Shown: one piece after another, positions 1 through 64,000 of the stretch
Position numbering within the stretch: position 1 is the first letter of the stretch
Layout: every line of letters begins with the position of its first letter
Source of the DNA: Planctomycetaceae bacterium
Lineage (GTDB): Bacteria > Planctomycetota > Planctomycetia > Planctomycetales > Planctomycetaceae
Direction of reading: 5' to 3'
DNA: 64,000 nt
Assembly: GCA_002726205.1 (NCBI GenBank)
Contig: PBSL01000016.1
Span: 40,673 to 104,672, forward strand
Made by a program: the position numbers and the translations under genes
Notes under the pieces: model-generated
What the model was told of the DNA's origin: nothing
The model's database searches: none
What the model saw: only the letters and a program-made list of their open reading frames with translations

Positions 1-203
1 ACCTTCAGCAGTTCCTCGTGACTGCGGTAGACCTTTGCCAGTTTCTTGCCGAGCCCGCGACCGGCCCCGGCCTCGGACTGGCCACTGGGATCGCCCAGGA
101 CCACGCGACCGGTCTCGGGGCTGGTTGCCAAGGCGGGAAAGTACGCCCCCAGGTGGGCGCCGGTTTCATTGGTCAATACACCGACGGTGATCGTCTTGGG
201 CAT
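1..203 (-). CDS. Gfo/Idh/MocA-like oxidoreductase, N-terminal part (cut by window edge)
   Basis: The minus-strand reading frame begins at ATG 201-203 and runs off the left edge, giving 67 codons. The visible residues (start MPKTITVGVLTNETGAHLGA, then PALATSPETGRVVLGDPSG and later AKVYRSHEELL) follow the pattern of the N-terminal Rossmann half of planctomycete Gfo/Idh/MocA proteins: beta1, helix, beta2 ending in D-P-S-G, then a VY-x-s-x-EEL segment. The usual GxGxxG nucleotide-binding loop is replaced by TNETGAH, which some planctomycete relatives share. It lies 107 bases downstream of the hexuloisomerase gene on the same strand. Substrate cannot be predicted; the family call rests on a short fragment. 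Confidence 0.55.
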   Translation of the reverse strand, partial: MPKTITVGVLTNETGAHLGAYFPALATSPETGRVVLGDPSGQSEAGAGRGLGKKLAKVYRSHEELLK

Positions 204-310
204 GGCAGCAACCTGTCGATACGGTGCGGGTGAGTGATCGGCATGACTCAGAATATCGCCGAGGAAGTTCGATTCAACAACCCGGCAGCCGCATTGACGC
301 CAGCGATCTG

Positions 311-871
311 CTATTCGAGATTCGCGTGTCGCGAGAACATCGTCCCCGGATCGGACGCCAGGCGATCCATCAGACCCAGGACCACCGCATCAAGCACCAC
401 CAGCAGGCTTTGCTCAAACAGCGATCCCATCGGCTGGATCGACGACGCCTCGTCGGGGCCATCGAGTTTGGGTGTCGGTGCCGGCACGCACAACTGGATT
501 TCGGCCAGTTCCCCGATCGGTGATCCCTCGCGGATCGTTACCAGGGCGATTCGTCCGCCGAGTGCGGCGGCCTTTTGTGCGATGGCGACCATTGAACCGG
601 TCGAACCCGACCCCGAACCGACAACCAGCAGGTCGCCTGCTGCCAGTGCCGCCGTGGTGGTTTCGCCAACGACATGAGCCGACAGGCCCAGGTGGGCCAG
701 CCGCATCGCGAAAGCCCGGACCGCACAACCGGATCGACCCGCGCCGGCCACGAAAACACGGGGTGTCTCGGCCAGCGCTTCAACCAACCGCGACGCCGCC
801 TCGTCATCCACCCGGCGGACCGTCGCGCCGATCTCCTCGGCAATCCGTGCAGCCCGCTCCGCAACACTCAC
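311..871 (-). CDS. hxlB: 6-phospho-3-hexuloisomerase (SIS domain)
   Basis: Converts D-arabino-3-hexulose 6-phosphate to fructose 6-phosphate, the second step of formaldehyde fixation in the ribulose monophosphate pathway; cytoplasmic. The 186-residue protein is one SIS sugar-isomerase domain of normal family length. It has the characteristic GAGRSG loop (about residues 43-48), HVVGET (66-71), the phosphosugar-binding GSGSGST (86-92) and the near-invariant C-terminal SIQPMGSLFEQS block (about 142-153). The start is GTG at 869-871, inside a four-base GTGA overlap with the stop of the upstream hexulose-phosphate synthase gene, so the pair is almost certainly translationally coupled. The paired context makes a generic SIS isomerase unlikely. 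Confidence 0.93.
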   Translation of the reverse strand: MSVAERAARIAEEIGATVRRVDDEAASRLVEALAETPRVFVAGAGRSGCAVRAFAMRLAHLGLSAHVVGETTTAALAAGDLLVVGSGSGSTGSMVAIAQKAAALGGRIALVTIREGSPIGELAEIQLCVPAPTPKLDGPDEASSIQPMGSLFEQSLLVVLDAVVLGLMDRLASDPGTMFSRHANLE

Positions 872-1524
872 GACACCCGCTCCCCGACCAGCAGCAATTC
901 GCGTATCTCGGCCGCGGCCTTGCGGGGTTGACTGTGGCCGGCCAGGTAACCGCCGACCACGACGATCCGGGGCTGAAATTCCCGGACAGCCGGCAACGTC
1001 TCGGGCCGGATTCCCCCGGCCACCGCCGCCTGCTCCGGCGGAACCGCCTCGAGCAACTCGGCCAGTTCAGTCAGCGGGTCGGCTCCCGAAGCCTGCACGT
1101 CAAACGCGGTGTGGACGCACAAGACCTCGGCCCCCAGCGCTGCCAACTGACCACCACGGCCGGAAATATCCGGGCAGCCGATCAGGTCGACCAGAACATG
1201 CCCGCCCGCGTCGGCGGCCGCCTCCAGCACACCGTGCACCGTTGCATCATCGGCGACTCCCAGGACGCTGACCCAATCGGCCCCGGCCCGAAACGCCAAC
1301 GACGCTTCCAGGCGTCCGGCATCCATCACTTTCAGGTCAGCCAGGATCTCGACACCCGGACACGCCTCGCGAATCCGTCGCACCGCCTCCATCCCGTACT
1401 CGATCACCAGCGGTGTTCCCACCTCGATGATCTCGACCAGGTCGATCAGCTCGCGGCCACGGGCCACTGCCACGTCCAGGTCCGGTTCGTCCAACGCCAG
1501 TTGAAGCTGGGTCATGACCTTCAA
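868..1524 (-). CDS. hxlA: 3-hexulose-6-phosphate synthase
   Basis: Aldol condensation of formaldehyde with ribulose 5-phosphate, or the reverse reaction supplying ribulose 5-phosphate. The 218-residue protein is a single orotidine-monophosphate-decarboxylase-type TIM barrel. Visible family residues are VGTPLVIEYG (about 36-45), the metal/phosphate motif ADLKVMDAG (61-69), the VHTAFDVQA strand (136-144) and the C-terminal phosphate-binding GGI and VVGGYLAG. 3-keto-L-gulonate-6-phosphate decarboxylases share this fold, but adjacency to hxlB settles the call. It starts 7 bases after the NHL-repeat gene and overlaps hxlB by four bases, so all three probably form one transcript. Likely role: formaldehyde detoxification or assimilation (inference). 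Confidence 0.92.
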   Translation of the reverse strand: MKVMTQLQLALDEPDLDVAVARGRELIDLVEIIEVGTPLVIEYGMEAVRRIREACPGVEILADLKVMDAGRLEASLAFRAGADWVSVLGVADDATVHGVLEAAADAGGHVLVDLIGCPDISGRGGQLAALGAEVLCVHTAFDVQASGADPLTELAELLEAVPPEQAAVAGGIRPETLPAVREFQPRIVVVGGYLAGHSQPRKAAAEIRELLLVGERVS

Positions 1525-1531
1525 CGTCCTG

Positions 1532-2554
1532 TCATTTCACGCGTGTTGCCTGCCTTGCGGCCGGAACCATCAGGAACTTCTGGGCTCGCTTGCCGTTGAT
1601 GTCGCCACAGTAGAGGTTGCCCTTCGAATCGACGGCAATCGAGTGAACCCAGTTCAACTGCCCGGGCCGTTCCTTGCCGTCCTCTCCCTTGGGCACCACC
1701 ACGTATTCCAGTACCCGGCCCGCGGTCGAGAATTTCACGAGCACCTGGCTCGTCGGCGGCACGCCCAGAACGACGTCCTCCTTCCGCCATCCCATCGGCC
1801 CGGAGCCACAGACCCAGATCTCGTCCCGGGCTGTCACGCAGAATCCCCAGGGGACCAGGATGTTCCGCCACTGGGCGAGAAACTTCCCCGACTGGCTGAA
1901 CACCTGAACGCGCGCATTGTTGCGATCGGCAACGTAGATCCGCCCCTTGGAATCCATGGCGATCGCATGCGGCAGGCTGAACTCGCCGGGCCCGACACCC
2001 AGCTTGCCCCACATCTTCACGAAACGGCCCTTGGCATTGAAGTGCAGCACGCGGTTGTTGCCATAACCGTCGGAGACGAAAATGTCGCCCTGCGGCGAAA
2101 CGACCATGTCGGTCGGGTTGTTCATGTGATGCTCGTCGTCACCGAATTCGCCGCGGGTGCCCAGCACCAGCAACGGCTTGCCCTCGGGGGTCAGTTTCAT
2201 CACGCAGTGGTTGCCCTGGTCGGCCACCCACACGTTGCCCTGGTGATCGAGCTTGAGCTGGTGAGGTTTTCCGATGACGCCGGTACCGCACGATCGAACA
2301 AAGCGGCCATCGGTCGTGAAAATCTGGATGGGAGGAGTGGTCCGGGTGAAAATCCAGACCTGCTGGGACTTGTCGACAAACATCCCGGGCACATGATCCC
2401 AGTTGAGACCATCGGGACGCTTGGGCCAACTCGGATCAACGTGGTAGGTCCTGGCGACATTCTTTCGAGGGAAGTCGGGCAGCTTGGCCTCCTGGGCCTG
2501 TGCCGCCACCACCTGCACCATCGTCAGCAGTATCGCTATCTTCTGCCAACCCAT
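1532..2554 (-). CDS. Secreted NHL-repeat beta-propeller protein (peptidyl-alpha-hydroxyglycine lyase-like)
   Basis: A 340-residue protein with a Sec signal peptide (about residues 1-20, ending AQAQ). It is followed by NHL-type propeller blades that can be read from motifs such as KLDHQGNVWVADQGN, VSPQGDIFVSDGYGN, AMDSKGRIYVADRNN and AVDSKGNLYCGD. This is the layout of the peptidyl-alpha-hydroxyglycine alpha-amidating-lyase-like propellers that are common in planctomycetes and usually have no assigned substrate. It probably acts in the periplasm. It is first in a tight run with hxlA (7-base gap) and hxlB, although no direct link between an exported propeller and formaldehyde fixation is evident. 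The enzymatic label is by family only. Confidence 0.8.
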   Translation of the reverse strand: MGWQKIAILLTMVQVVAAQAQEAKLPDFPRKNVARTYHVDPSWPKRPDGLNWDHVPGMFVDKSQQVWIFTRTTPPIQIFTTDGRFVRSCGTGVIGKPHQLKLDHQGNVWVADQGNHCVMKLTPEGKPLLVLGTRGEFGDDEHHMNNPTDMVVSPQGDIFVSDGYGNNRVLHFNAKGRFVKMWGKLGVGPGEFSLPHAIAMDSKGRIYVADRNNARVQVFSQSGKFLAQWRNILVPWGFCVTARDEIWVCGSGPMGWRKEDVVLGVPPTSQVLVKFSTAGRVLEYVVVPKGEDGKERPGQLNWVHSIAVDSKGNLYCGDINGKRAQKFLMVPAARQATRVK

Positions 2555-2636
2555 CTCTGACTCCTCGCCTCAAGTACACTTGATCCCCGGCCGGGTATTC
2601 TGAACCGTGACAACCGGGAAAGTAAAGCCGGGAGTC

Positions 2637-4403
2637 TCAGACATCCTGCCACTCCGTGTACTCGTCGGGCTGTCCGTCGTCGCCCGGGCTGGGCATCGTC
2701 ATCGGTGGAAGGGGCTCCTCTTGTGGCGCTTCGACCAGGTGATGTCGGGCAGCGACCGGACGGATCGCCCAGTTGGCAACCAGGGCGATGGCCAGCAGCG
2801 CGGCCATCAGGTACATGGTCGTGTTATACAGCGTCGCCCGTGGATCGAGCGTCCCCGGGGGCAGCAGGTCCACCAGCTTCCCGATATCGACGGTCTTGGC
2901 CGTGATCAGTATTTCCAGCTGATCCTTGCCGACCCCGAAGGCCTGCCGAAATCCGTCTGCGTCGACCTTTGCCGCCAGGTCCCGGATGGCCTGGACTCGC
3001 TGGCTTTCCCGCAGCGACGTGATCGCCCAGGGACCCAGCACTCCCGCGGTGCTCCAGGCTGTCAGCAATCGACCGTGGATCCCTCCGACAAATCGGGCGC
3101 CGAACAGGTCGGCCAGGTAGGCGGGGATCGTGGCAAATCCACCGCCGTACATCGTGAAGATGACCATCGTGGCGGCGTAGAAGTAAACCAGCCAGACCGT
3201 TGCCGGGCTGGCACTGACACTGGCGGCGGTGAAGGGAATCGAGACATACAGCACGATCCCCAGCAAGAAAAACAGCGTGTAGGTCAACTTGCGGCCGATC
3301 CAGTCCGAAACACTGGCCCAGAAGAAGCGGCCCAGCATGTTGAACACGCTGATCATCAGCACGTAGGTGGCCGCAAAACCGCCGTTGACGATGCCCGGCA
3401 AGGTTGTCCCGAAGATCTCGGTCATCATCGTCTTGGCGACGCCCAGTACGCCGATCCCGGCGGTGACGTTGAAGCAAAGCACGATCCAGACCAGGTAGAA
3501 CTGGGGAGTCTTCATTGCCTGGTCGATGCTGACATCATGCCGGCTGATCATCCGCCGCCCCGATCTCTCTTCGGCCGGCGGCGTCCACCCCTCGGGCACC
3601 CAGCCCTCGGCAGGAAGGCGATAACAGAAAGACGCAACAAGCATGACCAGGAAATAAACCACCCCGAGTACGACAAACGTCTCGGCCACGCCCACGCTGC
3701 CGGTCCCCACGACGTAGATCCCCGGCTCGATTTCCCCACCGGTTTTCGCGCCAACCTCGATCACCTCGCGAAGCTGACCGGCCACGTCGGCCATCCGCCG
3801 ACCCCCCTCGGTGACCATTTCGACCGCCTCCGCACTGCCCAGCCGTACCGGCGCCCGGTAGAACATTCCCAGCAGCCACTCCTTCAGTGGCGCCCCGATC
3901 ATCGCTCCCCCCCCAAAACCCATGATCGCCATGCCCGCGGCCATGCCGCGGCGGTCGGGGAACCAGCGAATCAACGTGCTGACCGGCGAGACGTAGCCCA
4001 GTCCCAGCCCACAACCTCCGATGACGCCGTAGCCGAGATAGACCAGCCAGAGCTGGTGAGTCCAGATTCCCGCGGCGCCGACCAGGAAACCACCACCCCA
4101 GCAGGCGGCCGCCACCGTGCCGACGACCCGTGGACCAACCCGTTCCAGCCACTTGCCTGCAAAGGAGGCCGAAAGTCCCAGGCAGACAATCGCAACGGTG
4201 AAGATCCAGACAACACTCCCCAGCGACCAGTCGTCGGCCGCACGACCAACCACGCCGCGAACCCGCTCCAGCGGCGGATTGAAGATGCTCCAGGCGTAGA
4301 CCGACCCGATGCACAGGTGGATGCCCACCGAGGCAGGCGGGACCAGCCAACGGTTGAAACCCGGGCCGGCAATGATGCGGTTCTTGGAGAACAGGTTCGA
4401 CAT
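2637..4403 (-). CDS. MFS transporter, OFA (oxalate/formate antiporter) family
   Basis: A 588-residue inner-membrane major facilitator. The N-terminal helices carry the OFA-type signature GIHLCIGSVYAWSIFNPPL (about residues 27-45), a GFGGGAMIGAPL segment in helix 5 and the loop PDRRGMAAG (about 147-155). A second helix bundle starts near residue 300 (TPQFYLVWIVLCFNVTAGIG). It is longer than the usual 400-430 residues because of a soluble insertion between the two halves (about 175-290) and extended loops plus a polar C-terminal tail after about 470. It lies 82 bases upstream of the NHL gene on the same strand. Substrate is probably a small organic anion (family knowledge); oxalate itself is not shown. 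Confidence 0.85.
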   Translation of the reverse strand: MSNLFSKNRIIAGPGFNRWLVPPASVGIHLCIGSVYAWSIFNPPLERVRGVVGRAADDWSLGSVVWIFTVAIVCLGLSASFAGKWLERVGPRVVGTVAAACWGGGFLVGAAGIWTHQLWLVYLGYGVIGGCGLGLGYVSPVSTLIRWFPDRRGMAAGMAIMGFGGGAMIGAPLKEWLLGMFYRAPVRLGSAEAVEMVTEGGRRMADVAGQLREVIEVGAKTGGEIEPGIYVVGTGSVGVAETFVVLGVVYFLVMLVASFCYRLPAEGWVPEGWTPPAEERSGRRMISRHDVSIDQAMKTPQFYLVWIVLCFNVTAGIGVLGVAKTMMTEIFGTTLPGIVNGGFAATYVLMISVFNMLGRFFWASVSDWIGRKLTYTLFFLLGIVLYVSIPFTAASVSASPATVWLVYFYAATMVIFTMYGGGFATIPAYLADLFGARFVGGIHGRLLTAWSTAGVLGPWAITSLRESQRVQAIRDLAAKVDADGFRQAFGVGKDQLEILITAKTVDIGKLVDLLPPGTLDPRATLYNTTMYLMAALLAIALVANWAIRPVAARHHLVEAPQEEPLPPMTMPSPGDDGQPDEYTEWQDV

Positions 4404-4497
4404 CGACGCGTTCGCCGGAGACCGGTTGAAGAACCCACCTTAGCCGAGCGGTTTCGTGATAGGAAACGTGAGCCCCGGCCTGGAGAATCGGTGACGA

Positions 4498-4998
4498 TCA
4501 GCGAAGCCAGTCCTCGCCGAAAAGGCGTCGCAACAACCCGATCTGCCCGGCGTGCAGCATCTCGTGTTGAGCACTCCACTCGAGTGCTCCTCCCTTGAGA
4601 CCGAAGACCGGGTGAGGTTGCGTGGCGGGTTCGTCGAGAATGTCGTCGTCCATCGTGCTGATCTCCTCGATCACCCGAGCGTGAACCGCGTCGAACGCCG
4701 CCCGGATCTCCTCGACCGTCGCATTCGCCGCCGGGTCGGAATCGGGTACCGAGTCCTTGCCGTAGAGCGAGAGTACCCGCTCACCGATCAGTGACTCGTC
4801 ACCGGGTTGCACACCGCGGACACGGTCCAGCGCCAGGCGGTACTGGGCCATCGCCAGGTGTCCGACCTGCCAGCCAACATGCGTGACTCCCTCGGCCGGC
4901 TGACGAAACCACTGCGACTCCGGTACCGCATCGACCAGGCTGACCGTGTACTCCCGCACCCCCTTGATCCGATCCAGAACCTCGCTGATTCGTGACAT
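4498..4998 (-). CDS. DinB-like four-helix metalloprotein
   Basis: A 166-residue cytoplasmic protein of the DinB/YfiT superfamily. It has the three expected metal-binding histidines: one in GWQVGHLAMAQ (about residue 48) and two in SAQHEMLHAGQ (about 146 and 150). The length matches single-domain DinB_2 proteins. Members include thiol S-transferases (bacillithiol, mycothiol) and many uncharacterised proteins. No co-substrate can be named here. It is the most upstream gene of a minus-strand run that continues into the OFA transporter after a 94-base gap. Confidence 0.82.
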   Translation of the reverse strand: MSRISEVLDRIKGVREYTVSLVDAVPESQWFRQPAEGVTHVGWQVGHLAMAQYRLALDRVRGVQPGDESLIGERVLSLYGKDSVPDSDPAANATVEEIRAAFDAVHARVIEEISTMDDDILDEPATQPHPVFGLKGGALEWSAQHEMLHAGQIGLLRRLFGEDWLR

Positions 4999-5191
4999 TT
5001 CGTCGTGCCTCTTCGTGGGTCAATCCGTGGAATGATTGGGTTGGCCGGTTCTTGCCCTGGTTGTCACTTGGCCCCGCTGGCCCCTTTCCGAAAATCCACC
5101 GCCATGAATTCCCGACGCTGCATCAACCGAACTCCTCAGACCAGTTGTCCCGGACTTCACCTTGCCGGTCGGCCTAGCCTAGCATGGGTCC

Positions 5192-7564
5192 ATGCACGCT
5201 GCATTTCCACGTGTCGTCGCCACGATCACGCTGATGATGATGGTCCCGGTTGTCATGGCAGCCGATCGGCAACCGGCCGCGACGAAGAAATCGGCATCCG
5301 GGGGAGTCGAGTTTTTCGAGAAGAAAATCCGGCCGGTCCTCGTCAAGCACTGCTACAAGTGCCACTCGGGGAAGGCCAAACAGCCCAAGGGCAAGCTCCG
5401 TCTCGACAGCCGTGACTTTATCCGCAGGGGCGGAGAAACCGGGCCGGCGGTGGTCCCGGGCAAGCCCGGGACGAGCCTGCTGCTGAAGGCGATCCGATAC
5501 GAATCGCTCGAGATGCCTCCGTCGGGCAAGCTGCCGGAACCGGTGATCGCCGACTTCCAGGCCTGGATCCGTCTCGGCGCCCCCGATCCCCGCGACAAGG
5601 TCGCCACCGCCACCACCAGGAGTCAACCGGGCATGAGCCTTGCCAGGGGCCGACGCTGGTGGTCGTTTCAGCCGGTCAAACAGCAGTCGCTGCCAAGAAC
5701 CCGCCGCAGCAAGTGGGCTCGCCACCGCATCGACCACTTCGTGCTGGCGGAACTCGAGAAACACGGCCTGGCGCCCTCGCCCCCCGCGGACCGCCGGACG
5801 TTGATCCGCCGCCTCACTCTCGACCTGCTCGGCCTGCCACCGACAACCGCCCAGATCGATCGCTTCACCGCCGACAAACGATCCGGGGCGGTCCGGCAAC
5901 TGGTCGATCGACTGTTGTCCAGCCGTCACTACGGAGAACGCTGGGGGCGGCACTGGTTGGACGTGGCCCGTTGGGCCGAGGACAACCCCACCAGCGAAGC
6001 GACCAACCGACCTCACCCCGACGCCTGGCGATACCGCGACTGGGTCATCGAGGCCGTCAATCGGGATGTGCCCTACGACCGGTTCATCAAGCTGCAACTG
6101 GCCGCCGACTTGATGCCCGGTTTTCGCCGCGATGATCTGCGGGCACTGGGCTACCTTGGCACCGCGCCGACCTACCACAAGGACCCCCGTCTCTCGAAAA
6201 CCGTGATCGAGACGATCGCGAGCGACGACTGGGACGAACGCGTCGACGCCGTCAGCCGCGGCCTGCTGGGGCTGACGGTTGGTTGCGCCCGGTGTCATGA
6301 ACACAAGTTCGATGCGGTGACACAGGAAGACTACTACGCCCTGGCGGGTGTCTTTGCCAGCAACTGGAAAGTGAAGCGGCCGCTGGTCGAGTTGACCGAG
6401 GCCCAGGAACGGCGGGTGATCTGGGCCCAGGACCGGATCTGGCGACTGAAAGTGGCCATCTCGCTGAAGAAAGACCCGGCCACGCCTTCCACGCCCGAGG
6501 GAATCGCGTCGATGGAGGCCGAGGTGGCTGCACTGGAACAGACGCCGTACCTCGACGCACCGTCGATGCACGCCGTCTACGACGCGGCGGTCTACATCGA
6601 CGGGTCCGACCCCGAATTCACCTGGATGGACTTTCGCATCGGCGAGCCACGCGATCTGCCGGTGTTCCTGCGTGGCAACGTCGCCACGCCCGGAAAGATC
6701 ATCCCCCGACGATTTCTCGAGGTCCTCAGCCCGGATTCCCCACAACCGTTCAAGCACGGTTCCGGCCGACTCGAGCTGGCCGAACAGATCAGCACCAACG
6801 CGGCCCCGCTCGCCGCGCGGGTATTCGTCAATCGTGTCTGGGGCTGGCACTTCGGCCGGCCACTGGTGATGACCACCAGCGACTTCGGAGCGCAGGGCCA
6901 GCAACCGACTCATCCGCGGTTGCTCGACGACCTTGCCGCCGCCTTCATCGCCAACGGCTGGTCGCTGAAATGGCTGCACCGGGAAATCCTGCTTTCGGCC
7001 ACCTACGCCCAGTCGAGTCGCCACCGTGCCGCAGCGGCCACGATCGATCCGGTCAACCGCTGGCTCTGGCGGTTTGCTCCCCGGCGAGTCGATTTCGAGA
7101 CCTGGCGCGACTCGATCCTGGCCGTCACCGGCTCGCTCGATACCAGGCCCTTCGGGCCGTCACAAAGTGTCGACGAGATCAAGAACGTCCGGCGAACCGT
7201 CTACGCTACGGTCAGCCGCCGCCAGGTCAGCCCGCTGATGAGACTCTATGATTTCCCCGATGTGGCCCAGCACGTGCCCGGCCGCGACGTGACCACCACG
7301 CCCCTGCAGCAACTGTTCGTCTTCAACAGCGAGTTCTTTATCCAGCAGGCCCGAACCCTCGCCGGCCGGATCGATTCCACGAGTGACGACTCGCAGAACA
7401 TTGCCTCGCTGTACCACCGGGTGTTTGCCCGGAAACCCTCGGGCAAAGAGCTGGTCATCGGGCGGGCGTTCCTGGCCGCTCGCCGGAAAACTCACGCCAG
7501 GACCGCCTGGGCCGATTACTGCCAGGCAATTCTCGCCGCCAGCGAACTGATCTTCGTCGATTGA
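5192..7564 (+). CDS. Planctomycete cytochrome PSCyt1/PSCyt2/PSD1 protein (DUF1549-DUF1553)
   Basis: A 790-residue exported protein of the planctomycete-specific family, with a signal peptide at about residues 1-24. A cytochrome-c-like PSCyt1 domain with heme motif C54-Y-K-C57-H58 comes first, followed by EMPPSGKLPE and WIRLGAP. PSCyt2 then opens with HRIDHFVLAELEKHGLAPSP and contains GRHWLDVARWAE and a second CxxCH (C365-A-R-C368-H369, context GCARCHEHKFD). The C-terminal PSD1 domain is marked by ARVFVNRVWGWHFG and LLSATYAQSSR. Function is unknown; two possible heme sites suggest periplasmic redox. The DUF1501 gene follows directly, as is typical for this pairing. A 616-codon antisense frame lies over it but looks like a codon-bias shadow. 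Confidence 0.93.
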   Translation: MHAAFPRVVATITLMMMVPVVMAADRQPAATKKSASGGVEFFEKKIRPVLVKHCYKCHSGKAKQPKGKLRLDSRDFIRRGGETGPAVVPGKPGTSLLLKAIRYESLEMPPSGKLPEPVIADFQAWIRLGAPDPRDKVATATTRSQPGMSLARGRRWWSFQPVKQQSLPRTRRSKWARHRIDHFVLAELEKHGLAPSPPADRRTLIRRLTLDLLGLPPTTAQIDRFTADKRSGAVRQLVDRLLSSRHYGERWGRHWLDVARWAEDNPTSEATNRPHPDAWRYRDWVIEAVNRDVPYDRFIKLQLAADLMPGFRRDDLRALGYLGTAPTYHKDPRLSKTVIETIASDDWDERVDAVSRGLLGLTVGCARCHEHKFDAVTQEDYYALAGVFASNWKVKRPLVELTEAQERRVIWAQDRIWRLKVAISLKKDPATPSTPEGIASMEAEVAALEQTPYLDAPSMHAVYDAAVYIDGSDPEFTWMDFRIGEPRDLPVFLRGNVATPGKIIPRRFLEVLSPDSPQPFKHGSGRLELAEQISTNAAPLAARVFVNRVWGWHFGRPLVMTTSDFGAQGQQPTHPRLLDDLAAAFIANGWSLKWLHREILLSATYAQSSRHRAAAATIDPVNRWLWRFAPRRVDFETWRDSILAVTGSLDTRPFGPSQSVDEIKNVRRTVYATVSRRQVSPLMRLYDFPDVAQHVPGRDVTTTPLQQLFVFNSEFFIQQARTLAGRIDSTSDDSQNIASLYHRVFARKPSGKELVIGRAFLAARRKTHARTAWADYCQAILAASELIFVD

Positions 7565-7575
7565 AAGTCCAGCCG

Positions 7576-8940
7576 ATGCTGATTTCGCCTCCACCGACCA
7601 GACGTCAGGCACTCGCCGCAGCCGGCAGCGGCTTTGGCCTGTTGAGCCTGGCCGGCCTGCTGGCCGCCGAAAAGGCGCCCCCCGGCAGGACGTCGGCGAT
7701 CCGGCCCAACCCCCCGGCCAAGCACGTCATCTTTCTGTTCATGACCGGCGGTCCGTCTCACATGGACCTCTTCGACCCCAAACCGGCACTGCAGAAGTTC
7801 GCCGGCCAACGACCCAAGACTGTCGACCTCCGGACCGAACGGGTGACCAAGGGAATCCTCGCCTCGCCGTTCAGCTTCCGCCGGTCGGGCCGGTCGGGTG
7901 TCCAGGTCAGTGAACTGCTGCCCAGGCTCGGCGCGGTCATCGACGACATCTGCGTCATCCGCTCGATGTACACTTTCAACCCCACGCACACCCCCGCGCG
8001 AAACCTGATCCACTCGGGCAACATCGCTGTCACCCGGCCCACGATCGGCGCGTGGTTGAATTACGGGCTGGGCAGCGAGAACGAGAACCTGCCGGGTTTC
8101 GTGGCACTCAGCCACCCCCGCAGCGGCAAGTTGTGGCGATCCGGATTCCTGCCGTCGAAGTACCAGGGGACACGCTTCAGCCCCGACGAGACAGCACCGG
8201 AGAAGATGATCCGCTACCTGAAGAACCCCAGCCAGGACCAGGCATCGCAACGCCAGCAACTCGATCTGCTCCAGCAACTCAACGGCGTGCACCTGGCCCA
8301 ACGCGGCACCGATTCGTTCCTCGAGGGCCGAATCCAGGCCATGGAAACGGCGTTCCGCATGCAGTTTGCTGCCAGCGACGCTTTCGACATTCGCAAGGAA
8401 CCCGGGTCGATCCGCGAGCAGTACGGTAAGAACACGTTCGGGAACAACTGCCTGCTGGCCCGGCGGCTGGTCGAACGGGGTGTGCGGTACGTCCAGGTCT
8501 TTTCTGGACCGGGCCAGCCCTGGGACGATCACCACGACATCGACGCCAACCTCAGAAAACGCTGCCCCGACATCGACCGCGGTTGTGCGACGCTGTTGGC
8601 CGACCTCAAGCAACGAGGACTGCTCGACGAAACACTTGTCGTCTGGGGCGGCGAATTCGGCCGGACGCCCGTTTCGGAAGCCGGAACCGGGCGGGACCAC
8701 AACCCCTACGGTTACACGATGTGGCTGGCCGGGGGCGGGATCCGCGGCGGGGTGGCTCACGGCGCAACCGACGAGTTCGGGTTCCGAGCCGTCGAGAACC
8801 GGGTCAACATTCACGACCTGCACGCGACGCTGCTGCACCAGATGGGAATCGATCACGAGAAGTTGACGTATCGATTCAGCGGCCGCGACTTTCGACTGAC
8901 CGACGTCCATGGCCGTGTCCTCCACGAATTGATCGCGTAG
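7576..8940 (+). CDS. DUF1501 protein (sulfatase/alkaline-phosphatase-like fold), Tat-type leader
   Basis: A 454-residue protein of the DUF1501 family, which belongs to the alkaline-phosphatase/sulfatase superfamily. The leader begins with TRRQALAAAGSGFGLLSLAGLLAAE, resembling a Tat signal with only one pair of arginines. Family motifs are FLFMTGGPSHMDLFDPKP (about 53-70), the mid-protein QYGKNTFGNNCLLARRLVERGVRYVQV and the metal-site region WGGEFGRTP...GRDHNPYG. I chose ATG 7576; a TTG at 7561, overlapping the upstream stop, is in frame and would add five residues and couple translation. It is the second gene of the PSCyt/DUF1501/UxuA-like/methyltransferase run. The substrate is unknown for the whole family. 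Confidence 0.93.
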   Translation: MLISPPPTRRQALAAAGSGFGLLSLAGLLAAEKAPPGRTSAIRPNPPAKHVIFLFMTGGPSHMDLFDPKPALQKFAGQRPKTVDLRTERVTKGILASPFSFRRSGRSGVQVSELLPRLGAVIDDICVIRSMYTFNPTHTPARNLIHSGNIAVTRPTIGAWLNYGLGSENENLPGFVALSHPRSGKLWRSGFLPSKYQGTRFSPDETAPEKMIRYLKNPSQDQASQRQQLDLLQQLNGVHLAQRGTDSFLEGRIQAMETAFRMQFAASDAFDIRKEPGSIREQYGKNTFGNNCLLARRLVERGVRYVQVFSGPGQPWDDHHDIDANLRKRCPDIDRGCATLLADLKQRGLLDETLVVWGGEFGRTPVSEAGTGRDHNPYGYTMWLAGGGIRGGVAHGATDEFGFRAVENRVNIHDLHATLLHQMGIDHEKLTYRFSGRDFRLTDVHGRVLHELIA

Positions 8941-8997
8941 ACATTTCACGGTCGACCATCAACAGGCAACCCGACAGGACTCCAGCGAGACAACACC

Positions 8998-10089
8998 ATG
9001 TCCGACACACCACGCCGCGACTTCCTGAAAACCGCCAGCCTGCTCGGGGCCGGCTCGCTGCTGGACCCCCGGGCCGCCACGGCCGCCGCCCGGCGACGCA
9101 AGCCGATCGACGAGTACGACCCGGCCAACATCAAGCTGGCACGTCGCGTACAGGGGTCACTCTCGGATGACGACATGAAGTTCCTGCAACAGCTGGGACT
9201 GCGGTGGGTACGTGTCGATCTGACCCGCCAGCAGGCCAACCTGGCCTTCATGACCGAGTTACAGAAACGGTTCGCACAGCACGACATCGCCATCTACTCG
9301 GCGGTTCATCCCGTCCAGGGATCGGTCAACATCGGCCTGGGACGCCCGGGCCGCGACGACGAGATTCGTGAATACCAGGACTTCCTCAAGGCCCTGGGGC
9401 GATTGAAGATCCCCGTGGCCGGCTATGCTTTTCACCCGGGCAATACCTACAGCACCGGCCGGGTTGTCCACCGGGGCTACTCGGTACGGGTGTTCGATCT
9501 GGACGTGTTCCGCAAGTCCGTCGAAAAGCAGAAGTTCGGACGGGATTATTCGGCCGAACAGATGTGGGACAACTACGAGTACTTCATCAAGCGGGTCCTG
9601 CCGGTGGCCGAGGACTCCGACGTGCGGATGGCCTTGCATCCCGACGACCCCCCGGTGGCCAGGATGAACGGCGTGGCCAAACTGTTCACCCACTTCGACG
9701 GCTACAAGCGGGCCAACGAGATTGCCGGCCGCAGCCAGCACTGGGGCGTGCTGCTGTGCGTCGGCACGTGGTCGGAAGGTGGGGACCGGATGGGCAAGGA
9801 TGTCTTCGAGATGATCCGCCACTGGGGAAAACGAAAACAGCTTTTCGCCATTCACTTCCGCAACGTCAGTGGCACACTGCCGCGGTTCTACGAGACGTTC
9901 CCCGATGACGGGTACCAGGACATGCCGAAGGTGATGCGGACGCTGCGGGCTGTCGGGTTCAACGGCACCACGATCGGTGACCACATCCCGAGGATGATCA
10001 ACGACAACGGCCTGCAGCAGGCCGGCGCGGCCTATTGCGTGGCCTACATGCGGGCCCTGCTCAAACAGGCCAACCGCGAGATGGGCTAG
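8998..10089 (+). CDS. Mannonate dehydratase (UxuA)-like TIM-barrel protein with Tat leader
   Basis: A 363-residue protein. Residues 1-30 (RRDFLKTASLLGAGSLL) form a Tat-like leader. The rest resembles the UxuA/xylose-isomerase-like barrel, with GLRWVRVD early, VRMALHPDDPP (about 205-215), GVLLCVGTWSEGG and FAIHFRNVSG (about 284-293). The LHPDDPP and HFRNV segments are the conserved metal and active-site blocks of mannonate dehydratase, which converts D-mannonate to 2-keto-3-deoxygluconate. Cytoplasmic UxuA has no leader, so an exported variant acting on a periplasmic sugar acid, or a different enzyme on the same scaffold, is possible. It is 57 bases after the DUF1501 gene and 6 bases before the methyltransferase. 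Confidence 0.8.
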   Translation: MSDTPRRDFLKTASLLGAGSLLDPRAATAAARRRKPIDEYDPANIKLARRVQGSLSDDDMKFLQQLGLRWVRVDLTRQQANLAFMTELQKRFAQHDIAIYSAVHPVQGSVNIGLGRPGRDDEIREYQDFLKALGRLKIPVAGYAFHPGNTYSTGRVVHRGYSVRVFDLDVFRKSVEKQKFGRDYSAEQMWDNYEYFIKRVLPVAEDSDVRMALHPDDPPVARMNGVAKLFTHFDGYKRANEIAGRSQHWGVLLCVGTWSEGGDRMGKDVFEMIRHWGKRKQLFAIHFRNVSGTLPRFYETFPDDGYQDMPKVMRTLRAVGFNGTTIGDHIPRMINDNGLQQAGAAYCVAYMRALLKQANREMG

Positions 10090-10095
10090 TTCCCG

Positions 10096-10875
10096 ATGCC
10101 CGAGAGCTGCTACGCCTATCCCCGGTACTGGGACCTCGCCTTCCGGGACGAAACGCCGCTGGAAGCCGATTTCGTCGATGCGGTGGCCGCGAAGTACTGC
10201 GACTTTCCGGTGCGCCGGGTCCTCGAACCAGGTTGTGGTGGTGGCCGGCTGGTGGTTGAACTGGCTTCACGAGGCTACGAAGTCACCGGTTTTGATCTCA
10301 GCACACCGGCCATCGACTACCTGAAGCGACGGCTGAAACGGCGAGGCCTGCGGGCCAACGTCTTCGAAGGCGACATGACGTGCGTGCAGATCGACCCGCC
10401 GGCCGACCTGGCCATCTGCCCGATGAATACGTTCCGGCACCTGCTGACCGAAGGCGACGCCCGGAACCATCTCGACGCGATCTCATCCAGCCTGCGGCCC
10501 GGCGGCCTCTACCTGCTGGGATTTCACCTGCTGCCACTGGACATCGACCCCGAGTCGTCCGAACGGTGGACGGCCCGGCATGGACGGACCCGTGTCACGT
10601 TTTCCCTGAAGGTGCTCGATTCGCAACGGCGGCGGCGGCTCGAAACGCTGCGGTTCCGACTCAACGTGACCAGTGGTCACGCCCGTCCCCGCCGCCTGGT
10701 GCTCGAGGACGAGTTTCCGTTGAGAATGTACACCGCGGCCCAGTTCCGCCGCCTGCTCGACTCGGTTCCCGGGTTGGAACTGCTCGACGTCTACGACTTC
10801 TGGTACGACATCGGTGATCCGCTCGTCCTCGACGACCGGATCACCGACACGATGTTCGTACTGCGAAAGCCATGA
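10096..10875 (+). CDS. Class I SAM-dependent methyltransferase
   Basis: A 259-residue cytoplasmic protein with a Rossmann methyltransferase core. Motif I is VLEPGCGGGRLVVELASRG (about residues 36-54), motif II ends VTGFDLS (56-62), the acidic post-II segment is VFEGDMTC (78-85), and motif IV is DLAICPMNTFRHL (92-104). The N-terminal YPRYWDLAFRDETPLEADF segment is typical of small-molecule methyltransferases. The start is 6 bases downstream of the UxuA-like stop, so the two are probably co-transcribed. The acceptor substrate cannot be inferred. The gene converges with the ARPP-1 gene, leaving 12 bases between stops. Confidence 0.88.
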   Translation: MPESCYAYPRYWDLAFRDETPLEADFVDAVAAKYCDFPVRRVLEPGCGGGRLVVELASRGYEVTGFDLSTPAIDYLKRRLKRRGLRANVFEGDMTCVQIDPPADLAICPMNTFRHLLTEGDARNHLDAISSSLRPGGLYLLGFHLLPLDIDPESSERWTARHGRTRVTFSLKVLDSQRRRRLETLRFRLNVTSGHARPRRLVLEDEFPLRMYTAAQFRRLLDSVPGLELLDVYDFWYDIGDPLVLDDRITDTMFVLRKP

Positions 10876-10887
10876 CACCAGGCGTTC

Positions 10888-11880
10888 CTACACGGCAACC
10901 TCGGCGGCAGCGCTGGTGTGCAGGGCAACACCGTTCCAGTACAGCGACGAGGCCGACAGGGTCAAAACGATCTCGGTGCGGAACTCGCGGCCCTCGCCCA
11001 CGGCCGGGGTTTCCTGCCACTGGACCTGGTCGAACTGTTCGAGGAACTCCTCGACCCGTCCCTGGTCGGGTCGATCCGGCACGAAACGTTCCTGCTGCAC
11101 GGGGCCGCCGACGGTGACCAGTTTGGCCCCGGCCCGCTGGCGGGATCGGCCGCGGCGCAACGCGTCCAGCCCATAGCCTCCCAGCAGCCGTGGCCAGGCC
11201 TGTTGACAGACCTCGTGAGAATCGAAGAGGTCCATCCCGAGAATTTCATCATCGATCGCGACAACCAGGCCCTCGGCACCCTTGGGCCACGGCAACTGCT
11301 CACGGAACTCCTGGATTCGCCGGGCGTACGCCAAAAACGAGTCCGACATTGCTCCGCTCGCCGAGCTCACCTTCATTTCCATCTGCTGCCTGGCGATGTC
11401 ATCCCAGACCTCGGCCTGATCCGAACGGTGACCTTTGCCCTGGCGAATCGACCGCATCACCGCCCTCTTCAGCTTTCGACGAAGGGTTGACGGTGACACG
11501 TGAGCCCCCGAACCGAACTTCTGTGACACGTCGTGCCAGCGGCCGGCCTCGATGCAGCTGACCGGAACCACGCAATCGGTGTTCGCCCCGACCAGGACCG
11601 TCGTGTTCAACACGCGATTCTGCTTCGCCCCGACCAACTCTTCTCCCTCGACAAACAGCACGGCCTGGTCGCCCCGGTTTCTTACGAGGAGATGTGGAAC
11701 CGACCCGGCACGATTGACCTCCTCGACATCCACCTGTTCCCGCTGCATCGCCTCGGCGGCCAGCAGATACTTTCTCGACCCCGCGACCTCATCACCGCGA
11801 TCACGTTTCAGGGGAAACACGGTCATGTTGTCGCAGGCCATCAATTCCAGTACCTGCACGTCACTGAAGACCTCACCCAT
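10888..11880 (-). CDS. ARPP-1 (DUF6569) family protein
   Basis: A 330-residue soluble protein without a signal peptide. The conserved block VPHLLVRNRGDQAVLFVEGEELVGAKQNRVLNT (about residues 61-93) followed by NTTVLVGA and VPVSCIEAGRW (about 104-114) is what I recognise as the ARPP-1 domain. This domain was named for association with ADP-ribosylglycohydrolase and phosphatase/rhodanese genes, and it has no firmly known activity. A second conserved region is EGLVVAIDDEILGMDLFDS (about 205-223). The start is well supported: ATG is preceded by a near-perfect ribosome-binding site (AGGAGGTGATC at about 6 bases), unusual among these genes. Two tandem palindromes lie 50-87 bases upstream, suggesting tight regulation. 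It is monocistronic and convergent with the methyltransferase. Confidence 0.8.
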   Translation of the reverse strand: MGEVFSDVQVLELMACDNMTVFPLKRDRGDEVAGSRKYLLAAEAMQREQVDVEEVNRAGSVPHLLVRNRGDQAVLFVEGEELVGAKQNRVLNTTVLVGANTDCVVPVSCIEAGRWHDVSQKFGSGAHVSPSTLRRKLKRAVMRSIRQGKGHRSDQAEVWDDIARQQMEMKVSSASGAMSDSFLAYARRIQEFREQLPWPKGAEGLVVAIDDEILGMDLFDSHEVCQQAWPRLLGGYGLDALRRGRSRQRAGAKLVTVGGPVQQERFVPDRPDQGRVEEFLEQFDQVQWQETPAVGEGREFRTEIVLTLSASSLYWNGVALHTSAAAEVAV

Positions 11881-11929
11881 CGATCACCTCCTGTTCGATA
11901 GCCACCGAGAACAGCCCGCGCGACGCTTC

Positions 11930-11967
11930 GTGTTTAATAAACACTTATGTTAGTGTCTACTATACAC
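11930..11967 (-). promoter_or_regulatory. Tandem palindromic operator upstream of ARPP-1 gene
   Basis: An AT-rich island in a GC-rich genome contains two 15-base palindromes. GTGTTTA-a-TAAACAC at 11930-11944 is perfect, with 7-base arms. GTGTCTA-c-TATACAC at 11953-11967 has one mismatched pair. Their centres are 23 bases apart, about two helical turns, and an ACACT...AGTGT inverted repeat spans the gap between them. The sites end 50 bases before the ARPP-1 start codon on the minus strand, where a promoter would lie. This is the layout of a cooperative dimeric repressor site. The cognate regulator is not in this window; an NrtR-like ADP-ribose/NAD regulator would fit the gene family but is a guess. 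Confidence 0.6.
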
Positions 11968-12044
11968 GGTCCGCGCGGATCGTCAAGCACCGTTGGCAGG
12001 TTACACGGCCGGGGCGGCGACTCCCGACTGACACATGTTCTCGG

Positions 12045-12050
12045 TAGAAT
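12045..12050 (+). promoter_or_regulatory. Possible -10 element for the tRNA gene
   Basis: TAGAAT at 12045-12050 sits 18 bases before the tRNA 5' end, matching five of six bases of the sigma-70 -10 consensus. No good -35 element occurs 16-18 bases upstream; CTGACA at 12028 is only 11 bases away. Weak support. Confidence 0.3.
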
Positions 12051-12067
12051 GCAACCGCCATGCGGCG

Positions 12068-12141
<74 letters not shown>

Positions 12142-12361
12142 CTCTCGTTCTCCGTCGCATCCTGCCGCAACCCGTCGGCTTCCTGGCCAGCAACCAACTG
12201 ACCACAGGTGTCCATTGCCAGGGTGATGGCCGATGAAAGAGTCGAGGACCTGTTTGTATGGCGGCCACTTTGTCGTTGGAACTGGGATTCGTGCCGGCGG
12301 CAGGATGCGGGTATGATCACTGGCCAGACACCGGGATTTCTTTCGGCAAGGACCGGGACGG

Positions 12362-13765
12362 ATGCTGACTCTTTTTTCCGGCAACAACACCAGGCATCCC
12401 GAGCGGATGTCGCGCCGATCGTTCCTGCAGGTCGGCACCTGCGCGGTCGGTGGGTTGTCTCTGGGTGACGTGCTGGCGCTCGAGGCCGCCCAGGCTGTCG
12501 AGACGCCGTTCGTCAAGGACATCTCGATCGTGTTCCTCTATTTTTCCGGGGGAGCCAGCCATATCGAGACGTTCGATCCGATGATGGGTGCCGCACCAGA
12601 AATTCGCAGCCAGACCGGTGAAGTGGCGACGACGATTCCCGGGGTCACCTTCGGAGGAACCTTTTCCCGACTGGCCCGGCATGCGCAGGAGATGTCGATC
12701 GTACGGTCGTTCCACCACCAGAACACCGATCACGTCAAGGCTCACGTCGAGGTGCTCACCGGAGGCATGGACCCGACCGGCAAACGGCAGACCGGTTTCA
12801 GCATGGGATCGCTCTACGCCCGACTGGCCGGCACCAACAGTCCACGCACCGGAATGCCGGTCTACAGCCTGCTCACCACGCCCGAGATCGATCCGCAATA
12901 TCGACAGGAATTGACCCGGGTTCGGCGCGGGTCCTGGGCCGGCGCGCTCGGGTCGGCCTATTCGCCGTTCGAGCCGGGCAACAAGAGCGCCATCCTCGAG
13001 AATATGACGTTGAATCTTTCCCAGGATCGCTTTGCCGACCGTCGGCTGTTGCTCTCGTCGCTGGACCAGTGGAAACGCCGGCACGAGAAGATCGCTTCGG
13101 TTGGCGGCTCGTCGAAATTTAACGACCAGGCAGTCGACCTGCTGCTTGGCAGCGCCTCGAGTGCCCTGGATATTTCCCGGGAGGATCCTGAACTGGTCAG
13201 GCGGTATGACACGAGCCATATCCAGGTGGGATTCAAGAAGTTCAAGCCCTCTCCGCTGGGCAAGCAGATGCTGATGGCACGGCGATTGTGCCAGGCCGGG
13301 TGCCGGTTTGTGACGGTCCACAGCCCCGGGTGGGACATGCATGCCGACAAGAACAATCCGGGGATGGTGACGGGTATGGAAATGCTCGGGCGGACGGCCG
13401 ACCAGGCCGTCTCGACGTTCCTGGAAGACGTGGCCCAGCGAGGACTCTCAAGGAAGATCCTGCTGATCCTCTCGGGCGATTTTGGACGCACGCCGCGCGT
13501 CAACAAGAATGGTGGTCGCGACCATTGGCCACGACTGTGTACCCTGGCGTTCGCCGGGGGCGATCTGAAGATGGGACAGGTTGTCGGAAAAGCGGCCCCC
13601 AACGGCGGGGAACCCCAGACATTCCCGGTGTCACTCTCGCAGTTCCGGGCGACGGTCCTGCAGAGCCTGGTTGACGTGGGGCAGTTCCGGGTCAACAGCA
13701 GTGTTCCGCGCGAGCTGGCCTCGCTGGTCGATAACCAGGCAGCCATCGCCCAGCTGATGCCCTGA
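12362..13765 (+). CDS. DUF1501 protein, isolated, between tRNA-end repeats
   Basis: A 467-residue DUF1501 protein. The leader SRRSFLQVGTCAVGGLSLGDVLALEAAQA (about residues 16-44) is Tat-like with SRRSF. Motif 1 is VFLYFSGGASHIETFDP (about 56-72), a variant of the usual GGPSHxDxFDPKP. The C-terminal metal-site region is LSGDFGRTP...NGGRDHWPRL. The Ala-for-Pro and Asp-for-Glu changes set it apart from the DUF1501 at 7576. It is not paired with a PSCyt gene and has no co-directional partner within 200 bases. It lies wholly inside the 1.66-kb segment bounded by the tRNA and the copy of its 3' end, so it may have been acquired by integration. Confidence 0.92.
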   Translation: MLTLFSGNNTRHPERMSRRSFLQVGTCAVGGLSLGDVLALEAAQAVETPFVKDISIVFLYFSGGASHIETFDPMMGAAPEIRSQTGEVATTIPGVTFGGTFSRLARHAQEMSIVRSFHHQNTDHVKAHVEVLTGGMDPTGKRQTGFSMGSLYARLAGTNSPRTGMPVYSLLTTPEIDPQYRQELTRVRRGSWAGALGSAYSPFEPGNKSAILENMTLNLSQDRFADRRLLLSSLDQWKRRHEKIASVGGSSKFNDQAVDLLLGSASSALDISREDPELVRRYDTSHIQVGFKKFKPSPLGKQMLMARRLCQAGCRFVTVHSPGWDMHADKNNPGMVTGMEMLGRTADQAVSTFLEDVAQRGLSRKILLILSGDFGRTPRVNKNGGRDHWPRLCTLAFAGGDLKMGQVVGKAAPNGGEPQTFPVSLSQFRATVLQSLVDVGQFRVNSSVPRELASLVDNQAAIAQLMP

Positions 13766-13769
13766 CGTC

Positions 13770-13791
13770 CCTGGTGGCCCCACTCTCGTCC
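13770..13791 (+). repeat. tRNA-end direct repeat, copy 2 (att-like)
   Basis: This imperfect second copy (20 of 22 bases) of the tRNA 3' end begins five bases after the DUF1501 stop. Differences from copy 1 are a C-to-T change in the acceptor strand and a T-to-C change near the 3' end. No remaining cloverleaf is upstream of it, so it is a fragment rather than a second tRNA. Confidence 0.5.
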
Positions 13792-13899
13792 CGGCCGATT
13801 CACATCGACAGCAACCTGACCTCAAATGCCTGCAGCAGGGCCGCGGGGCAGCCACGGTCCCCGTAGAAACACAGGCGGCGGTTCGGATCCCGGGCACAA

Positions 13900-13932
13900 C
13901 ACCCCAGCGGGTTGAACGCCGGGGCTGGGGTG
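13900..13932. repeat. Inverted repeat upstream of the hydrolase lipoprotein gene
   Basis: CACCCCAGC (13900-13908) and GCTGGGGTG (13924-13932) are perfect 9-base arms around a 15-base loop, ending 39 bases before the next start codon. There is no following T-run on either strand. It could be a 5' UTR hairpin or a relic of the segment after the tRNA-end repeat. Between 13792 and 13899 no plus-strand gene is visible. Confidence 0.4.
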
Positions 13933-13971
13933 GGGAGACTGGGGCTCCGTTTCCGAGCCTGGGGAGATGTG

Positions 13972-16419
13972 ATGAGAGTTGTGCTGGCTTTGATGTTGTG
14001 CCTGGGGGCGGTCGGATGCGGAGGCGACGTGCCGGCAAGCTCACCCGGCTCATCTGCTGCGCCACCGGCACCACCATCGAACCCTTCGCTTTCCAGCGAA
14101 GGCGAATCGCCGAAGGAACTGGTCGAGAACGCGGATTCCGGGGCCGAAGTGGAACCTGGCAAGCGACCTCGTTCGGAGAACGACGTGTCGGGGGACCCGC
14201 TTCCCGGAACGGCGCCTCTAGAGAAACACCCGGATCGTTCGGCGGCCATGCGGAGTGGCTTTCGAAAATACCTGTTACAACGCCTGGCCACGTCGAAACA
14301 GCGGCGCGAACAAGCGACGATTGATGACTGGAAACAGTGGGCGCCGCAGCAACGGACGGCATTGCGACGGATGATCGGTGCGGTAGACCGCCGGGTGCAG
14401 CCGGTGACGATGGAGTTGGTGGGGACGGTCGATCAGGGCGCCCAGCTCGTTGAGGACGACACGCTGCGGGTGCTGCGAGTGCGTTGGCCGGTGGTTGCCG
14501 GGGTGTTCGGCGAGGGCTTATTGCTGGAGCCCCGGGGGGACGTTGCTCTGAATGTCCTGGTGTTACCGGATGCAGGGCAATCACCGGAGCAACTGTGCGG
14601 GTTCCTGGCGGCTGAGAAGTCGTCGGCTTACCCGTGGTGGCTTGCTCGCAACGGTTGCCGGGTCCTGGTGATGACACTGATTGACCGAAGCGACGAGTGG
14701 TCGGGCTCCGCGGAGGTGGCGTGGACCAACGTGCCGCACCGTGAATGGATCTATCGGCAGGCCTTCGAACTGGGACGGCACATCATCGGTTATGAAGTGC
14801 TCAAGGCAGAGTCGGCCATCGGGTGGCTGGCAAGTCGCCCGGATCACGCGCCGCTGGCACTGGCCGGTTATGGGGAAGGCGGCCTGGTGGCGTTCTACAC
14901 GGGGGCTCTCGATCCACGGGTTGAGGGGACGCTGGTGAGCGGTTATTTCCGCTCGCGCCAGACCATTTGGCAAGAGCCCTTGTCCCGCAACGTGTTCGGC
15001 CTCCTGCGCGAGTTGGGAGATGCCGAAGTCGCGGCACTCTACGGTTCGCGATCCCTGGTTGTCGACCACACCCGACAGCCGGCGATCAACGGACCGCCAG
15101 TGGCCCGACAGAACCGCCGCGCCGTGGCGGCGCCGGGTGTCATCAGAACCCCGGAGGTGAGCGAGGTCGCCGAGGAAGTGCGGCGGTGTCAGCAACTGTT
15201 GGCAGCGGCGGGAATCAAACCGCAGATTGCGCTGGTGGCGTCTCAACCGCTCGCCGCCGAGGTCAGCAAGCCGGCCCTGGAACGATTGCTGAAGAGGTTT
15301 TCGCTGACGATGGCCAAGGAAGCGGGCGGGAACGTGAAAACGCGAGTGAAGATGCCCGCCATGCGACAGCAGCGGCAAGTCAGGGAACTGGTGGAATACA
15401 ACCAGCAACTGCTGCGTTTTTCAAATCGCCGACGTGGCGAGTTCTGGAAAGGACTGACACCACAGGGTGACGCCGCCGAGTGGGCGGAGAGGTGCGATGA
15501 AAAACGCGACTACCTCTGGCGTGAAATTGTGGGCCGGTTTCCCGATCCCGAGGGACCGGCCAAGGCCCGTTCTCGAATGGTAACGCAGACTGACAAATGG
15601 CGTTGTTACGAAGTGACACTGGAAGTCTTTTCGCCGGAGGTCTTCGCCTGGGGCTACCTGTTGGTGCCGCGAAACCTGGCGCCGGCAGAACGGCGTCCGG
15701 TGGTCGTCTGTCAGCATGGCCTGGAGGGCTTGCCGGCGACGGTCATCAATACCGATCCGACCTCACGGGACTTCTCCATCTACAACGGCTTTGCGGCACA
15801 ACTCGCCGACCTGGGGTTTGTCACCTATGCACCGCACAATTTCTACCGCGGCGGCAATCAATTCCGGGAACTCCAGCGGTTGGCGCATCCGCTGGGAACG
15901 ACGTTGTTTGGTTTAACGACGGCACAGCATCAACGCCATCTCCAATGGCTCAAGTCCCTCCCCTTTGTCGATGGTGAGCGGATCGGGTTTTATGGGCTCT
16001 CTTACGGTGGCAACACGGCCATGCGTGTGCCCGCGCTGTTGAAGGATTACCGGGTCGTGATTGCCTCGGGCGATTTCAACGAATGGATCTACAAGAATGC
16101 CACCATCGACCATGGCTACAGCATGATCTACCACAACGTCTGGGAAGTGTTTGAATGGAACCTGGGGCATACCTTCAATCACAGCGAACTGGCCGCCCTC
16201 ATCGCGCCACGGCCGTTCATGGTCGAACGGGGCCACGACGATGGTGTGGCGCTGGATGAATGGGTGGCTGCCGAATACGCTCGTGTCCGTCGGCTGTACA
16301 GCAAGCTGGGAATTTCAGAGAAGACCCAGATTGAGTTCTTCGACGGGCCGCACAAGATTCATGGAGAAGGGACCTATCGCTTTCTCCAGCGGCACCTCGA
16401 CTGGCATCCCGGCCAGTGA
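13972..16419 (+). CDS. Lipoprotein with two tandem alpha/beta-hydrolase domains (first one lacks the nucleophile)
   Basis: An 815-residue protein. I start at ATG 13972 because GGGGAGA lies just upstream and MRVVLALMLCLGAVGC gives a lipoprotein signal with the modified Cys at residue 16. A Pro/Ser-rich linker follows. The first hydrolase domain (about 150-420) has the elbow G299-Y-G301-E-G303, with Gly where the catalytic Ser should be. The second domain (about 500-815) resembles dienelactone-hydrolase/acetyl-xylan-esterase proteins and has G675-L-S677-Y-G679 plus a likely catalytic His in GPHKIHG near the C-terminus. So one domain is probably active and the other may bind ligand or be structural. 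It is probably anchored in a membrane facing the periplasm. Confidence 0.82.
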   Translation: MRVVLALMLCLGAVGCGGDVPASSPGSSAAPPAPPSNPSLSSEGESPKELVENADSGAEVEPGKRPRSENDVSGDPLPGTAPLEKHPDRSAAMRSGFRKYLLQRLATSKQRREQATIDDWKQWAPQQRTALRRMIGAVDRRVQPVTMELVGTVDQGAQLVEDDTLRVLRVRWPVVAGVFGEGLLLEPRGDVALNVLVLPDAGQSPEQLCGFLAAEKSSAYPWWLARNGCRVLVMTLIDRSDEWSGSAEVAWTNVPHREWIYRQAFELGRHIIGYEVLKAESAIGWLASRPDHAPLALAGYGEGGLVAFYTGALDPRVEGTLVSGYFRSRQTIWQEPLSRNVFGLLRELGDAEVAALYGSRSLVVDHTRQPAINGPPVARQNRRAVAAPGVIRTPEVSEVAEEVRRCQQLLAAAGIKPQIALVASQPLAAEVSKPALERLLKRFSLTMAKEAGGNVKTRVKMPAMRQQRQVRELVEYNQQLLRFSNRRRGEFWKGLTPQGDAAEWAERCDEKRDYLWREIVGRFPDPEGPAKARSRMVTQTDKWRCYEVTLEVFSPEVFAWGYLLVPRNLAPAERRPVVVCQHGLEGLPATVINTDPTSRDFSIYNGFAAQLADLGFVTYAPHNFYRGGNQFRELQRLAHPLGTTLFGLTTAQHQRHLQWLKSLPFVDGERIGFYGLSYGGNTAMRVPALLKDYRVVIASGDFNEWIYKNATIDHGYSMIYHNVWEVFEWNLGHTFNHSELAALIAPRPFMVERGHDDGVALDEWVAAEYARVRRLYSKLGISEKTQIEFFDGPHKIHGEGTYRFLQRHLDWHPGQ

Positions 16420-16543
16420 ACGGGAGACCCGTACAGGATCTCTAGCTGGCCCTCATTTCCCCTGGCGTGAGTGTTGCCGTGATCGGCGGCGGCGTATTAA
16501 TTTCCAGTGCGTTTTCCTGAATGACCACCGAGAGCCAAATCAA

Positions 16544-17032
16544 ATGTCTGACTCAACCAGCAATGACCGCATCGCCCCGATTCTCGGCCGTGTGCCCAGC
16601 GGTATCTTCATTCTCACTGCCCGCCACGAAGGCCAGGAAACCGGCATGCTGGCCAGTTGGGTGATGCAGGCCGGATTCGATCCACCGGCCGTCACGGTCG
16701 CCGTCAAGAAGGGCCGCTACATTGCCGACTGGCTGACCGCGAGTGGCTCATTCGCATTGAACGTCGTGGCCGAGGACGGCCAATCGCTGCTCGCGCATTT
16801 CGGTCGCGGGTTCGAACCCGACGAACCGGCATTCGAGGGCGTCGATATCGAGCGCGTCGCGGAAGAACTGCCCGTGTTGGCAACCGGGACGGTCGGATAT
16901 CTGCTCTGCCAGACCGGCGGACATATCGATTCGGACGACCATCACGTTTTCCTGGCCGAGGTAATCGACGGGGTCTTGATCCGTGACGAACCGCCGATGT
17001 TGCATGTTCGCAAGAGCGGTGCGCACTATTGA
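16544..17032 (+). CDS. Flavin reductase-like FMN-binding protein
   Basis: A 162-residue cytoplasmic protein of the flavin_reduct (FMN-binding split barrel) family. The features are GRVPSGIFILTARHEGQETGMLASWVMQAGFDPPAVTVAVKKGRY in the first 60 residues, then SGSFALNVV (about 68-76), HFGRG and the terminal LHVRKSGAHY. The S/T-x-x-S-x-x-P pattern that binds FMN is represented by GMLASWVMQ...DPP. The ATG at 16544 gives the family's normal N-terminus; the open frame extends upstream to 16151 but overlaps the hydrolase gene. It may be a stand-alone NAD(P)H:flavin reductase or a flavodoxin-like redox partner. Confidence 0.88.
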   Translation: MSDSTSNDRIAPILGRVPSGIFILTARHEGQETGMLASWVMQAGFDPPAVTVAVKKGRYIADWLTASGSFALNVVAEDGQSLLAHFGRGFEPDEPAFEGVDIERVAEELPVLATGTVGYLLCQTGGHIDSDDHHVFLAEVIDGVLIRDEPPMLHVRKSGAHY

Positions 17033-17119
17033 TGATGTCGGCAGAACGAACCGGCTTCCAGCGACACCAGGCTCTGCAGGACTTCGTCGACCGACCGTGA
17101 GCGGCGGAGCGGGGATCCC

Positions 17120-19543
17120 ATGAAACACTCACGCCTCTTGCTGCTGGCGATTCTGCTGGGTTCGATCTTCGGGCCAGTTCCCCATGCCCGGTCGTGGGCC
17201 GGGAAACTCGTGGCAACCTGCTCGCTGCCCTTGAGTGTGACCTCGGCTTTGCCGCTGCCCAACACGCCGATGTCTCCGCTGATCGATTTCAAGTCGATCA
17301 TCCAGCGCGAGAACCTCGGGGGGGTGCTCGACCCCAATTCGATTCATGTCGTTGATGCCGAGACCGGCAAGCCGGTGGCTCACTCGCTGAGTGAACACTT
17401 TGCCTATGGAGACGTGGGAGAAGTCCAGTGGGTTATCAAGAACCCGGCCCACAAACGCTACGAGATCCGTTTCGCGACGGTCACCGGTCGCCCCCCGCTG
17501 CTGCCACGTCGACAGGCACCGCTGATCGGTGTCGGCGATCTGCTGCGGTACAACGCAAACGCCCCCCGGCCGTTTCCCACGATCGGCCGGGGAATCTGTC
17601 GCCTGGTCGACTTGACCGGTGACGGCAAACGCGACTTCGTCGGCTGCGGCGGCTATGCCTACGCACCGGGCTGGCCGTTTGGAGGCATCTTCTGTTTTCC
17701 GCGGGTGGGAGAAACCCATCGATTCACGTTTGGCGACATGGTCCGCGTTCGTTTCCTGAAATCCGCCGACGCGACGACGTTCAGCAACTTCAGCCACGGC
17801 TACAAGCACGCGGATGTGGCCGACCTCAATCGAGACGGGCTCCCCGACCTGGTCTTCACCGCCATGTTCAGCCGCAAGGCCGCAAGACGGTGGAGCGAAT
17901 TCAAGGACGGGCACAAGTACATCTCGATCTACCTCAACTCGGGTAAACGCGACGGCGGCGGCATGCCCCGGTTCGTGCTCACCGATCGACTGGTACACCC
18001 CAAGGACTGGTGGGGGCCGGTGAGGGCCGTGGATCTTGATCGGGATGGAGCCGTCGACTTCGTGCTGGGTTCGATGTTCCGGGGTGAGCAACAGCCGGCT
18101 GACAACAGCGGTTATTTTCTCCGCAACATCAACCCCAGGGGCTGGCCGATCCAACTGGCCAAGCCGCAGAAACTCGACCTGCTGAAGCGCCCGTGCTTTT
18201 ACGATGTCGACGGTGACGGCAAGCTGGACTGCGTCGGCCTGGTGATCGATCCCGAACTGGACGACGGGCATTTCAACCCGAACGCACGGCACCTTTGCTC
18301 GGTGGCCTGGCGCAGAAACCTGGGAGGCCGGGTTCCTCGATTCAGCCCGCCGCAACCGCTGGATGGAGTGGACGCAAAATACTGCACCTTCACGGCTGCC
18401 GTGAATGAGGGTCCGCACCGCGGCCTGCTCATCAGCCATGACTACGGATTCTATTCCACCTTCTTTCGCCAGGCCGACACTGCCAAACAGCCAGGAGCCC
18501 GCAAGGAAAAACCCGGGCCCCGATTCCAGCCGACCTCGCTGGTCAGTGATTCGGCAAGACTCTTTGGTGAAACCAACGGTTGTTTTCCCTGCGACTGGGA
18601 TGGCGACGGCGATTGGGACATTCTCTCGGGCAGTTGTTTTGGCTGGGTGCGGGTTCAGCGGAACACGGGAACCAACAAGTTGCCGGTCTTCGATCCGCCG
18701 CAACGGATCCTCGCCGACGGCAAGCCGATGCACTTCATTCTCAGCGGGACGTTTCCCGACTTGAAGAACTACGGTCACAACCTCGGCTATGCGCTGCCCG
18801 TCTCCATCGACTGGGACGGCGACGGGCTGCCTGACCTGATGTTGCCGAACCTGTCGAATCGAATCTTCTGGTACAAGAACATCGGCACGCGTCGAAAACC
18901 CCGGTTCGGTCGACGCCGCCAGGTCATTTGCGACGGCTACCCGGAAACAAGCCAGACCCTCAAGACCGCCGCCAGGACGCTGATGACCGTCGGCGGCAAG
19001 TCTCCATTTGATCCGACCCAACCTTTTCAGTGGCGAGCACGGGGCGCGTTCGGCGACCTGACCGGCGACGGCCTGCCCGATATCATTACCTCCGACGAAC
19101 ACAAGACGACCGCATTGTTTGTTCAATACCGTGACGCGACGGGTCAGCGGCGACTTCGCAAGGTCGGTCCGGTGAAGGCCGCCAACGGCGAGGCCATCAA
19201 GAGTCCTTATCCACAGTACGTCCTTGTCGACTGGGACAGCGACGGGCTGCTCGACCTGATCTACCGCCACAACCCCGCCTACACCAGTGAACCCGCCCTG
19301 GCTCGCAACATTGGAACAAGGACGAATCCCAGGTTTGACACACCCGTGATGCTTCGCTGCTACGGCAAACGCGCCGAGGATCCCGCCGGGCACCTGTACT
19401 ACGGCATCCGGGACATGGATGACGACGGCAAACCGGACATGATCATCAACATGGACATCGGAACCTACGCTTTCTATCGCCACGCGGTCTTCCAGATGAA
19501 GCAGCATCCAGCCCACCGCCTCGGGAAACTCCGCCAGCGGTAG
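17120..19543 (+). CDS. Secreted FG-GAP/VCBS repeat protein
   Basis: An 807-residue exported protein with a signal peptide at about residues 1-24. It carries nine calcium-type loops of the form D-x-[DNT]-x-DG-x-x-D spread over its length: DLTGDGKRD, DLNRDGLPD, DLDRDGAVD, DVDGDGKLD, DWDGDGDWD, DWDGDGLPD, DLTGDGLPD, DWDSDGLLD and DMDDDGKPD. These are FG-GAP/VCBS propeller repeats as in integrin alpha chains, so an extracellular or cell-surface propeller binding Ca2+ is likely. No enzymatic domain is seen. A 795-codon antisense frame is a shadow. It is followed by a secreted esterase after 68 bases. Confidence 0.88.
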   Translation: MKHSRLLLLAILLGSIFGPVPHARSWAGKLVATCSLPLSVTSALPLPNTPMSPLIDFKSIIQRENLGGVLDPNSIHVVDAETGKPVAHSLSEHFAYGDVGEVQWVIKNPAHKRYEIRFATVTGRPPLLPRRQAPLIGVGDLLRYNANAPRPFPTIGRGICRLVDLTGDGKRDFVGCGGYAYAPGWPFGGIFCFPRVGETHRFTFGDMVRVRFLKSADATTFSNFSHGYKHADVADLNRDGLPDLVFTAMFSRKAARRWSEFKDGHKYISIYLNSGKRDGGGMPRFVLTDRLVHPKDWWGPVRAVDLDRDGAVDFVLGSMFRGEQQPADNSGYFLRNINPRGWPIQLAKPQKLDLLKRPCFYDVDGDGKLDCVGLVIDPELDDGHFNPNARHLCSVAWRRNLGGRVPRFSPPQPLDGVDAKYCTFTAAVNEGPHRGLLISHDYGFYSTFFRQADTAKQPGARKEKPGPRFQPTSLVSDSARLFGETNGCFPCDWDGDGDWDILSGSCFGWVRVQRNTGTNKLPVFDPPQRILADGKPMHFILSGTFPDLKNYGHNLGYALPVSIDWDGDGLPDLMLPNLSNRIFWYKNIGTRRKPRFGRRRQVICDGYPETSQTLKTAARTLMTVGGKSPFDPTQPFQWRARGAFGDLTGDGLPDIITSDEHKTTALFVQYRDATGQRRLRKVGPVKAANGEAIKSPYPQYVLVDWDSDGLLDLIYRHNPAYTSEPALARNIGTRTNPRFDTPVMLRCYGKRAEDPAGHLYYGIRDMDDDGKPDMIINMDIGTYAFYRHAVFQMKQHPAHRLGKLRQR

Positions 19544-19611
19544 GCCGATTCGAATCCTGGAGACGGAATCATGACCGCATCAGTCCACCTGCAAGAACCC
19601 GGGAGCCATTC

Positions 19612-20463
19612 ATGACCGGTCGTCACGTGCTGCCGTGGATCATGTGGCTGGTGCTTCAGGCGGGGGGCCTGCCAGCCGAGGAGCCGAAGGTTCCGGTGGG
19701 CCGGATCGTGCAACGCAGTTACGACTTCCGCGAAGCCAGCAAAAAGATGAAGTATTCGCTCTACCTGCCGAGAAGCTACACCAGCGACAAGGCTTTCCCG
19801 CTGGTCGTGGCACTGCACGGCCTGGGAAGCAGCGACCGCGAGATCATTCGCTATCCCCGGTTCACCCGCAACGCGGAAAAACACGGTTACATCATCGTGG
19901 CTCCGATGGGGTACAACTCGCGCGGCTGGTACGGCATGCGGGGCCGCGGTGGTGGTGGTCGCCGTGATCCCAAGAACCTCGGCGAACTCAGCGAAAAGGA
20001 CGTGATGAATGTGCTGGCGATCGTGCGAAAGGAATTCACGATCGACAACGACCGCATCTACCTGATGGGGCACTCGATGGGTGGCGGGGGTACGTTGCAC
20101 CTGGGCATCAAGTACCCCAGGATCTGGGCCGCGCTGGCGCCACTGGCACCCGCCTGCCCCCGAAGCACCGCGGGACTCAAGAAGATTCCCGACATGCCCG
20201 TCATTGTCGTCCAGGGCGACAAGGATTTCCTGGTCTACGGAACCCGCCGCTGGGTCGCTGCAATGAAGCGGCTGAAGATGGAGTGCAAGTACATCGAGGT
20301 CAAAGGGGGAGGCCATGTTGACGTGGCCTACCGCTATTTCCCCCAGTTGTTCGACTTCTTCAACACCCACACCCGCAAGACGCGGAAAAAGACCGGGCCG
20401 GCAGTCAGTCCCAAGTCCCCACCCGGAAAACCAGCTGAAGACAAGGACACCGACGACTGCTGA
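19612..20463 (+). CDS. Secreted alpha/beta-hydrolase (feruloyl esterase/PHB depolymerase-like)
   Basis: A 283-residue exported esterase. A signal peptide ends near residue 23 (PAEEP). The fold is marked by FPLVVALHGLGSSDREI (about 62-78), the nucleophile elbow GHSMGGGG (about 159-166), a catalytic Asp in VVQGDKDFLV (about 202-211) and His in GGGHVDVAY (about 231-239). The family includes PHB depolymerase and feruloyl/acetyl xylan esterases, so a polysaccharide ester is a plausible substrate. The tail is charged and proline-rich. A GGGAG-type ribosome site lies just before ATG 19612. It converges with the SGNH gene, with 18 bases between stops. Confidence 0.87.
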   Translation: MTGRHVLPWIMWLVLQAGGLPAEEPKVPVGRIVQRSYDFREASKKMKYSLYLPRSYTSDKAFPLVVALHGLGSSDREIIRYPRFTRNAEKHGYIIVAPMGYNSRGWYGMRGRGGGGRRDPKNLGELSEKDVMNVLAIVRKEFTIDNDRIYLMGHSMGGGGTLHLGIKYPRIWAALAPLAPACPRSTAGLKKIPDMPVIVVQGDKDFLVYGTRRWVAAMKRLKMECKYIEVKGGGHVDVAYRYFPQLFDFFNTHTRKTRKKTGPAVSPKSPPGKPAEDKDTDDC

Positions 20464-20481
20464 CAGCCCCGGACCAACCCA

Positions 20482-21621
20482 TCACCTGCCAACGGCCGGC
20501 AGCGCCTTCGACCGGGCAAGCCATTCGTCGATCGCACCAGCGGCCAGGTCATGGCCTGTCTTGTTGAAGTGCCCCTTTCCCTTCAGAAACAGTCTCTGCG
20601 AGAGCAACCCTGAATCTCGATCGGGAGCAGCCGCACGGAAGACCGGCAGCAGCGAAAGATAGGGAATCCCGGCGCGGCGACAGACAGCCGCCAGTCGCGT
20701 GTCGGGATAATCCTCCTCCATCCGTGAACCCGATCCGGCCTGCTCCCTGAGCCGCTGGAACTGGTCGCGATAGACCTGCGCCGAAGCGGGAATCGATACG
20801 ACCAACAACGCGACGCCGTCGCGAGATGTCTCGGCCCGGAACTGCTCGAGAATCCTCGCCGTCAATTCCCAGGCTCGCTGAAACCGCGGACCGGAAGCGG
20901 CATCGTAGACGCGGTGCCGGAGTTCCAGCGGCTGAACCCCTCGACGCACCTGTTTGACGAACCGGTTGACGACGTGTTTCTGCCAGTCATAGAAACGGCT
21001 GTAACGGTTCAGGACCTGCGAACTACGGCGTTGCGCCGCGGTGACCCCGACGGTTTCCAGCTGCCCGTCGCCGGCAATCCGGCAACGCAGGATCGGGTTG
21101 CTCGAAAGTTCGCTACTGTTGTCGGTGACATCCGACGAGGTGCCAAAACAGATCAGCACCGCGTCCGGGCCGTACCCCGACGCCAGCTTGCGATAGGCCA
21201 CCAGTTGCTGTCCCGTGCTCGAGCCCCCGACCCCGAAGTTCATCGCCTCCCAGCGCAAGCCCTGGCGACGGTTGAGCAGCTTCTCGAGCCGCGACACCAG
21301 GATCTGGTCCCGGGGCAGCGCATTGGCGGCAATGAAGGAATCACCGAAAACGACGAGCCGCCCAACGCCGTCCGGCTTCTCCCGGTCCCATTCGTCATCC
21401 CGAAATCCCTGCGTGTTGGTCTGCAATCGGACCACCCGGTCAGATTCAGCGTCATACCTGTGGCGATCCAGCGAACGCTCGAACCGCACCCCGATCACCT
21501 CGTCCCGTTCGATGACCGACTCGGGAACGGTCGAGAAGAACCGGGTGCACGCCTCGAGCACCAGCAGCACGCCGGCCAGCGTCACCAGCCACTCGGCGGT
21601 CGTTCGAAGTTTCAGGATCAT
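20482..21621 (-). CDS. SGNH/GDSL-type hydrolase with N-terminal membrane anchor
   Basis: A 379-residue protein with one N-terminal hydrophobic segment (about 11-30), then a SGNH domain. Block I is VVFGDSFIA (about 89-97), block II is NFGVGGSSTGQ, and block V is GHFNKTGH near the C-terminus, where N/D-x-x-H supplies the catalytic His. Block III reads CFGTSSD rather than GxND, so the oxyanion-hole Asn is not obvious. The 69-base spacing after the MBOAT gene on the same strand matches AlgI/AlgX-like or DltB/DltD-like pairs in which an acyl group is carried across the membrane to a polysaccharide. Likely role: O-acetylation of an exported glycan (inference). Confidence 0.82.
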   Translation of the reverse strand: MILKLRTTAEWLVTLAGVLLVLEACTRFFSTVPESVIERDEVIGVRFERSLDRHRYDAESDRVVRLQTNTQGFRDDEWDREKPDGVGRLVVFGDSFIAANALPRDQILVSRLEKLLNRRQGLRWEAMNFGVGGSSTGQQLVAYRKLASGYGPDAVLICFGTSSDVTDNSSELSSNPILRCRIAGDGQLETVGVTAAQRRSSQVLNRYSRFYDWQKHVVNRFVKQVRRGVQPLELRHRVYDAASGPRFQRAWELTARILEQFRAETSRDGVALLVVSIPASAQVYRDQFQRLREQAGSGSRMEEDYPDTRLAAVCRRAGIPYLSLLPVFRAAAPDRDSGLLSQRLFLKGKGHFNKTGHDLAAGAIDEWLARSKALPAVGR

Positions 21622-21690
21622 CAGTCGGGGGGCCTGGTCAGGAAACAGGTCACGGGCGAAACCCGAAACGGGATGGGCACCTGGACAAAA

Positions 21691-23169
21691 CTAGAACTGA
21701 AAATAGATGAAGGGATTCGCGTCGCCACGGCCGCCGTATTCGATCACGAACCAGGCCAGTGCCGAATAAACCGACCATCGCAACGGCCGGGGCCATCCGG
21801 GAAAATCGACCGGGTGAGGCTTGTGGCGGCTGAGCCACTCGATGACCAGGAACACGACCAGCAGATGGGTGATCCCGAACAGCGGCCCACGGCCCTGGTA
21901 CTCGAGCACCAGCTCCCGGTACCCTTCGGCGACGTGGATCTCGGTGGCAATCTTTTTCCAGACCAGCCAGGCATCTGCCAGGCTGTCGGCGCGAAAGAAC
22001 ACCCAGAAGGCACACACGAGGGTGAAAACCAGGATCATCCGCAACAGCACGACCGGCGCGGGTACCAGCCGCGTGCCGCCGGGATGGTCGATCGAGACCT
22101 TCTCGGGCGGTCGTGGCAGGGCGACCAGGCTGACACCGTGCAGGCCACCCCAGGCGACAAACCGCCAGGCGGCCCCGTGCCACAGGCCGCTGACCAGAAA
22201 TGTCACCACCGCATTGCGCCAGGTCTGCATCCGCCGGCCCCGGTTGCCTCCCAGCGCGATGTACACGTAATCGCGAAACCAGGTCGAGAGACTGATGTGC
22301 CACCGCTGCCAGAACTCGACGATGCTCTGTGAAAAATACGGGTAGGCAAAGTTTCTCATCAACCCGATCCCGAACAGCCGGGCCGTGCCGATGGCGATAT
22401 CCGAGTAGCCACTGAAATCGCAGTAAATCTGGTAGGCAAACAGCACGGTGGCCACCATCAGCCGTGGCCCGCCAGCCGTTTCGGGGGAGGCGAAGGCCGC
22501 CGCGACCGGCCCGGCCAGCGAATCGGCGATCACGACCTTCTTGAAGAGCCCCCACAACATCTGGCGCAGTCCTTCCCCGAAGGCCCCGCGGTCCCAGCAG
22601 CGCGGTTGTTGAAACTGGGGCAGCAATCGCGACGCCCGCTCGATCGGTCCGGCAACCAGTTGTGGGAAGAACGAGACGAAGGCGAGGTAATCGACCAGGT
22701 TTCGCGTCGGCTGCAGCCGGCCGCGGTAGATGTCGATCGTGTAGCTGAGTGTCTGGAACGTGTAGAAGCTGATCCCGACCGGGAGAATGATCTCCAGTGT
22801 CAGCGCACCGGGCGACCAGCCCAGCAACGTGGCAGCGGCCTGGAACGAATCGACGAAGAACCCGAAGTACTTGAAGACGCCCAGCAATCCCAGGTTGGCG
22901 GCCAGGCTCAGTGCCAGCAGCAGGCGGCGGCGGCGAAATCCGGTCCCGGTTTCGCTGTCCGGGGCTGACCGACCCAGGGCCAGGCCGAGACCGTAATCGA
23001 CCAGGCTGGAGGTCAGCATCAACACGCAAAACCGCGCGTCCCACCAGCCGTAGAAGACGTAACTGGCACAAACCAGCAGCAGATTCTGCCACTCGCGTCG
23101 CCGCAGGCACCAGTAGATGGCCCAGACGACCGGCAGAAATACCAGGAACGCAACACTCGTAAACGACAT
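21691..23169 (-). CDS. MBOAT-family membrane O-acyltransferase (AlgI/DltB-like)
   Basis: A 492-residue multi-pass membrane protein starting at ATG 23169 (MSFTSVAFLVFLPVVWAIYW). Family landmarks are FKYFGFF (about 119-125), LPVGISFYTFQTLSYTIDIYRG, FVSFFPQLVAGPIERA, YQIYCDFSGYSDIAIG, EFWQRWHISLSTWFRDYVYIALGGNR and the catalytic-His region FLVSGLWHGAAWRF. It transfers acyl groups, typically acetyl, to periplasmic polysaccharide with help from an SGNH partner, which is the next gene downstream. The open frame extends to 23400, but the sequence upstream of 23169 has no MBOAT character. Confidence 0.93.
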   Translation of the reverse strand: MSFTSVAFLVFLPVVWAIYWCLRRREWQNLLLVCASYVFYGWWDARFCVLMLTSSLVDYGLGLALGRSAPDSETGTGFRRRRLLLALSLAANLGLLGVFKYFGFFVDSFQAAATLLGWSPGALTLEIILPVGISFYTFQTLSYTIDIYRGRLQPTRNLVDYLAFVSFFPQLVAGPIERASRLLPQFQQPRCWDRGAFGEGLRQMLWGLFKKVVIADSLAGPVAAAFASPETAGGPRLMVATVLFAYQIYCDFSGYSDIAIGTARLFGIGLMRNFAYPYFSQSIVEFWQRWHISLSTWFRDYVYIALGGNRGRRMQTWRNAVVTFLVSGLWHGAAWRFVAWGGLHGVSLVALPRPPEKVSIDHPGGTRLVPAPVVLLRMILVFTLVCAFWVFFRADSLADAWLVWKKIATEIHVAEGYRELVLEYQGRGPLFGITHLLVVFLVIEWLSRHKPHPVDFPGWPRPLRWSVYSALAWFVIEYGGRGDANPFIYFQF

Positions 23170-23305
23170 GCATCCTTGCCCGTACCAATACCGCCGGGAT
23201 CGTCCGAACAACACCCGGTCACGGGATTGGATTCGGTGATCCCGCGGTTCGTCGAATCTCCCCGGGGGAATATAACAGGAGATGCCGCAGGGGGATCCCC
23301 GGGTT

Positions 23306-24394
23306 CTATCGACCCAACGGATCCACGCGTCCGGTGAACGACGACAGCACGGCATCCCAGGCCAACGACGACGCCAGTTCCGCCACCTGTTTCCAGCCAC
23401 TTTCGTCGTCGTCGCGACCCACCTGGCCCGTCGTGACCGCGTAAAGCACGTCCCCGTCGATCAGTGTATGAAACGGCTGGATTGCCCGTGACATCGACGC
23501 GTGAACCTGCCGGGTCAATTGACTGAGTTGCCAGTCCCCGATTCGCTGGTTGGTGACCAGGAGCGAAAGCGTGGTGTTGCCACCTTCCGGTTTGGGGGTC
23601 CCGCGGCCCTGCGGTGGATCGGTCCATTTCCGGCGACGGCCGGCCTTGGTGTCCAGGTGTCCGCGAACCACCCGTCCCCGACGGTCGACGATTGCCCCGA
23701 CCGAGTTGACCACCGTGAACACGCCGACTTTGATCGGCCCCTTCCGACCGAAGGCCGCGCCCTGGCCGGCCAGTTCGCGCTTCGCCGCCGGTTCGAGCCA
23801 CTTGCCACAGGTGGCCGAGGCACCGGCACCGTGGGCACCCAGCGAAAAGCGGCCCGGCCGGGCTGCCTCGAGAGCGGCCTGCCCAAGTTCACGGTCGGGA
23901 TGGATCGTGGTCGGGCGGGCGCCGAAGTCATAGATGACCGCGCCCGAGACCAGGGCAATCCGTTCCCAGTGTGTCGAGTAGTCCTTCCGCTTCAGTAACC
24001 CGGTCGCCACACCGCCGACGGCTTCGAGCCCATAAATCGAGCCGCCGGTCAGGCAGATGGCATCAACCGGAGCCGCCCCCCGTCGCATCGCGTCGGTCCA
24101 GAACGTCGCCGGCGAGCCCCCGCGAATGTCGACCACCCCGGTGGCCCGGCCGGGGAAATGAAACACCGTGCAGCCGGTCGGCCCGTCGGGATAGACCGCC
24201 GAACCGATCCGCAAGCCGGGCAGGTCGAACTCCAGCACGTGGTCTCCTGGCGTCGTGTCCGGCTGCCGACGGCGGACCGGTGCCGCGGCGTCGACGCCCC
24301 CGGCCAGCGCGGCCAGTCCCACGCCCGTGCCTCCCGCGGTCGCCAGGAGCTGACGTCTTGAAAGTGAATTCTCTTCGTCGCGCGGGTTCAGCAT
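23306..24394 (-). CDS. P1 family peptidase (S58, DmpA/BapA-like) with Tat-type leader
   Basis: A 362-residue member of the self-processing DmpA/L-aminopeptidase-D-esterase family. The leader SRRQLLATAGGTGVGLAALAGG (about residues 12-33) is Tat-like. GLRIGSAVYPDGPTGCTVFHFP opens the mature domain. DAICLTGGSIYGLEAVGGVATGL and GPIKVGVFTVVNSVGA are conserved. The autoproteolysis site is in EGGNTTLSLLVTN (about 274-286), where a Thr becomes the N-terminal nucleophile of the beta subunit. Substrates are N-terminal amino acids or beta-peptides. The gene is upstream of the MBOAT gene by 136 bases. Confidence 0.88.
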   Translation of the reverse strand: MLNPRDEENSLSRRQLLATAGGTGVGLAALAGGVDAAAPVRRRQPDTTPGDHVLEFDLPGLRIGSAVYPDGPTGCTVFHFPGRATGVVDIRGGSPATFWTDAMRRGAAPVDAICLTGGSIYGLEAVGGVATGLLKRKDYSTHWERIALVSGAVIYDFGARPTTIHPDRELGQAALEAARPGRFSLGAHGAGASATCGKWLEPAAKRELAGQGAAFGRKGPIKVGVFTVVNSVGAIVDRRGRVVRGHLDTKAGRRRKWTDPPQGRGTPKPEGGNTTLSLLVTNQRIGDWQLSQLTRQVHASMSRAIQPFHTLIDGDVLYAVTTGQVGRDDDESGWKQVAELASSLAWDAVLSSFTGRVDPLGR

Positions 24395-24597
24395 CCGGAT
24401 GCCCCCTGTTGAAACGTTGCTGCCTCGGAACCGGCCGCCGACAGACCGGGATCCCTTCTCGGCGGGGCAAGTATAGCCAACAGCCCGAACCCAACGTCAC
24501 CCGTTCCGGTTCTTTCAGTAAACCGCGACTTGCACCGCCCCAAGCCGATTGGGACGATGAAGAGCCTGGGATTGCACGTTGTTGACCGGCCGTGTCC

Positions 24598-26049
24598 ATG
24601 ACCATCGCCTCTCAATTCACCCTCTGGACCAGCCTGGCATTGCTCGCGGTTGCCGACACGGGTCCGCTGATTGCCGCTGATGTTTTCGCCGGTACCGACT
24701 GGCGACAATTTCGCGGACCGGCAGCCTCGGGCGTCAGCGACGGGCATCCGCTGCCGACGGCCTGGGACGTGAAAAGTGGTGACGAACTGGCCTGGCAGGC
24801 ACGGATTCCCGGCCTGGGGCACGCGAGCCCGATCGTCACCGGCGGGAAGATCTTCGTGGTGACCGCTGTCAGTGGACGCGACAACGCGGGAGTCAAGGTC
24901 GGCATCTATGGCAACATCGACTCGGTCAACGACAACAGCCAACATGCCTGGCGGTTGTTGTGCCTGGAACGCGATTCCGGAAAGGTGGCCTGGGACCGCT
25001 GCCTGCACCGGGGAGTTCCACGGATCAAGCGGCACACCAAGGCAACCCACGCCAATGCCACCCCGGTCACCGACGGCCGCCGCATCGTGGTGTCACTGGG
25101 CTCGGAAGGCCTTCACTGCTACGACCTCGATGGTCGCCGCCTCTGGAAACAGGATCTCGGCCTGCTCGACTCGGGTTACTACAAGGTCCCCGCCGCCCAA
25201 TGGGGCTTCGGCAGTTCGCCGATTCTCTACGGGAACTCCGTCATCGTGCAGTGCGATGTCCAGCAGGGATCCTACCTGGCCGCCTTCGCACTGGATGACG
25301 GCCGCCAGCTGTGGGGGATTCCCCGGGACGAGGTGCCCACCTGGAGTACTCCTCTTCTCTGGCAAGGCAAACATCCGGCCCAGCTGGTCGTTGCCGGCTA
25401 CCGTCATTCCGGGGGTTATGATCCGGCCACCGGCCGGGAACTCTGGAGGCTTTCCGGCGGCGGAGACATTCCGGTCTGCACGCCGGTCCCGGCCGGTGAT
25501 CTCGTGATTCTCAGTTCGGCCCACGGTTCCATCCGTCCCCTGCGGGCGATCCGTGCCACCGCCCGTGGCGACATCACGCCCAGGGCCACCGACAAGCCGA
25601 CCGAGCACATCGCCTGGTCGTTGCCGCGCGACGGCATCTACATGCAGACACCGATTCTTTACGGCGGACTGTTGTATGCCTGTCGGCTCAACGGCGTGCT
25701 CAGTTGCTACGAACCCGAAACCGGAAAACGTATCTACCGCAGCCGTCTCGACGGCGGCGTCGGTTTTACCGCCTCGCCGGTCGCCGGTGACGGAAAGCTG
25801 TACTTCAGCAGCGAGGACGGCAAGATCTACGTCGTCGCGGCCGGACGAACCTTTCGGCTGCTGGAAACAAATCCGATCGGCCAGCAGTGCATGGCCACTC
25901 CGGCGATCTCGGGAGGCCTGCTGCTTGTCCGTGGCCAGGACCACCTGTTTGCCATCGGCACGCCCTGCAGTCGGCCGCGATCGACAACGGCAGCCCGCTC
26001 GCCTGCGACGCAGCGGCCGGCCAGGAAACTGGAATCGCCGGTCCCGTGA
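24598..26049 (+). CDS. Secreted PQQ-like (WD40-type) beta-propeller protein
   Basis: A 483-residue protein from ATG 24598; an in-frame GTG at 24592 would add two residues. A signal peptide is followed by DWRQFRGPAASGVSDGHPLPTAW, the typical opening of planctomycete PQQ-like propellers. Blades are marked by LCLERDSGKVAWDR, HCYDLDGRRLWKQD, AFALDDGRQLWGI, GYDPATGRELWRLSGG, SCYEPETGKRIYRS and GKLYFSSEDGKIYVVAAG. No dehydrogenase calcium/PQQ-site residues can be assigned, so it is more likely a scaffold than a quinoprotein enzyme. Its stop overlaps the next gene by four bases (GTGA), implying translational coupling to the membrane protein and then the cyanophycinase. Confidence 0.85.
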   Translation: MTIASQFTLWTSLALLAVADTGPLIAADVFAGTDWRQFRGPAASGVSDGHPLPTAWDVKSGDELAWQARIPGLGHASPIVTGGKIFVVTAVSGRDNAGVKVGIYGNIDSVNDNSQHAWRLLCLERDSGKVAWDRCLHRGVPRIKRHTKATHANATPVTDGRRIVVSLGSEGLHCYDLDGRRLWKQDLGLLDSGYYKVPAAQWGFGSSPILYGNSVIVQCDVQQGSYLAAFALDDGRQLWGIPRDEVPTWSTPLLWQGKHPAQLVVAGYRHSGGYDPATGRELWRLSGGGDIPVCTPVPAGDLVILSSAHGSIRPLRAIRATARGDITPRATDKPTEHIAWSLPRDGIYMQTPILYGGLLYACRLNGVLSCYEPETGKRIYRSRLDGGVGFTASPVAGDGKLYFSSEDGKIYVVAAGRTFRLLETNPIGQQCMATPAISGGLLLVRGQDHLFAIGTPCSRPRSTTAARSPATQRPARKLESPVP

Positions 26050-26651
26050 GCGAGGAACCCTTCGAAACCGCCACGGTGCCCAATGATCTGACCGCGATGC
26101 AGGATCGGCTGGCGAGTTGCCGTTCGGAAATCCAGCGGTTGACCGGGCTGAAACGACGCCGCTGGATCAACGGCTGCCGGGGCGGAATCGAGTTGAAGAC
26201 CCTTGTCCCCTGGTTGCGGTTTCGGGCGGCGATCGTCGATACCTTTTGGCGGACCTTTTCGTTGGTCGTTGGTTCGTCGTGCATGGTCGCCGTCGTGTTC
26301 ATTGTCACGCGAGAAACAGCGTTTCAGTTCCCGGTCGTGTTGCTTGCCGGGGTGACTGCGTTGAGCATGATCACGCTCCTGGTGTTCTGGCCTCCCGACA
26401 CAATTCTCGACCAACGACGCCTCGTGCTTTCACAGTCTGTCGCCTCGGCTGACAACGAACACCAGAATCTCTGCTCTCAGCTGGAGGTTCTCTACCGCCG
26501 CCACGACAGCGTGCAGCAACGATTGTCGATGATGATCCCCGGACCGTCGTCGGCTGCCAACGCTCTTGCAACCGATTCCTCCGACGCCGATCTCCTCACC
26601 GGCGTTGCCAATTCCCTCGAGATTCCGTCCGACAGCGAGACTCCATCATGA
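26046..26651 (+). CDS. Uncharacterised two-TM coiled-coil membrane protein
   Basis: A 201-residue protein of no family I recognise. It starts at GTG 26046 within a GTGA overlap with the propeller gene. Layout: an acidic N-terminus, a short coiled-coil candidate (about 16-42, TAMQDRLASCRSEIQRLTGL), two transmembrane helices (about 73-92 and 98-117) separated by a tight turn around FQFP, then a longer coiled-coil candidate (about 122-165). Its stop overlaps the cyanophycinase start by ATGA. Both termini should face the cytoplasm or both the periplasm. Its tight position suggests that it anchors or couples the two neighbouring exported proteins (inference). Confidence 0.65.
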   Translation: MSEEPFETATVPNDLTAMQDRLASCRSEIQRLTGLKRRRWINGCRGGIELKTLVPWLRFRAAIVDTFWRTFSLVVGSSCMVAVVFIVTRETAFQFPVVLLAGVTALSMITLLVFWPPDTILDQRRLVLSQSVASADNEHQNLCSQLEVLYRRHDSVQQRLSMMIPGPSSAANALATDSSDADLLTGVANSLEIPSDSETPS

Positions 26652-27547
26652 CCCAGACCCAGCCAACCCAAACCTTCCTCCGCTGGTACCTGCTGCTCGT
26701 GCTGGCACTTCCCGGGGCGGGCTGGGCCGATGACACCGAGGGTCCGAACCGGGGCACACTGCTGATCGCCGGCGGCGGCGGCAAACAGGCGGCCAGGATC
26801 TTCCGGAAGTTCGTCGAGTTGGCCGGTGGCCCGAATGCCCACATCGTCATCGTTCCGACCGCGCTGTCCTCAGGCCCCAACTACGATTATGCCAATCCCG
26901 GCGTCGCCGGGTTCGCCCGCAAGACACTGATGCTCGAGCACCTTGTCGTCCTGCACACACATGACAGGAGGGTGGCCGATTCGCGAGAGTTCGTCAGGCC
27001 GATCCGTCGAGCCGACGGGGTCTGGTTCGCCGGTGGTCGCCAGTGGCGACTCGCCGATGCCTATCTCGGCACGCGATCGGAAAAGGAGTTTCACCGGGTC
27101 TTGCGGCGGGGTGGCGTGATCGGCGGTTCGTCGGCCGGCGCCTCGATCCAGGCCGATTTTCTCGTCCGGGGTGACAGCAAGACCAACCGGATCCTGATCG
27201 GTGACCACCAGCGGGGCCTGGGGTTCATCGAGAATTGCGCTATCGACCAGCACGTGGTCAAACGGAAACGACAGAAGGGTCTGATCCGCGTCCTGGCCGA
27301 TCCGGACCGCAGAATGCTCAAGCGGTTCGACCGCCAGGACCTGCTGGGGATCGGCATCGATGAAGACACGGCGATCATCGTCCGCAGGGACACGTTCGAG
27401 GTCTTCGGCAAACCCGACGCGGCGGTACTGGTCTACGATCCCCGGACCTGGTCGGCCTCGACGCCGGACGAGAAAAAGTACGTCACGCTGGGGCTGGGCA
27501 CCCGTTACGACATCAAGCATCGCCGCCAGCTCACGCCGACTCGCTGA
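26648..27547 (+). CDS. Secreted cyanophycinase-like S51 peptidase
   Basis: A 299-residue protein of peptidase family S51 (cyanophycinase/dipeptidase E). A Sec signal peptide covers about residues 1-28 (ending GWADD). GTLLIAGGGGKQ (about 36-47), HIVIVPTAL and GVWFAGGRQWRLA precede the nucleophile motif GGSSAGAS (about 158-165), and GLGFIENCAIDQHV follows. Classical cyanophycinases hydrolyse cyanophycin to beta-Asp-Arg. No cyanophycin synthetase is visible here and the protein is exported, so an extracellular isopeptide or aspartyl peptide substrate is more likely. The start lies in an ATGA overlap with the two-TM gene. Confidence 0.88.
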   Translation: MTQTQPTQTFLRWYLLLVLALPGAGWADDTEGPNRGTLLIAGGGGKQAARIFRKFVELAGGPNAHIVIVPTALSSGPNYDYANPGVAGFARKTLMLEHLVVLHTHDRRVADSREFVRPIRRADGVWFAGGRQWRLADAYLGTRSEKEFHRVLRRGGVIGGSSAGASIQADFLVRGDSKTNRILIGDHQRGLGFIENCAIDQHVVKRKRQKGLIRVLADPDRRMLKRFDRQDLLGIGIDEDTAIIVRRDTFEVFGKPDAAVLVYDPRTWSASTPDEKKYVTLGLGTRYDIKHRRQLTPTR

Positions 27548-27571
27548 AACACGCGGCCCGACCCGTCTCGC

Positions 27572-29011
27572 TCAGAACAGTTCGGCGATCGGTTGCCCGC
27601 CATCCTCGAGCATCCCTCGTGGGCGACCGCGGGGATCGGTGTAGTAGGTGTTCAGCGGCACCTGCATGTGCTTGTAGATCGTCGCGGCGATATCTCCGGG
27701 CATGATCGGGCGGTCCTTCAGGTGTCCCCCGTCCTGCTCGGTCGATCCAATCGTCTGGCCGTGGGTCAGGCCACCCCCGGCCATGCACATCGACATCACG
27801 ACCGGCCAGTGGTTGCGGCCGTCGACGCTGTCCTGGGTTCCCATGTTCGGCGTCCGGCCGAATTCGCCCATCGCGATCACCAGTGTCTGGTCGAGCAGGT
27901 CGCGCTGCTCGAGATCACTGACCAGGGTTGTCAGCAGGTGATCGAACAACGGCAGCAACGCTCCCAGCCCTTTCGAAATTCCGCCGTAGACACCGCCGGG
28001 AATCCCGTGATTGTCCCAGGTCCCCGAGGCCGTGTGATAACTCAGATCCAGCGTCACGAAGCTCGAACCGGCCTCGACCAGTCGTCTGGCCAACAGCGCC
28101 TGCTGGCACCACAGGTGCTTGCCGTACCGCTTGATCGTCGCCGGATCTTCTCGCGTCAGGTCAAACGCATCACGAGCACGACGGCCCAACAGCATCTCGG
28201 CCGCCTGTTGCCGATAATTGTCAACCGCTTCCAGTGATCCTCTCTGGTCAATATCCCGACGCATGCGGTCAAACCGCCGAACAAGCTCCTGGCGACTTCC
28301 CACCCGGCCAACGCTCACTCCCTCGGGGAACTGGAACAAGTCGGCACCGGAAACCCGGCCCGTGTCCTTGCCGATGTGGTCATACACGGGCAGCCTGGCC
28401 GCCTGGTTGGCGATGAACGGATCGTAGGTCTTCCCCAGCCACCCACCATAGGCCAGGTGCCAGGGGTGACGCTGAAAGCCAACGTAGGCAGGCATGCCGG
28501 GACTGTTGGGGCCACGGTGCTTGGAGACAAACGATCCGATCGCCGGATACATCCGCCCGTTGCGATTTCGCCGCGGGGCCGACATCCGGTGCCCGGTCTG
28601 AAAAGTCATGTTCGGTTCGTGGTCGCTCATGTGAGCGTTCACCGATCGCATCACGGTGAACTTGTCGAGCATGGCAGCCTGCTTGGGCAGGCGATCGCAG
28701 ATGAACACGCCGGGTTGCGCCGTCTGGATCGGCGTGAACGGACCACGGTTGTTGAACGGCCGCTCGGGCTTGGGATCCCACGTGTCGATATGGCTGGGGC
28801 CCCCGGTCATCCACAACAGGATGACCGACCGGCGGTCCGACATCTGCCGCCCCTCGGATGCTGCCCGGGCTCGCTCGGCAAGCAACCCCGGCAGGCTCAG
28901 GCCGGCCAGGCCGGCCATCGAAACCTTCAGCATGCCCCGCCGATCCAGCTGCATCAGACCCTCGCGACAACGAGGATTCAGGCCGGTAAAGGCATGATCG
29001 TGACTGTGCAT
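27572..29011 (-). CDS. DUF1501 protein
   Basis: A 479-residue DUF1501 protein. Tat-like leader is LDRRGMLKVSMAGLAGLSLPGLLAE (about residues 22-46); an internal Met at residue 20 could be the true start. Motif 1 is ILLWMTGGPSHIDTWDPKP (about 64-82), and the metal-site region is MGEFGRTPNMG...DGRNHWPVV. Asn replaces Asp in the GRDH motif. It is followed on the same strand upstream of a PQQ-like propeller gene: the propeller at 29123-30388 precedes it by 111 bases. It converges with the cyanophycinase gene, 24 bases between stops. Confidence 0.92.
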   Translation of the reverse strand: MHSHDHAFTGLNPRCREGLMQLDRRGMLKVSMAGLAGLSLPGLLAERARAASEGRQMSDRRSVILLWMTGGPSHIDTWDPKPERPFNNRGPFTPIQTAQPGVFICDRLPKQAAMLDKFTVMRSVNAHMSDHEPNMTFQTGHRMSAPRRNRNGRMYPAIGSFVSKHRGPNSPGMPAYVGFQRHPWHLAYGGWLGKTYDPFIANQAARLPVYDHIGKDTGRVSGADLFQFPEGVSVGRVGSRQELVRRFDRMRRDIDQRGSLEAVDNYRQQAAEMLLGRRARDAFDLTREDPATIKRYGKHLWCQQALLARRLVEAGSSFVTLDLSYHTASGTWDNHGIPGGVYGGISKGLGALLPLFDHLLTTLVSDLEQRDLLDQTLVIAMGEFGRTPNMGTQDSVDGRNHWPVVMSMCMAGGGLTHGQTIGSTEQDGGHLKDRPIMPGDIAATIYKHMQVPLNTYYTDPRGRPRGMLEDGGQPIAELF

Positions 29012-29122
29012 ATGGCCAACTCCCGAGCGAAAACCCCTCGATCAGCGTCTGTTTATCCTAGCACAACTATCGACCGATCAGCTAACCGGGATCAAGCCGG
29101 GCTGGCCAACCGCACGGCAACC

Positions 29123-30388
29123 CTAACGTCCGCTTCCCAGCAGGTAGACGGCCTGGTCGGTGCGAAACAGCAACTGCCCCCGGCTGGGAACCGGTGAGGC
29201 ATTGGTCCGGGTCTTGTCGTCCTCGAAGACGTTGTGCGCCAACAGCTTGAACTCGGTCCCGACCGCCACGACATAGGTGCCGTTGTACGAGGTGTAGAAG
29301 ATCTTGCCGTCGCCGAGGATCGGCGAGGACCAGATGCGTCCCGGACGCGGCTCCAGCCGTTTCTGGTAGACGAACTTGCCGGTTTTCGCCTCCTGGCAAT
29401 ACAGCGTGCCGTTGCTGTCACCGGCCCAGTAAAGATAACCCTCGTGGTAAATCGGCGAGGAGACATTCGAGCCCTTGTTGACCCTCCAGAGGCCGTGCGT
29501 CTTGGTGACGTCACCGCGACCACCCACCCGGACCGCCAGCGACGTGTGGCCGCCACCGATGATGTAGGCAGTCCCGGCATGAGTCACGATGCTCGGGCAG
29601 ACATAGCGATGCACCCCGTCGGCATTCCACAGCTTCTGCCCGCCGGTTGGATCAAGGCCAAGAATGCGGCCCTGGATGCTGACGATCAACTCGGAGCCGA
29701 CCCCGTCGACCGAGGCCAGTACCGGCGTGTTCCATGACGAGGAAATCCCGCCGGTCTTCCAGACCGGTTTGCCCGTCCGGCGATCCAGTGCCACCAGTGA
29801 TCCGCTCTCGACGCTCGCGTTGATAATCACCAGGTCCTTGTAGATCACAGGCGAACAACCCGAACCCCAGCCGCTGGTGCCACCGCCCACGTCGGCATGC
29901 CAGACCTGTTTTCCGGCAAGGTCCAGGCAATAGACGCCGCTCTTGCCCATGAAGACAAAGAGATGCTTGCCGTCGGTTGTCGGTGTACTGGCCGCATAAC
30001 CGTGGTAGGAACCTTCGCCGCCATAGACGTGCTCGGGCAACTTCGGCATGAACGTCTTCTGCCAGACCAGCTTGCCGGTCCCGCGGTCCAGGCACAGCAG
30101 ATGCCGCCGGAGATTTTCCTGTTTGCCCTGTCCCGCCTGCAGGCCGTAGCCGGTGTAACAGGTCACATAGACCTTTTCCCCCACCACCAGCGGGCACGAC
30201 GTTCCCGGCCCGGGGGTTTTCGTCTTCCAGGCGACGTTTTTCCCGGTCGCCCATGTCGTCGGCAATGTGCCCGCCTTGACCTTGGCGTCACCGTTGGGAC
30301 CCCGGAACCGAGTCCACTCGGCGGCCGAAACCGAAACAACCAGTGACACCAAGACGTTCAACACGACCAGAACACGGCGAAACAGCAT
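29123..30388 (-). CDS. Secreted PQQ-like beta-propeller protein
   Basis: A 421-residue exported propeller. A signal peptide (about residues 1-22) leads into EWTRFRGPNGDAKVKAGTLPTTW. Blades are visible as LCLDRGTGKLVWQKT, YCLDLAGKQVWHADVGG, ALDRRTGKPVWKTGG, LGLDPTGGQKLWNADG and YCQEAKTGKFVYQKR. Start choice is strong because AAGGAG sits seven bases before the ATG at 30388. It resembles the propeller at 24598 but is shorter and has no coupled partner. No catalytic motif is seen. Confidence 0.87.
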   Translation of the reverse strand: MLFRRVLVVLNVLVSLVVSVSAAEWTRFRGPNGDAKVKAGTLPTTWATGKNVAWKTKTPGPGTSCPLVVGEKVYVTCYTGYGLQAGQGKQENLRRHLLCLDRGTGKLVWQKTFMPKLPEHVYGGEGSYHGYAASTPTTDGKHLFVFMGKSGVYCLDLAGKQVWHADVGGGTSGWGSGCSPVIYKDLVIINASVESGSLVALDRRTGKPVWKTGGISSSWNTPVLASVDGVGSELIVSIQGRILGLDPTGGQKLWNADGVHRYVCPSIVTHAGTAYIIGGGHTSLAVRVGGRGDVTKTHGLWRVNKGSNVSSPIYHEGYLYWAGDSNGTLYCQEAKTGKFVYQKRLEPRPGRIWSSPILGDGKIFYTSYNGTYVVAVGTEFKLLAHNVFEDDKTRTNASPVPSRGQLLFRTDQAVYLLGSGR

Positions 30389-30522
30389 CGGGAACTCCTT
30401 GTGCGTGAATCTCTTCGAACAGCCTACTCGCGTGACTTCCCCGGGAAAAGTCTCCGGGGCCGGCCGCGCTGACGCGATGGCCGAGACTCTCGATTCCGCC
30501 AGTCATCGAGTAGATTGGGAGC

Positions 30523-32880
30523 ATGCGTTTGCCGATTTTCTTCCTGCTTGCCCTGCTCTCCGGCACGGTCGCCGCCGCGCCACCGGTCGTGCCGAAGACC
30601 GCCCGGGAGAATGCCGACTTCTTCGAGAAACGTGTCCGCCCCGTCCTGGTCGCCCGGTGCTTTGATTGCCACGGACCCGACACCGAGAACAAGGCCGGGC
30701 TGCGGCTGGATTCCCTGGCCGCGATGGTGCGGGGGGGTCGATCAGGTCCGGCCATCAAACCGGGCAATCCCGACGCCAGCCTGCTGGTACTGGCCGTCCG
30801 CCACGATCCGGCAACACCGGAGATGCCCCCCAAGAGCAAGTTGCCGCTGCGGGAACTGGCCGACCTGGCCGAGTGGGTTCGGCGCGGGGCCCCCTGGCCC
30901 GGTCAACAAACGCCGCGGGCACGACCGCGGCCGGCCGCCGATCCCAACGCCTTCCCCTACGACCGATCCGCCCGCCAACACTGGTCCTTTCGCCGACCGA
31001 CCCCGGTTCGACCACCACCGGTTACCGCTGCCGACTGGGTGCGTTCACCGATCGACCGTTTTGTTCTGGCCGGCCTGGAACAAGCCGACCTGCAACCGGC
31101 CCCGCCGGCTGATCGCCGGACACTGATTCGGCGGGCGACCCTCGACCTGCACGGGCTACCGCCGACCCGGGCCGAGATCACCGCCTTCCTGACCGACACG
31201 CGACCGGGTGGTTTTCGGCGAGTGCTCGATCGGCTGCTCGCCTCACCCCGCTACGGGCAACGCTTCGGCCGTCGCTGGCTGGATGTCGTGCGTTATGCCG
31301 ACAGCAACGGCATGGACGACAACCTCTTCTATGCCGACGCCTGGCGTTACCGCGACTGGGTGATCGACCGGTTCAACGCCGACTGGCCATTCGATCGATT
31401 CCTGATCGAACAACTCGCCGGTGACCTGCTGCCGGAAACGGCCGGCGAATCATCCGTCGCGCGTCACGCCCGCATCATTGCCACCGGTTTTCTGACCCTC
31501 GGCCCCAAGATGCTGGCCGAGGACGACCCGCTCAAACAGCAGATGGACATCATCGACGACCAGATCGAAACACTCGGCCGGGCCTTCCTGGGACTGTCTC
31601 TTGGCTGTGCACGTTGTCATGACCACAAGTTCGACCCGATCCCCATCAACGACTACTACGCCCTGGCGGGCATCTTCAAGAGCACCCAGGTGATGCTCAG
31701 CTTTCGTGTCGATTCAAAGTGGAATGCCCGGGCCCTGGGTCCCGCGGCTCTCGAGCAACGGCTCAGCCAACTCGAAGGCGCTCTCGATCGCCTCGACCGA
31801 ATCCTGGTCCTGGGTGACCGAAATGAAATCAGCGCCAAGCAACGCGAGGCCTACACGGCCGAACTCGAGAAGGTCCGCGCCGAATACCGCACGATTCCCA
31901 AGGCAATGGCGGTCAACGACGGTCCGGGCGCGGACCTGGAGATCTTTCTGCGGGGCAACCACCTCACCCGGGGACCGCAAGTGCCTCGCCGGTTCCCCCG
32001 GATCATCGCCGGTTTCAACCAGCCACCTCTCGGTGGTGCCGGCAGTGGCCGACTTTCACTGGCCCGCTGGATGGCGTCCAGGAACAACCCGCTGACCGCC
32101 CGGGTCCTGGTCAACCGCGTGTGGCAGAGCCATTTTGGTCACGGCCTGGTGCGTTCTCCGGACAATTTCGGCCGACTCGGCGAGCGGCCCGACAACCAGC
32201 CGCTGCTCGACTGGCTCGCTCATCGGTTCCTCGACGACGGCTGGTCGATCAAGCAACTGCATCGCCGCATCATGGATTCGGCCGTCTACCGGATGAGCAC
32301 CGCAACCCAGCGCCGCGGGTTGGCCAGCGACCCGGACAACCGCCTGTTGTGGCGAATGAATCGTCGCCGGATGCAGGCCGAGGTTCTCCGCGACGCCCTG
32401 CTGGCCCTGTCCGATCGACTCGACAACACAATGGGTGGGTCACTGGTCGATGCCCGCGCCTTCGACAACCTCTCGAGCAGCCCCCGCGGCAAGATCCACT
32501 TCGACGTGGCCCGCCGCAGTGTTTACCTGCCGGTGCTCAGGAGTGCTGTTTACGAGGTGTTCCAGGCGTTCGATTTTCCCGACCCGGCCGTGCCCAGCGG
32601 TCGGCGGGCCGAAACCACGGTCGCTCCACAGGCCCTGTTCCTGATGAACGGACGACTGGTCACCGAAGCCACCCGCGCGATGGCCGATCGGCTACTCGAC
32701 GAACACGACACCGGGCTGCGGCTGGAACTGGCCTACTCGAGGATCCTCGGGCGGTTGCCACGCCCCGACGAGCGGCCGGGCTGGCAAGAATTTCTGGCCA
32801 CCTTCGATGATGCTGCCGCGGCCTGGCAGAGCCTGTGTCGCGTGCTGGTGTCGTCCAACGAGTTTGTTTTCATCGAGTAA
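30523..32880 (+). CDS. Planctomycete cytochrome PSCyt1/PSCyt2/PSD1 protein
   Basis: A 785-residue paralogue of the protein at 5192. A signal peptide is followed by a PSCyt1 cytochrome domain with C46-F-D-C49-H50 and EMPPKSKLP. PSCyt2 begins RSPIDRFVLAGLEQADLQPAPP and contains GRRWLDVVRYADSNG and a second heme motif C362-A-R-C365-H366. PSD1 is marked by ARVLVNRVWQSHFG and CRVLVSSNEFVFIE at the end. It starts a three-gene operon: DUF1501 begins three bases after its stop, and the large heme-binding protein follows. This suggests a periplasmic redox complex (inference). Confidence 0.93.
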   Translation: MRLPIFFLLALLSGTVAAAPPVVPKTARENADFFEKRVRPVLVARCFDCHGPDTENKAGLRLDSLAAMVRGGRSGPAIKPGNPDASLLVLAVRHDPATPEMPPKSKLPLRELADLAEWVRRGAPWPGQQTPRARPRPAADPNAFPYDRSARQHWSFRRPTPVRPPPVTAADWVRSPIDRFVLAGLEQADLQPAPPADRRTLIRRATLDLHGLPPTRAEITAFLTDTRPGGFRRVLDRLLASPRYGQRFGRRWLDVVRYADSNGMDDNLFYADAWRYRDWVIDRFNADWPFDRFLIEQLAGDLLPETAGESSVARHARIIATGFLTLGPKMLAEDDPLKQQMDIIDDQIETLGRAFLGLSLGCARCHDHKFDPIPINDYYALAGIFKSTQVMLSFRVDSKWNARALGPAALEQRLSQLEGALDRLDRILVLGDRNEISAKQREAYTAELEKVRAEYRTIPKAMAVNDGPGADLEIFLRGNHLTRGPQVPRRFPRIIAGFNQPPLGGAGSGRLSLARWMASRNNPLTARVLVNRVWQSHFGHGLVRSPDNFGRLGERPDNQPLLDWLAHRFLDDGWSIKQLHRRIMDSAVYRMSTATQRRGLASDPDNRLLWRMNRRRMQAEVLRDALLALSDRLDNTMGGSLVDARAFDNLSSSPRGKIHFDVARRSVYLPVLRSAVYEVFQAFDFPDPAVPSGRRAETTVAPQALFLMNGRLVTEATRAMADRLLDEHDTGLRLELAYSRILGRLPRPDERPGWQEFLATFDDAAAAWQSLCRVLVSSNEFVFIE

Positions 32881-32883
32881 CCC

Positions 32884-34284
32884 ATGCCGCCTTCACGAGC
32901 ATCTCGCCGCCAGTTTCTCTCCGGGCTCGGGGCCGGGTTCGGCTCGCTGGCGCTGGCCGGGTTGCTGGCCGACGAATCAAGAGCGGCGGGCCGGGCCGGC
33001 CCGCTCTCGGCCCGCCCGGCTCCCGGCAGGTCCCAGGCCAAGCGGGCGATCATGCTGTTCATGTTCGGTGGTCCAAGCCATATCGACAGTTTCGACCCCA
33101 AGCCCCGGCTGATCGCCGAGCACGGCCGACCGCTTCCGTTTGCCAAGCCACGGGTACTGTCGTTTCCGCTACGTCACGGCAACCTGGTGGGATCACCGTT
33201 CGGATTTCGCCGCCATGGGGAATCCGGAGCAGCCATCAGCGAGGTGTTTCCTCACATCGCCACCCGTGTCGACGACCTCTGTATCGTCAACTCGATGCAC
33301 TGCAGCAATCCCCGCCACGGTGGTGCCGTGCTGGAATGGCACACCGGCAGCGACACGTTCATTCGCCCGAGCATGGGATCCTGGCTGGCCTACGGCCTGG
33401 GCACCGAAAACAACAACCTGCCGGGTTACGTGACCATCTGCCAGGCACTGTCGCAGGGTGGCACCAACAACTTCGGCTCGGCCTTTCTGCCGGCCGCCTG
33501 CCAGGGAACACCGCTGGGACGCGGGGGCACGCCGGCACGCGAGGCCCGTTTTCCGTTCATCAAGCCGGCCGCGTCACGCGAGGTCCAGCAACGGGAGCTG
33601 GAGATGATCCGGCGACTCGGTCACAGCCAGCTGGAACGGACCGGGGCCGATCGCGCACTGGAAGGCCGCATCGCCTCCTTCGAACTCGCCTTTCGCATGC
33701 AAGCCGCAGCACCCGAGGTCCAGCAACTCGAACGCGAATCCCGCACCACCCAGGCCCTCTACGGCATCGACGATAAGGCGACCGAGGACTTCGGCCGGCA
33801 GTGCCTGCTGGCGCGGAGGTTCTCCGAACGTGGCGTGCGGTTTGTCCAGTGCAACAGCAACGGCTGGGATCATCACTCGAACCTGCAATCGTCGATGCGC
33901 TCGATCGCCCGATCGATCGACAAGCCGATCGCCGGCCTGCTGGCGGACCTGAAGGCCCGCGGCCTGCTCGACGAGACGCTGGTAATCTGGGGCGGAGAAT
34001 TCGGTCGGACGCCCACGGCCGAAAACGACAATGGCCGCGACCACAACCCCCACGGATTCACCATGTGGATGGCCGGTGGTGGAGTCCGCCCGGGACTCGT
34101 CTACGGACGCACCGACGAGTACGGTTACTACGCGGTTGAGAACAAGGTCCACTTCCACGACCTGCACGCGACGATCCTGCACCTGATGGGTTTTGACCAC
34201 CTTGAACTGACGTTCCGTCACAGTGGCCGGGACTTTCGGCTGACCGACGTGCACGGCGAGACGGTTCACGACCTGGTTGCCTGA
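32884..34284 (+). CDS. DUF1501 protein
   Basis: A 466-residue DUF1501 protein with a Tat-like leader (SRRQFLSGLGAGFGSLALAGLLAD, about residues 7-30). Motif 1 is IMLFMFGGPSHIDSFDPKP (about 56-74). A mid-protein block DFGRQCLLARRFSERGVRFVQ and the metal-site region WGGEFGRTP...NGRDHNPHGF complete it. Its sequence is close to the DUF1501 at 7576 and both follow a PSCyt/PSD1 gene, so the two pairs are probably a duplicated or shared module. Gap to the upstream stop is three bases and to the heme protein 44 bases. Confidence 0.93.
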   Translation: MPPSRASRRQFLSGLGAGFGSLALAGLLADESRAAGRAGPLSARPAPGRSQAKRAIMLFMFGGPSHIDSFDPKPRLIAEHGRPLPFAKPRVLSFPLRHGNLVGSPFGFRRHGESGAAISEVFPHIATRVDDLCIVNSMHCSNPRHGGAVLEWHTGSDTFIRPSMGSWLAYGLGTENNNLPGYVTICQALSQGGTNNFGSAFLPAACQGTPLGRGGTPAREARFPFIKPAASREVQQRELEMIRRLGHSQLERTGADRALEGRIASFELAFRMQAAAPEVQQLERESRTTQALYGIDDKATEDFGRQCLLARRFSERGVRFVQCNSNGWDHHSNLQSSMRSIARSIDKPIAGLLADLKARGLLDETLVIWGGEFGRTPTAENDNGRDHNPHGFTMWMAGGGVRPGLVYGRTDEYGYYAVENKVHFHDLHATILHLMGFDHLELTFRHSGRDFRLTDVHGETVHDLVA

Positions 34285-34328
34285 CACCTGTCCAGTCCCG
34301 ACATCACATAACCTGAGAGTCCATTTTC

Positions 34329-37300
34329 ATGCTTCGCCTGTCCCTGCTGCTGGTGTTCTCGCTCGTTTCCAACGTCGGCCTCCTGGCCCAGAACAGCCCG
34401 GGGGTATCGACCCAGAAGCCGGAGGTCGCCCCGTCAAAGGCCCGCGGGGTCCAGGCCCCTCCCAAGAAACAATCGAAAACCGCCCGGTCAGATCGACTCG
34501 ATTTCAAGGCCCCGCCCAAAGCCCAGTGGATCTGGGGACGCAAGCCGGCCGGTGGCAACGACCGGTTTTTCTTTCGCCGTCGCTTCAAGGCGCCCACGAA
34601 ACTCTCGGGCCGCGTGATCGCCAGCGGTGACAACCACCTGGTGCTCTGGATCAACGGCAAGCGGGTGCTCGCCGGCGACTCGTGGGAGACACCCGTGACG
34701 GCCGACGTGCAGAAATACCTGTTGCCGGGTGACAACCTGTTGGAGGTCGAGGCTCGCAACAGTGGCGGGCCGGCCGCACTCGCGCTCAAGCTCGTCTACC
34801 GTCAATCCGACGGAAAAACAGCGGCGATCGTGACCGACAAGAGCTGGGAAGTTGCCGCCGCCCGGGACGCTAAGACCTGGTCACCGGCGGTCGTGCTCGG
34901 ACCGATGGGAATCAGTCCCTGGGGCAACGTGTTTGCCCGCGGCGCAACGGCGACCGGCAACCGCGGTCTCTTCGAGGTGCTGCCCGGGTTCCAGGTCGAA
35001 CGGCTCTACACGGTTCCCAAAGCCGGACAGGGGTCATGGGTCTGCCTGGTCAATGACGGCCAGGGCCGGTTGCTGGCCAGCGACCAGGGCAACCGGGGAA
35101 TCTACAGGATCACCCCACCGAAGATCGGGTCCGACGAACTGACCCGCGTCGAAAAACTCAACCTGCCGATCTCCAGTGCACAGGGAATGCTGGTCGCTTT
35201 CGGGCACCTGTATTTCTCGGTCAACGGCGGGCGCGGCAGCGGCTTCTACCGTGCAACCGACAGCAACGGAGACGGCAACTGGGACAAGGTCTCGCTGCTG
35301 AAACGACTGGCCGGCGGCGGCGAGCACGGGCCGCACGCGCTCAGGCTCTCGCCGGACGGAAAGTCGATTTACCTGATCGCCGGCAACCACACCAATCCAC
35401 CCGGCGGGCACAGCGGGGACCTCCTGCCGGGCAACTGGTCAGAGGACCTGTTGTTGCCACGCCAGTGGGACGCGCGGGGGCATGCCCGCGGCCGCCTGGC
35501 ACCCGGGGGCTGGATCGCCAGGACCGATCCCGAGGGCAAGACCTGGAAGGTTGTCAGCGCCGGCTACCGGAATTCCTACGACATGGACTTCAGTCCCGAG
35601 GGCGAGTTGTTCGCCTACGACGCCGACATGGAATGGGATCTCGGCAGTCCCTGGTACCGCCCGACCCGACTGTGTCACGCCACCGGGGGCAGTGAATTCG
35701 GCTGGCGGAGCGGTACGGGCAAGTGGCCGACCTGGTACGCCGACAGCCTGCCCCCGGTCGTCGACATCGGTCCGGGTTCTCCGGTCGGTGTCACCTTCGG
35801 AACGGGCGCCCGGTTCCCCGAAAAGTACCAACGGGCAATTTACCTGCTCGACTGGACCTTCGGCACGATGTACGCCATCCACCTTTCAGCCCAGGGTGCC
35901 AGCTTCAAGGGGACTCGCGAGGAGTTCATTTCGCGGACTCCGCTTCCCCTGACCGATGCGACGATCGGAACCGACGGGGCAATGTACTTCACCGTCGGCG
36001 GCCGGGGGGCGCAATCGGAGCTGTTCCGGGTCACCTATGTCGGCAAGCAATCCACTGCCCCGGCCGGTCCGGCCGACGACGGCCACGCCGCGCTCCGCCG
36101 ACTCCGCCGCTCGCTCGAACAATTCCACGGCCGACCCGACCCCCGGGCTGTCGTCGCCGGACTGAAACACATCGGCCACCCCGATCGGCACATCCGCTAC
36201 GCGGCCCGGTTGGCACTGGAAGCCCAACCGCCGGTCGACTGGCAGAACCAGGCGCTGGCACTTGGGAACACTCGTGGCCGCCTGACCGCAATCATCGGAC
36301 TGGCCCGTCAGACAGGAAAAAACCAGCAGTCGGTGTTGCTGTCGGCACTGAATCGCATCGAACTCGCCTCGCTGCCGACCGAATCGAAGCTGGCCCTGCT
36401 GCGGGCCTACTCGCTGACGTTCATCCGGATGGGAGCCCCCGACCAGGCCACGGCCCAGACGGTGCTGTCCCGAATCGACAAGGCGTTTCCCAGCGGCGAC
36501 AACCGGATCGATCGGGACCTCTCGCAATTGCTGGCCTACCTCAATTCGCCCACCGTCATCGACAAGACGCTGGTCCTGATGAACAAGCCCTCACCCAAGG
36601 TGACCCGGGACCTGGGCAAACTGTTGGCCCGCAACCGTGGGTACGGCGGCACGATCGCGCAGATGCTCTCCAATCACCCGGAACTGCAGAAGATTCACTA
36701 TGCCTTCGTCCTCAGGACCATGCGATACGGCTGGACGCTTCCACAGCGGCGGGCGTACTTCGACTGGTTCAACAAGGCGGCCGGCCGCAGCGGCGGTGCC
36801 AGCTACCAGGGTTTCCTGAAGAACATTCGCACCGAGGCCCTGGCAAACGTCTCGGATGCGGAAAAACGCGCATTGGCCTCTACCGTCGCTCCCCCGGCAG
36901 TCAAGCTGGAATCGCTGCCCAAGCCCAGGGGGCCCGGGCACGCATGGACGGCCGCTGAGATCGCCGGCATTGCCGAAAAGGGACTGGTCGATCGCAATTT
37001 CAGCAACGGGCAGCGGACCTATCGGGCCGCACGCTGCGGGGCCTGTCACCGGTTTGATGGAGCCGGTGGTGCCACCGGTCCTGACCTCAGCAATGTCGCC
37101 GGCCGCTTCAGCGTCAAGGACCTGGCCGAATCGCTGGTCGTTCCCAGTAAGGTCGTCTCGGACCAGTACCGCGGCAGCGTGATCATCACGACGGCCGGCA
37201 AGGTGATCACCGGGCGAATCGTCAACGACAACAAGGGGACATTGACGGTGTTGACCGACCCGTTCGACGCCAACAAGGTGGCCACCGTCGCCGGAAATGA

Positions 37301-37439
37301 CATCGAGGAGGTCAAGCCGTCGAAAACGTCTCTGATGCCCGAAAAACTGCTGGCCCCGTTGAACCGGGACGAGTTGCTCGACCTGCTGGCCTACCTGCTC
37401 TCCCGTGGCAACCCCAAGGACCTGGTCTTCGCAAGGTAA
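34329..37439 (+). CDS. PVC-type heme-binding protein (propeller + HEAT-like + cytochrome c)
   Basis: A 1036-residue secreted protein. Signal peptide (1-20) and a basic proline-rich spacer are followed by a beta-rich domain (about 60-180, PKAQWIWGRK...RRFK...WINGKRV), resembling the N-terminal ligand-binding domain seen in planctomycete glycosyl proteins. A propeller region with GYRNSYDMDFSPEGELFAYDADMEWD (about 415-440) is the PVC-type heme protein signature. Helical repeats run about 580-890. A C-terminal cytochrome c domain has C903-G-A-C906-H907, GATGPDLSNVAGR and LIVPSK-type segments (SLVVPSKVVSDQY). It ends the PSCyt/DUF1501 operon and probably works with those proteins in periplasmic electron transfer. 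Confidence 0.88.
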   Translation: MLRLSLLLVFSLVSNVGLLAQNSPGVSTQKPEVAPSKARGVQAPPKKQSKTARSDRLDFKAPPKAQWIWGRKPAGGNDRFFFRRRFKAPTKLSGRVIASGDNHLVLWINGKRVLAGDSWETPVTADVQKYLLPGDNLLEVEARNSGGPAALALKLVYRQSDGKTAAIVTDKSWEVAAARDAKTWSPAVVLGPMGISPWGNVFARGATATGNRGLFEVLPGFQVERLYTVPKAGQGSWVCLVNDGQGRLLASDQGNRGIYRITPPKIGSDELTRVEKLNLPISSAQGMLVAFGHLYFSVNGGRGSGFYRATDSNGDGNWDKVSLLKRLAGGGEHGPHALRLSPDGKSIYLIAGNHTNPPGGHSGDLLPGNWSEDLLLPRQWDARGHARGRLAPGGWIARTDPEGKTWKVVSAGYRNSYDMDFSPEGELFAYDADMEWDLGSPWYRPTRLCHATGGSEFGWRSGTGKWPTWYADSLPPVVDIGPGSPVGVTFGTGARFPEKYQRAIYLLDWTFGTMYAIHLSAQGASFKGTREEFISRTPLPLTDATIGTDGAMYFTVGGRGAQSELFRVTYVGKQSTAPAGPADDGHAALRRLRRSLEQFHGRPDPRAVVAGLKHIGHPDRHIRYAARLALEAQPPVDWQNQALALGNTRGRLTAIIGLARQTGKNQQSVLLSALNRIELASLPTESKLALLRAYSLTFIRMGAPDQATAQTVLSRIDKAFPSGDNRIDRDLSQLLAYLNSPTVIDKTLVLMNKPSPKVTRDLGKLLARNRGYGGTIAQMLSNHPELQKIHYAFVLRTMRYGWTLPQRRAYFDWFNKAAGRSGGASYQGFLKNIRTEALANVSDAEKRALASTVAPPAVKLESLPKPRGPGHAWTAAEIAGIAEKGLVDRNFSNGQRTYRAARCGACHRFDGAGGATGPDLSNVAGRFSVKDLAESLVVPSKVVSDQYRGSVIITTAGKVITGRIVNDNKGTLTVLTDPFDANKVATVAGNDIEEVKPSKTSLMPEKLLAPLNRDELLDLLAYLLSRGNPKDLVFAR

Positions 37440-37460
37440 TGGCCTGGCGAACCCCGGCCA
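37440..37460. terminator. Possible bidirectional stem-loop between convergent genes
   Basis: GGCCTGG (37441-37447) and CCCGGCC (37453-37459), flanked by a T-A pair, can form an eight-pair stem with one mismatch and a five-base loop. It sits between the convergent stops of the heme-protein and Nramp-like genes. There is no T-run, so support is weak. Confidence 0.3.
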
Positions 37461-37487
37461 CGCTCTCGCTGCTGACGCTGCAATCTC

Positions 37488-39482
37488 TTACCACTTCGTC
37501 ACCAGCACCAGCAACGAGATCCCCAGGAAGAACAGGCCACAGCAGCACAAGCCGGTTTGCATGAACCAGCCGGGCCGAAGCTCGCGGGGCAACAGGGTGC
37601 GGTTGACGTAGAGCGTGTGGAACGACGCGCAGCCCAAAGCCACATTCATCAGCACCGCACCGAGCATCGCGATCTGCAGCGGGTTGAAGAACCACAGGGC
37701 GACCAGCCCCCAGAGGCCGAAGGCGGCCAGGATGGAATAGTAGATGTAGCGGACCTGGTTGCCCTCGAGTTTCTTTGCGCGTTGGCTGGTGTTCCAGATC
37801 ACGTCGGTCCAGCGTCGCGAGATTGCCTCGCCGCTGAAAACGGCATTGGGAGCCAGCACCATAAAGCTCAACATCAGCAGCAACGGCCACAGCAATTGCT
37901 CCAAGGCCGGGTAGCTGTCGGCGATCCCCTCGGCGGTCATCCCCGCGGCACGATTCCCCGCCACCGGCACGTTGCGGATGAACTCCAGCGACACCATGCA
38001 CGGCAGCGCCATCCCCAGGAAACAGCAGAAGGCCCACATCCCGGCCTGGTCGCGGACGATATGCCGGATCCACTGCTTCCACCGCGGCAGGCTCGTCTCA
38101 TCGACCTCGAACACACAGCCGACGTGGGAGAGGCTGACCGAGTGGCCTCCGATGGCACTGGGAATCGCCCCGACGTGGTATCCCATTCCCCAACCCTTGT
38201 CGCGGGCGTAGTTCGACGAGAGCGTGTTGGCCAGGCCCCCGGTGCCGGCGATCCCGATGAACGCCGCGATGATCGCCCAGTTCAAGTCGGGCAACTCGCC
38301 ATGCTCGGCCACGTAGCCAACCAGCCCCACCCGTTGGCTGCCCTGCTGTTGGACCAGGGCCCGGGCCCGGGCCCCAAACGGCGGTGGCACGTCATCGAGC
38401 TGGTGATATTCGCGTTCCCCTTCGCGGCCGCGGGTGATGATCCGCTCGGCCTGCCACACCGGCGCGCCTTCGGCTCGCTCGTCCCGACTGGTCACCCGTC
38501 CCCGGATTTCCAGCCCTGCTTCGGCGCCGGCCTCATCGACCGCCAGAAATTGACCGGGTCGCCGCGTTTCGACCCGGGCCCGCTCGAATAACTGCTCGTA
38601 GATCTCCCTGGCCTGTCCGGTCGGAGGTTTGTTTTCCTGGTCGAGGCCCGCGGCGTTGAACTTGTGCTGCCGGTTGCCCGTCTTGACGATGAACTCGGCA
38701 AACTCGGGCTCGCGGGCCTCGGCCGACCACGTGCCCTGCATGGTGTAAGTCGACGTGTCGTCTCGCTTCTGGAACATGAAGTGGCGTCCGGCGACCACCG
38801 CATCAGCCCGCAGCGGCACCTGCCCAAAGCGGAAGAACCCGGTCAGGACTTCTTTCACGTTTTCCCCGCTGACCAGGAACATCGCCAAAAAGCCCAGGAT
38901 GCCCAGCACCAGGATGATCTTGGCGGTCATCAGCCTCTCGATCATCCGGTAGATCGTGCCCCCGAAGATCAACGGGATGAAGGCGAGCAGGAAGATGGCG
39001 TAGCCGAGGAACTTGACCCAGGCTTCTTCGGTCGCGCTGCTGGGCAGATGGCCCAGCACTGCCGCTGTCAGTGGAACCGCGGCGTTGGCCGCCATGAACG
39101 GCCAGATATTGCAGATCTCCAGCAGCAGGTAGCAGACGATCCAGAACCGCGGCCCGGGCAGCGTGCGGAAATAGCCGACGAAAATCGGTTCGCCGCAATA
39201 CAGCGTGTACCGCATGACCTCGATGTTGAAGAACACCTGGGCAAGAATCGACAGGGTGGCCAGCCACAGCAACGTGCCGCCGTACTGTGCACTGACGGCC
39301 GGTCCAAAGAGCCATTCGCCGGCGCCGATCGCCACTCCGGCCATCAGGACTCCCGGCCCGATCATCGTCGGCAGCCGTTTCCAGTCGAAGACCGGGGGCT
39401 CGGGAAGCGTGCCGACGTCCCAGGGCGCCAGGCCACCGCCGTCACGTTTTTCCGGACCGTCGGCCGTTGCCTGGTCGCTCAT
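37488..39482 (-). CDS. Nramp-like transporter with large soluble insertion and altered metal site
   Basis: A 664-residue membrane protein, starting at ATG 39482 (GTG at 39488 is an alternative). TM1 (about residues 37-60, TMIGPGVLMAGVAIGAGEWLFGP) is Nramp-like, but the canonical DPGN is GAGE. TM6 (about 416-445, FIGIAGTGGLANTLSS) lacks the MPH metal-binding motif. An approximately 170-residue polar insertion (about 225-400) separates the early helices from the later ones. Transport of Mn/Fe therefore cannot be assumed; this belongs to the Nramp-related fold, probably with another cation or substrate. It is followed on the same strand by the exit into 37488; upstream is a GNAT gene. Confidence 0.75.
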   Translation of the reverse strand: MSDQATADGPEKRDGGGLAPWDVGTLPEPPVFDWKRLPTMIGPGVLMAGVAIGAGEWLFGPAVSAQYGGTLLWLATLSILAQVFFNIEVMRYTLYCGEPIFVGYFRTLPGPRFWIVCYLLLEICNIWPFMAANAAVPLTAAVLGHLPSSATEEAWVKFLGYAIFLLAFIPLIFGGTIYRMIERLMTAKIILVLGILGFLAMFLVSGENVKEVLTGFFRFGQVPLRADAVVAGRHFMFQKRDDTSTYTMQGTWSAEAREPEFAEFIVKTGNRQHKFNAAGLDQENKPPTGQAREIYEQLFERARVETRRPGQFLAVDEAGAEAGLEIRGRVTSRDERAEGAPVWQAERIITRGREGEREYHQLDDVPPPFGARARALVQQQGSQRVGLVGYVAEHGELPDLNWAIIAAFIGIAGTGGLANTLSSNYARDKGWGMGYHVGAIPSAIGGHSVSLSHVGCVFEVDETSLPRWKQWIRHIVRDQAGMWAFCCFLGMALPCMVSLEFIRNVPVAGNRAAGMTAEGIADSYPALEQLLWPLLLMLSFMVLAPNAVFSGEAISRRWTDVIWNTSQRAKKLEGNQVRYIYYSILAAFGLWGLVALWFFNPLQIAMLGAVLMNVALGCASFHTLYVNRTLLPRELRPGWFMQTGLCCCGLFFLGISLLVLVTKW

Positions 39483-39500
39483 CAGCACCCACTCGTGTGT

Positions 39501-40532
39501 TCACAACCGCAACTTCAACCTCACCGTCTGCACGCGGCGACCGGCAATGTCGATTTCGTCTCCGGACCCGTCGGAACGAAAACCGATGGCTTCGAATTGT
39601 ATCCTCTTCGCTTCGTCTTCAACAGAAGTCAGCACCGTCACGGCCCCGGCCCCGGCATCGCGTGACCAGCCGATTGCCGCATCAATCAGTTCGCGCCAGG
39701 CGGCCCGCGCCACCCGGTGGACGCAGCCATCCACCTGCATCATCCGCCCCGCCTCCTCGTTCGCTCTGGTCAGCGGCCGCGCCGTCGCCAGGCCGATCAG
39801 CCGACCCTCGGCGGACCAGCCACCAAACCAGGCACCGCCCCCGGACGCCAGTTCCGCGTATCTCGGATACAGCCCCATGCAGGAATTCTGGGTCATGTAA
39901 CGCGTCGAGAACAAATCGACGTTCGCATCCAGGACCTGTTCATCGTGAGGAAGCAGCAGCAGGGGAATCATGGCAATCCGGGCATGCGCCGACCCCGGCC
40001 TGACTGTCACCGGCCCGGCGGCTCCACGAAACCAGTCAACCAGGAATTCCTCCGGGGACACGTCGGCGGTGATGTTGGCCATGACCGTGCTGCCGGCCAG
40101 CCGCCGCCAGCCCAGCCGAAAATAAACCCGCGCCGCTGATGGATTGACCGTCCCCAGGAACAGTGCGTCGCCACCACCGTCCCGAAACTCGTCTCTTGCC
40201 TCGCGACACAACCGTTCGCCCAGCCCCTGCCGACGACTCCCGGGATCCGTGGCAACACCGCCCAGCCCCCCCAGTGACGGCAGGTCGTTGGGCACCGTCA
40301 GATGGCTGGTCGCCGCCAGCCCCTGCTTGTCGTCGCCGGTATCCCCGATCCGACGGGAGCGAACAAACCACACGGTATCGCGGTTGCGGCCCACATCGAT
40401 CCCGTTCCCGAGCACCTCACGCGACTCATCAAAGGAGGTCTCAAAGATCTTCTCCCAGAACCCGGCGAGTTCGCTGGTCAGTTCGGCGGGAAGCGGCGCG
40501 CGTTGGGCCTCGATCATCGGTTCGTCGTGCAT
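39501..40532 (-). CDS. GNAT-family N-acetyltransferase
   Basis: A 343-residue protein with a GNAT domain in the first half. The acetyl-CoA motif is GVATDPGSRRQGLGERLC (about residues 91-108), matching the Q/R-x-x-G-x-G/A pattern, and NPSAARVYFRLGWRR (about 128-142) is the typical motif B helix. The C-terminal half (about 160-343) looks like a second, degenerate GNAT-type domain (AAWRELIDAAIGWSRDAGAGAVTVLTSVEDEAKRIQFEAIGF). The substrate is unknown. It starts 3 bases after the hydrolase gene and lies 18 bases before the Nramp-like gene, so the three are probably one operon. Confidence 0.82.
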   Translation of the reverse strand: MHDEPMIEAQRAPLPAELTSELAGFWEKIFETSFDESREVLGNGIDVGRNRDTVWFVRSRRIGDTGDDKQGLAATSHLTVPNDLPSLGGLGGVATDPGSRRQGLGERLCREARDEFRDGGGDALFLGTVNPSAARVYFRLGWRRLAGSTVMANITADVSPEEFLVDWFRGAAGPVTVRPGSAHARIAMIPLLLLPHDEQVLDANVDLFSTRYMTQNSCMGLYPRYAELASGGGAWFGGWSAEGRLIGLATARPLTRANEEAGRMMQVDGCVHRVARAAWRELIDAAIGWSRDAGAGAVTVLTSVEDEAKRIQFEAIGFRSDGSGDEIDIAGRRVQTVRLKLRL

Positions 40533-40535
40533 TCG

Positions 40536-41594
40536 TCAGTCTTTTGCCAATCCAAGGTAAGCGGACAGCCACTGCACCATGCGTGAAAACGCGATCGGCG
40601 GAATCGAGTGACCGCGACGGTGGTTGAACAACCCCAGCCGCGGACGATCGCCATACAACCGCCAGGCGGGAAAAGCCGCCTCGAAAAATGGCCAGGTGCG
40701 GTCGCCGTCGGAGGCCGCCGGGCTGGTATTCTCGCCGGCCAGCACCAGGAAGGCCCGCGGGGCCGACAACGCCAGTAACTGGTGATGGTTGAGCGGAAAC
40801 CGCTCGTCGTCGATCCCCTTCCCCAGGTACCAGGGAGCGTTCCAGTTGGTGAAACGGAAACCCACGCCCCCCTCGCTGGCCACCGAGGCCACCACCCGCT
40901 CGTCGAATGCGGCCAGGTACAGTGTTTCCTTACCGCCGAGCGAATGTCCGGTCGCACCGATCCGATCGGAATCGACCTCGGGTAACGCTGCCAGGATGTC
41001 GACGGCGCGTTGAGAATCGTAAAGCATCTTGTGCATCCCCAGTGACCCGGGATGACGCTTGCGGAAGCGATCCACCGCCTCGAGATATTTCGACACGTCC
41101 TGCCAGAGGTAGTTTCGCGGGCAGATCACGACGAAACCTCGCTCGGCCAGCCGCAGGCCAATCTGCTGCATCGCTGGACCCTTGACACCGGCAATCTGCT
41201 CGATCGTATCGCGGGTTGTCTGGTGCAACGCCACCACGCCAGGTCGCCCACCGGCTGCCGGGCCGCGGGGTCGCAGCAGGTAGGCCTCGCCCGGTTGGCC
41301 CGCTTCGACCTCGTATCTCACCAGTTGCCGGACCACCGTCGGCAGTCGATCCTCACCAAGCACGGTGAAAGCCGCCGAGATCGGTCGCGCCGGCATTGGT
41401 CCCAGGAATCGCATCCAGTCGGCCCGCAGCGACTGCCGGTGCCGGGTCCACTCGCGAAGCGTCCGCACCGGAGATCCGTCGGCCCGCTTCAACACCGGTG
41501 CCAGCAGCCGGATCTTCTTGCGGGGGACCTTTGCCGGTGCCGTCTGCACCTCGGCCAGCCACGGCACGTCAGCTGCAACCTGTTTCGCATTCAT
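40536..41594 (-). CDS. Alpha/beta-hydrolase (dienelactone hydrolase/acetyl xylan esterase-like)
   Basis: A 352-residue protein without a clear signal peptide. GVVALHQTTRDT (about residues 119-130) is the strand preceding the oxyanion region. The nucleophile elbow is GHSLGGKE (about 219-226); a likely acidic residue lies in VLAGENTSPA and the catalytic His in NHRRGHSIPP near residue 330. The fold and MRFLGPMPARP segment match the hydrolases seen in planctomycete carbohydrate operons. It shares a short promoter region with the divergent yqgE gene and is followed by GNAT after three bases. Confidence 0.83.
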   Translation of the reverse strand: MNAKQVAADVPWLAEVQTAPAKVPRKKIRLLAPVLKRADGSPVRTLREWTRHRQSLRADWMRFLGPMPARPISAAFTVLGEDRLPTVVRQLVRYEVEAGQPGEAYLLRPRGPAAGGRPGVVALHQTTRDTIEQIAGVKGPAMQQIGLRLAERGFVVICPRNYLWQDVSKYLEAVDRFRKRHPGSLGMHKMLYDSQRAVDILAALPEVDSDRIGATGHSLGGKETLYLAAFDERVVASVASEGGVGFRFTNWNAPWYLGKGIDDERFPLNHHQLLALSAPRAFLVLAGENTSPAASDGDRTWPFFEAAFPAWRLYGDRPRLGLFNHRRGHSIPPIAFSRMVQWLSAYLGLAKD

Positions 41595-41612
41595 GCTACC
41601 GCTCCCCGGGGT

Positions 41613-41641
41613 ACGACACCGTCCTCAACGACAACTATAAT
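41613..41641 (+). promoter_or_regulatory. Sigma-70-like promoter for the yqgE gene
   Basis: ACGACA (41613-41618) and TATAAT (41636-41641, perfect -10) are separated by 17 bases, and transcription would start near 41648, about 34 bases before the ATG of yqgE. The -35 hexamer matches four of six bases. The 87-base divergent gap to the hydrolase gene otherwise contains nothing notable. Confidence 0.55.
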
Positions 41642-41681
41642 TCGGTGCGGTGTTTCCTGATTTCACCATCGGTCCGCTCGA

Positions 41682-42257
41682 ATGTCCACGACCCCCGACT
41701 CCCTGAAGGGACAATTCCTGATTGCCGGGCAACGGTTGCGCGATCCGAACTTCTTCCAGTCGGTCGTCCTCCTGGTGGAACACGGGGAGGGAGGATCGAT
41801 GGGCCTGATTGTCAACCGCCCTTCCAACGTCCCGCTGGCCCAGGCACTCTCGGAGCACTTCGAGTTGCCCGAGTCCGACGAACTGGTGTACGTGGGAGGA
41901 CCCGTCGAGCCGGCGGCACTGTTTGTCTTGCACAGCGCCGCGGATCTCGAAGAGAACAACGAAAGCGTGGTTCCAGGGATTTTTGTCGGCAGCAGCCCTG
42001 ATATCTTCGAACGTGTCATCGAGCAGGTCGCCGGCGACACGTCCGACTTGAAGTTCCGCGTCTTCGCCGGCTGCGCGGGCTGGTCGCCGGGACAGCTCGA
42101 GGAAGAAGTTGCCCGGGGCGACTGGTTTCTGCTGTCAGCAGCCGCCGCAGACATCCTGCCCGCCGATCCCTACTCGCTGTGGGAAGACCAGGTCGAAAAG
42201 GTCCAGGCTGCCAACCGCACACTGCCCCAGCCCCCGGGCGACCCCAGGTGGAACTGA
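41682..42257 (+). CDS. YqgE/AlgH family protein
   Basis: A 191-residue cytoplasmic protein of the YqgE/AlgH (UPF0301) family at its normal length. Signatures are LKGQFLIAGQRLRDPNFFQSVVLLVEH (about residues 8-34), GSMGLIVNRP (about 38-47), VYVGGPVEP (about 69-77) and RVFAGCAGWSPGQLEEEVARGDWFLL (about 125-150). The function is not firmly known; AlgH influences alginate synthesis in Pseudomonas. It has its own promoter (perfect TATAAT) and is 33 bases ahead of the aldose epimerase gene. Confidence 0.93.
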   Translation: MSTTPDSLKGQFLIAGQRLRDPNFFQSVVLLVEHGEGGSMGLIVNRPSNVPLAQALSEHFELPESDELVYVGGPVEPAALFVLHSAADLEENNESVVPGIFVGSSPDIFERVIEQVAGDTSDLKFRVFAGCAGWSPGQLEEEVARGDWFLLSAAAADILPADPYSLWEDQVEKVQAANRTLPQPPGDPRWN

Positions 42258-42290
42258 AGCACGATCCCGGTTTGCCAACGTGAGGCCGAG

Positions 42291-43280
42291 ATGGAAAATA
42301 CCGTTGAAATCAACAGTGGCACCAACGACACCTCGGCACGAATTGCCGTCGATCGTGGCTTCAACTGTTTTTCGTTCCGTGTCGGCGGCCACGAATTGCT
42401 CGACGCCGAGGAGGGGTTCCACCGCGGCACGGGCCGCCCCAGCGGGCATGGAATCCCGATCCTGTTCCCGTTTCCCAATCGGATCCGGGACGGACGCTAC
42501 ACGTGGCGCGGGCAGTCGGTACGAATGCCCGACGGCGTGGCCCCCGACGACGGCAGCGGCAACGCGATCCACGGGTTCTGCCTGGATCGGCCGTGGCGGG
42601 TGGTGGCCCGCGACGCATCGAGCGTGCAGGCCGAGTTTCAACTCTCCGTCGACGCTCCCGACCGCAGGCCTCTCTGGCCCACCGATGCCCGCATCTCGCT
42701 TCGTTATTCGGTCGAGGACACGGGCCTGCTGGCCGATATCGTGATCGAGAACCCCGGCAACGACGACATGCCCTTCGGCTTCGGAACTCACCCCTACTTC
42801 CGACTGCCGCTGGGACCGGCGGGAACCGCCGCCGATTGCCGAATCCTGGTGCCCGCGCAGCAGCAGTGGGAACTCGAAGCCTGCCTGCCCAGCGGTCGCG
42901 TGTTGCCGGTCGACTCGTCCTGCGACCTGCGGCACAACGGTGGCCGATTCGGCGACCTGCAACTCGACCACGTACTGACCGGTCTGACCAACGGCACCCG
43001 CCAGCGACCGGCTACACTCGACCTCGACATCCACGACAACGCCGCCGATCGCCTGGTGCGACAGCGGTGCGATGCGGACCTGTTCCGCGAAGTCGTTGTC
43101 TATACACCTCCCGGTCGTGACGCAGTCTGCCTGGAGCCCTACACGTGCGTCACCGATGCGATCAACATTGATCCCGGCGGCGCCACAACCGGATGGGCCT
43201 GGCTGGCAAGCGGACAACGGTGGGAAACGAGGATCGAGATCGTCACCGGTCCCCTTTTCCCCGGTCCGGTGGTAGACTGA
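42291..43280 (+). CDS. Aldose 1-epimerase
   Basis: A 329-residue galactose-mutarotase-fold protein, interconverting alpha and beta anomers of hexoses. The catalytic histidines are in GNAIHGF (about residue 88) and GFGTHPYF (about 167), and the conserved acid is in CLEPYTCVTDA (about 283-293). The order and spacing match the GalM/YihR group; the shorter C-terminus suggests a YihR-like or phosphosugar-type epimerase. It is downstream of yqgE and probably co-transcribed. Cytoplasmic. Confidence 0.9.
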   Translation: MENTVEINSGTNDTSARIAVDRGFNCFSFRVGGHELLDAEEGFHRGTGRPSGHGIPILFPFPNRIRDGRYTWRGQSVRMPDGVAPDDGSGNAIHGFCLDRPWRVVARDASSVQAEFQLSVDAPDRRPLWPTDARISLRYSVEDTGLLADIVIENPGNDDMPFGFGTHPYFRLPLGPAGTAADCRILVPAQQQWELEACLPSGRVLPVDSSCDLRHNGGRFGDLQLDHVLTGLTNGTRQRPATLDLDIHDNAADRLVRQRCDADLFREVVVYTPPGRDAVCLEPYTCVTDAINIDPGGATTGWAWLASGQRWETRIEIVTGPLFPGPVVD

Positions 43281-43328
43281 ACCGGTTTCCCCCGGCCCCG
43301 ATTCCCTGACGTGAAGTGGTGTTCTCCG

Positions 43329-46244
43329 ATGGTCATCCACTCGTTGCGACGATCCGTTCTTTTTCTGCTGCTGCTTGCTGCCGGGTTACCGGCACAAAAA
43401 CCAACAGCTCCCAAGCCTGCCATCGACGGCCGAACGCTGTTGCAGAAGCTGGTTGAGCGGGTCGAAACACTGGAAGTCGAGCTGAAAAAGCTCCGCAAAG
43501 CCGGCAAGTCGGTCGTGCCGCAGGATCCGAAAAAACAGCAGATCGTGGTCCTGATCGAAACTCCCTTCCTCGGAGCACCCTATTACCGCTCAACCGGCGC
43601 ACGGTTCTTCGCCGCCAAGCTCGTGCTGGTCAACCTGACACCAACCCCCCAGGTCGTGAAGCGGGACTCCATCAAGCTGGTTGTCGACGGCAAGAAACAT
43701 TCCATGCCGACCACGTTGCCCGCGACCATTCGCTCGGTGTCATTCCAGGTGGGCAACCAGAGCTTTCAAATGAGTACCTTGAAGATGGCCAAGGAGTTGT
43801 CCTTGCCGGCCGGAGGCAGTGGGTCGACCTGGGTGATTTTTCCCGATCTGCCCCAGGGACCGCATGTCCCGAAAATGCAGTTGTCGTTTGCCGCCGGAAA
43901 GCAGTCCTCCACCATCGATCTGAATGCCCGCGCACGGGCCCGCCTGGCCGCCAACGTTCGCCGCATCGGTCCCCGGGGCAGCCTGGGACTGATGACGATT
44001 GCCGGGGCGATTGACACGATCAACATCGCGGCACTGGTCGACCAGCTTGATACGCTGACCGGGGCGGGGGTGGTTCGCTCGGTGATCCGGTTCACCGACA
44101 AGGCCCCGCCGATCGAGTCGAGAATCTACTCGTGGTTGAACCAGGCAGCCTCGCAGGCCGGTCGTGGAACCGCCGTGACCAACAGCCCATTTCCGACGGT
44201 CCCGGTGGCAATCCGGGAACTGCACCTGGCAGCGATTCCCAACCGGCGATCCACCGGCGTTCCCGGGACATCCGTAAAGACCCAGATCGCGATCAAAAGG
44301 CCCCTCCCGTTCAACGCTTCTGGCAACCGGTTACGTGTGCATCCCACGGCCGAACAAGCAATCGCCGCGGCCCTGGCGACGGCCTACCGGGCGTTGCCCA
44401 GACGCGAACTGCTCCGGGAAATCCAGCAGGGCGATCCACTGACCCGGCCGGCCGCCCTGGCCAGCGGTGGTGGACGCCTGGCCACCGAAGATCTTCCGGT
44501 GATCCTGCAGTTGACCAAAGACGATTCGCCGGCAATCGCCCGGGCGGCACTGATCAGCCTGAGACATTTTGGTGAAGAGGCGGCCGTGGCCAGGCTGGTA
44601 CTGGTCGCGAACAAGAACCAGGCGCCACTGTCGGCGACGGCCATCGACAGCCTCGCGGCATCGCGTTACCCGACCGCACACCAGGCTCTGCTGAAGATGC
44701 TCAAGACCATCGACACGAAGGCACGCAAGGATGTGGTCTTGACCCTGGCTCGGCACCCGCGGCCCGCGTTCGCCGATGCCATCTTCGATTTTGCCAACGA
44801 TCCGGACCCTGGTGTGGGTGCGGCCGCCTTGCAGGCACTTTCCGGAATCGGACACCCCCAGTTGCTGCCAATCCTCGCCGTGGCTCTTCAAAGCAGTCAC
44901 ACCGTTCGACGAGACGCCGCACTGGCGATCCTCTCGAAACGAACCGACCGGGCCAGCGAGAAACTGGCCCTGGACCATGTGCTTGAGCGGCTCGAGAACA
45001 CACCGCCCGACAACATCATGAACTCGCTGCTGATCCGCACACGCGACCCACGCGCCATTCCGATGCTGCTCAAACACGTGGTCAACTCACCGGCCAATCG
45101 CTCGATCTTGATCAACACGCTCGTCCAGATCGGTGACCAGGATGTTGCCGCAAAGCTGATCGAGCACTATCCCAAGTTGCCCAACAAGGACCGGGCCGTG
45201 GTCCTCAACGCCGTGGCACGAATCGACATCACCGTCTTCCGCAAGCTGGCCGCTGACGCGCTGGCGTCGAATTACAGCTCACTGGTCAGCGCCGCCTGCC
45301 GGGGACTGCAGTCCGACGCTTCGCCCGAGGCCGTCGCCATGCTGATCAAGGCGTTCTCCGAATCAAGCTCCTCGTCGACCCTGAGCTACACGGCCAACGC
45401 CCTGGCCGGTGTTGGCACCGTGGAGGCCAAGCAGGCTCTCGAGAAAGCCCGCAGCGACACTAATGTCAACAAGCGGAACTATGCGGTCAATGCGCTGCGA
45501 AGCATGAAGCAGCGGTCGCCCGGTTACCAGTATGTCTCGATGGGCCGCAACTACTCACAACAACTCAACTGGAAACAGGCCCGCGATCAATACGACCTCG
45601 CAATCAAAATCGACCCCACGCTCTCGGCCGGTTTCGCCGGACGCGGCAGCACCAGGCTGCAACTGGGTGAAAAACTCAGCGAGGTCCGCAAGGACTTCCA
45701 GAAGGCCATTGAACTCGACCCGCTCAATTCCCAGGCGATGTCCGGCCTGGCGATCGTTTTGCTTCGCGAAGGCAAGTTCGATGCGGGGCTGAAATACGCC
45801 GAGGACTTCCACAAGAAGTTCACCTCGAACAGTTCCTCGATCAGGCAAATGCAGTCCTACAACCTGGCCTGCGTCTACAGCCGGGCCGTGGAAGTTCTCA
45901 AGGCCGACGCGAAGTTCCCCGATCGCACCAACCGCCTGGCCCTGTGCCAGAAACGGGCATTCGAGGAACTCAACAAGGCCGTCAAGTCCGGGTTCCGCAA
46001 CAAGGCCTGGATGCAGAAGGATCCCGATCTCAAGGCGATCCGCGACCTGCCCGAATTCAAGAAGCTCGCCGGGCCCTCGACAAAACCCGCCCGGGCCAAC
46101 AAAGTCAGGGTCCTCAAGAAAGTCCCCCCCGGCGCCATCAAGAAGCGGCTGCCCAAGGCGATCAAGTCCAAGACGAAAAAGAAGGCCGCTGCCAAGAAGA
46201 CCAAATCGGCCCCGGCGGCCAAGCCGGCCGTTCCAAAGAGATAG
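43329..46244 (+). CDS. Exported HEAT/TPR repeat protein with basic C-terminal tail
   Basis: A 971-residue protein from ATG 43329 (GTG 43311 is in frame upstream). A signal peptide (LRRSVLFLLLLAAGLPAQ) is followed by a beta-rich region of unknown type (about 60-290). HEAT-like helical repeats run about 325-725 (for example DDSPAIARAALISLRHFGEEAAVARLV). Two or three TPRs lie about 730-830 (YVSMGRNYSQQLNWKQARDQYDLAIKIDPTLSAGFAGRGS). The last about 50 residues are Lys/Ala/Pro-rich (KSKTKKKAAAKKTKSA), like a histone-H1-type tail. The protein probably acts as a periplasmic or surface assembly scaffold; the basic tail may bind anionic polymer (inference). Confidence 0.8.
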   Translation: MVIHSLRRSVLFLLLLAAGLPAQKPTAPKPAIDGRTLLQKLVERVETLEVELKKLRKAGKSVVPQDPKKQQIVVLIETPFLGAPYYRSTGARFFAAKLVLVNLTPTPQVVKRDSIKLVVDGKKHSMPTTLPATIRSVSFQVGNQSFQMSTLKMAKELSLPAGGSGSTWVIFPDLPQGPHVPKMQLSFAAGKQSSTIDLNARARARLAANVRRIGPRGSLGLMTIAGAIDTINIAALVDQLDTLTGAGVVRSVIRFTDKAPPIESRIYSWLNQAASQAGRGTAVTNSPFPTVPVAIRELHLAAIPNRRSTGVPGTSVKTQIAIKRPLPFNASGNRLRVHPTAEQAIAAALATAYRALPRRELLREIQQGDPLTRPAALASGGGRLATEDLPVILQLTKDDSPAIARAALISLRHFGEEAAVARLVLVANKNQAPLSATAIDSLAASRYPTAHQALLKMLKTIDTKARKDVVLTLARHPRPAFADAIFDFANDPDPGVGAAALQALSGIGHPQLLPILAVALQSSHTVRRDAALAILSKRTDRASEKLALDHVLERLENTPPDNIMNSLLIRTRDPRAIPMLLKHVVNSPANRSILINTLVQIGDQDVAAKLIEHYPKLPNKDRAVVLNAVARIDITVFRKLAADALASNYSSLVSAACRGLQSDASPEAVAMLIKAFSESSSSSTLSYTANALAGVGTVEAKQALEKARSDTNVNKRNYAVNALRSMKQRSPGYQYVSMGRNYSQQLNWKQARDQYDLAIKIDPTLSAGFAGRGSTRLQLGEKLSEVRKDFQKAIELDPLNSQAMSGLAIVLLREGKFDAGLKYAEDFHKKFTSNSSSIRQMQSYNLACVYSRAVEVLKADAKFPDRTNRLALCQKRAFEELNKAVKSGFRNKAWMQKDPDLKAIRDLPEFKKLAGPSTKPARANKVRVLKKVPPGAIKKRLPKAIKSKTKKKAAAKKTKSAPAAKPAVPKR

Positions 46245-46251
46245 CCCGGCG

Positions 46252-46842
46252 ATGGTCCACCTGGATCGAATCTACACGAGAGGCGGAGACGACGGCCAGA
46301 CCTCGCTGGGCGACGGGAGCAGGGTCCGGAAAACCGCCCCCCGGATCATCGCCATCGGCGCTGTCGATGAACTCAACGCCCTGGTCGGCGGCGTCCGCTC
46401 CACGCTTCCCGATGACCCGGTCACCGGTCTCGACGAGGTGCTGGCCTCGATCCAGAATACCCTCTTCGATGCCGGTGCCGACCTGTGTCTGCCCGAAACC
46501 GACGGGGCGACCCAAACGACGACAACCGGCCCGTTACGGATAACCGCTGAACAGATCTCCCGGGTCGAATCCATCATCGACACCTTCAATGGCCAGCTTG
46601 AGCCACTGGCAAGTTTCGTGCTGCCCGGGGGTAGCCGGGCCGCTGCCACCTTGCACCAGGCGCGAACCGTCTGCCGGCGTGCCGAGATCGAGGTGCTGCG
46701 GTTGGCAGAACAGGAGTCGGTCAATGACCGGGTGGCCGTCTATCTCAACCGGCTCTCCGACCTGCTGTTTGTTCTCGCCCGCACCTGCAACAGCCACGGG
46801 CGGGACGACGTGCTGTGGGTTCCCGGCAAGGATCGTGGCTAG
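46252..46842 (+). CDS. Corrinoid adenosyltransferase, PduO type
   Basis: ATP:cob(I)alamin adenosyltransferase making adenosylcobalamin. The 196-residue helical protein begins [19 protein letters not shown] (about 7-25), the PduO/MMAB ATP-binding signature. It continues with [16 protein letters not shown] (about 35-50), FVLPGG (about 124-129), [11 protein letters not shown] and [13 protein letters not shown] (about 164-176), all typical. The gene is 7 bases after the HEAT/TPR gene. It and the convergent exonuclease share their stop: the tetramer CTAG at 46839-46842 reads TAG on both strands. Confidence 0.93.
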
Positions 46843-47669
46843 TCGCCCTCGGGAAGTTGCTCCCCGGGAGGTTGCCAATCGCCCCAGTGGTCCAGGTAGT
46901 GACCGTAGGCCGGGCAGTCAGACCGACGCTCTTCCAACCAGGCCCTGGTCTCGGCCACGATCCGCTGCTCGGTTTCGATATCCAGGCGGCCGATCAACAC
47001 CCTCGACCGCAGAAAAACAAAGTACGTGTCCAACACGTCGCAGCGGCAGTAATCGTTAATTTCTTCAACCCGGCCCTCGTCGTAAAACCCTTGCACCATC
47101 GAGCCGTCAACACCCGTCTTGCCGGGCTTGCCGATCAGGTTGGCCAGCAGGTTCAGGCCACCATTGACCCGCGAGGCACCGAAGTTCGAGACGAGATCCA
47201 TCAGGTCGATGTGCGCATGGATGTTGTAGCGATAGCGAGCCTGGTCGTAGCTGCGGGCCTCGACATTGAACCACTCGGGCAACGTGAGCCCGAACCGGTA
47301 CGCTGCCAGTTCGAGTACCGGCAAGTCATAGCCCCGGCCGTTGAACGTCACCAGGGTGGGTTGGTCATAGTGTTTCCAGCCTTTCCAGAACTGATCGGCG
47401 ATCACGTGCGGCCTGTAACCGGGCGCGTCGAGAACGACGAGGTCGAGTAACCGGAAACCGCTGTCGATCTTGGCGATCGCAACCGAAATCGGCAGCATCC
47501 AGGTCGGCGGCAGAATGTCACGGCCGTATTCGGCCATGCGCTCTTCCTGAAATTTCCGGATCGCCTCGGCCGGCGACAGGCCCAGCTCCGGATATTTCGC
47601 GCTGCGGATCAGCTCGCCGTCGGCCACCGCCTCGACATCAAATACCAGGTAAGAGACCAGGTCGGCCAT
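46839..47669 (-). CDS. Predicted 3'-5' exonuclease, PolB-exonuclease-like
   Basis: A 276-residue DnaQ/RNase-H-fold protein of the family described as predicted 3'-5' exonuclease related to the PolB exonuclease domain. The Asp-Glu of motif I is in [13 protein letters not shown] (D12 and E14), motif II is [20 protein letters not shown] (about 105-125), and the C-terminal acidic site is [18 protein letters not shown] (about 201-218). I start at ATG 47669; the frame extends to 47693, but GGGGGT lies just upstream of 47669. The function is probably DNA repair or nucleic-acid degradation. It converges with the adenosyltransferase gene with a shared CTAG stop. Confidence 0.87.
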
Positions 47670-47773
47670 TGTCACACCCCCGCTGCCAATCATCCCGCGG
47701 GTACGTTACCATGAACCGACGCCGTCACAAGTCCGGCCGTCATCCAGCGAGATTTCTCCCTCCGGCCCCAGCC

Positions 47774-48916
<1,143 letters not shown>

Positions 48917-48961
48917 GCGACCGTCGAGGGCGACCTGCCTTCCCCTCTCCCAGAGAACATC

Positions 48962-50047
48962 ATGGCACGCTCGTTTGATATCGCCGTCATCGAAGGTGAT
49001 GGCATTGGACCCGAAGTCACTCGCGAGGCCATCCGCGCCGTCGAGGCGGCAGCCGGCCTCGACGCGGCTTCGTTTCAGTGGTCCTCCTACCCCTGGGGGA
49101 CCGACTTCTACTTTTCCCACGGCCGCATGGCACCCGAAGACTATCTTGATACGCTCGCCGGACACGATGCCATCCTGCTGGGCGCGGTGGGACACCCTGA
49201 TGTCCAGGACCATATCACGCTCAACGGACTGCTCCTGCCGATCCGGCGACGATTCGACCAGTGCGTTTGCCTGCGACCATCGTACCTGTTTCCCGGGGTC
49301 GAGAGTCCGCTGCGAGACAAGGCCCCCGGCTCGATCGACATGCAGATCTTTCGCGAGAACACCGAGGGCGAATATGCCAATGTCGGGGGACGACTCTATG
49401 CCGAGCGAACCCACGATGTCGCCGTCCAGACGTCCATCTTTACCCGCCATGGTTGTCGGAGAATCATCCAGGCCGCTTTCGAAAAGGCCGCCACGCGGCC
49501 CAGAAAACGCATCGCCTCGATCACCAAGAGCAACGCCCAGGGTTACGGCATGGTGCTCTGGGACGAGGTGTTCGACGAGGTGGCAGCGGGGTTTCCCGAA
49601 ATCGATACCGAATCGCTGTTGATTGATCGCGCGGTGATGGAATTCGTGCGTCGCCCCGAATCGTTCGACGTGGTCGTCGCCAGCAATCTCTTCGGTGACA
49701 TTCTCACCGACCTGGCCGCCATCGTCGTGGGCAGCATGGGCCTGGCCGCCAGCGCCAACATTGACCCGACGCGAACCGGCCCCAGCATGTTTGAGCCCGT
49801 CCATGGATCCGCGCCGGATATCACCGGCCAGGGCATCGCCAATCCGCTGGCCGCGATTCTCTCGGCCGCCATGATGCTCGATCACCTCCAGCTTCACGCA
49901 GCCGCGGCAGCGATTGAGCACGCGGTCAAGAGCCTGTTGGCTGAGGGCGGGCCCCGAACACCCGACCTGGGCGGTGAGGCAACGACCGAGCAGACCGGTG
50001 AGGCGATTGCGGCGAGGATCGCCATCGCAGCGGGAGTCTCGACATGA
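48962..50047 (+). CDS. Tartrate dehydrogenase/decarboxylase (isocitrate/isopropylmalate dehydrogenase family)
   Basis: A 361-residue metal-dependent NAD(P) decarboxylating dehydrogenase. IEGDGIGPEV (residues about 10-19) and LLGAVGHPDVQDH are general family motifs. WGTDFYFSHGRMAPEDYLDTL and TLNGLLLPIRRRFDQCVCLRPSYLFPG are diagnostic of the tartrate-dehydrogenase group over 3-isopropylmalate dehydrogenase. ENTEGEYANVGG, ITKSNAQGYG and SNLFGDILTDLAA hold the substrate and metal residues, and GSAPDITGQGIANP is the adenine-binding loop. The likely substrate is tartrate, malate or a related 2-hydroxy acid. It overlaps the cysteine desulfurase gene by ATGA. Confidence 0.85.
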   Translation: MARSFDIAVIEGDGIGPEVTREAIRAVEAAAGLDAASFQWSSYPWGTDFYFSHGRMAPEDYLDTLAGHDAILLGAVGHPDVQDHITLNGLLLPIRRRFDQCVCLRPSYLFPGVESPLRDKAPGSIDMQIFRENTEGEYANVGGRLYAERTHDVAVQTSIFTRHGCRRIIQAAFEKAATRPRKRIASITKSNAQGYGMVLWDEVFDEVAAGFPEIDTESLLIDRAVMEFVRRPESFDVVVASNLFGDILTDLAAIVVGSMGLAASANIDPTRTGPSMFEPVHGSAPDITGQGIANPLAAILSAAMMLDHLQLHAAAAAIEHAVKSLLAEGGPRTPDLGGEATTEQTGEAIAARIAIAAGVST

Positions 50048-51207
50048 CGACCCCCGGCGAGCAGCCCTGCATCTACCTGGACAACAACGCCACGACGAAG
50101 CCCCTGCCGGAAGTTGTCGAGACCGTCGCACGGCACCTGGCCAAGAGCTACGGTAACCCGGGCAGCCGCCATGCGGTCGGGCGACGGGCACGGGTCGTTC
50201 TTGAAGACGCCCGGGAGACGATCGCTGAGATCCTCGGGGCCGACCCCGCCGAGGTGATCTTCACCAGCGGGGGAACCGAATCGACGAATCTCGCCCTCTT
50301 CGGGTTCGCCGCCGCAGAGCCGGGGACCGTTCTGATGACCGCCGGCGAACATCCCGCCACGACGGAATCGGTCGCAGCTCTGCAGCAACGCGGCTGGAAA
50401 CGATTGGACCTGGCGGTCGACCCTGAAGGCCGACTGGCCTCCGACGCCTTCGACGAGCTGCCCTGGAACGACATTCATCTGGCCACGATCATCCTCGCCC
50501 ATAACGAGACCGGGGTGATCCAGGACCTCCAGCCACTCTCGGATCTCTGCCGGCAGCACGATGTCCCACTTCATGTTGATGCCGTGCAGGCGGTCGGAAA
50601 AATTTCCGTCGACTTTCACCAGCTCGGCCCGGCGTCACTGGCGCTGGGGGCTCACAAGTTCCACGGCCCGCGGGGAATCGGTGCCCTGCTGCTCCGCAGC
50701 GATTGCACACTGGCACCATTCGAATTCGGGGGCCACCAGGAATCCGGTCGGCGACCGGGAACCGAGTGCGTGGCCCTGGTGGCCGGAATGGCCCGGGCAT
50801 TGCAGTCGTGGCATGAGGATCTGCAACAGAGAACCAGCAGGGTCGGGATGCTCCGCGACCAGCTCCAGCAAGGACTCCAGGAACAGGCCGGTCCCAGCGT
50901 CGTCAATGGGCACCTCGATCACCGCCTGCCCAACACGCTGAACATCGCGTTCCCCGGTCTTGACGGCGAAGCCATTCTCGTCGCGCTCGATCTGGAACAG
51001 GTTGCCTGTTCGCTGGGCAGCACCTGCGGCAGTGGCGCGGCTGATCCCGCCCCCGCCCTGGTTGCCATGGGGTGCCCCGAGGAGGTTTATCGTGCCAGTG
51101 TCCGCTTCAGTGTGGGAATCGAGAATACATTCGAGGAGATCGACGAGGCAGTCCGCCGGATCGCCAGCGTCGTCACACGACTCAGGAAATCAACACCCGT
51201 TGCCTGA
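50044..51207 (+). CDS. Cysteine desulfurase (NifS/IscS-like)
   Basis: A 387-residue class V aminotransferase that removes sulfur from cysteine for Fe-S and other sulfur cofactors. YLDNNATT (about residues 11-18) begins the fold, HNETGVIQD is the substrate region, and GAHKFHGPRGIG carries the PLP-binding Lys205. The persulfide-forming Cys328 lies in SLGSTCGSGAADP. The loop TCGSGAA is shorter than the IscS type, consistent with the NifS/group-I-like planctomycete enzymes. It starts inside an ATGA overlap with the tartrate dehydrogenase gene and is 35 bases ahead of dnaA. No iscU or sufU is next to it. Confidence 0.9.
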   Translation: MTTPGEQPCIYLDNNATTKPLPEVVETVARHLAKSYGNPGSRHAVGRRARVVLEDARETIAEILGADPAEVIFTSGGTESTNLALFGFAAAEPGTVLMTAGEHPATTESVAALQQRGWKRLDLAVDPEGRLASDAFDELPWNDIHLATIILAHNETGVIQDLQPLSDLCRQHDVPLHVDAVQAVGKISVDFHQLGPASLALGAHKFHGPRGIGALLLRSDCTLAPFEFGGHQESGRRPGTECVALVAGMARALQSWHEDLQQRTSRVGMLRDQLQQGLQEQAGPSVVNGHLDHRLPNTLNIAFPGLDGEAILVALDLEQVACSLGSTCGSGAADPAPALVAMGCPEEVYRASVRFSVGIENTFEEIDEAVRRIASVVTRLRKSTPVA

Positions 51208-51242
51208 GTGGTCGTCCGTGAGACATTGAGCCGGGAGCAGGG

Positions 51243-52256
51243 ATGATGGTGGTATCGGGACTCGAATCCGAACCCCTGCTGCTTGTGCCCGAAATTCGTC
51301 TGGCACACACGGCTGTCAAACAACTGGCCTCACAAGACTCGTCGCGGCCATCCATCGTGTTCATCTCTGGCCCACCCGGGTCCGGCAAGTCTCACCTGGC
51401 GCGACTGTTCCTGCAGGGTTTGGGTACCCGGAAACAGGGTGTGACCGCCAGCCAGTTCGCTGCCGAACTGGCCGAGGCATCCGAACGCCGGAATGTGCCG
51501 GGGTTTCAGGAAAATTACCGCAGCCTTGACGTACTGGTCTGCGAAGATCTGCAGGCGTTGGCCGGTCGTCGACAAAGCCAGGTGCAACTGCTGGCTGTCA
51601 TCGACGACATGATCGTTCGCAGAGGCCGTGTCCTGGTCACCGCATCGAAGTTGCCCGGGCGACTGGAGCGCTGCGATCCGAAGTTGATCAGCCGCCTCCG
51701 GGGCGGGGTGGTCGTGTCGATCAGGAACCCTGGTCCGGCCAGCCGCCTGCAACTGCTCGAACACCTGGCCTCGCGACACCAGATCCCGCTGCCCGTCGAA
51801 GTCGCCCAACTGCTGGCACGCCGGACCAGTGGATCAGCTCGTGACCTGATCGCCGCCCTGGGACAACTCGAAACCCTGGCAAGGATCAGCGGCGGTGTGA
51901 TCGATCTGCCACTGGCCCGGCAGGTCCTCGCTGGAGACGCCGTTGTGGAACCGCCAACCCTTGCAGCAATCACCCGCGATGTGGCGAGACAGTTCGGCAT
52001 CTCGCCGCGGCAACTTCGCCAGCGTTCACGTGCCCAGCACATCGTCACACCACGCCAGTGTGCCATGTTCCTGACCCGAGAACTGACCGGGGCAATTTAC
52101 TCGAAGATCGCAGCCTATTTTGGGTGCAGTAACCATACAACCGTCCTCCACGCCTGCCGGAGAATGCAACAACGGCTTTCGGAAGAACCCGAACTACGGC
52201 AAGCTGTTCACGCAATCCATGCCAGATTGACAGGCCGCGAAGAATCCGGGGGGTGA
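51243..52256 (+). CDS. dnaA: Chromosomal replication initiator DnaA, short form without domain I
   Basis: A 337-residue DnaA, against 440-500 for most bacteria. It starts directly near the AAA+ domain. Walker A is GPPGSGKS (residues 43-50), Walker B is LDVLVCEDLQAL (E in place of the first D of the usual IDDIQ), sensor 1 is VLVTASKLP, the arginine finger is in KLISRLRGG, and sensor 2 is SARDLIAALGQLE. Domain IV carries TPRQCAMFLTRELTGAIYSKIAAYFGCSNHTTVLHACRRM (about 275-315), the DnaA box-binding signature. The N-terminal helicase/self-interaction domain I and linker II are missing. Its position ahead of dnaN, dciA and gyrB supports a genuine initiator. Confidence 0.95.
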   Translation: MMVVSGLESEPLLLVPEIRLAHTAVKQLASQDSSRPSIVFISGPPGSGKSHLARLFLQGLGTRKQGVTASQFAAELAEASERRNVPGFQENYRSLDVLVCEDLQALAGRRQSQVQLLAVIDDMIVRRGRVLVTASKLPGRLERCDPKLISRLRGGVVVSIRNPGPASRLQLLEHLASRHQIPLPVEVAQLLARRTSGSARDLIAALGQLETLARISGGVIDLPLARQVLAGDAVVEPPTLAAITRDVARQFGISPRQLRQRSRAQHIVTPRQCAMFLTRELTGAIYSKIAAYFGCSNHTTVLHACRRMQQRLSEEPELRQAVHAIHARLTGREESGG

Positions 52257-52463
52257 ATAACCTGTTGACAGACTGTCTTTAAGTCGTCGACAGCAAGACG
52301 TGATCGCAAGGCGACATCAGTTCGATGACACGAACACCCGTTTTGTCTTCATGGCCGACCTGATTTTCCGGGGTGTTTCCGTCGCGCTTTTAACATCGAT
52401 TGACGCTGCTTGTCGGTAAATAACTCGCTTGGTATCATGGACTTTCGTTGTAACGATGCGGGG

Positions 52464-52510
52464 AATTCCACAGCGAAAATACCCCCTGATACTACTACTG
52501 CTAATTAAAT
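52464..52510 (+). promoter_or_regulatory. Candidate basal unwinding element: DnaA-box-like site, GC-rich spacer, DnaA-trios
   Basis: On the plus strand, AATTCCACA (52464-52472) is followed after 8 bases by ACCCCCTG (52481-52488), then ACTACTACTGCTAAT (52491-52505). The complementary strand of the last segment therefore reads 3'-GAT GAT GAC GAT-5', the DnaA-trio pattern to which DnaA assembles on single-stranded DNA. The following about 15 bases are AT-rich. The single box is weak and the second box expected in a canonical element is unclear. Confidence 0.5.
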
Positions 52511-52527
52511 ATCTAAAAACAGCCAAG

Positions 52528-52542
52528 CGCGACTTCGTCGCG
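52528..52542 (+). promoter_or_regulatory. GC-rich hairpin in the dnaN leader
   Basis: CGCGAC-TTC-GTCGCG is a perfect six-base stem with a three-base loop, 44 bases before the dnaN ATG and just after the AT-rich segment. It could be a leader hairpin in dnaN mRNA or an operator within the origin. No T-run follows it. Confidence 0.35.
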
Positions 52543-52586
52543 TCGATCTGTTTGTCAACGGAGTGTTCCAGTACCGACGTGACACC

Positions 52587-53699
52587 ATGAAACTACAATG
52601 CCACCGATCCTCCCTGGCGGCCTCACTCCAGATTGTCAGTGGAGTTGTGCCGACACGAACTCCGAAAGAGATTCTCCGCAACGTCAAGCTTCAGGTCAGT
52701 GACGGCACCGTCACCCTGTTGGCAACCGACCAGGAGGTGGGGATTCGGGTGAAGTTGGACGGGGTGGAAACCGATTCCAGCGGCGAGGTGTTGCTGCCAA
52801 CAATGCGGGTGTCGTCGATTCTGCGCGAGTTGACCGACGACACGGTCGATATCGAGGTTTCCGAATCATCGATCTGCATTCAGTCGGCGAGCAGCCGGTT
52901 CTCGTTGGCATCGGAAGACCCGGATGAATTTCCTGATGTCGCATCGTTTGAAGGCGACCAGTATTTTGCGATTCCCGGGGCGGCGTTGCGGGAGGGGATC
53001 AACCGAACGGTGTTTTCCACCGACCAGGAAAGCACCCGTTATGCCCTGGGCGGAGTGTTGTTGGATCCGGGAGCAGATCGTATCACGTTGGCGGCGACCG
53101 ACAGTCGTCGCCTGGCTGTAGCCGCTGTTCCGTGCCGATCCGAGGGGATCGAAGAGCTGGCCAACCCGGCGCCGGTTGTTCCGGCCAAAGCAATGCGGTT
53201 GATCGAACGGTCGATTTCCGACGAAGACGAGGAAATCCAGGTGGCGATCAACGCCAACGACATCCTTGTGCGCTGCGGCCAGTCGACAATCTACAGCCGT
53301 TTGGTTGAGGGGCGGTTCCCAAGCTATGCCGAGTTGATCACGACCGACAACTCGTCGATCGTGACCGTCGAGGTCGATTCGTTCCATTCAGCGGTTCGCC
53401 AGGCACAGATTGTCACCAGCGAGGAGAGTCGTGGTGTCAACTTCACGTTTCGCCAGGGCCAGTTGACCCTGGAAACAGTTGCTGCCGATGTTGGCGAATC
53501 GAAAATCGAAATTCCCCTCAGCTTCGATGGCGAGGAGATTGCGGTCAGCTTTGACCCGCGATTCATCATTGATTTCCTGAAGGTGCTAAAGCCGGAATCG
53601 ACCGTGTCGTTGCACCTGGTGGACGGCGAAAGCGCGGCGGTTTTCTGTACGGATGATGGATACACCTACGTGGTCATGCCGCTCTCGAAGGATCGATAA
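52587..53699 (+). CDS. dnaN: DNA polymerase III beta subunit (sliding clamp)
   Basis: A 370-residue sliding clamp of normal length, starting at ATG 52587 (MKLQCHRSSLAASLQIVSGVVPTRTPKEILRNVKLQ); a GTG at 52563 in the same frame is less likely. Three clamp domains can be traced: the first about 1-120, the second about 125-245 (TVFSTDQESTRYALGGVLLD with DSRRLAVA), and the third ending FCTDDGYTYVVMPLSKD, the conserved M-P-hydrophobic C-terminus that forms part of the client-binding pocket. It tethers polymerase and other enzymes to DNA. It is followed by dciA after 3 bases and gyrB, all co-directional. Confidence 0.97.
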   Translation: MKLQCHRSSLAASLQIVSGVVPTRTPKEILRNVKLQVSDGTVTLLATDQEVGIRVKLDGVETDSSGEVLLPTMRVSSILRELTDDTVDIEVSESSICIQSASSRFSLASEDPDEFPDVASFEGDQYFAIPGAALREGINRTVFSTDQESTRYALGGVLLDPGADRITLAATDSRRLAVAAVPCRSEGIEELANPAPVVPAKAMRLIERSISDEDEEIQVAINANDILVRCGQSTIYSRLVEGRFPSYAELITTDNSSIVTVEVDSFHSAVRQAQIVTSEESRGVNFTFRQGQLTLETVAADVGESKIEIPLSFDGEEIAVSFDPRFIIDFLKVLKPESTVSLHLVDGESAAVFCTDDGYTYVVMPLSKDR

Positions 53700-53702
53700 T
53701 CT

Positions 53703-56529
<2,827 letters not shown>

Positions 56530-56593
56530 ATCCCCGGCTCTCACGCGGTCTTCACCTGCAGTCCCTCCACACTCACTCAGTCCGGAGTTCCCT

Positions 56594-58006
56594 GTGATAC
56601 GCATCCTCCTGAGTACCGTCTCGCTGCTACTGTTCGTCCTGGCGGCCCGTTTGCCGGCCGAGGTCCGGTTCCCGTCGGTCATCGGCGACAACATGGTGCT
56701 GCAGCGAGGCGAACCCGTCCCGGTCTGGGGTTGGGACACGCCCGGAACGGTTGTCTCGGTCAGCCTTGGTGATCACACCGCCCGGGCCACCGCCGGTGAA
56801 GATGGTCGCTGGACGGCGTACCTGCCGGCCCAAAAGGCCGGGGGCCCGCACGAGATTGGCGTGAAGGGAACCAGCGAGGTGACGATCAAGAACGTGCTGG
56901 TGGGCGAGGTCTGGTTCTGTTCCGGACAATCCAACATGGAATGGCGGGTGCGGCAGTCGAAAGACGCGGAAAAAGAAATCGCCGCCGCCAAACATCCCCG
57001 GATCCGTCACATCAAGTTTCCACACCGCCCGGCCGACAACCCGCAGTCGAATATCGCCAGCGACGGTTGGAAGGCCTGCAGCCCCGAGACTGTCGGCGAG
57101 TTCACGGCCGTCGGTTACTTCTTCGGTCGCTACCTGCAGGAACAACTCGACGTTCCGATCGGTCTGCTGGGATGCAACTGGGGTGGCACACGGATCGAGC
57201 CGTGGATACCTCCCGCCGGATTTCGTGGCGTGCCAAAGCTCTCCGAGATCTCCGCCAGCCTCGACAAGTACCCCGCCCGCCGCGGCAACGGCCAGGTCAA
57301 TCACCAAAGCCCCCTGGCATTGTACAACGGCATGGTGGCGCCTGTTCTGCCCTACGGCGTTCGGGGTGCCCTGTGGTACCAGGGCGAATCGAACAACGGC
57401 GAAGGGATGATGTACTACGAGAAGATGAAGGCCCTGATCAACGGTTGGCGGTCGGTCTGGCAGAAACCCAGCCTGCCGTTTTACTTCGTTCAGCTGGCAC
57501 CGTACCGCTATGGCGGGGACCCGACACGATTGGCCGGCATCTGGGAGGCCCAGCTCAAGACCCTGTCTGTACCGCACACGGGAATGGCCGTCATCGTCGA
57601 CATCGGCAACACCCGCGACATCCATCCCCGCAACAAGCAGGATGTTGGTAAGCGACTCGCACTCTGGGCCCTTGCCGGAACGTACGGCAAGAAAGACCTT
57701 GTCTACTCGGGTCCGCTCTACAAGAGCATGAAGATCAAGGGCAGCACGATCCGTCTCGAGTTCAATCACGTGGGTGGCGGACTGGTGTCGCGAGACAGCA
57801 AGCCGCTTTCGCACTTCACGATCGCTGGTGAGGACAAGAAGTTTGTCGCAGCCACGGCCACGATCGAGGGCGGATCGGTCGTGGTCCGCGCCGATGGTGT
57901 CGAGAAGCCTGTGGCCGTGCGATTGGGGTGGCACCAGGAAGCCGAACCGAACCTGTCGAACAAGGCAGGGCTTCCTGCTTCCCCCTTCCGCACCGATTCC
58001 TGGTAG
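56594..58006 (+). CDS. Secreted sialate O-acetylesterase (SGNH)
   Basis: A 470-residue exported esterase from GTG 56594, preceded by GGAG about 8 bases upstream. Signal peptide about 1-23. The SGNH blocks are CSGQSNMEW (about residues 111-119, nucleophile Ser), GALWYQGESNNGEGM (about 258-272) and DIHPRNKQDVGKRLALWALA (about 349-368, catalytic D-x-x-H). A beta-rich N-terminal domain (VLQRGEPVPVWGW) is typical of the family. It removes O-acetyl groups from sialic acids or other polysaccharides in the periplasm. It lies 64 bases after gyrB but is functionally separate. Confidence 0.88.
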   Translation: MIRILLSTVSLLLFVLAARLPAEVRFPSVIGDNMVLQRGEPVPVWGWDTPGTVVSVSLGDHTARATAGEDGRWTAYLPAQKAGGPHEIGVKGTSEVTIKNVLVGEVWFCSGQSNMEWRVRQSKDAEKEIAAAKHPRIRHIKFPHRPADNPQSNIASDGWKACSPETVGEFTAVGYFFGRYLQEQLDVPIGLLGCNWGGTRIEPWIPPAGFRGVPKLSEISASLDKYPARRGNGQVNHQSPLALYNGMVAPVLPYGVRGALWYQGESNNGEGMMYYEKMKALINGWRSVWQKPSLPFYFVQLAPYRYGGDPTRLAGIWEAQLKTLSVPHTGMAVIVDIGNTRDIHPRNKQDVGKRLALWALAGTYGKKDLVYSGPLYKSMKIKGSTIRLEFNHVGGGLVSRDSKPLSHFTIAGEDKKFVAATATIEGGSVVVRADGVEKPVAVRLGWHQEAEPNLSNKAGLPASPFRTDSW

Positions 58007-58114
58007 TTCACGGCAACCGAAGCGTGAGTTGCCGGCGGCGGCTGCGATGTTGCCGCACCACAACCAATTGATTGATTGCCTGGAATGGCCGATAATCACC
58101 GTTCGTGATGGTCC

Positions 58115-59626
58115 GTGGAGTGCTTCCGCTTGATTCGACTGCTCGGCAATCCGAAGACGCTTTGTACCGGCCTGTCGCGCCGCGACCTGTTGCACATCGG
58201 CGGGCTCGGTGCTTTCGGGATTGGCCTGGGGGACGTTCTCGCAAGACCGCAACTGCAGGCTGCTGAATCGTCCGACGCGCCACGGTTCGGCCAGGCGAAA
58301 TCGTGCATCCTGATCTACAAGTACGGCTCGCCGCCACAGCACGAAACCTACGACCCCAAGCCCGACGCGCCGTCGTCGATTCAGGGCGAGATGCGAGCGA
58401 TCCCGACAAACGTGCCGGGAATTGCCCTCGGTGAGGGTCTGCCGAAGATCGCCTCGATCGCCGATCGGATGACCTTTGTCCGCTCGTTGACGCACCCCTA
58501 CCCGTTGCACGGCACGGTCTATGCAACCACCGGAATTCCGAATGTCGACACGAAGATCGAGGCCAAGCCTCGTGACAAGCGGCAGTGGCCGTTCATCGGT
58601 TCGATCGTCGACTATCTCGACGAACGCCGCACCGGCGAGTCGGCTCCGTCGATGCCGCGGAATATCGCTTTGCCGTTCATGATGGGCTCGAAGAATGAAT
58701 ATCCCCCACTGGCCGGACCCTACGGCGCGTTTCTCGGCACGCGTCACGATCCGGTCTACACCGACTTCATGGTGAAGGGAACACGAGTCGCGCCGGCCGT
58801 TCGGCCGGGCAAGGCGTTCCACGACCCGCAACTGAGCATTCGGCCAACCGACAAACTGCAACTCGCCGGCACCGGAACACGACACGCTGACATCTCGCCC
58901 CGTCGTTTTGACCTGCGCCGCAGCCTGCTTTCGCAATTCGACCAGGCACGTCGCTGGCTCGACCAGGCCGAGCGGGTCCATACCTATTCCGGGCAGCAGC
59001 AACTGGCCTACTCACTGCTGGCGACCGGCGCCCTTCACAAGGCCCTCGACTACACCCGCGAACCGGTTGCGGTCCGCGATCGTTACGGGATGTCGCTGTT
59101 CGGCCAGTCCTGTCTGGCGGCACGACGGTTGATTCAGTCGGGAGGGCGTTTTGTCACGGTCATCTGGGATGCGTTTGGCCTGAACGCCGGGGGCTGGGAC
59201 ACGCACCACAACCACTACGGCCGCCTCAAAGAATTTCTGCTCCCGGTTTTTGACCAGGCGTTCACCGCGCTGCTGCTGGACCTCGAGGATCGCGGCATGC
59301 TCGACGAAACGCTGGTGCTGGTCATCAGCGAACACGGTCGGACACCGAAGATCGACTCCAAGCCCCATGGCGCCGGCCGGCACCACTGGTCGCGGGTCTA
59401 CTCGCAGGTCTATGCCGGTGGGGGAATGAGCCGCGGGCTGGTTGTTGGCCGGTCAGATCCACACGGCGGTGATGTTGCCGCGACACCGGTTTCGCCAAAG
59501 GATATTCTTGCCACGGCGTTTCATCTCCTGGGGATTGATCCCGAGACGACTGTTCCGAATGCAGTCGGAAAACCCATGCCGCTGACCGGAACCGGCCGAT
59601 TGCGACCGGAACTGCTGACCGGGTGA
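58115..59626 (+). CDS. DUF1501 protein, divergent motif 1
   Basis: A 503-residue DUF1501 member beginning at GTG 58115. A short Tat-like segment SRRDLLHIGGLGAFGIGLGDVL (about residues 21-42) precedes motif 1, which here is CILIYKYGSPPQHETYDPKP, with YGSPPQHET in place of GGPSHIDT. The metal-site region is SEHGRTPKI...GAGRHHWSRV, with His for Asp. The protein is about 40 residues longer than relatives, with additions between motif 1 and the middle block. The unusual motif suggests a distinct substrate or a non-catalytic role. It is followed after 195 bases by another DUF1501. Confidence 0.88.
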   Translation: MECFRLIRLLGNPKTLCTGLSRRDLLHIGGLGAFGIGLGDVLARPQLQAAESSDAPRFGQAKSCILIYKYGSPPQHETYDPKPDAPSSIQGEMRAIPTNVPGIALGEGLPKIASIADRMTFVRSLTHPYPLHGTVYATTGIPNVDTKIEAKPRDKRQWPFIGSIVDYLDERRTGESAPSMPRNIALPFMMGSKNEYPPLAGPYGAFLGTRHDPVYTDFMVKGTRVAPAVRPGKAFHDPQLSIRPTDKLQLAGTGTRHADISPRRFDLRRSLLSQFDQARRWLDQAERVHTYSGQQQLAYSLLATGALHKALDYTREPVAVRDRYGMSLFGQSCLAARRLIQSGGRFVTVIWDAFGLNAGGWDTHHNHYGRLKEFLLPVFDQAFTALLLDLEDRGMLDETLVLVISEHGRTPKIDSKPHGAGRHHWSRVYSQVYAGGGMSRGLVVGRSDPHGGDVAATPVSPKDILATAFHLLGIDPETTVPNAVGKPMPLTGTGRLRPELLTG

Positions 59627-59821
59627 CGACCGGGCAACACGCATTGTCGGGAAGCGAGTGGATCGTTACGGTGGGCGACCCTCGTGGCAGGAGACCGTGG
59701 CGAAAGGCAGCAAGAAGTTGCTCGACACGAGCGAAGTCATTGAGGCCGGGGCGCATCGCCGATACCATGAATGGACCGTCGTTGATGCGACTTTCGGATG
59801 GGAAGAATCCAGGGGATTGGG

Positions 59822-61258
59822 ATGAACCGTGAACAGTGCCGGGGACCGCAGCGTGTGGACCGTCGGGAGGTGTTGCGGACCGGCCTGGTTGGCTTCAGTG
59901 GTCTGACCCTGCCCGGACTCTATCATTCGCGAGCCCAGGCGGCCGCCGCAGGAGCCCCCGACGACAAGAAAACAGCGATCATTCTTGTCTGGCTTCGTGG
60001 AGGTTGCAGCCACCTGGACACCTGGGACCCCAAGCCCGGTTCCACCGATGCCTACCGCAGTCCCTACCACCCGATCTCGACCTCGGTTCCCGGCACACAG
60101 CTCACCGAGTTGTTGCCGCGGATGGCCTCGATTGCCGACAAGTACAATATCCTGCGATCGATAGCTCACAACGCCGGCGGACACCCCGCGGGATCGTTGC
60201 GAGTCCTCTCGGGAGATCCGGCCCGTGCCGACAAGCCGAAACCGTTCTATCCCGACTGGATGACGGTGGCCAATTTCCTGCGATCGGATTCGCCAAAGGC
60301 ACTTCCCAACTACGTGGCGATCAATCCCGTCGATCGTTACGACGCATTCCAGATCGCCGGCCCGGGGTTCCTGGGGCCGTCCTACGAGGCGTTCAGGGTC
60401 ACCGGCGATCCGAGCAAGCCGAAGTTCTCGGTTCCCAATATCGGGTCCAAGGAGTCCGAACTCGCCCGGTTGACGAGGCGCTCGAGTCTTCGCGTGTCGT
60501 TTGACCGGCTTCGCCGTGACATCGACCAGACCGGGCTGATGCAGGCCGTCGATGACTTCGAGTCACAGGCAATTTCGCTGCTGACGAGTCCCAAGGCCCA
60601 GGAGGCGTTCGATCTCGGAAATGAGCCCGCGGCACTTCGCGATCGCTACGGACGCAACCAGTGGGGCCAGCAGTGCCTGCTGGCCCGGCGACTGGTCGAG
60701 GCGGGAGTCGACATCGTGACAACCGAATTCGACGGACCGCTGTGTGGTCGCGTGGCGAACTGGGATGACCATGCCGTCAATCACCACGTCTTTGAAGCAC
60801 TCGCCTGGCGTGCGCCTTTCTTCGACCAGGCCATCAGTGGTCTGATCGAGGATGTCTACAACCGTGGTCTCGACCGTCGCGTGATGGTGGTGATCACCGG
60901 CGAATTCGGCCGTACCCCCAGGATCTCCAACCAGCCCTCGAGTGGTCCCGGCAAGGCCAGTCGACCCAAGGGAACCCGACAGCCCGGTCGCGATCACTGG
61001 CCTCGAGCCAACTCGATGGTCTTCGCCGGCGGAGGAATGGAGACCGGGCAGGTGATCGGTGCCACTGATCGCCGCGGTGAAGACCCGATCAAACGCCGCG
61101 TCAGCCCTTATGACTTCCTGGCCACCCTTTACCATCACCTGGGCGTTGATACCCGGCACACGGCACTGACCAGCTTTGCCGGTCGCACCGTGCCGGTCCT
61201 CTCCAGCGCATCACGGATGAAGGGAACCCCGGTCCCGGAATTGACCTCCAGGACCTGA
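59822..61258 (+). CDS. DUF1501 protein
   Basis: A 478-residue DUF1501 protein from ATG 59822 with GGGATTGGG just upstream. Tat-like leader is VDRREVLRTGLVGFSGLTLPGLYH. Motif 1 is IILVWLRGGCSHLDTWDPKP (about residues 55-74); Cys replaces Pro. The metal-site region is TGEFGRTPRI...QPGRDHWPRANSM. It is close in layout to the 58115 gene but keeps the GRDH motif. Not paired with a PSCyt gene. Confidence 0.9.
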   Translation: MNREQCRGPQRVDRREVLRTGLVGFSGLTLPGLYHSRAQAAAAGAPDDKKTAIILVWLRGGCSHLDTWDPKPGSTDAYRSPYHPISTSVPGTQLTELLPRMASIADKYNILRSIAHNAGGHPAGSLRVLSGDPARADKPKPFYPDWMTVANFLRSDSPKALPNYVAINPVDRYDAFQIAGPGFLGPSYEAFRVTGDPSKPKFSVPNIGSKESELARLTRRSSLRVSFDRLRRDIDQTGLMQAVDDFESQAISLLTSPKAQEAFDLGNEPAALRDRYGRNQWGQQCLLARRLVEAGVDIVTTEFDGPLCGRVANWDDHAVNHHVFEALAWRAPFFDQAISGLIEDVYNRGLDRRVMVVITGEFGRTPRISNQPSSGPGKASRPKGTRQPGRDHWPRANSMVFAGGGMETGQVIGATDRRGEDPIKRRVSPYDFLATLYHHLGVDTRHTALTSFAGRTVPVLSSASRMKGTPVPELTSRT

Positions 61259-61475
61259 CACCTCGTGTTTTGTGGCGGTTCCGCACCGAGACGATCGGAC
61301 GGGTGACTGCCATGCACGCGCCAGTTTGTATCGAATGGCGAGTCCGGTTAGGGGGTTTGGGGATTGTGGACGGACAGAAGATATCTCATTGCACCCGGCA
61401 AGCCGCGCAACCGAAATCAGGTGTATACGCCTCAGTTTCGATTCGACCCGTCTAACCCCAACAGCGGTGGATGCC

Positions 61476-61997
61476 ATGAGGATTGCCTGCTTTGCCATGG
61501 GAATGGCCTGTCTTGGAATGTTGATGCCCCAGGGTCTGTCGGCGTCAACACCGCCGGTCTCCGGAAAGTCGGTCATGTCCGACGTTGTCCTCGGGGCCGG
61601 GGGAACACTGGCGGGCCAGCTGGTTGATGGCCGGGGGCGAAAGCTCGCCGGCCGCGTGGTGCAGCTGCATCGGGGTGCCAAGGTTGTTGCCCGTGTGCAA
61701 ACCGATAAGAGTGGGCGGTTTGTGGCCAGGAATCTGCCGGGTGGTGCCTACGTGTTGACGAGCGGATCGGCCCGACAGGTAATCCGGGCCTGGGCTGCCG
61801 GTTCAGCTCCTCCCCGGACTCCTGTCCAGGTTGTGCTTGTCGACCAGGCGGTCGTGGTTCGGGGTCAGGCCGAGACGGAGGTCGGCTTTCTCGGGCTGGA
61901 CACCACGGGGCTGATTATTGTCGGTGCCGTGGCGGTGGTTGTTCCGGTGGCGATTGCTGCCAGTGACGACGATGACGACCCGCCGGCCAGTCCATGA
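61476..61997 (+). CDS. Small exported protein with carboxypeptidase-regulatory-like domain and acidic tail
   Basis: A 173-residue protein starting at ATG 61476. Signal peptide about 1-23. Then a carboxypeptidase-regulatory-like fold (about 44-100): AGGTLAGQLVDGRGRKLAGRVVQLHRGAKVVARVQTDKSGRFVARNLPGGAYVL, the pattern GxV.d..G.pl.Ga.V......Tds.G.F.l..l..G.Y.l. A single transmembrane helix lies near 140-163 (GLDTTGLIIVGAVAVVVPVAIAAS), followed by SDDDDDPPASP. So it is a membrane-anchored protein with a cytoplasmic or short acidic tail. The ligand is unknown. It is probably co-transcribed with the following secreted protein. Confidence 0.75.
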   Translation: MRIACFAMGMACLGMLMPQGLSASTPPVSGKSVMSDVVLGAGGTLAGQLVDGRGRKLAGRVVQLHRGAKVVARVQTDKSGRFVARNLPGGAYVLTSGSARQVIRAWAAGSAPPRTPVQVVLVDQAVVVRGQAETEVGFLGLDTTGLIIVGAVAVVVPVAIAASDDDDDPPASP

Positions 61998-62067
61998 AGG
62001 GTCGCCGGTCTCGAGCCGATTGAGGCTGGTCGACGGCTCCGGTACGATCTTGCACCGGAGCCTTTCG

Positions 62068-63300
62068 ATGTGCAGATCCCACCACCGCTACTTGTTGTCG
62101 ACCCGATGGCGGTTGTCGCTGCTGCTGTGGTTGGTCACGACCGGGTCCCTGTGGGGAGGGGACCGTCTGGTTGTTGAGGTCCGGGAAACCGGTGGATGGT
62201 CGCGACCGGTCTATCCGTGCACACTGCAATTGGACCGTCCGGCAACTGCGCGTCGGCCACAATTTCGTCTTCTCGACGAACAGGCACGACCGGTCGTCCT
62301 GCAGGTCGATGCCCAGCCACAGGGAAAGCGGGTGAGGTGGTGGCTGGCGTTTTCGGTGACCCTGGCCCCCTTCCAGCGGCGGGTATTTTCCCTGGAGGTT
62401 GGACCGGCCGTACGACCGGGGCCGCGGCGAGAGCGAGGCCACGCGGTCAAGGCGACCGACACGAGGCTGCAGGTGATCAATGCCCCGTATCTGACCTGGT
62501 CAATCCCTCGTCGCGTCGGCCCATTTCTGCAGTCGCTGGAATTTGGTGGTCACGAGCATCTGCGGGGACCGACCGCGCGGCTGGAGTTGAAAGATCGCGG
62601 AGGACGTTCCTACCAGCTTGGTGGACCACAGGCAAAGCGGTGGCGGCTGGTCCGGAAAGGCCCCCTGGCGGTGACTCTTGCCGGTGACTCGTCAGTGACG
62701 CCTGCCGGTCGGGACGCAGTCGCCAGCCACGTCGAGCTCGATTTTCCCGTCTCTCGGAGCTGGGTCAGACTCGATTGGTCCCTGGACGATGCCAACGACG
62801 AAATTGCCGAGGCGTCGCTCGTGGTGGATCTCAACCTCGATCCCCCACGCAGCGGCGTCCCGACCCTGGCCGATTTCGGTGCGGGCACCTGGGTTTATGC
62901 CCGGCTGGCTGCAGGCCAGGCGGCGTTGCTCGAGAGTGGGACCCGGGGTGGGGCACCGCGGTGGAGGGTTTTGCAGGGCCGCGAAGGCAACCTGCGACCG
63001 CTTGTCGTCGCCCGCCCGGGCGGACACGAGGCGGCCGAGGGCTGGACTCACTTGATGGACCGCACCCGTTGCCTGGCGCTGGCTGTGGGACAGTTCGGCG
63101 ATGAGCAGGCCGATTCGATCCGGACGACGGCCGAGGGGCGGGTTACGGTTCGTCGTGTCTTCACGAAGCGGTCGGTGACAAACCGTCGCCCGAAGCGGTT
63201 GCGGGCCTGGTTGCATTTTGTCGGGTTCCCGCCGCAACAGGCCGCGGCGACGAGCCCGCGACACATGCAGACACCGCCACTGGTCCGTATCGTCCCCTGA
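62068..63300 (+). CDS. Uncharacterised secreted protein
   Basis: A 410-residue protein I do not recognise, starting at ATG 62068 with GGAG upstream. A basic signal-like segment (LSTRWRLSLLLWLVTTGSLWGG, about residues 9-30) is followed by a beta-rich sequence. There is WPAF-like composition and many Arg/Val/Leu runs, but no clear enzymatic motif. It is 70 bases after the small acidic-tail protein and may work with it. Alternatives include a family of planctomycete beta-sandwich surface proteins; no evidence distinguishes them. Confidence 0.55.
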   Translation: MCRSHHRYLLSTRWRLSLLLWLVTTGSLWGGDRLVVEVRETGGWSRPVYPCTLQLDRPATARRPQFRLLDEQARPVVLQVDAQPQGKRVRWWLAFSVTLAPFQRRVFSLEVGPAVRPGPRRERGHAVKATDTRLQVINAPYLTWSIPRRVGPFLQSLEFGGHEHLRGPTARLELKDRGGRSYQLGGPQAKRWRLVRKGPLAVTLAGDSSVTPAGRDAVASHVELDFPVSRSWVRLDWSLDDANDEIAEASLVVDLNLDPPRSGVPTLADFGAGTWVYARLAAGQAALLESGTRGGAPRWRVLQGREGNLRPLVVARPGGHEAAEGWTHLMDRTRCLALAVGQFGDEQADSIRTTAEGRVTVRRVFTKRSVTNRRPKRLRAWLHFVGFPPQQAAATSPRHMQTPPLVRIVP

Positions 63301-63335
63301 CAGTTCAGTCGACGGTGTTGGTCCGAAAAGGCCGT

Positions 63336-64000
63336 CTAGGGCCTTGCCGCGACGGCGCTCTTCATTCCGGTCGTCCACCTCACGGCATTTTCCATCAGTT
63401 GCCGGAACTGTGGCGAGCGGAAGTCACTCTCGTGGCCCAGCGAGGTGTAAAACACCCGGGCCTTGCCGAACTGGTTGGTCCAGGCCACCGGTTCGGACTT
63501 TTTCCCGGGGATAGATCCCATCAACAGGGGGGTTGCACCCTTGGCCAACGGGCTGGGCATGTAGAGAGCCCCTTTGCTCGTAAAGGGACCGGAAATCCCG
63601 GCCAGGACCGGGTGCCTGGCTGTGGTCGAGACCACGCTCGTGGTCGGCCCGGTCGGATGGTGGCCGTGGTAATTTCCACCGAGGACTTCGGCATCGAAGC
63701 CAGGCCACTCGGCATGTCCCTTGGGGCCCTGGCCCCGCGCGTCAAACGCGTGGCTGGCCGTTCGGACACCGATCAGTGGCTTGCCGGCCGCCAGGTGAGC
63801 CCTGAGGGCGTCGAGGTCTTTTTTCGGCAACGCGCGGCGACGAATCGAAACGACCACCAGGTCGGCCCTGCTGATGGCCTCGGCCATCCCCTTGATTTCA
63901 TGCACCCCGTCGGCGGCGTGCAGCACGGTGGTCTCGAATCCCAGTTGGTTCTCGAACAACTGCTTTGCCAACACCGGCAGCGTCGACCTGGTGTTGTAGA
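63336..64000 (-). CDS. ThuA-like domain protein, N-terminus cut by window edge
   Basis: The frame enters from the right edge with YNTRSTLPVLAKQLFENQLGFETTVLHAADG and continues to residue-like segments LVVVSIRRRALP, GKPLIGVRTASHAFD (the ThuA-type strand with TASHAF), GGNYHGHH, PVLAGISGPF and AWTNQFGKARVFYTSLGHESDF (the ThuA C-terminal block). The visible part is about 221 codons. ThuA-like proteins belong to the glutamine amidotransferase-like superfamily and occur with sugar-acid catabolism or Gfo/Idh genes in planctomycetes. No catalytic Cys is seen. A TTG within the frame (63974) is not the true start. Confidence 0.85.
   Translation of the reverse strand, partial: YNTRSTLPVLAKQLFENQLGFETTVLHAADGVHEIKGMAEAISRADLVVVSIRRRALPKKDLDALRAHLAAGKPLIGVRTASHAFDARGQGPKGHAEWPGFDAEVLGGNYHGHHPTGPTTSVVSTTARHPVLAGISGPFTSKGALYMPSPLAKGATPLLMGSIPGKKSEPVAWTNQFGKARVFYTSLGHESDFRSPQFRQLMENAVRWTTGMKSAVAARP

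Follow-up and report, generated by a model that had tools for sequence, protein, structure and literature searches.

Two palindromes stand side by side just upstream of a gene of the ARPP-1 family in a planctomycete genome, and they raise the question of which regulator reads them and what that regulator might say about a gene for which no assigned activity was found.

The ARPP-1 promoter and its palindromes

The features of the locus, numbered within the window (the whole 64-kb stretch of DNA that was analysed), are the following.

10888..11880, minus strand: ARPP-1 (PF20208 / DUF6569) gene, 330 aa (Pfam, ORF list)
11883..11892, minus strand: ribosome-binding site AGGAGGTGAT, 2 bases 5' of the ATG (from the sequence)
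11927..11947, no strand: predicted NrtR box 2 (gene-proximal), 21-bp unit around GTGTTTAATAAACAC, 26.0 bits with a matrix from other genomes
11950..11970, no strand: predicted NrtR box 1 (distal), 21-bp unit around GTGTCTACTATACAC, overlapping the −10 element, 18.0 bits with the same matrix
11959..11964, minus strand: −10 element TATAGT, within box 1 (consensus scan)
11981..11986, minus strand: −35 element TTGACG (consensus scan)

The product contains the whole ARPP-1 domain (PF20208, Pfam E 1.7e-87, 294 bits against a cut-off of 27). The gene lies between a convergent methyltransferase gene (10096-10875, plus strand) and a divergent tRNA-Met gene (12068-12142, plus strand) and is probably a single-gene unit; a 21-base direct repeat is found just 3' of the tRNA-Met gene (window 12152-12195). 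A sigma-70-like promoter (TTGACG-16-TATAGT, 10/12 consensus) was the sole one in the 1.4-kb stretch scanned, and from its spacing we infer a transcript start near 11952, which would place the proximal 15-mer at about +9 to +23. The earlier note on this DNA had described two 15-base palindromes with GTGT and ACAC ends, one perfect and one with a single mismatch, whose centres are 23 bp apart, as well as a near-perfect ribosome-binding site before the gene. All of this was confirmed: the perfect palindrome GTGTTTAATAAACAC occupies 11930-11944, GTGTCTACTATACAC (one mismatched pair) occupies 11953-11967, and the ribosome-binding site is present as AGGAGGTGAT (11892-11883). The distal palindrome contains the −10 element and the proximal one follows the expected transcript start, an arrangement typical of operators bound by repressors. 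When the whole 64-kb window was scanned with the matrix, box 2 ranked first (26.0 bits) and box 1 second (18.0 bits), the next site elsewhere scoring 6.2 bits.

A second example of this arrangement was found in the planctomycete metagenome-assembled genome RS395, whose ARPP-1 protein (locus L028) is 55% identical to that of the window over its whole length and whose gene order, judged from translations and DNA, is the same (tRNA-Met sequence, ARPP-1, methyltransferase, UxuA-like TIM barrel). The ARPP-1 promoter of RS395 is TTGACC-17-TATTAT, with a promoter-like match on the opposite strand as well, and its palindromes, GTGTATTATACACAC and GTGTTTTAAGAACAC, are also 23 bp apart and cover the −10 element and the transcript start. 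Comparison by eye indicated that most of the non-tRNA upstream sequence around the palindromes has diverged and that the spacing has been kept. The two promoters together define the layout GTGT-N7-ACAC-N8-GTGT-N7-ACAC.

ARPP-1 loci in other genomes were collected by an alignment-based protein scan of genome contigs (a single-sequence scan matched nothing), and the best 80 of 546 confirmed matches were examined. Only one of these 80 named loci, L028 of RS395, has the operator site. The other 79 have no GTGT-N3to9-ACAC within 300 bp, with the exception of L088, where a shorter GTGT-N4-ACAC lies upstream of ARPP-1; distances run from where the protein match begins, the start codon being unproven, and five loci offer less than 300 bp of upstream sequence. 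GTGT-N7-ACAC was likewise absent from the upstream sequence (as much as 400 bp) of 18 relatives' ARPP-1 loci. These are what is left of 23 loci besides the window's own once L020, truncated at a contig end, and L023-L026, additional matches in the one genome G021, are set aside. Conservation of the site in orthologous promoters, which the earlier note had proposed as a test of its reading, therefore extends to RS395 only among the promoters examined. According to the record titles of the loci fetched, ARPP-1 is present in several phyla; one locus (L058) belongs to a metagenome bin that carries the name Klebsiella pneumoniae, probably through mislabelling.

Genes that follow the same layout in other genomes

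The further copies of the motif for which the earlier note would have had the genome scanned did not appear. In the 4.86-Mb genome to which the window belongs there is no second copy of the strict motif, either as GTGTYTANTAWACAC at up to one mismatch or in the wider form GTGTNTANTANACAC at 0 or 1. With up to two mismatches there were 16 matches per strand against 21 for the reversed pattern, and so no excess; RS395 gave 12 against 34. A looser tandem pattern with up to three mismatches yielded 14 sites in the window's genome against 4 for its reversal, among which only the ARPP-1 site had 0 mismatches and one other site had 2. Across the 397 genomes of the class the strict tandem motif occurred in the window's genome alone.

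The layout itself was found in 14 of the 397 class genomes (16 sites, six genera) and its reversal in 2 of 397. Excluding the window's genome and RS395 leaves 14 sites in 12 genomes and four genera, with eight of the 12 genomes in genus g38. Seven of these 14 outside sites, drawn from all four genera, precede genes for Nudix plus winged-helix (NrtR) proteins (L235-L238, L244, L253 and L254). The NrtR_WHD domain was recognised at about 1e-28 in all five that were run on Pfam (L236, L238, L244, L253 and L254), and the NrtRs of L235 and L237/L258 are 71-73% identical to that of L244. The remaining seven sites, spread over seven genomes of g38, precede members of one family of about 401 aa, recognised by their translations (L239-L243, L245 and L246; for example, the gene at L239:1592-2797 lies behind what would be a tandem NrtR operator). 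Two members of this family gave no Pfam match at 0.001 (for one at E≤1 the best value was 0.49) and one member gave no match in the PDB at 0.1; by eye the C-terminal half resembles a coiled coil. That half of the outside sites stand before an uncharacterised gene and that eight of the 12 genomes come from one genus were counted against an NrtR reading.

Alignment of the 14 outside sites revealed that the conserved unit is wider than the 15-mer, namely the 21-bp TTAGTGT-N7-ACACTAA. A held-out model built from these sites, with the window and RS395 excluded, was run on eight genomes (in four g38 genomes 150 of 394-632 first-look candidates were scored). At E-values up to 10 it matched nothing in the window's genome except the promoter of ARPP-1 (E 1.5e-6); its best match in RS395 was again the ARPP-1 promoter (1.1e-5), with the promoter of nrtR next (0.06). 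As the search pattern had been derived from the two ARPP-1 promoters, the test is independent in training, not in discovery; what stands independently of them is the identity of the genes downstream of the outside sites. Five further model sites had E-values of 0.14-0.7, three of them at places resembling the radical-SAM and pncB sites. Single boxes stand before pncB-like genes in four genomes (L272, L273, L275 and L276; PncB was identified by Pfam in G152, by tblastn in G263 and G359, and by eye in G101), and a single NrtR box stands before a radical-SAM gene in G152 (L270:1574-2947). Boxes scored in G101 and G119 lie at a similar distance from the nrtR locus as this radical-SAM box. Where the gene behind one of the other boxes can be identified, it is mostly nrtR or a gene of NAD salvage.

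At the level of sequence, then, the case comprises a shared operator, a conserved layout and a single detected NrtR with a box of its own, and we consider it very probable that NrtR is the repressor of ARPP-1 and that the palindromes form its tandem operator. Against this count, besides the points on the outside sites, the weakness of the box before the nrtR gene of the window's genome, the missing site at all other ARPP-1 loci examined save that of RS395, and the failure to find NAD genes near this nrtR or an ADP-ribosylglycohydrolase in the genome. The earlier note had guessed at an ADP-ribose- or NAD-responsive, perhaps NrtR-like repressor, and the same architecture before nrtR and pncB-like genes in other planctomycetes, together with the one NrtR of the window's genome and the box in its promoter, makes NrtR a well-supported choice. 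At least 120 viral stretches (e.g. L117, L145, L151, L174 and L180) contain the 38-bp layout as well, several of them as two copies 45-54 bp apart; the viral occurrences are perhaps phage operators, perhaps chance plus composition.

Other readers of the palindromes have to be weighed against NrtR. A palindrome of the 7-1-7 type is typical also of the TetR, FUR and WYL families, and together with the weakness of the box before the nrtR gene of the window's genome this might favour a repressor of one of those types, the likeness to NrtR boxes being coincidental; the E-values of the held-out model and the seven of 14 outside sites that lie directly before nrtR nevertheless make such a repressor improbable. 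That the palindromes arose by chance in an A+T-rich promoter has next to no probability in our estimate. Their absence from every other ARPP-1 promoter examined, RS395 aside, would fit with chance, but dinucleotide shuffling of the 280 bp upstream, repeated 20,000 times, produced at least one GTGT-N7-ACAC in 78 cases and the tandem in none, and RS395 preserves the spacing despite surroundings that, by eye, have diverged. Equally negligible is control by deoxynucleotide supply through NrdR, for which the ACAC-N8-GTGT between the palindromes would supply the boxes: the middle 16 bases on the gene strand, ACACTAACATAAGTGT, do resemble the NrdR box, but the window's genome gave 0 ATP-cone matches where 12 of 14 control genomes do match, and NrdR was rejected.

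NrtR of the window's genome and its ligand

The genome of the window encodes one NrtR. It lies on contig 69 and shares 61% identity with the NrtR used as query (Pfam NUDIX 2.1e-21, NrtR_WHD 1.5e-24). The earlier note's further suggestion, a regulator gene with the same site in its own promoter, holds in so far as a box is present, but this box is single and weak. It scores 14.2 bits over the −10 of the nrtR promoter (TTGACC-18-GACAAT), a score of at least 14.1 being expected by chance in simulated sequence at 1.7e-4 per 300 bp or about 2.7 per genome, and it was not reported when the held-out model was scanned at E≤10. The nrtR promoter of RS395 carries boxes of 25.8, 21.2 and 13.0 bits. The system resembles the regulons of NrtR (Nudix-related transcriptional regulator of NAD metabolism), a repressor that in other bacteria responds to products of NAD breakdown, in having a Nudix plus winged-helix regulator, a box in the regulator's own promoter and a palindrome with a 7-bp spacer; mycobacterial NrtR is described in PMC6800001 as an auto-repressor whose binding site is GTTTTCGA-N7-TCGAAAAC and which ADP-ribose (at 50 mM as printed) releases. 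According to PMC4666351, motifs of the NrtR family differ between lineages and the ligands include ADP-ribose, NAD and arabinose, the arabinose sensor being AraR of Bacteroides, a member of the NrtR family with tandem 21-bp sites.

A sequence search of solved structures with the NrtR of the window's genome gave BtAraR as the closest relative (1.2e-50), followed by NrtR of Shewanella oneidensis (5.8e-28). The DKRNFRKK of the winged-helix domain is invariant in eight of eight aligned NrtRs. The Nudix box of the window-genome NrtR has a one-residue insertion which, among the eight, is found otherwise only in RS395, with the REUXEEXGU part kept, so that the two NrtRs with the extra residue are those of the genomes with a boxed ARPP-1:

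L250:5515-6213: NrtR with extra Nudix-box residue
L251:4557-5297: NrtR with extra Nudix-box residue

The other six have the canonical Nudix signature and might therefore combine hydrolase activity with repression.

The surroundings of nrtR differ between genomes. In G152 and G263 the locus has pncB, nadE, ADP-ribosylglycohydrolase, pncA, kptA and NADAR, in G359 all but NADAR, and in G101, G119 and G285, where the stretches are shorter, part of the set; judged by position, a box lies between nadE and nrtR in relatives' loci with pncA, kptA and ADP-ribosylglycohydrolase. Boxes in these places and before pncB are as in NrtR regulons. Neither in the window's genome nor in RS395 did the 12 kb surrounding nrtR yield any of the six genes. 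In the window's genome 10 ORFs were called in these 12 kb, of which the four run on Pfam proved to be nrtR, PDZ, FG-GAP and alcohol dehydrogenase, with no arabinose gene among them. The window's genome thus departs from an NrtR regulon in that its nrtR lies apart from NAD genes and its strongest site is at ARPP-1, not at an NAD biosynthesis gene. From AraR, which controls arabinose genes, it departs in that none was recognised among the nrtR neighbours run; the likeness lies in the family and in the tandem 21-bp sites (3 bp apart in most AraR genomes according to PMC4666351, 2 bp here).

ADP-ribosylglycohydrolase had 0 matches in the window's genome, which is 96% complete. In a set of 46 genomes in all it was found in 13 of 17 ARPP-bearing relatives and in 15 of 21 without ARPP, that is, with no difference, and the remaining genomes gave 0 matches (the window's), 1 (RS395) and 6 of 6 (genomes with NrtR boxes). 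In the flanks of 104 ARPP-1 loci it occurred in 8 and NrtR in 0 (raw counts; flank lengths vary and some places are counted twice), and in L030 it lies directly upstream of ARPP-1 (Pfam E 8.9e-72).

Given the operator and its repressor, ADP-ribose is the likely ligand; but as the window-genome NrtR is closest among solved structures to AraR and has the Nudix-box insertion, the ligand may have changed. An unlikely variant, which shares with the NrtR-operator reading the control of ARPP-1 by NrtR, would have the Nudix domain drifted to another sugar or nucleotide and ARPP-1 acting on that compound. BtAraR as best solved match, the insertion in both NrtRs of genomes with a boxed ARPP-1, the detachment of nrtR from NAD genes and the occurrence of ARPP alongside polysaccharide deacetylase described in section 3.8 of PMC9503650 all speak for it; they are set against the retention of the REUXEEXGU of the Nudix box, the presence of the same box in relatives before NAD genes or in NAD/ADP-ribose loci, and the ADP-ribosylglycohydrolase in the flanks of eight of 104 ARPP-1 loci.

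Proposed control of ARPP-1 and the protein itself

With NrtR as reader and ADP-ribose as the most likely signal, the following mechanism may be proposed. Dimers of NrtR would bind the two neighbouring 21-bp boxes (TTAGTGT-N7-ACACTAA), cover the −10 element and transcript start and so silence ARPP-1. A ligand derived from NAD, ADP-ribose being the most likely, would fill the Nudix pocket as it builds up, whereupon NrtR would leave and ARPP-1, helped by its strong ribosome-binding site, would be made in quantity. ARPP-1 would then act on ADP-ribose or on a ribose product of it. More tentatively, the NrtR switch of this planctomycete lineage may have changed its targets: genes for NAD salvage and ADP-ribosylglycohydrolase would have dropped out of the local regulon, leaving ARPP-1 as the principal output and the response to free ADP-ribose confined to one gene; if this doubtful proposal is true, ARPP-1 is an ADP-ribose-handling enzyme with no clear structural relative in the searches run. 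The previous link between ARPP-1 and ADP-ribose rested on gene neighbourhood, and an operator in common with an NAD/ADP-ribose sensor would be independent evidence in a genome that lacks this neighbourhood. With a ligand class, a repressor and a promoter fragment named, the function of this orphan gene becomes testable.

Iyer et al. (2022; PMC9503650, section 3.8) describe predicted anti-ADP-ribosylation systems that are centred on ADP-ribosylglycohydrolase and have regulators of Nudix or WYL type; there ARPP is predicted to be an enzyme with conserved Cys and Gln that acts on ribose derived from ADP-ribose. The ARPP domain, the Nudix-type regulator and the ADP-ribose theme are common to those systems as there described and to the present one, and the nrtR-ADP-ribosylglycohydrolase-pncA-kptA loci of relatives fit the description. 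Unlike them, the ARPP-1 gene of the window stands alone, on another contig than nrtR and linked to it by the operator only, in a genome with no detectable ADP-ribosylglycohydrolase.

In an alignment of 50 rows the Cys and Gln of the family (C109 and Q87 in the window's protein) and 13 further positions are invariant, and ARPP-1 is accordingly treated as a predicted Cys/Gln enzyme whose activity is a prediction from sequence. The AlphaFold model has a pLDDT of 91.5 and a pTM of 0.90. No match at E≤0.001 was obtained with it in Foldseek, the best Z in VIA-align was 5.5 over 68 residues (mainly residues 36-129 were tested), and a sequence search of solved structures gave nothing better than E 0.5, so that, with no clear structural match, no fold was assigned. 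A search of NCBIfam gave no match at 0.001, and in the literature search no paper named DUF6569 and none had 'ARPP-1' and 'ADP-ribosylglycohydrolase' together. In two loci (L014:787-2457 and L022:868-2478) a HIRAN domain (Pfam 9e-20 and 9e-15) precedes ARPP-1 within one fused protein, the pair being reported as a two-gene neighbourhood in section 3.8 of PMC9503650.
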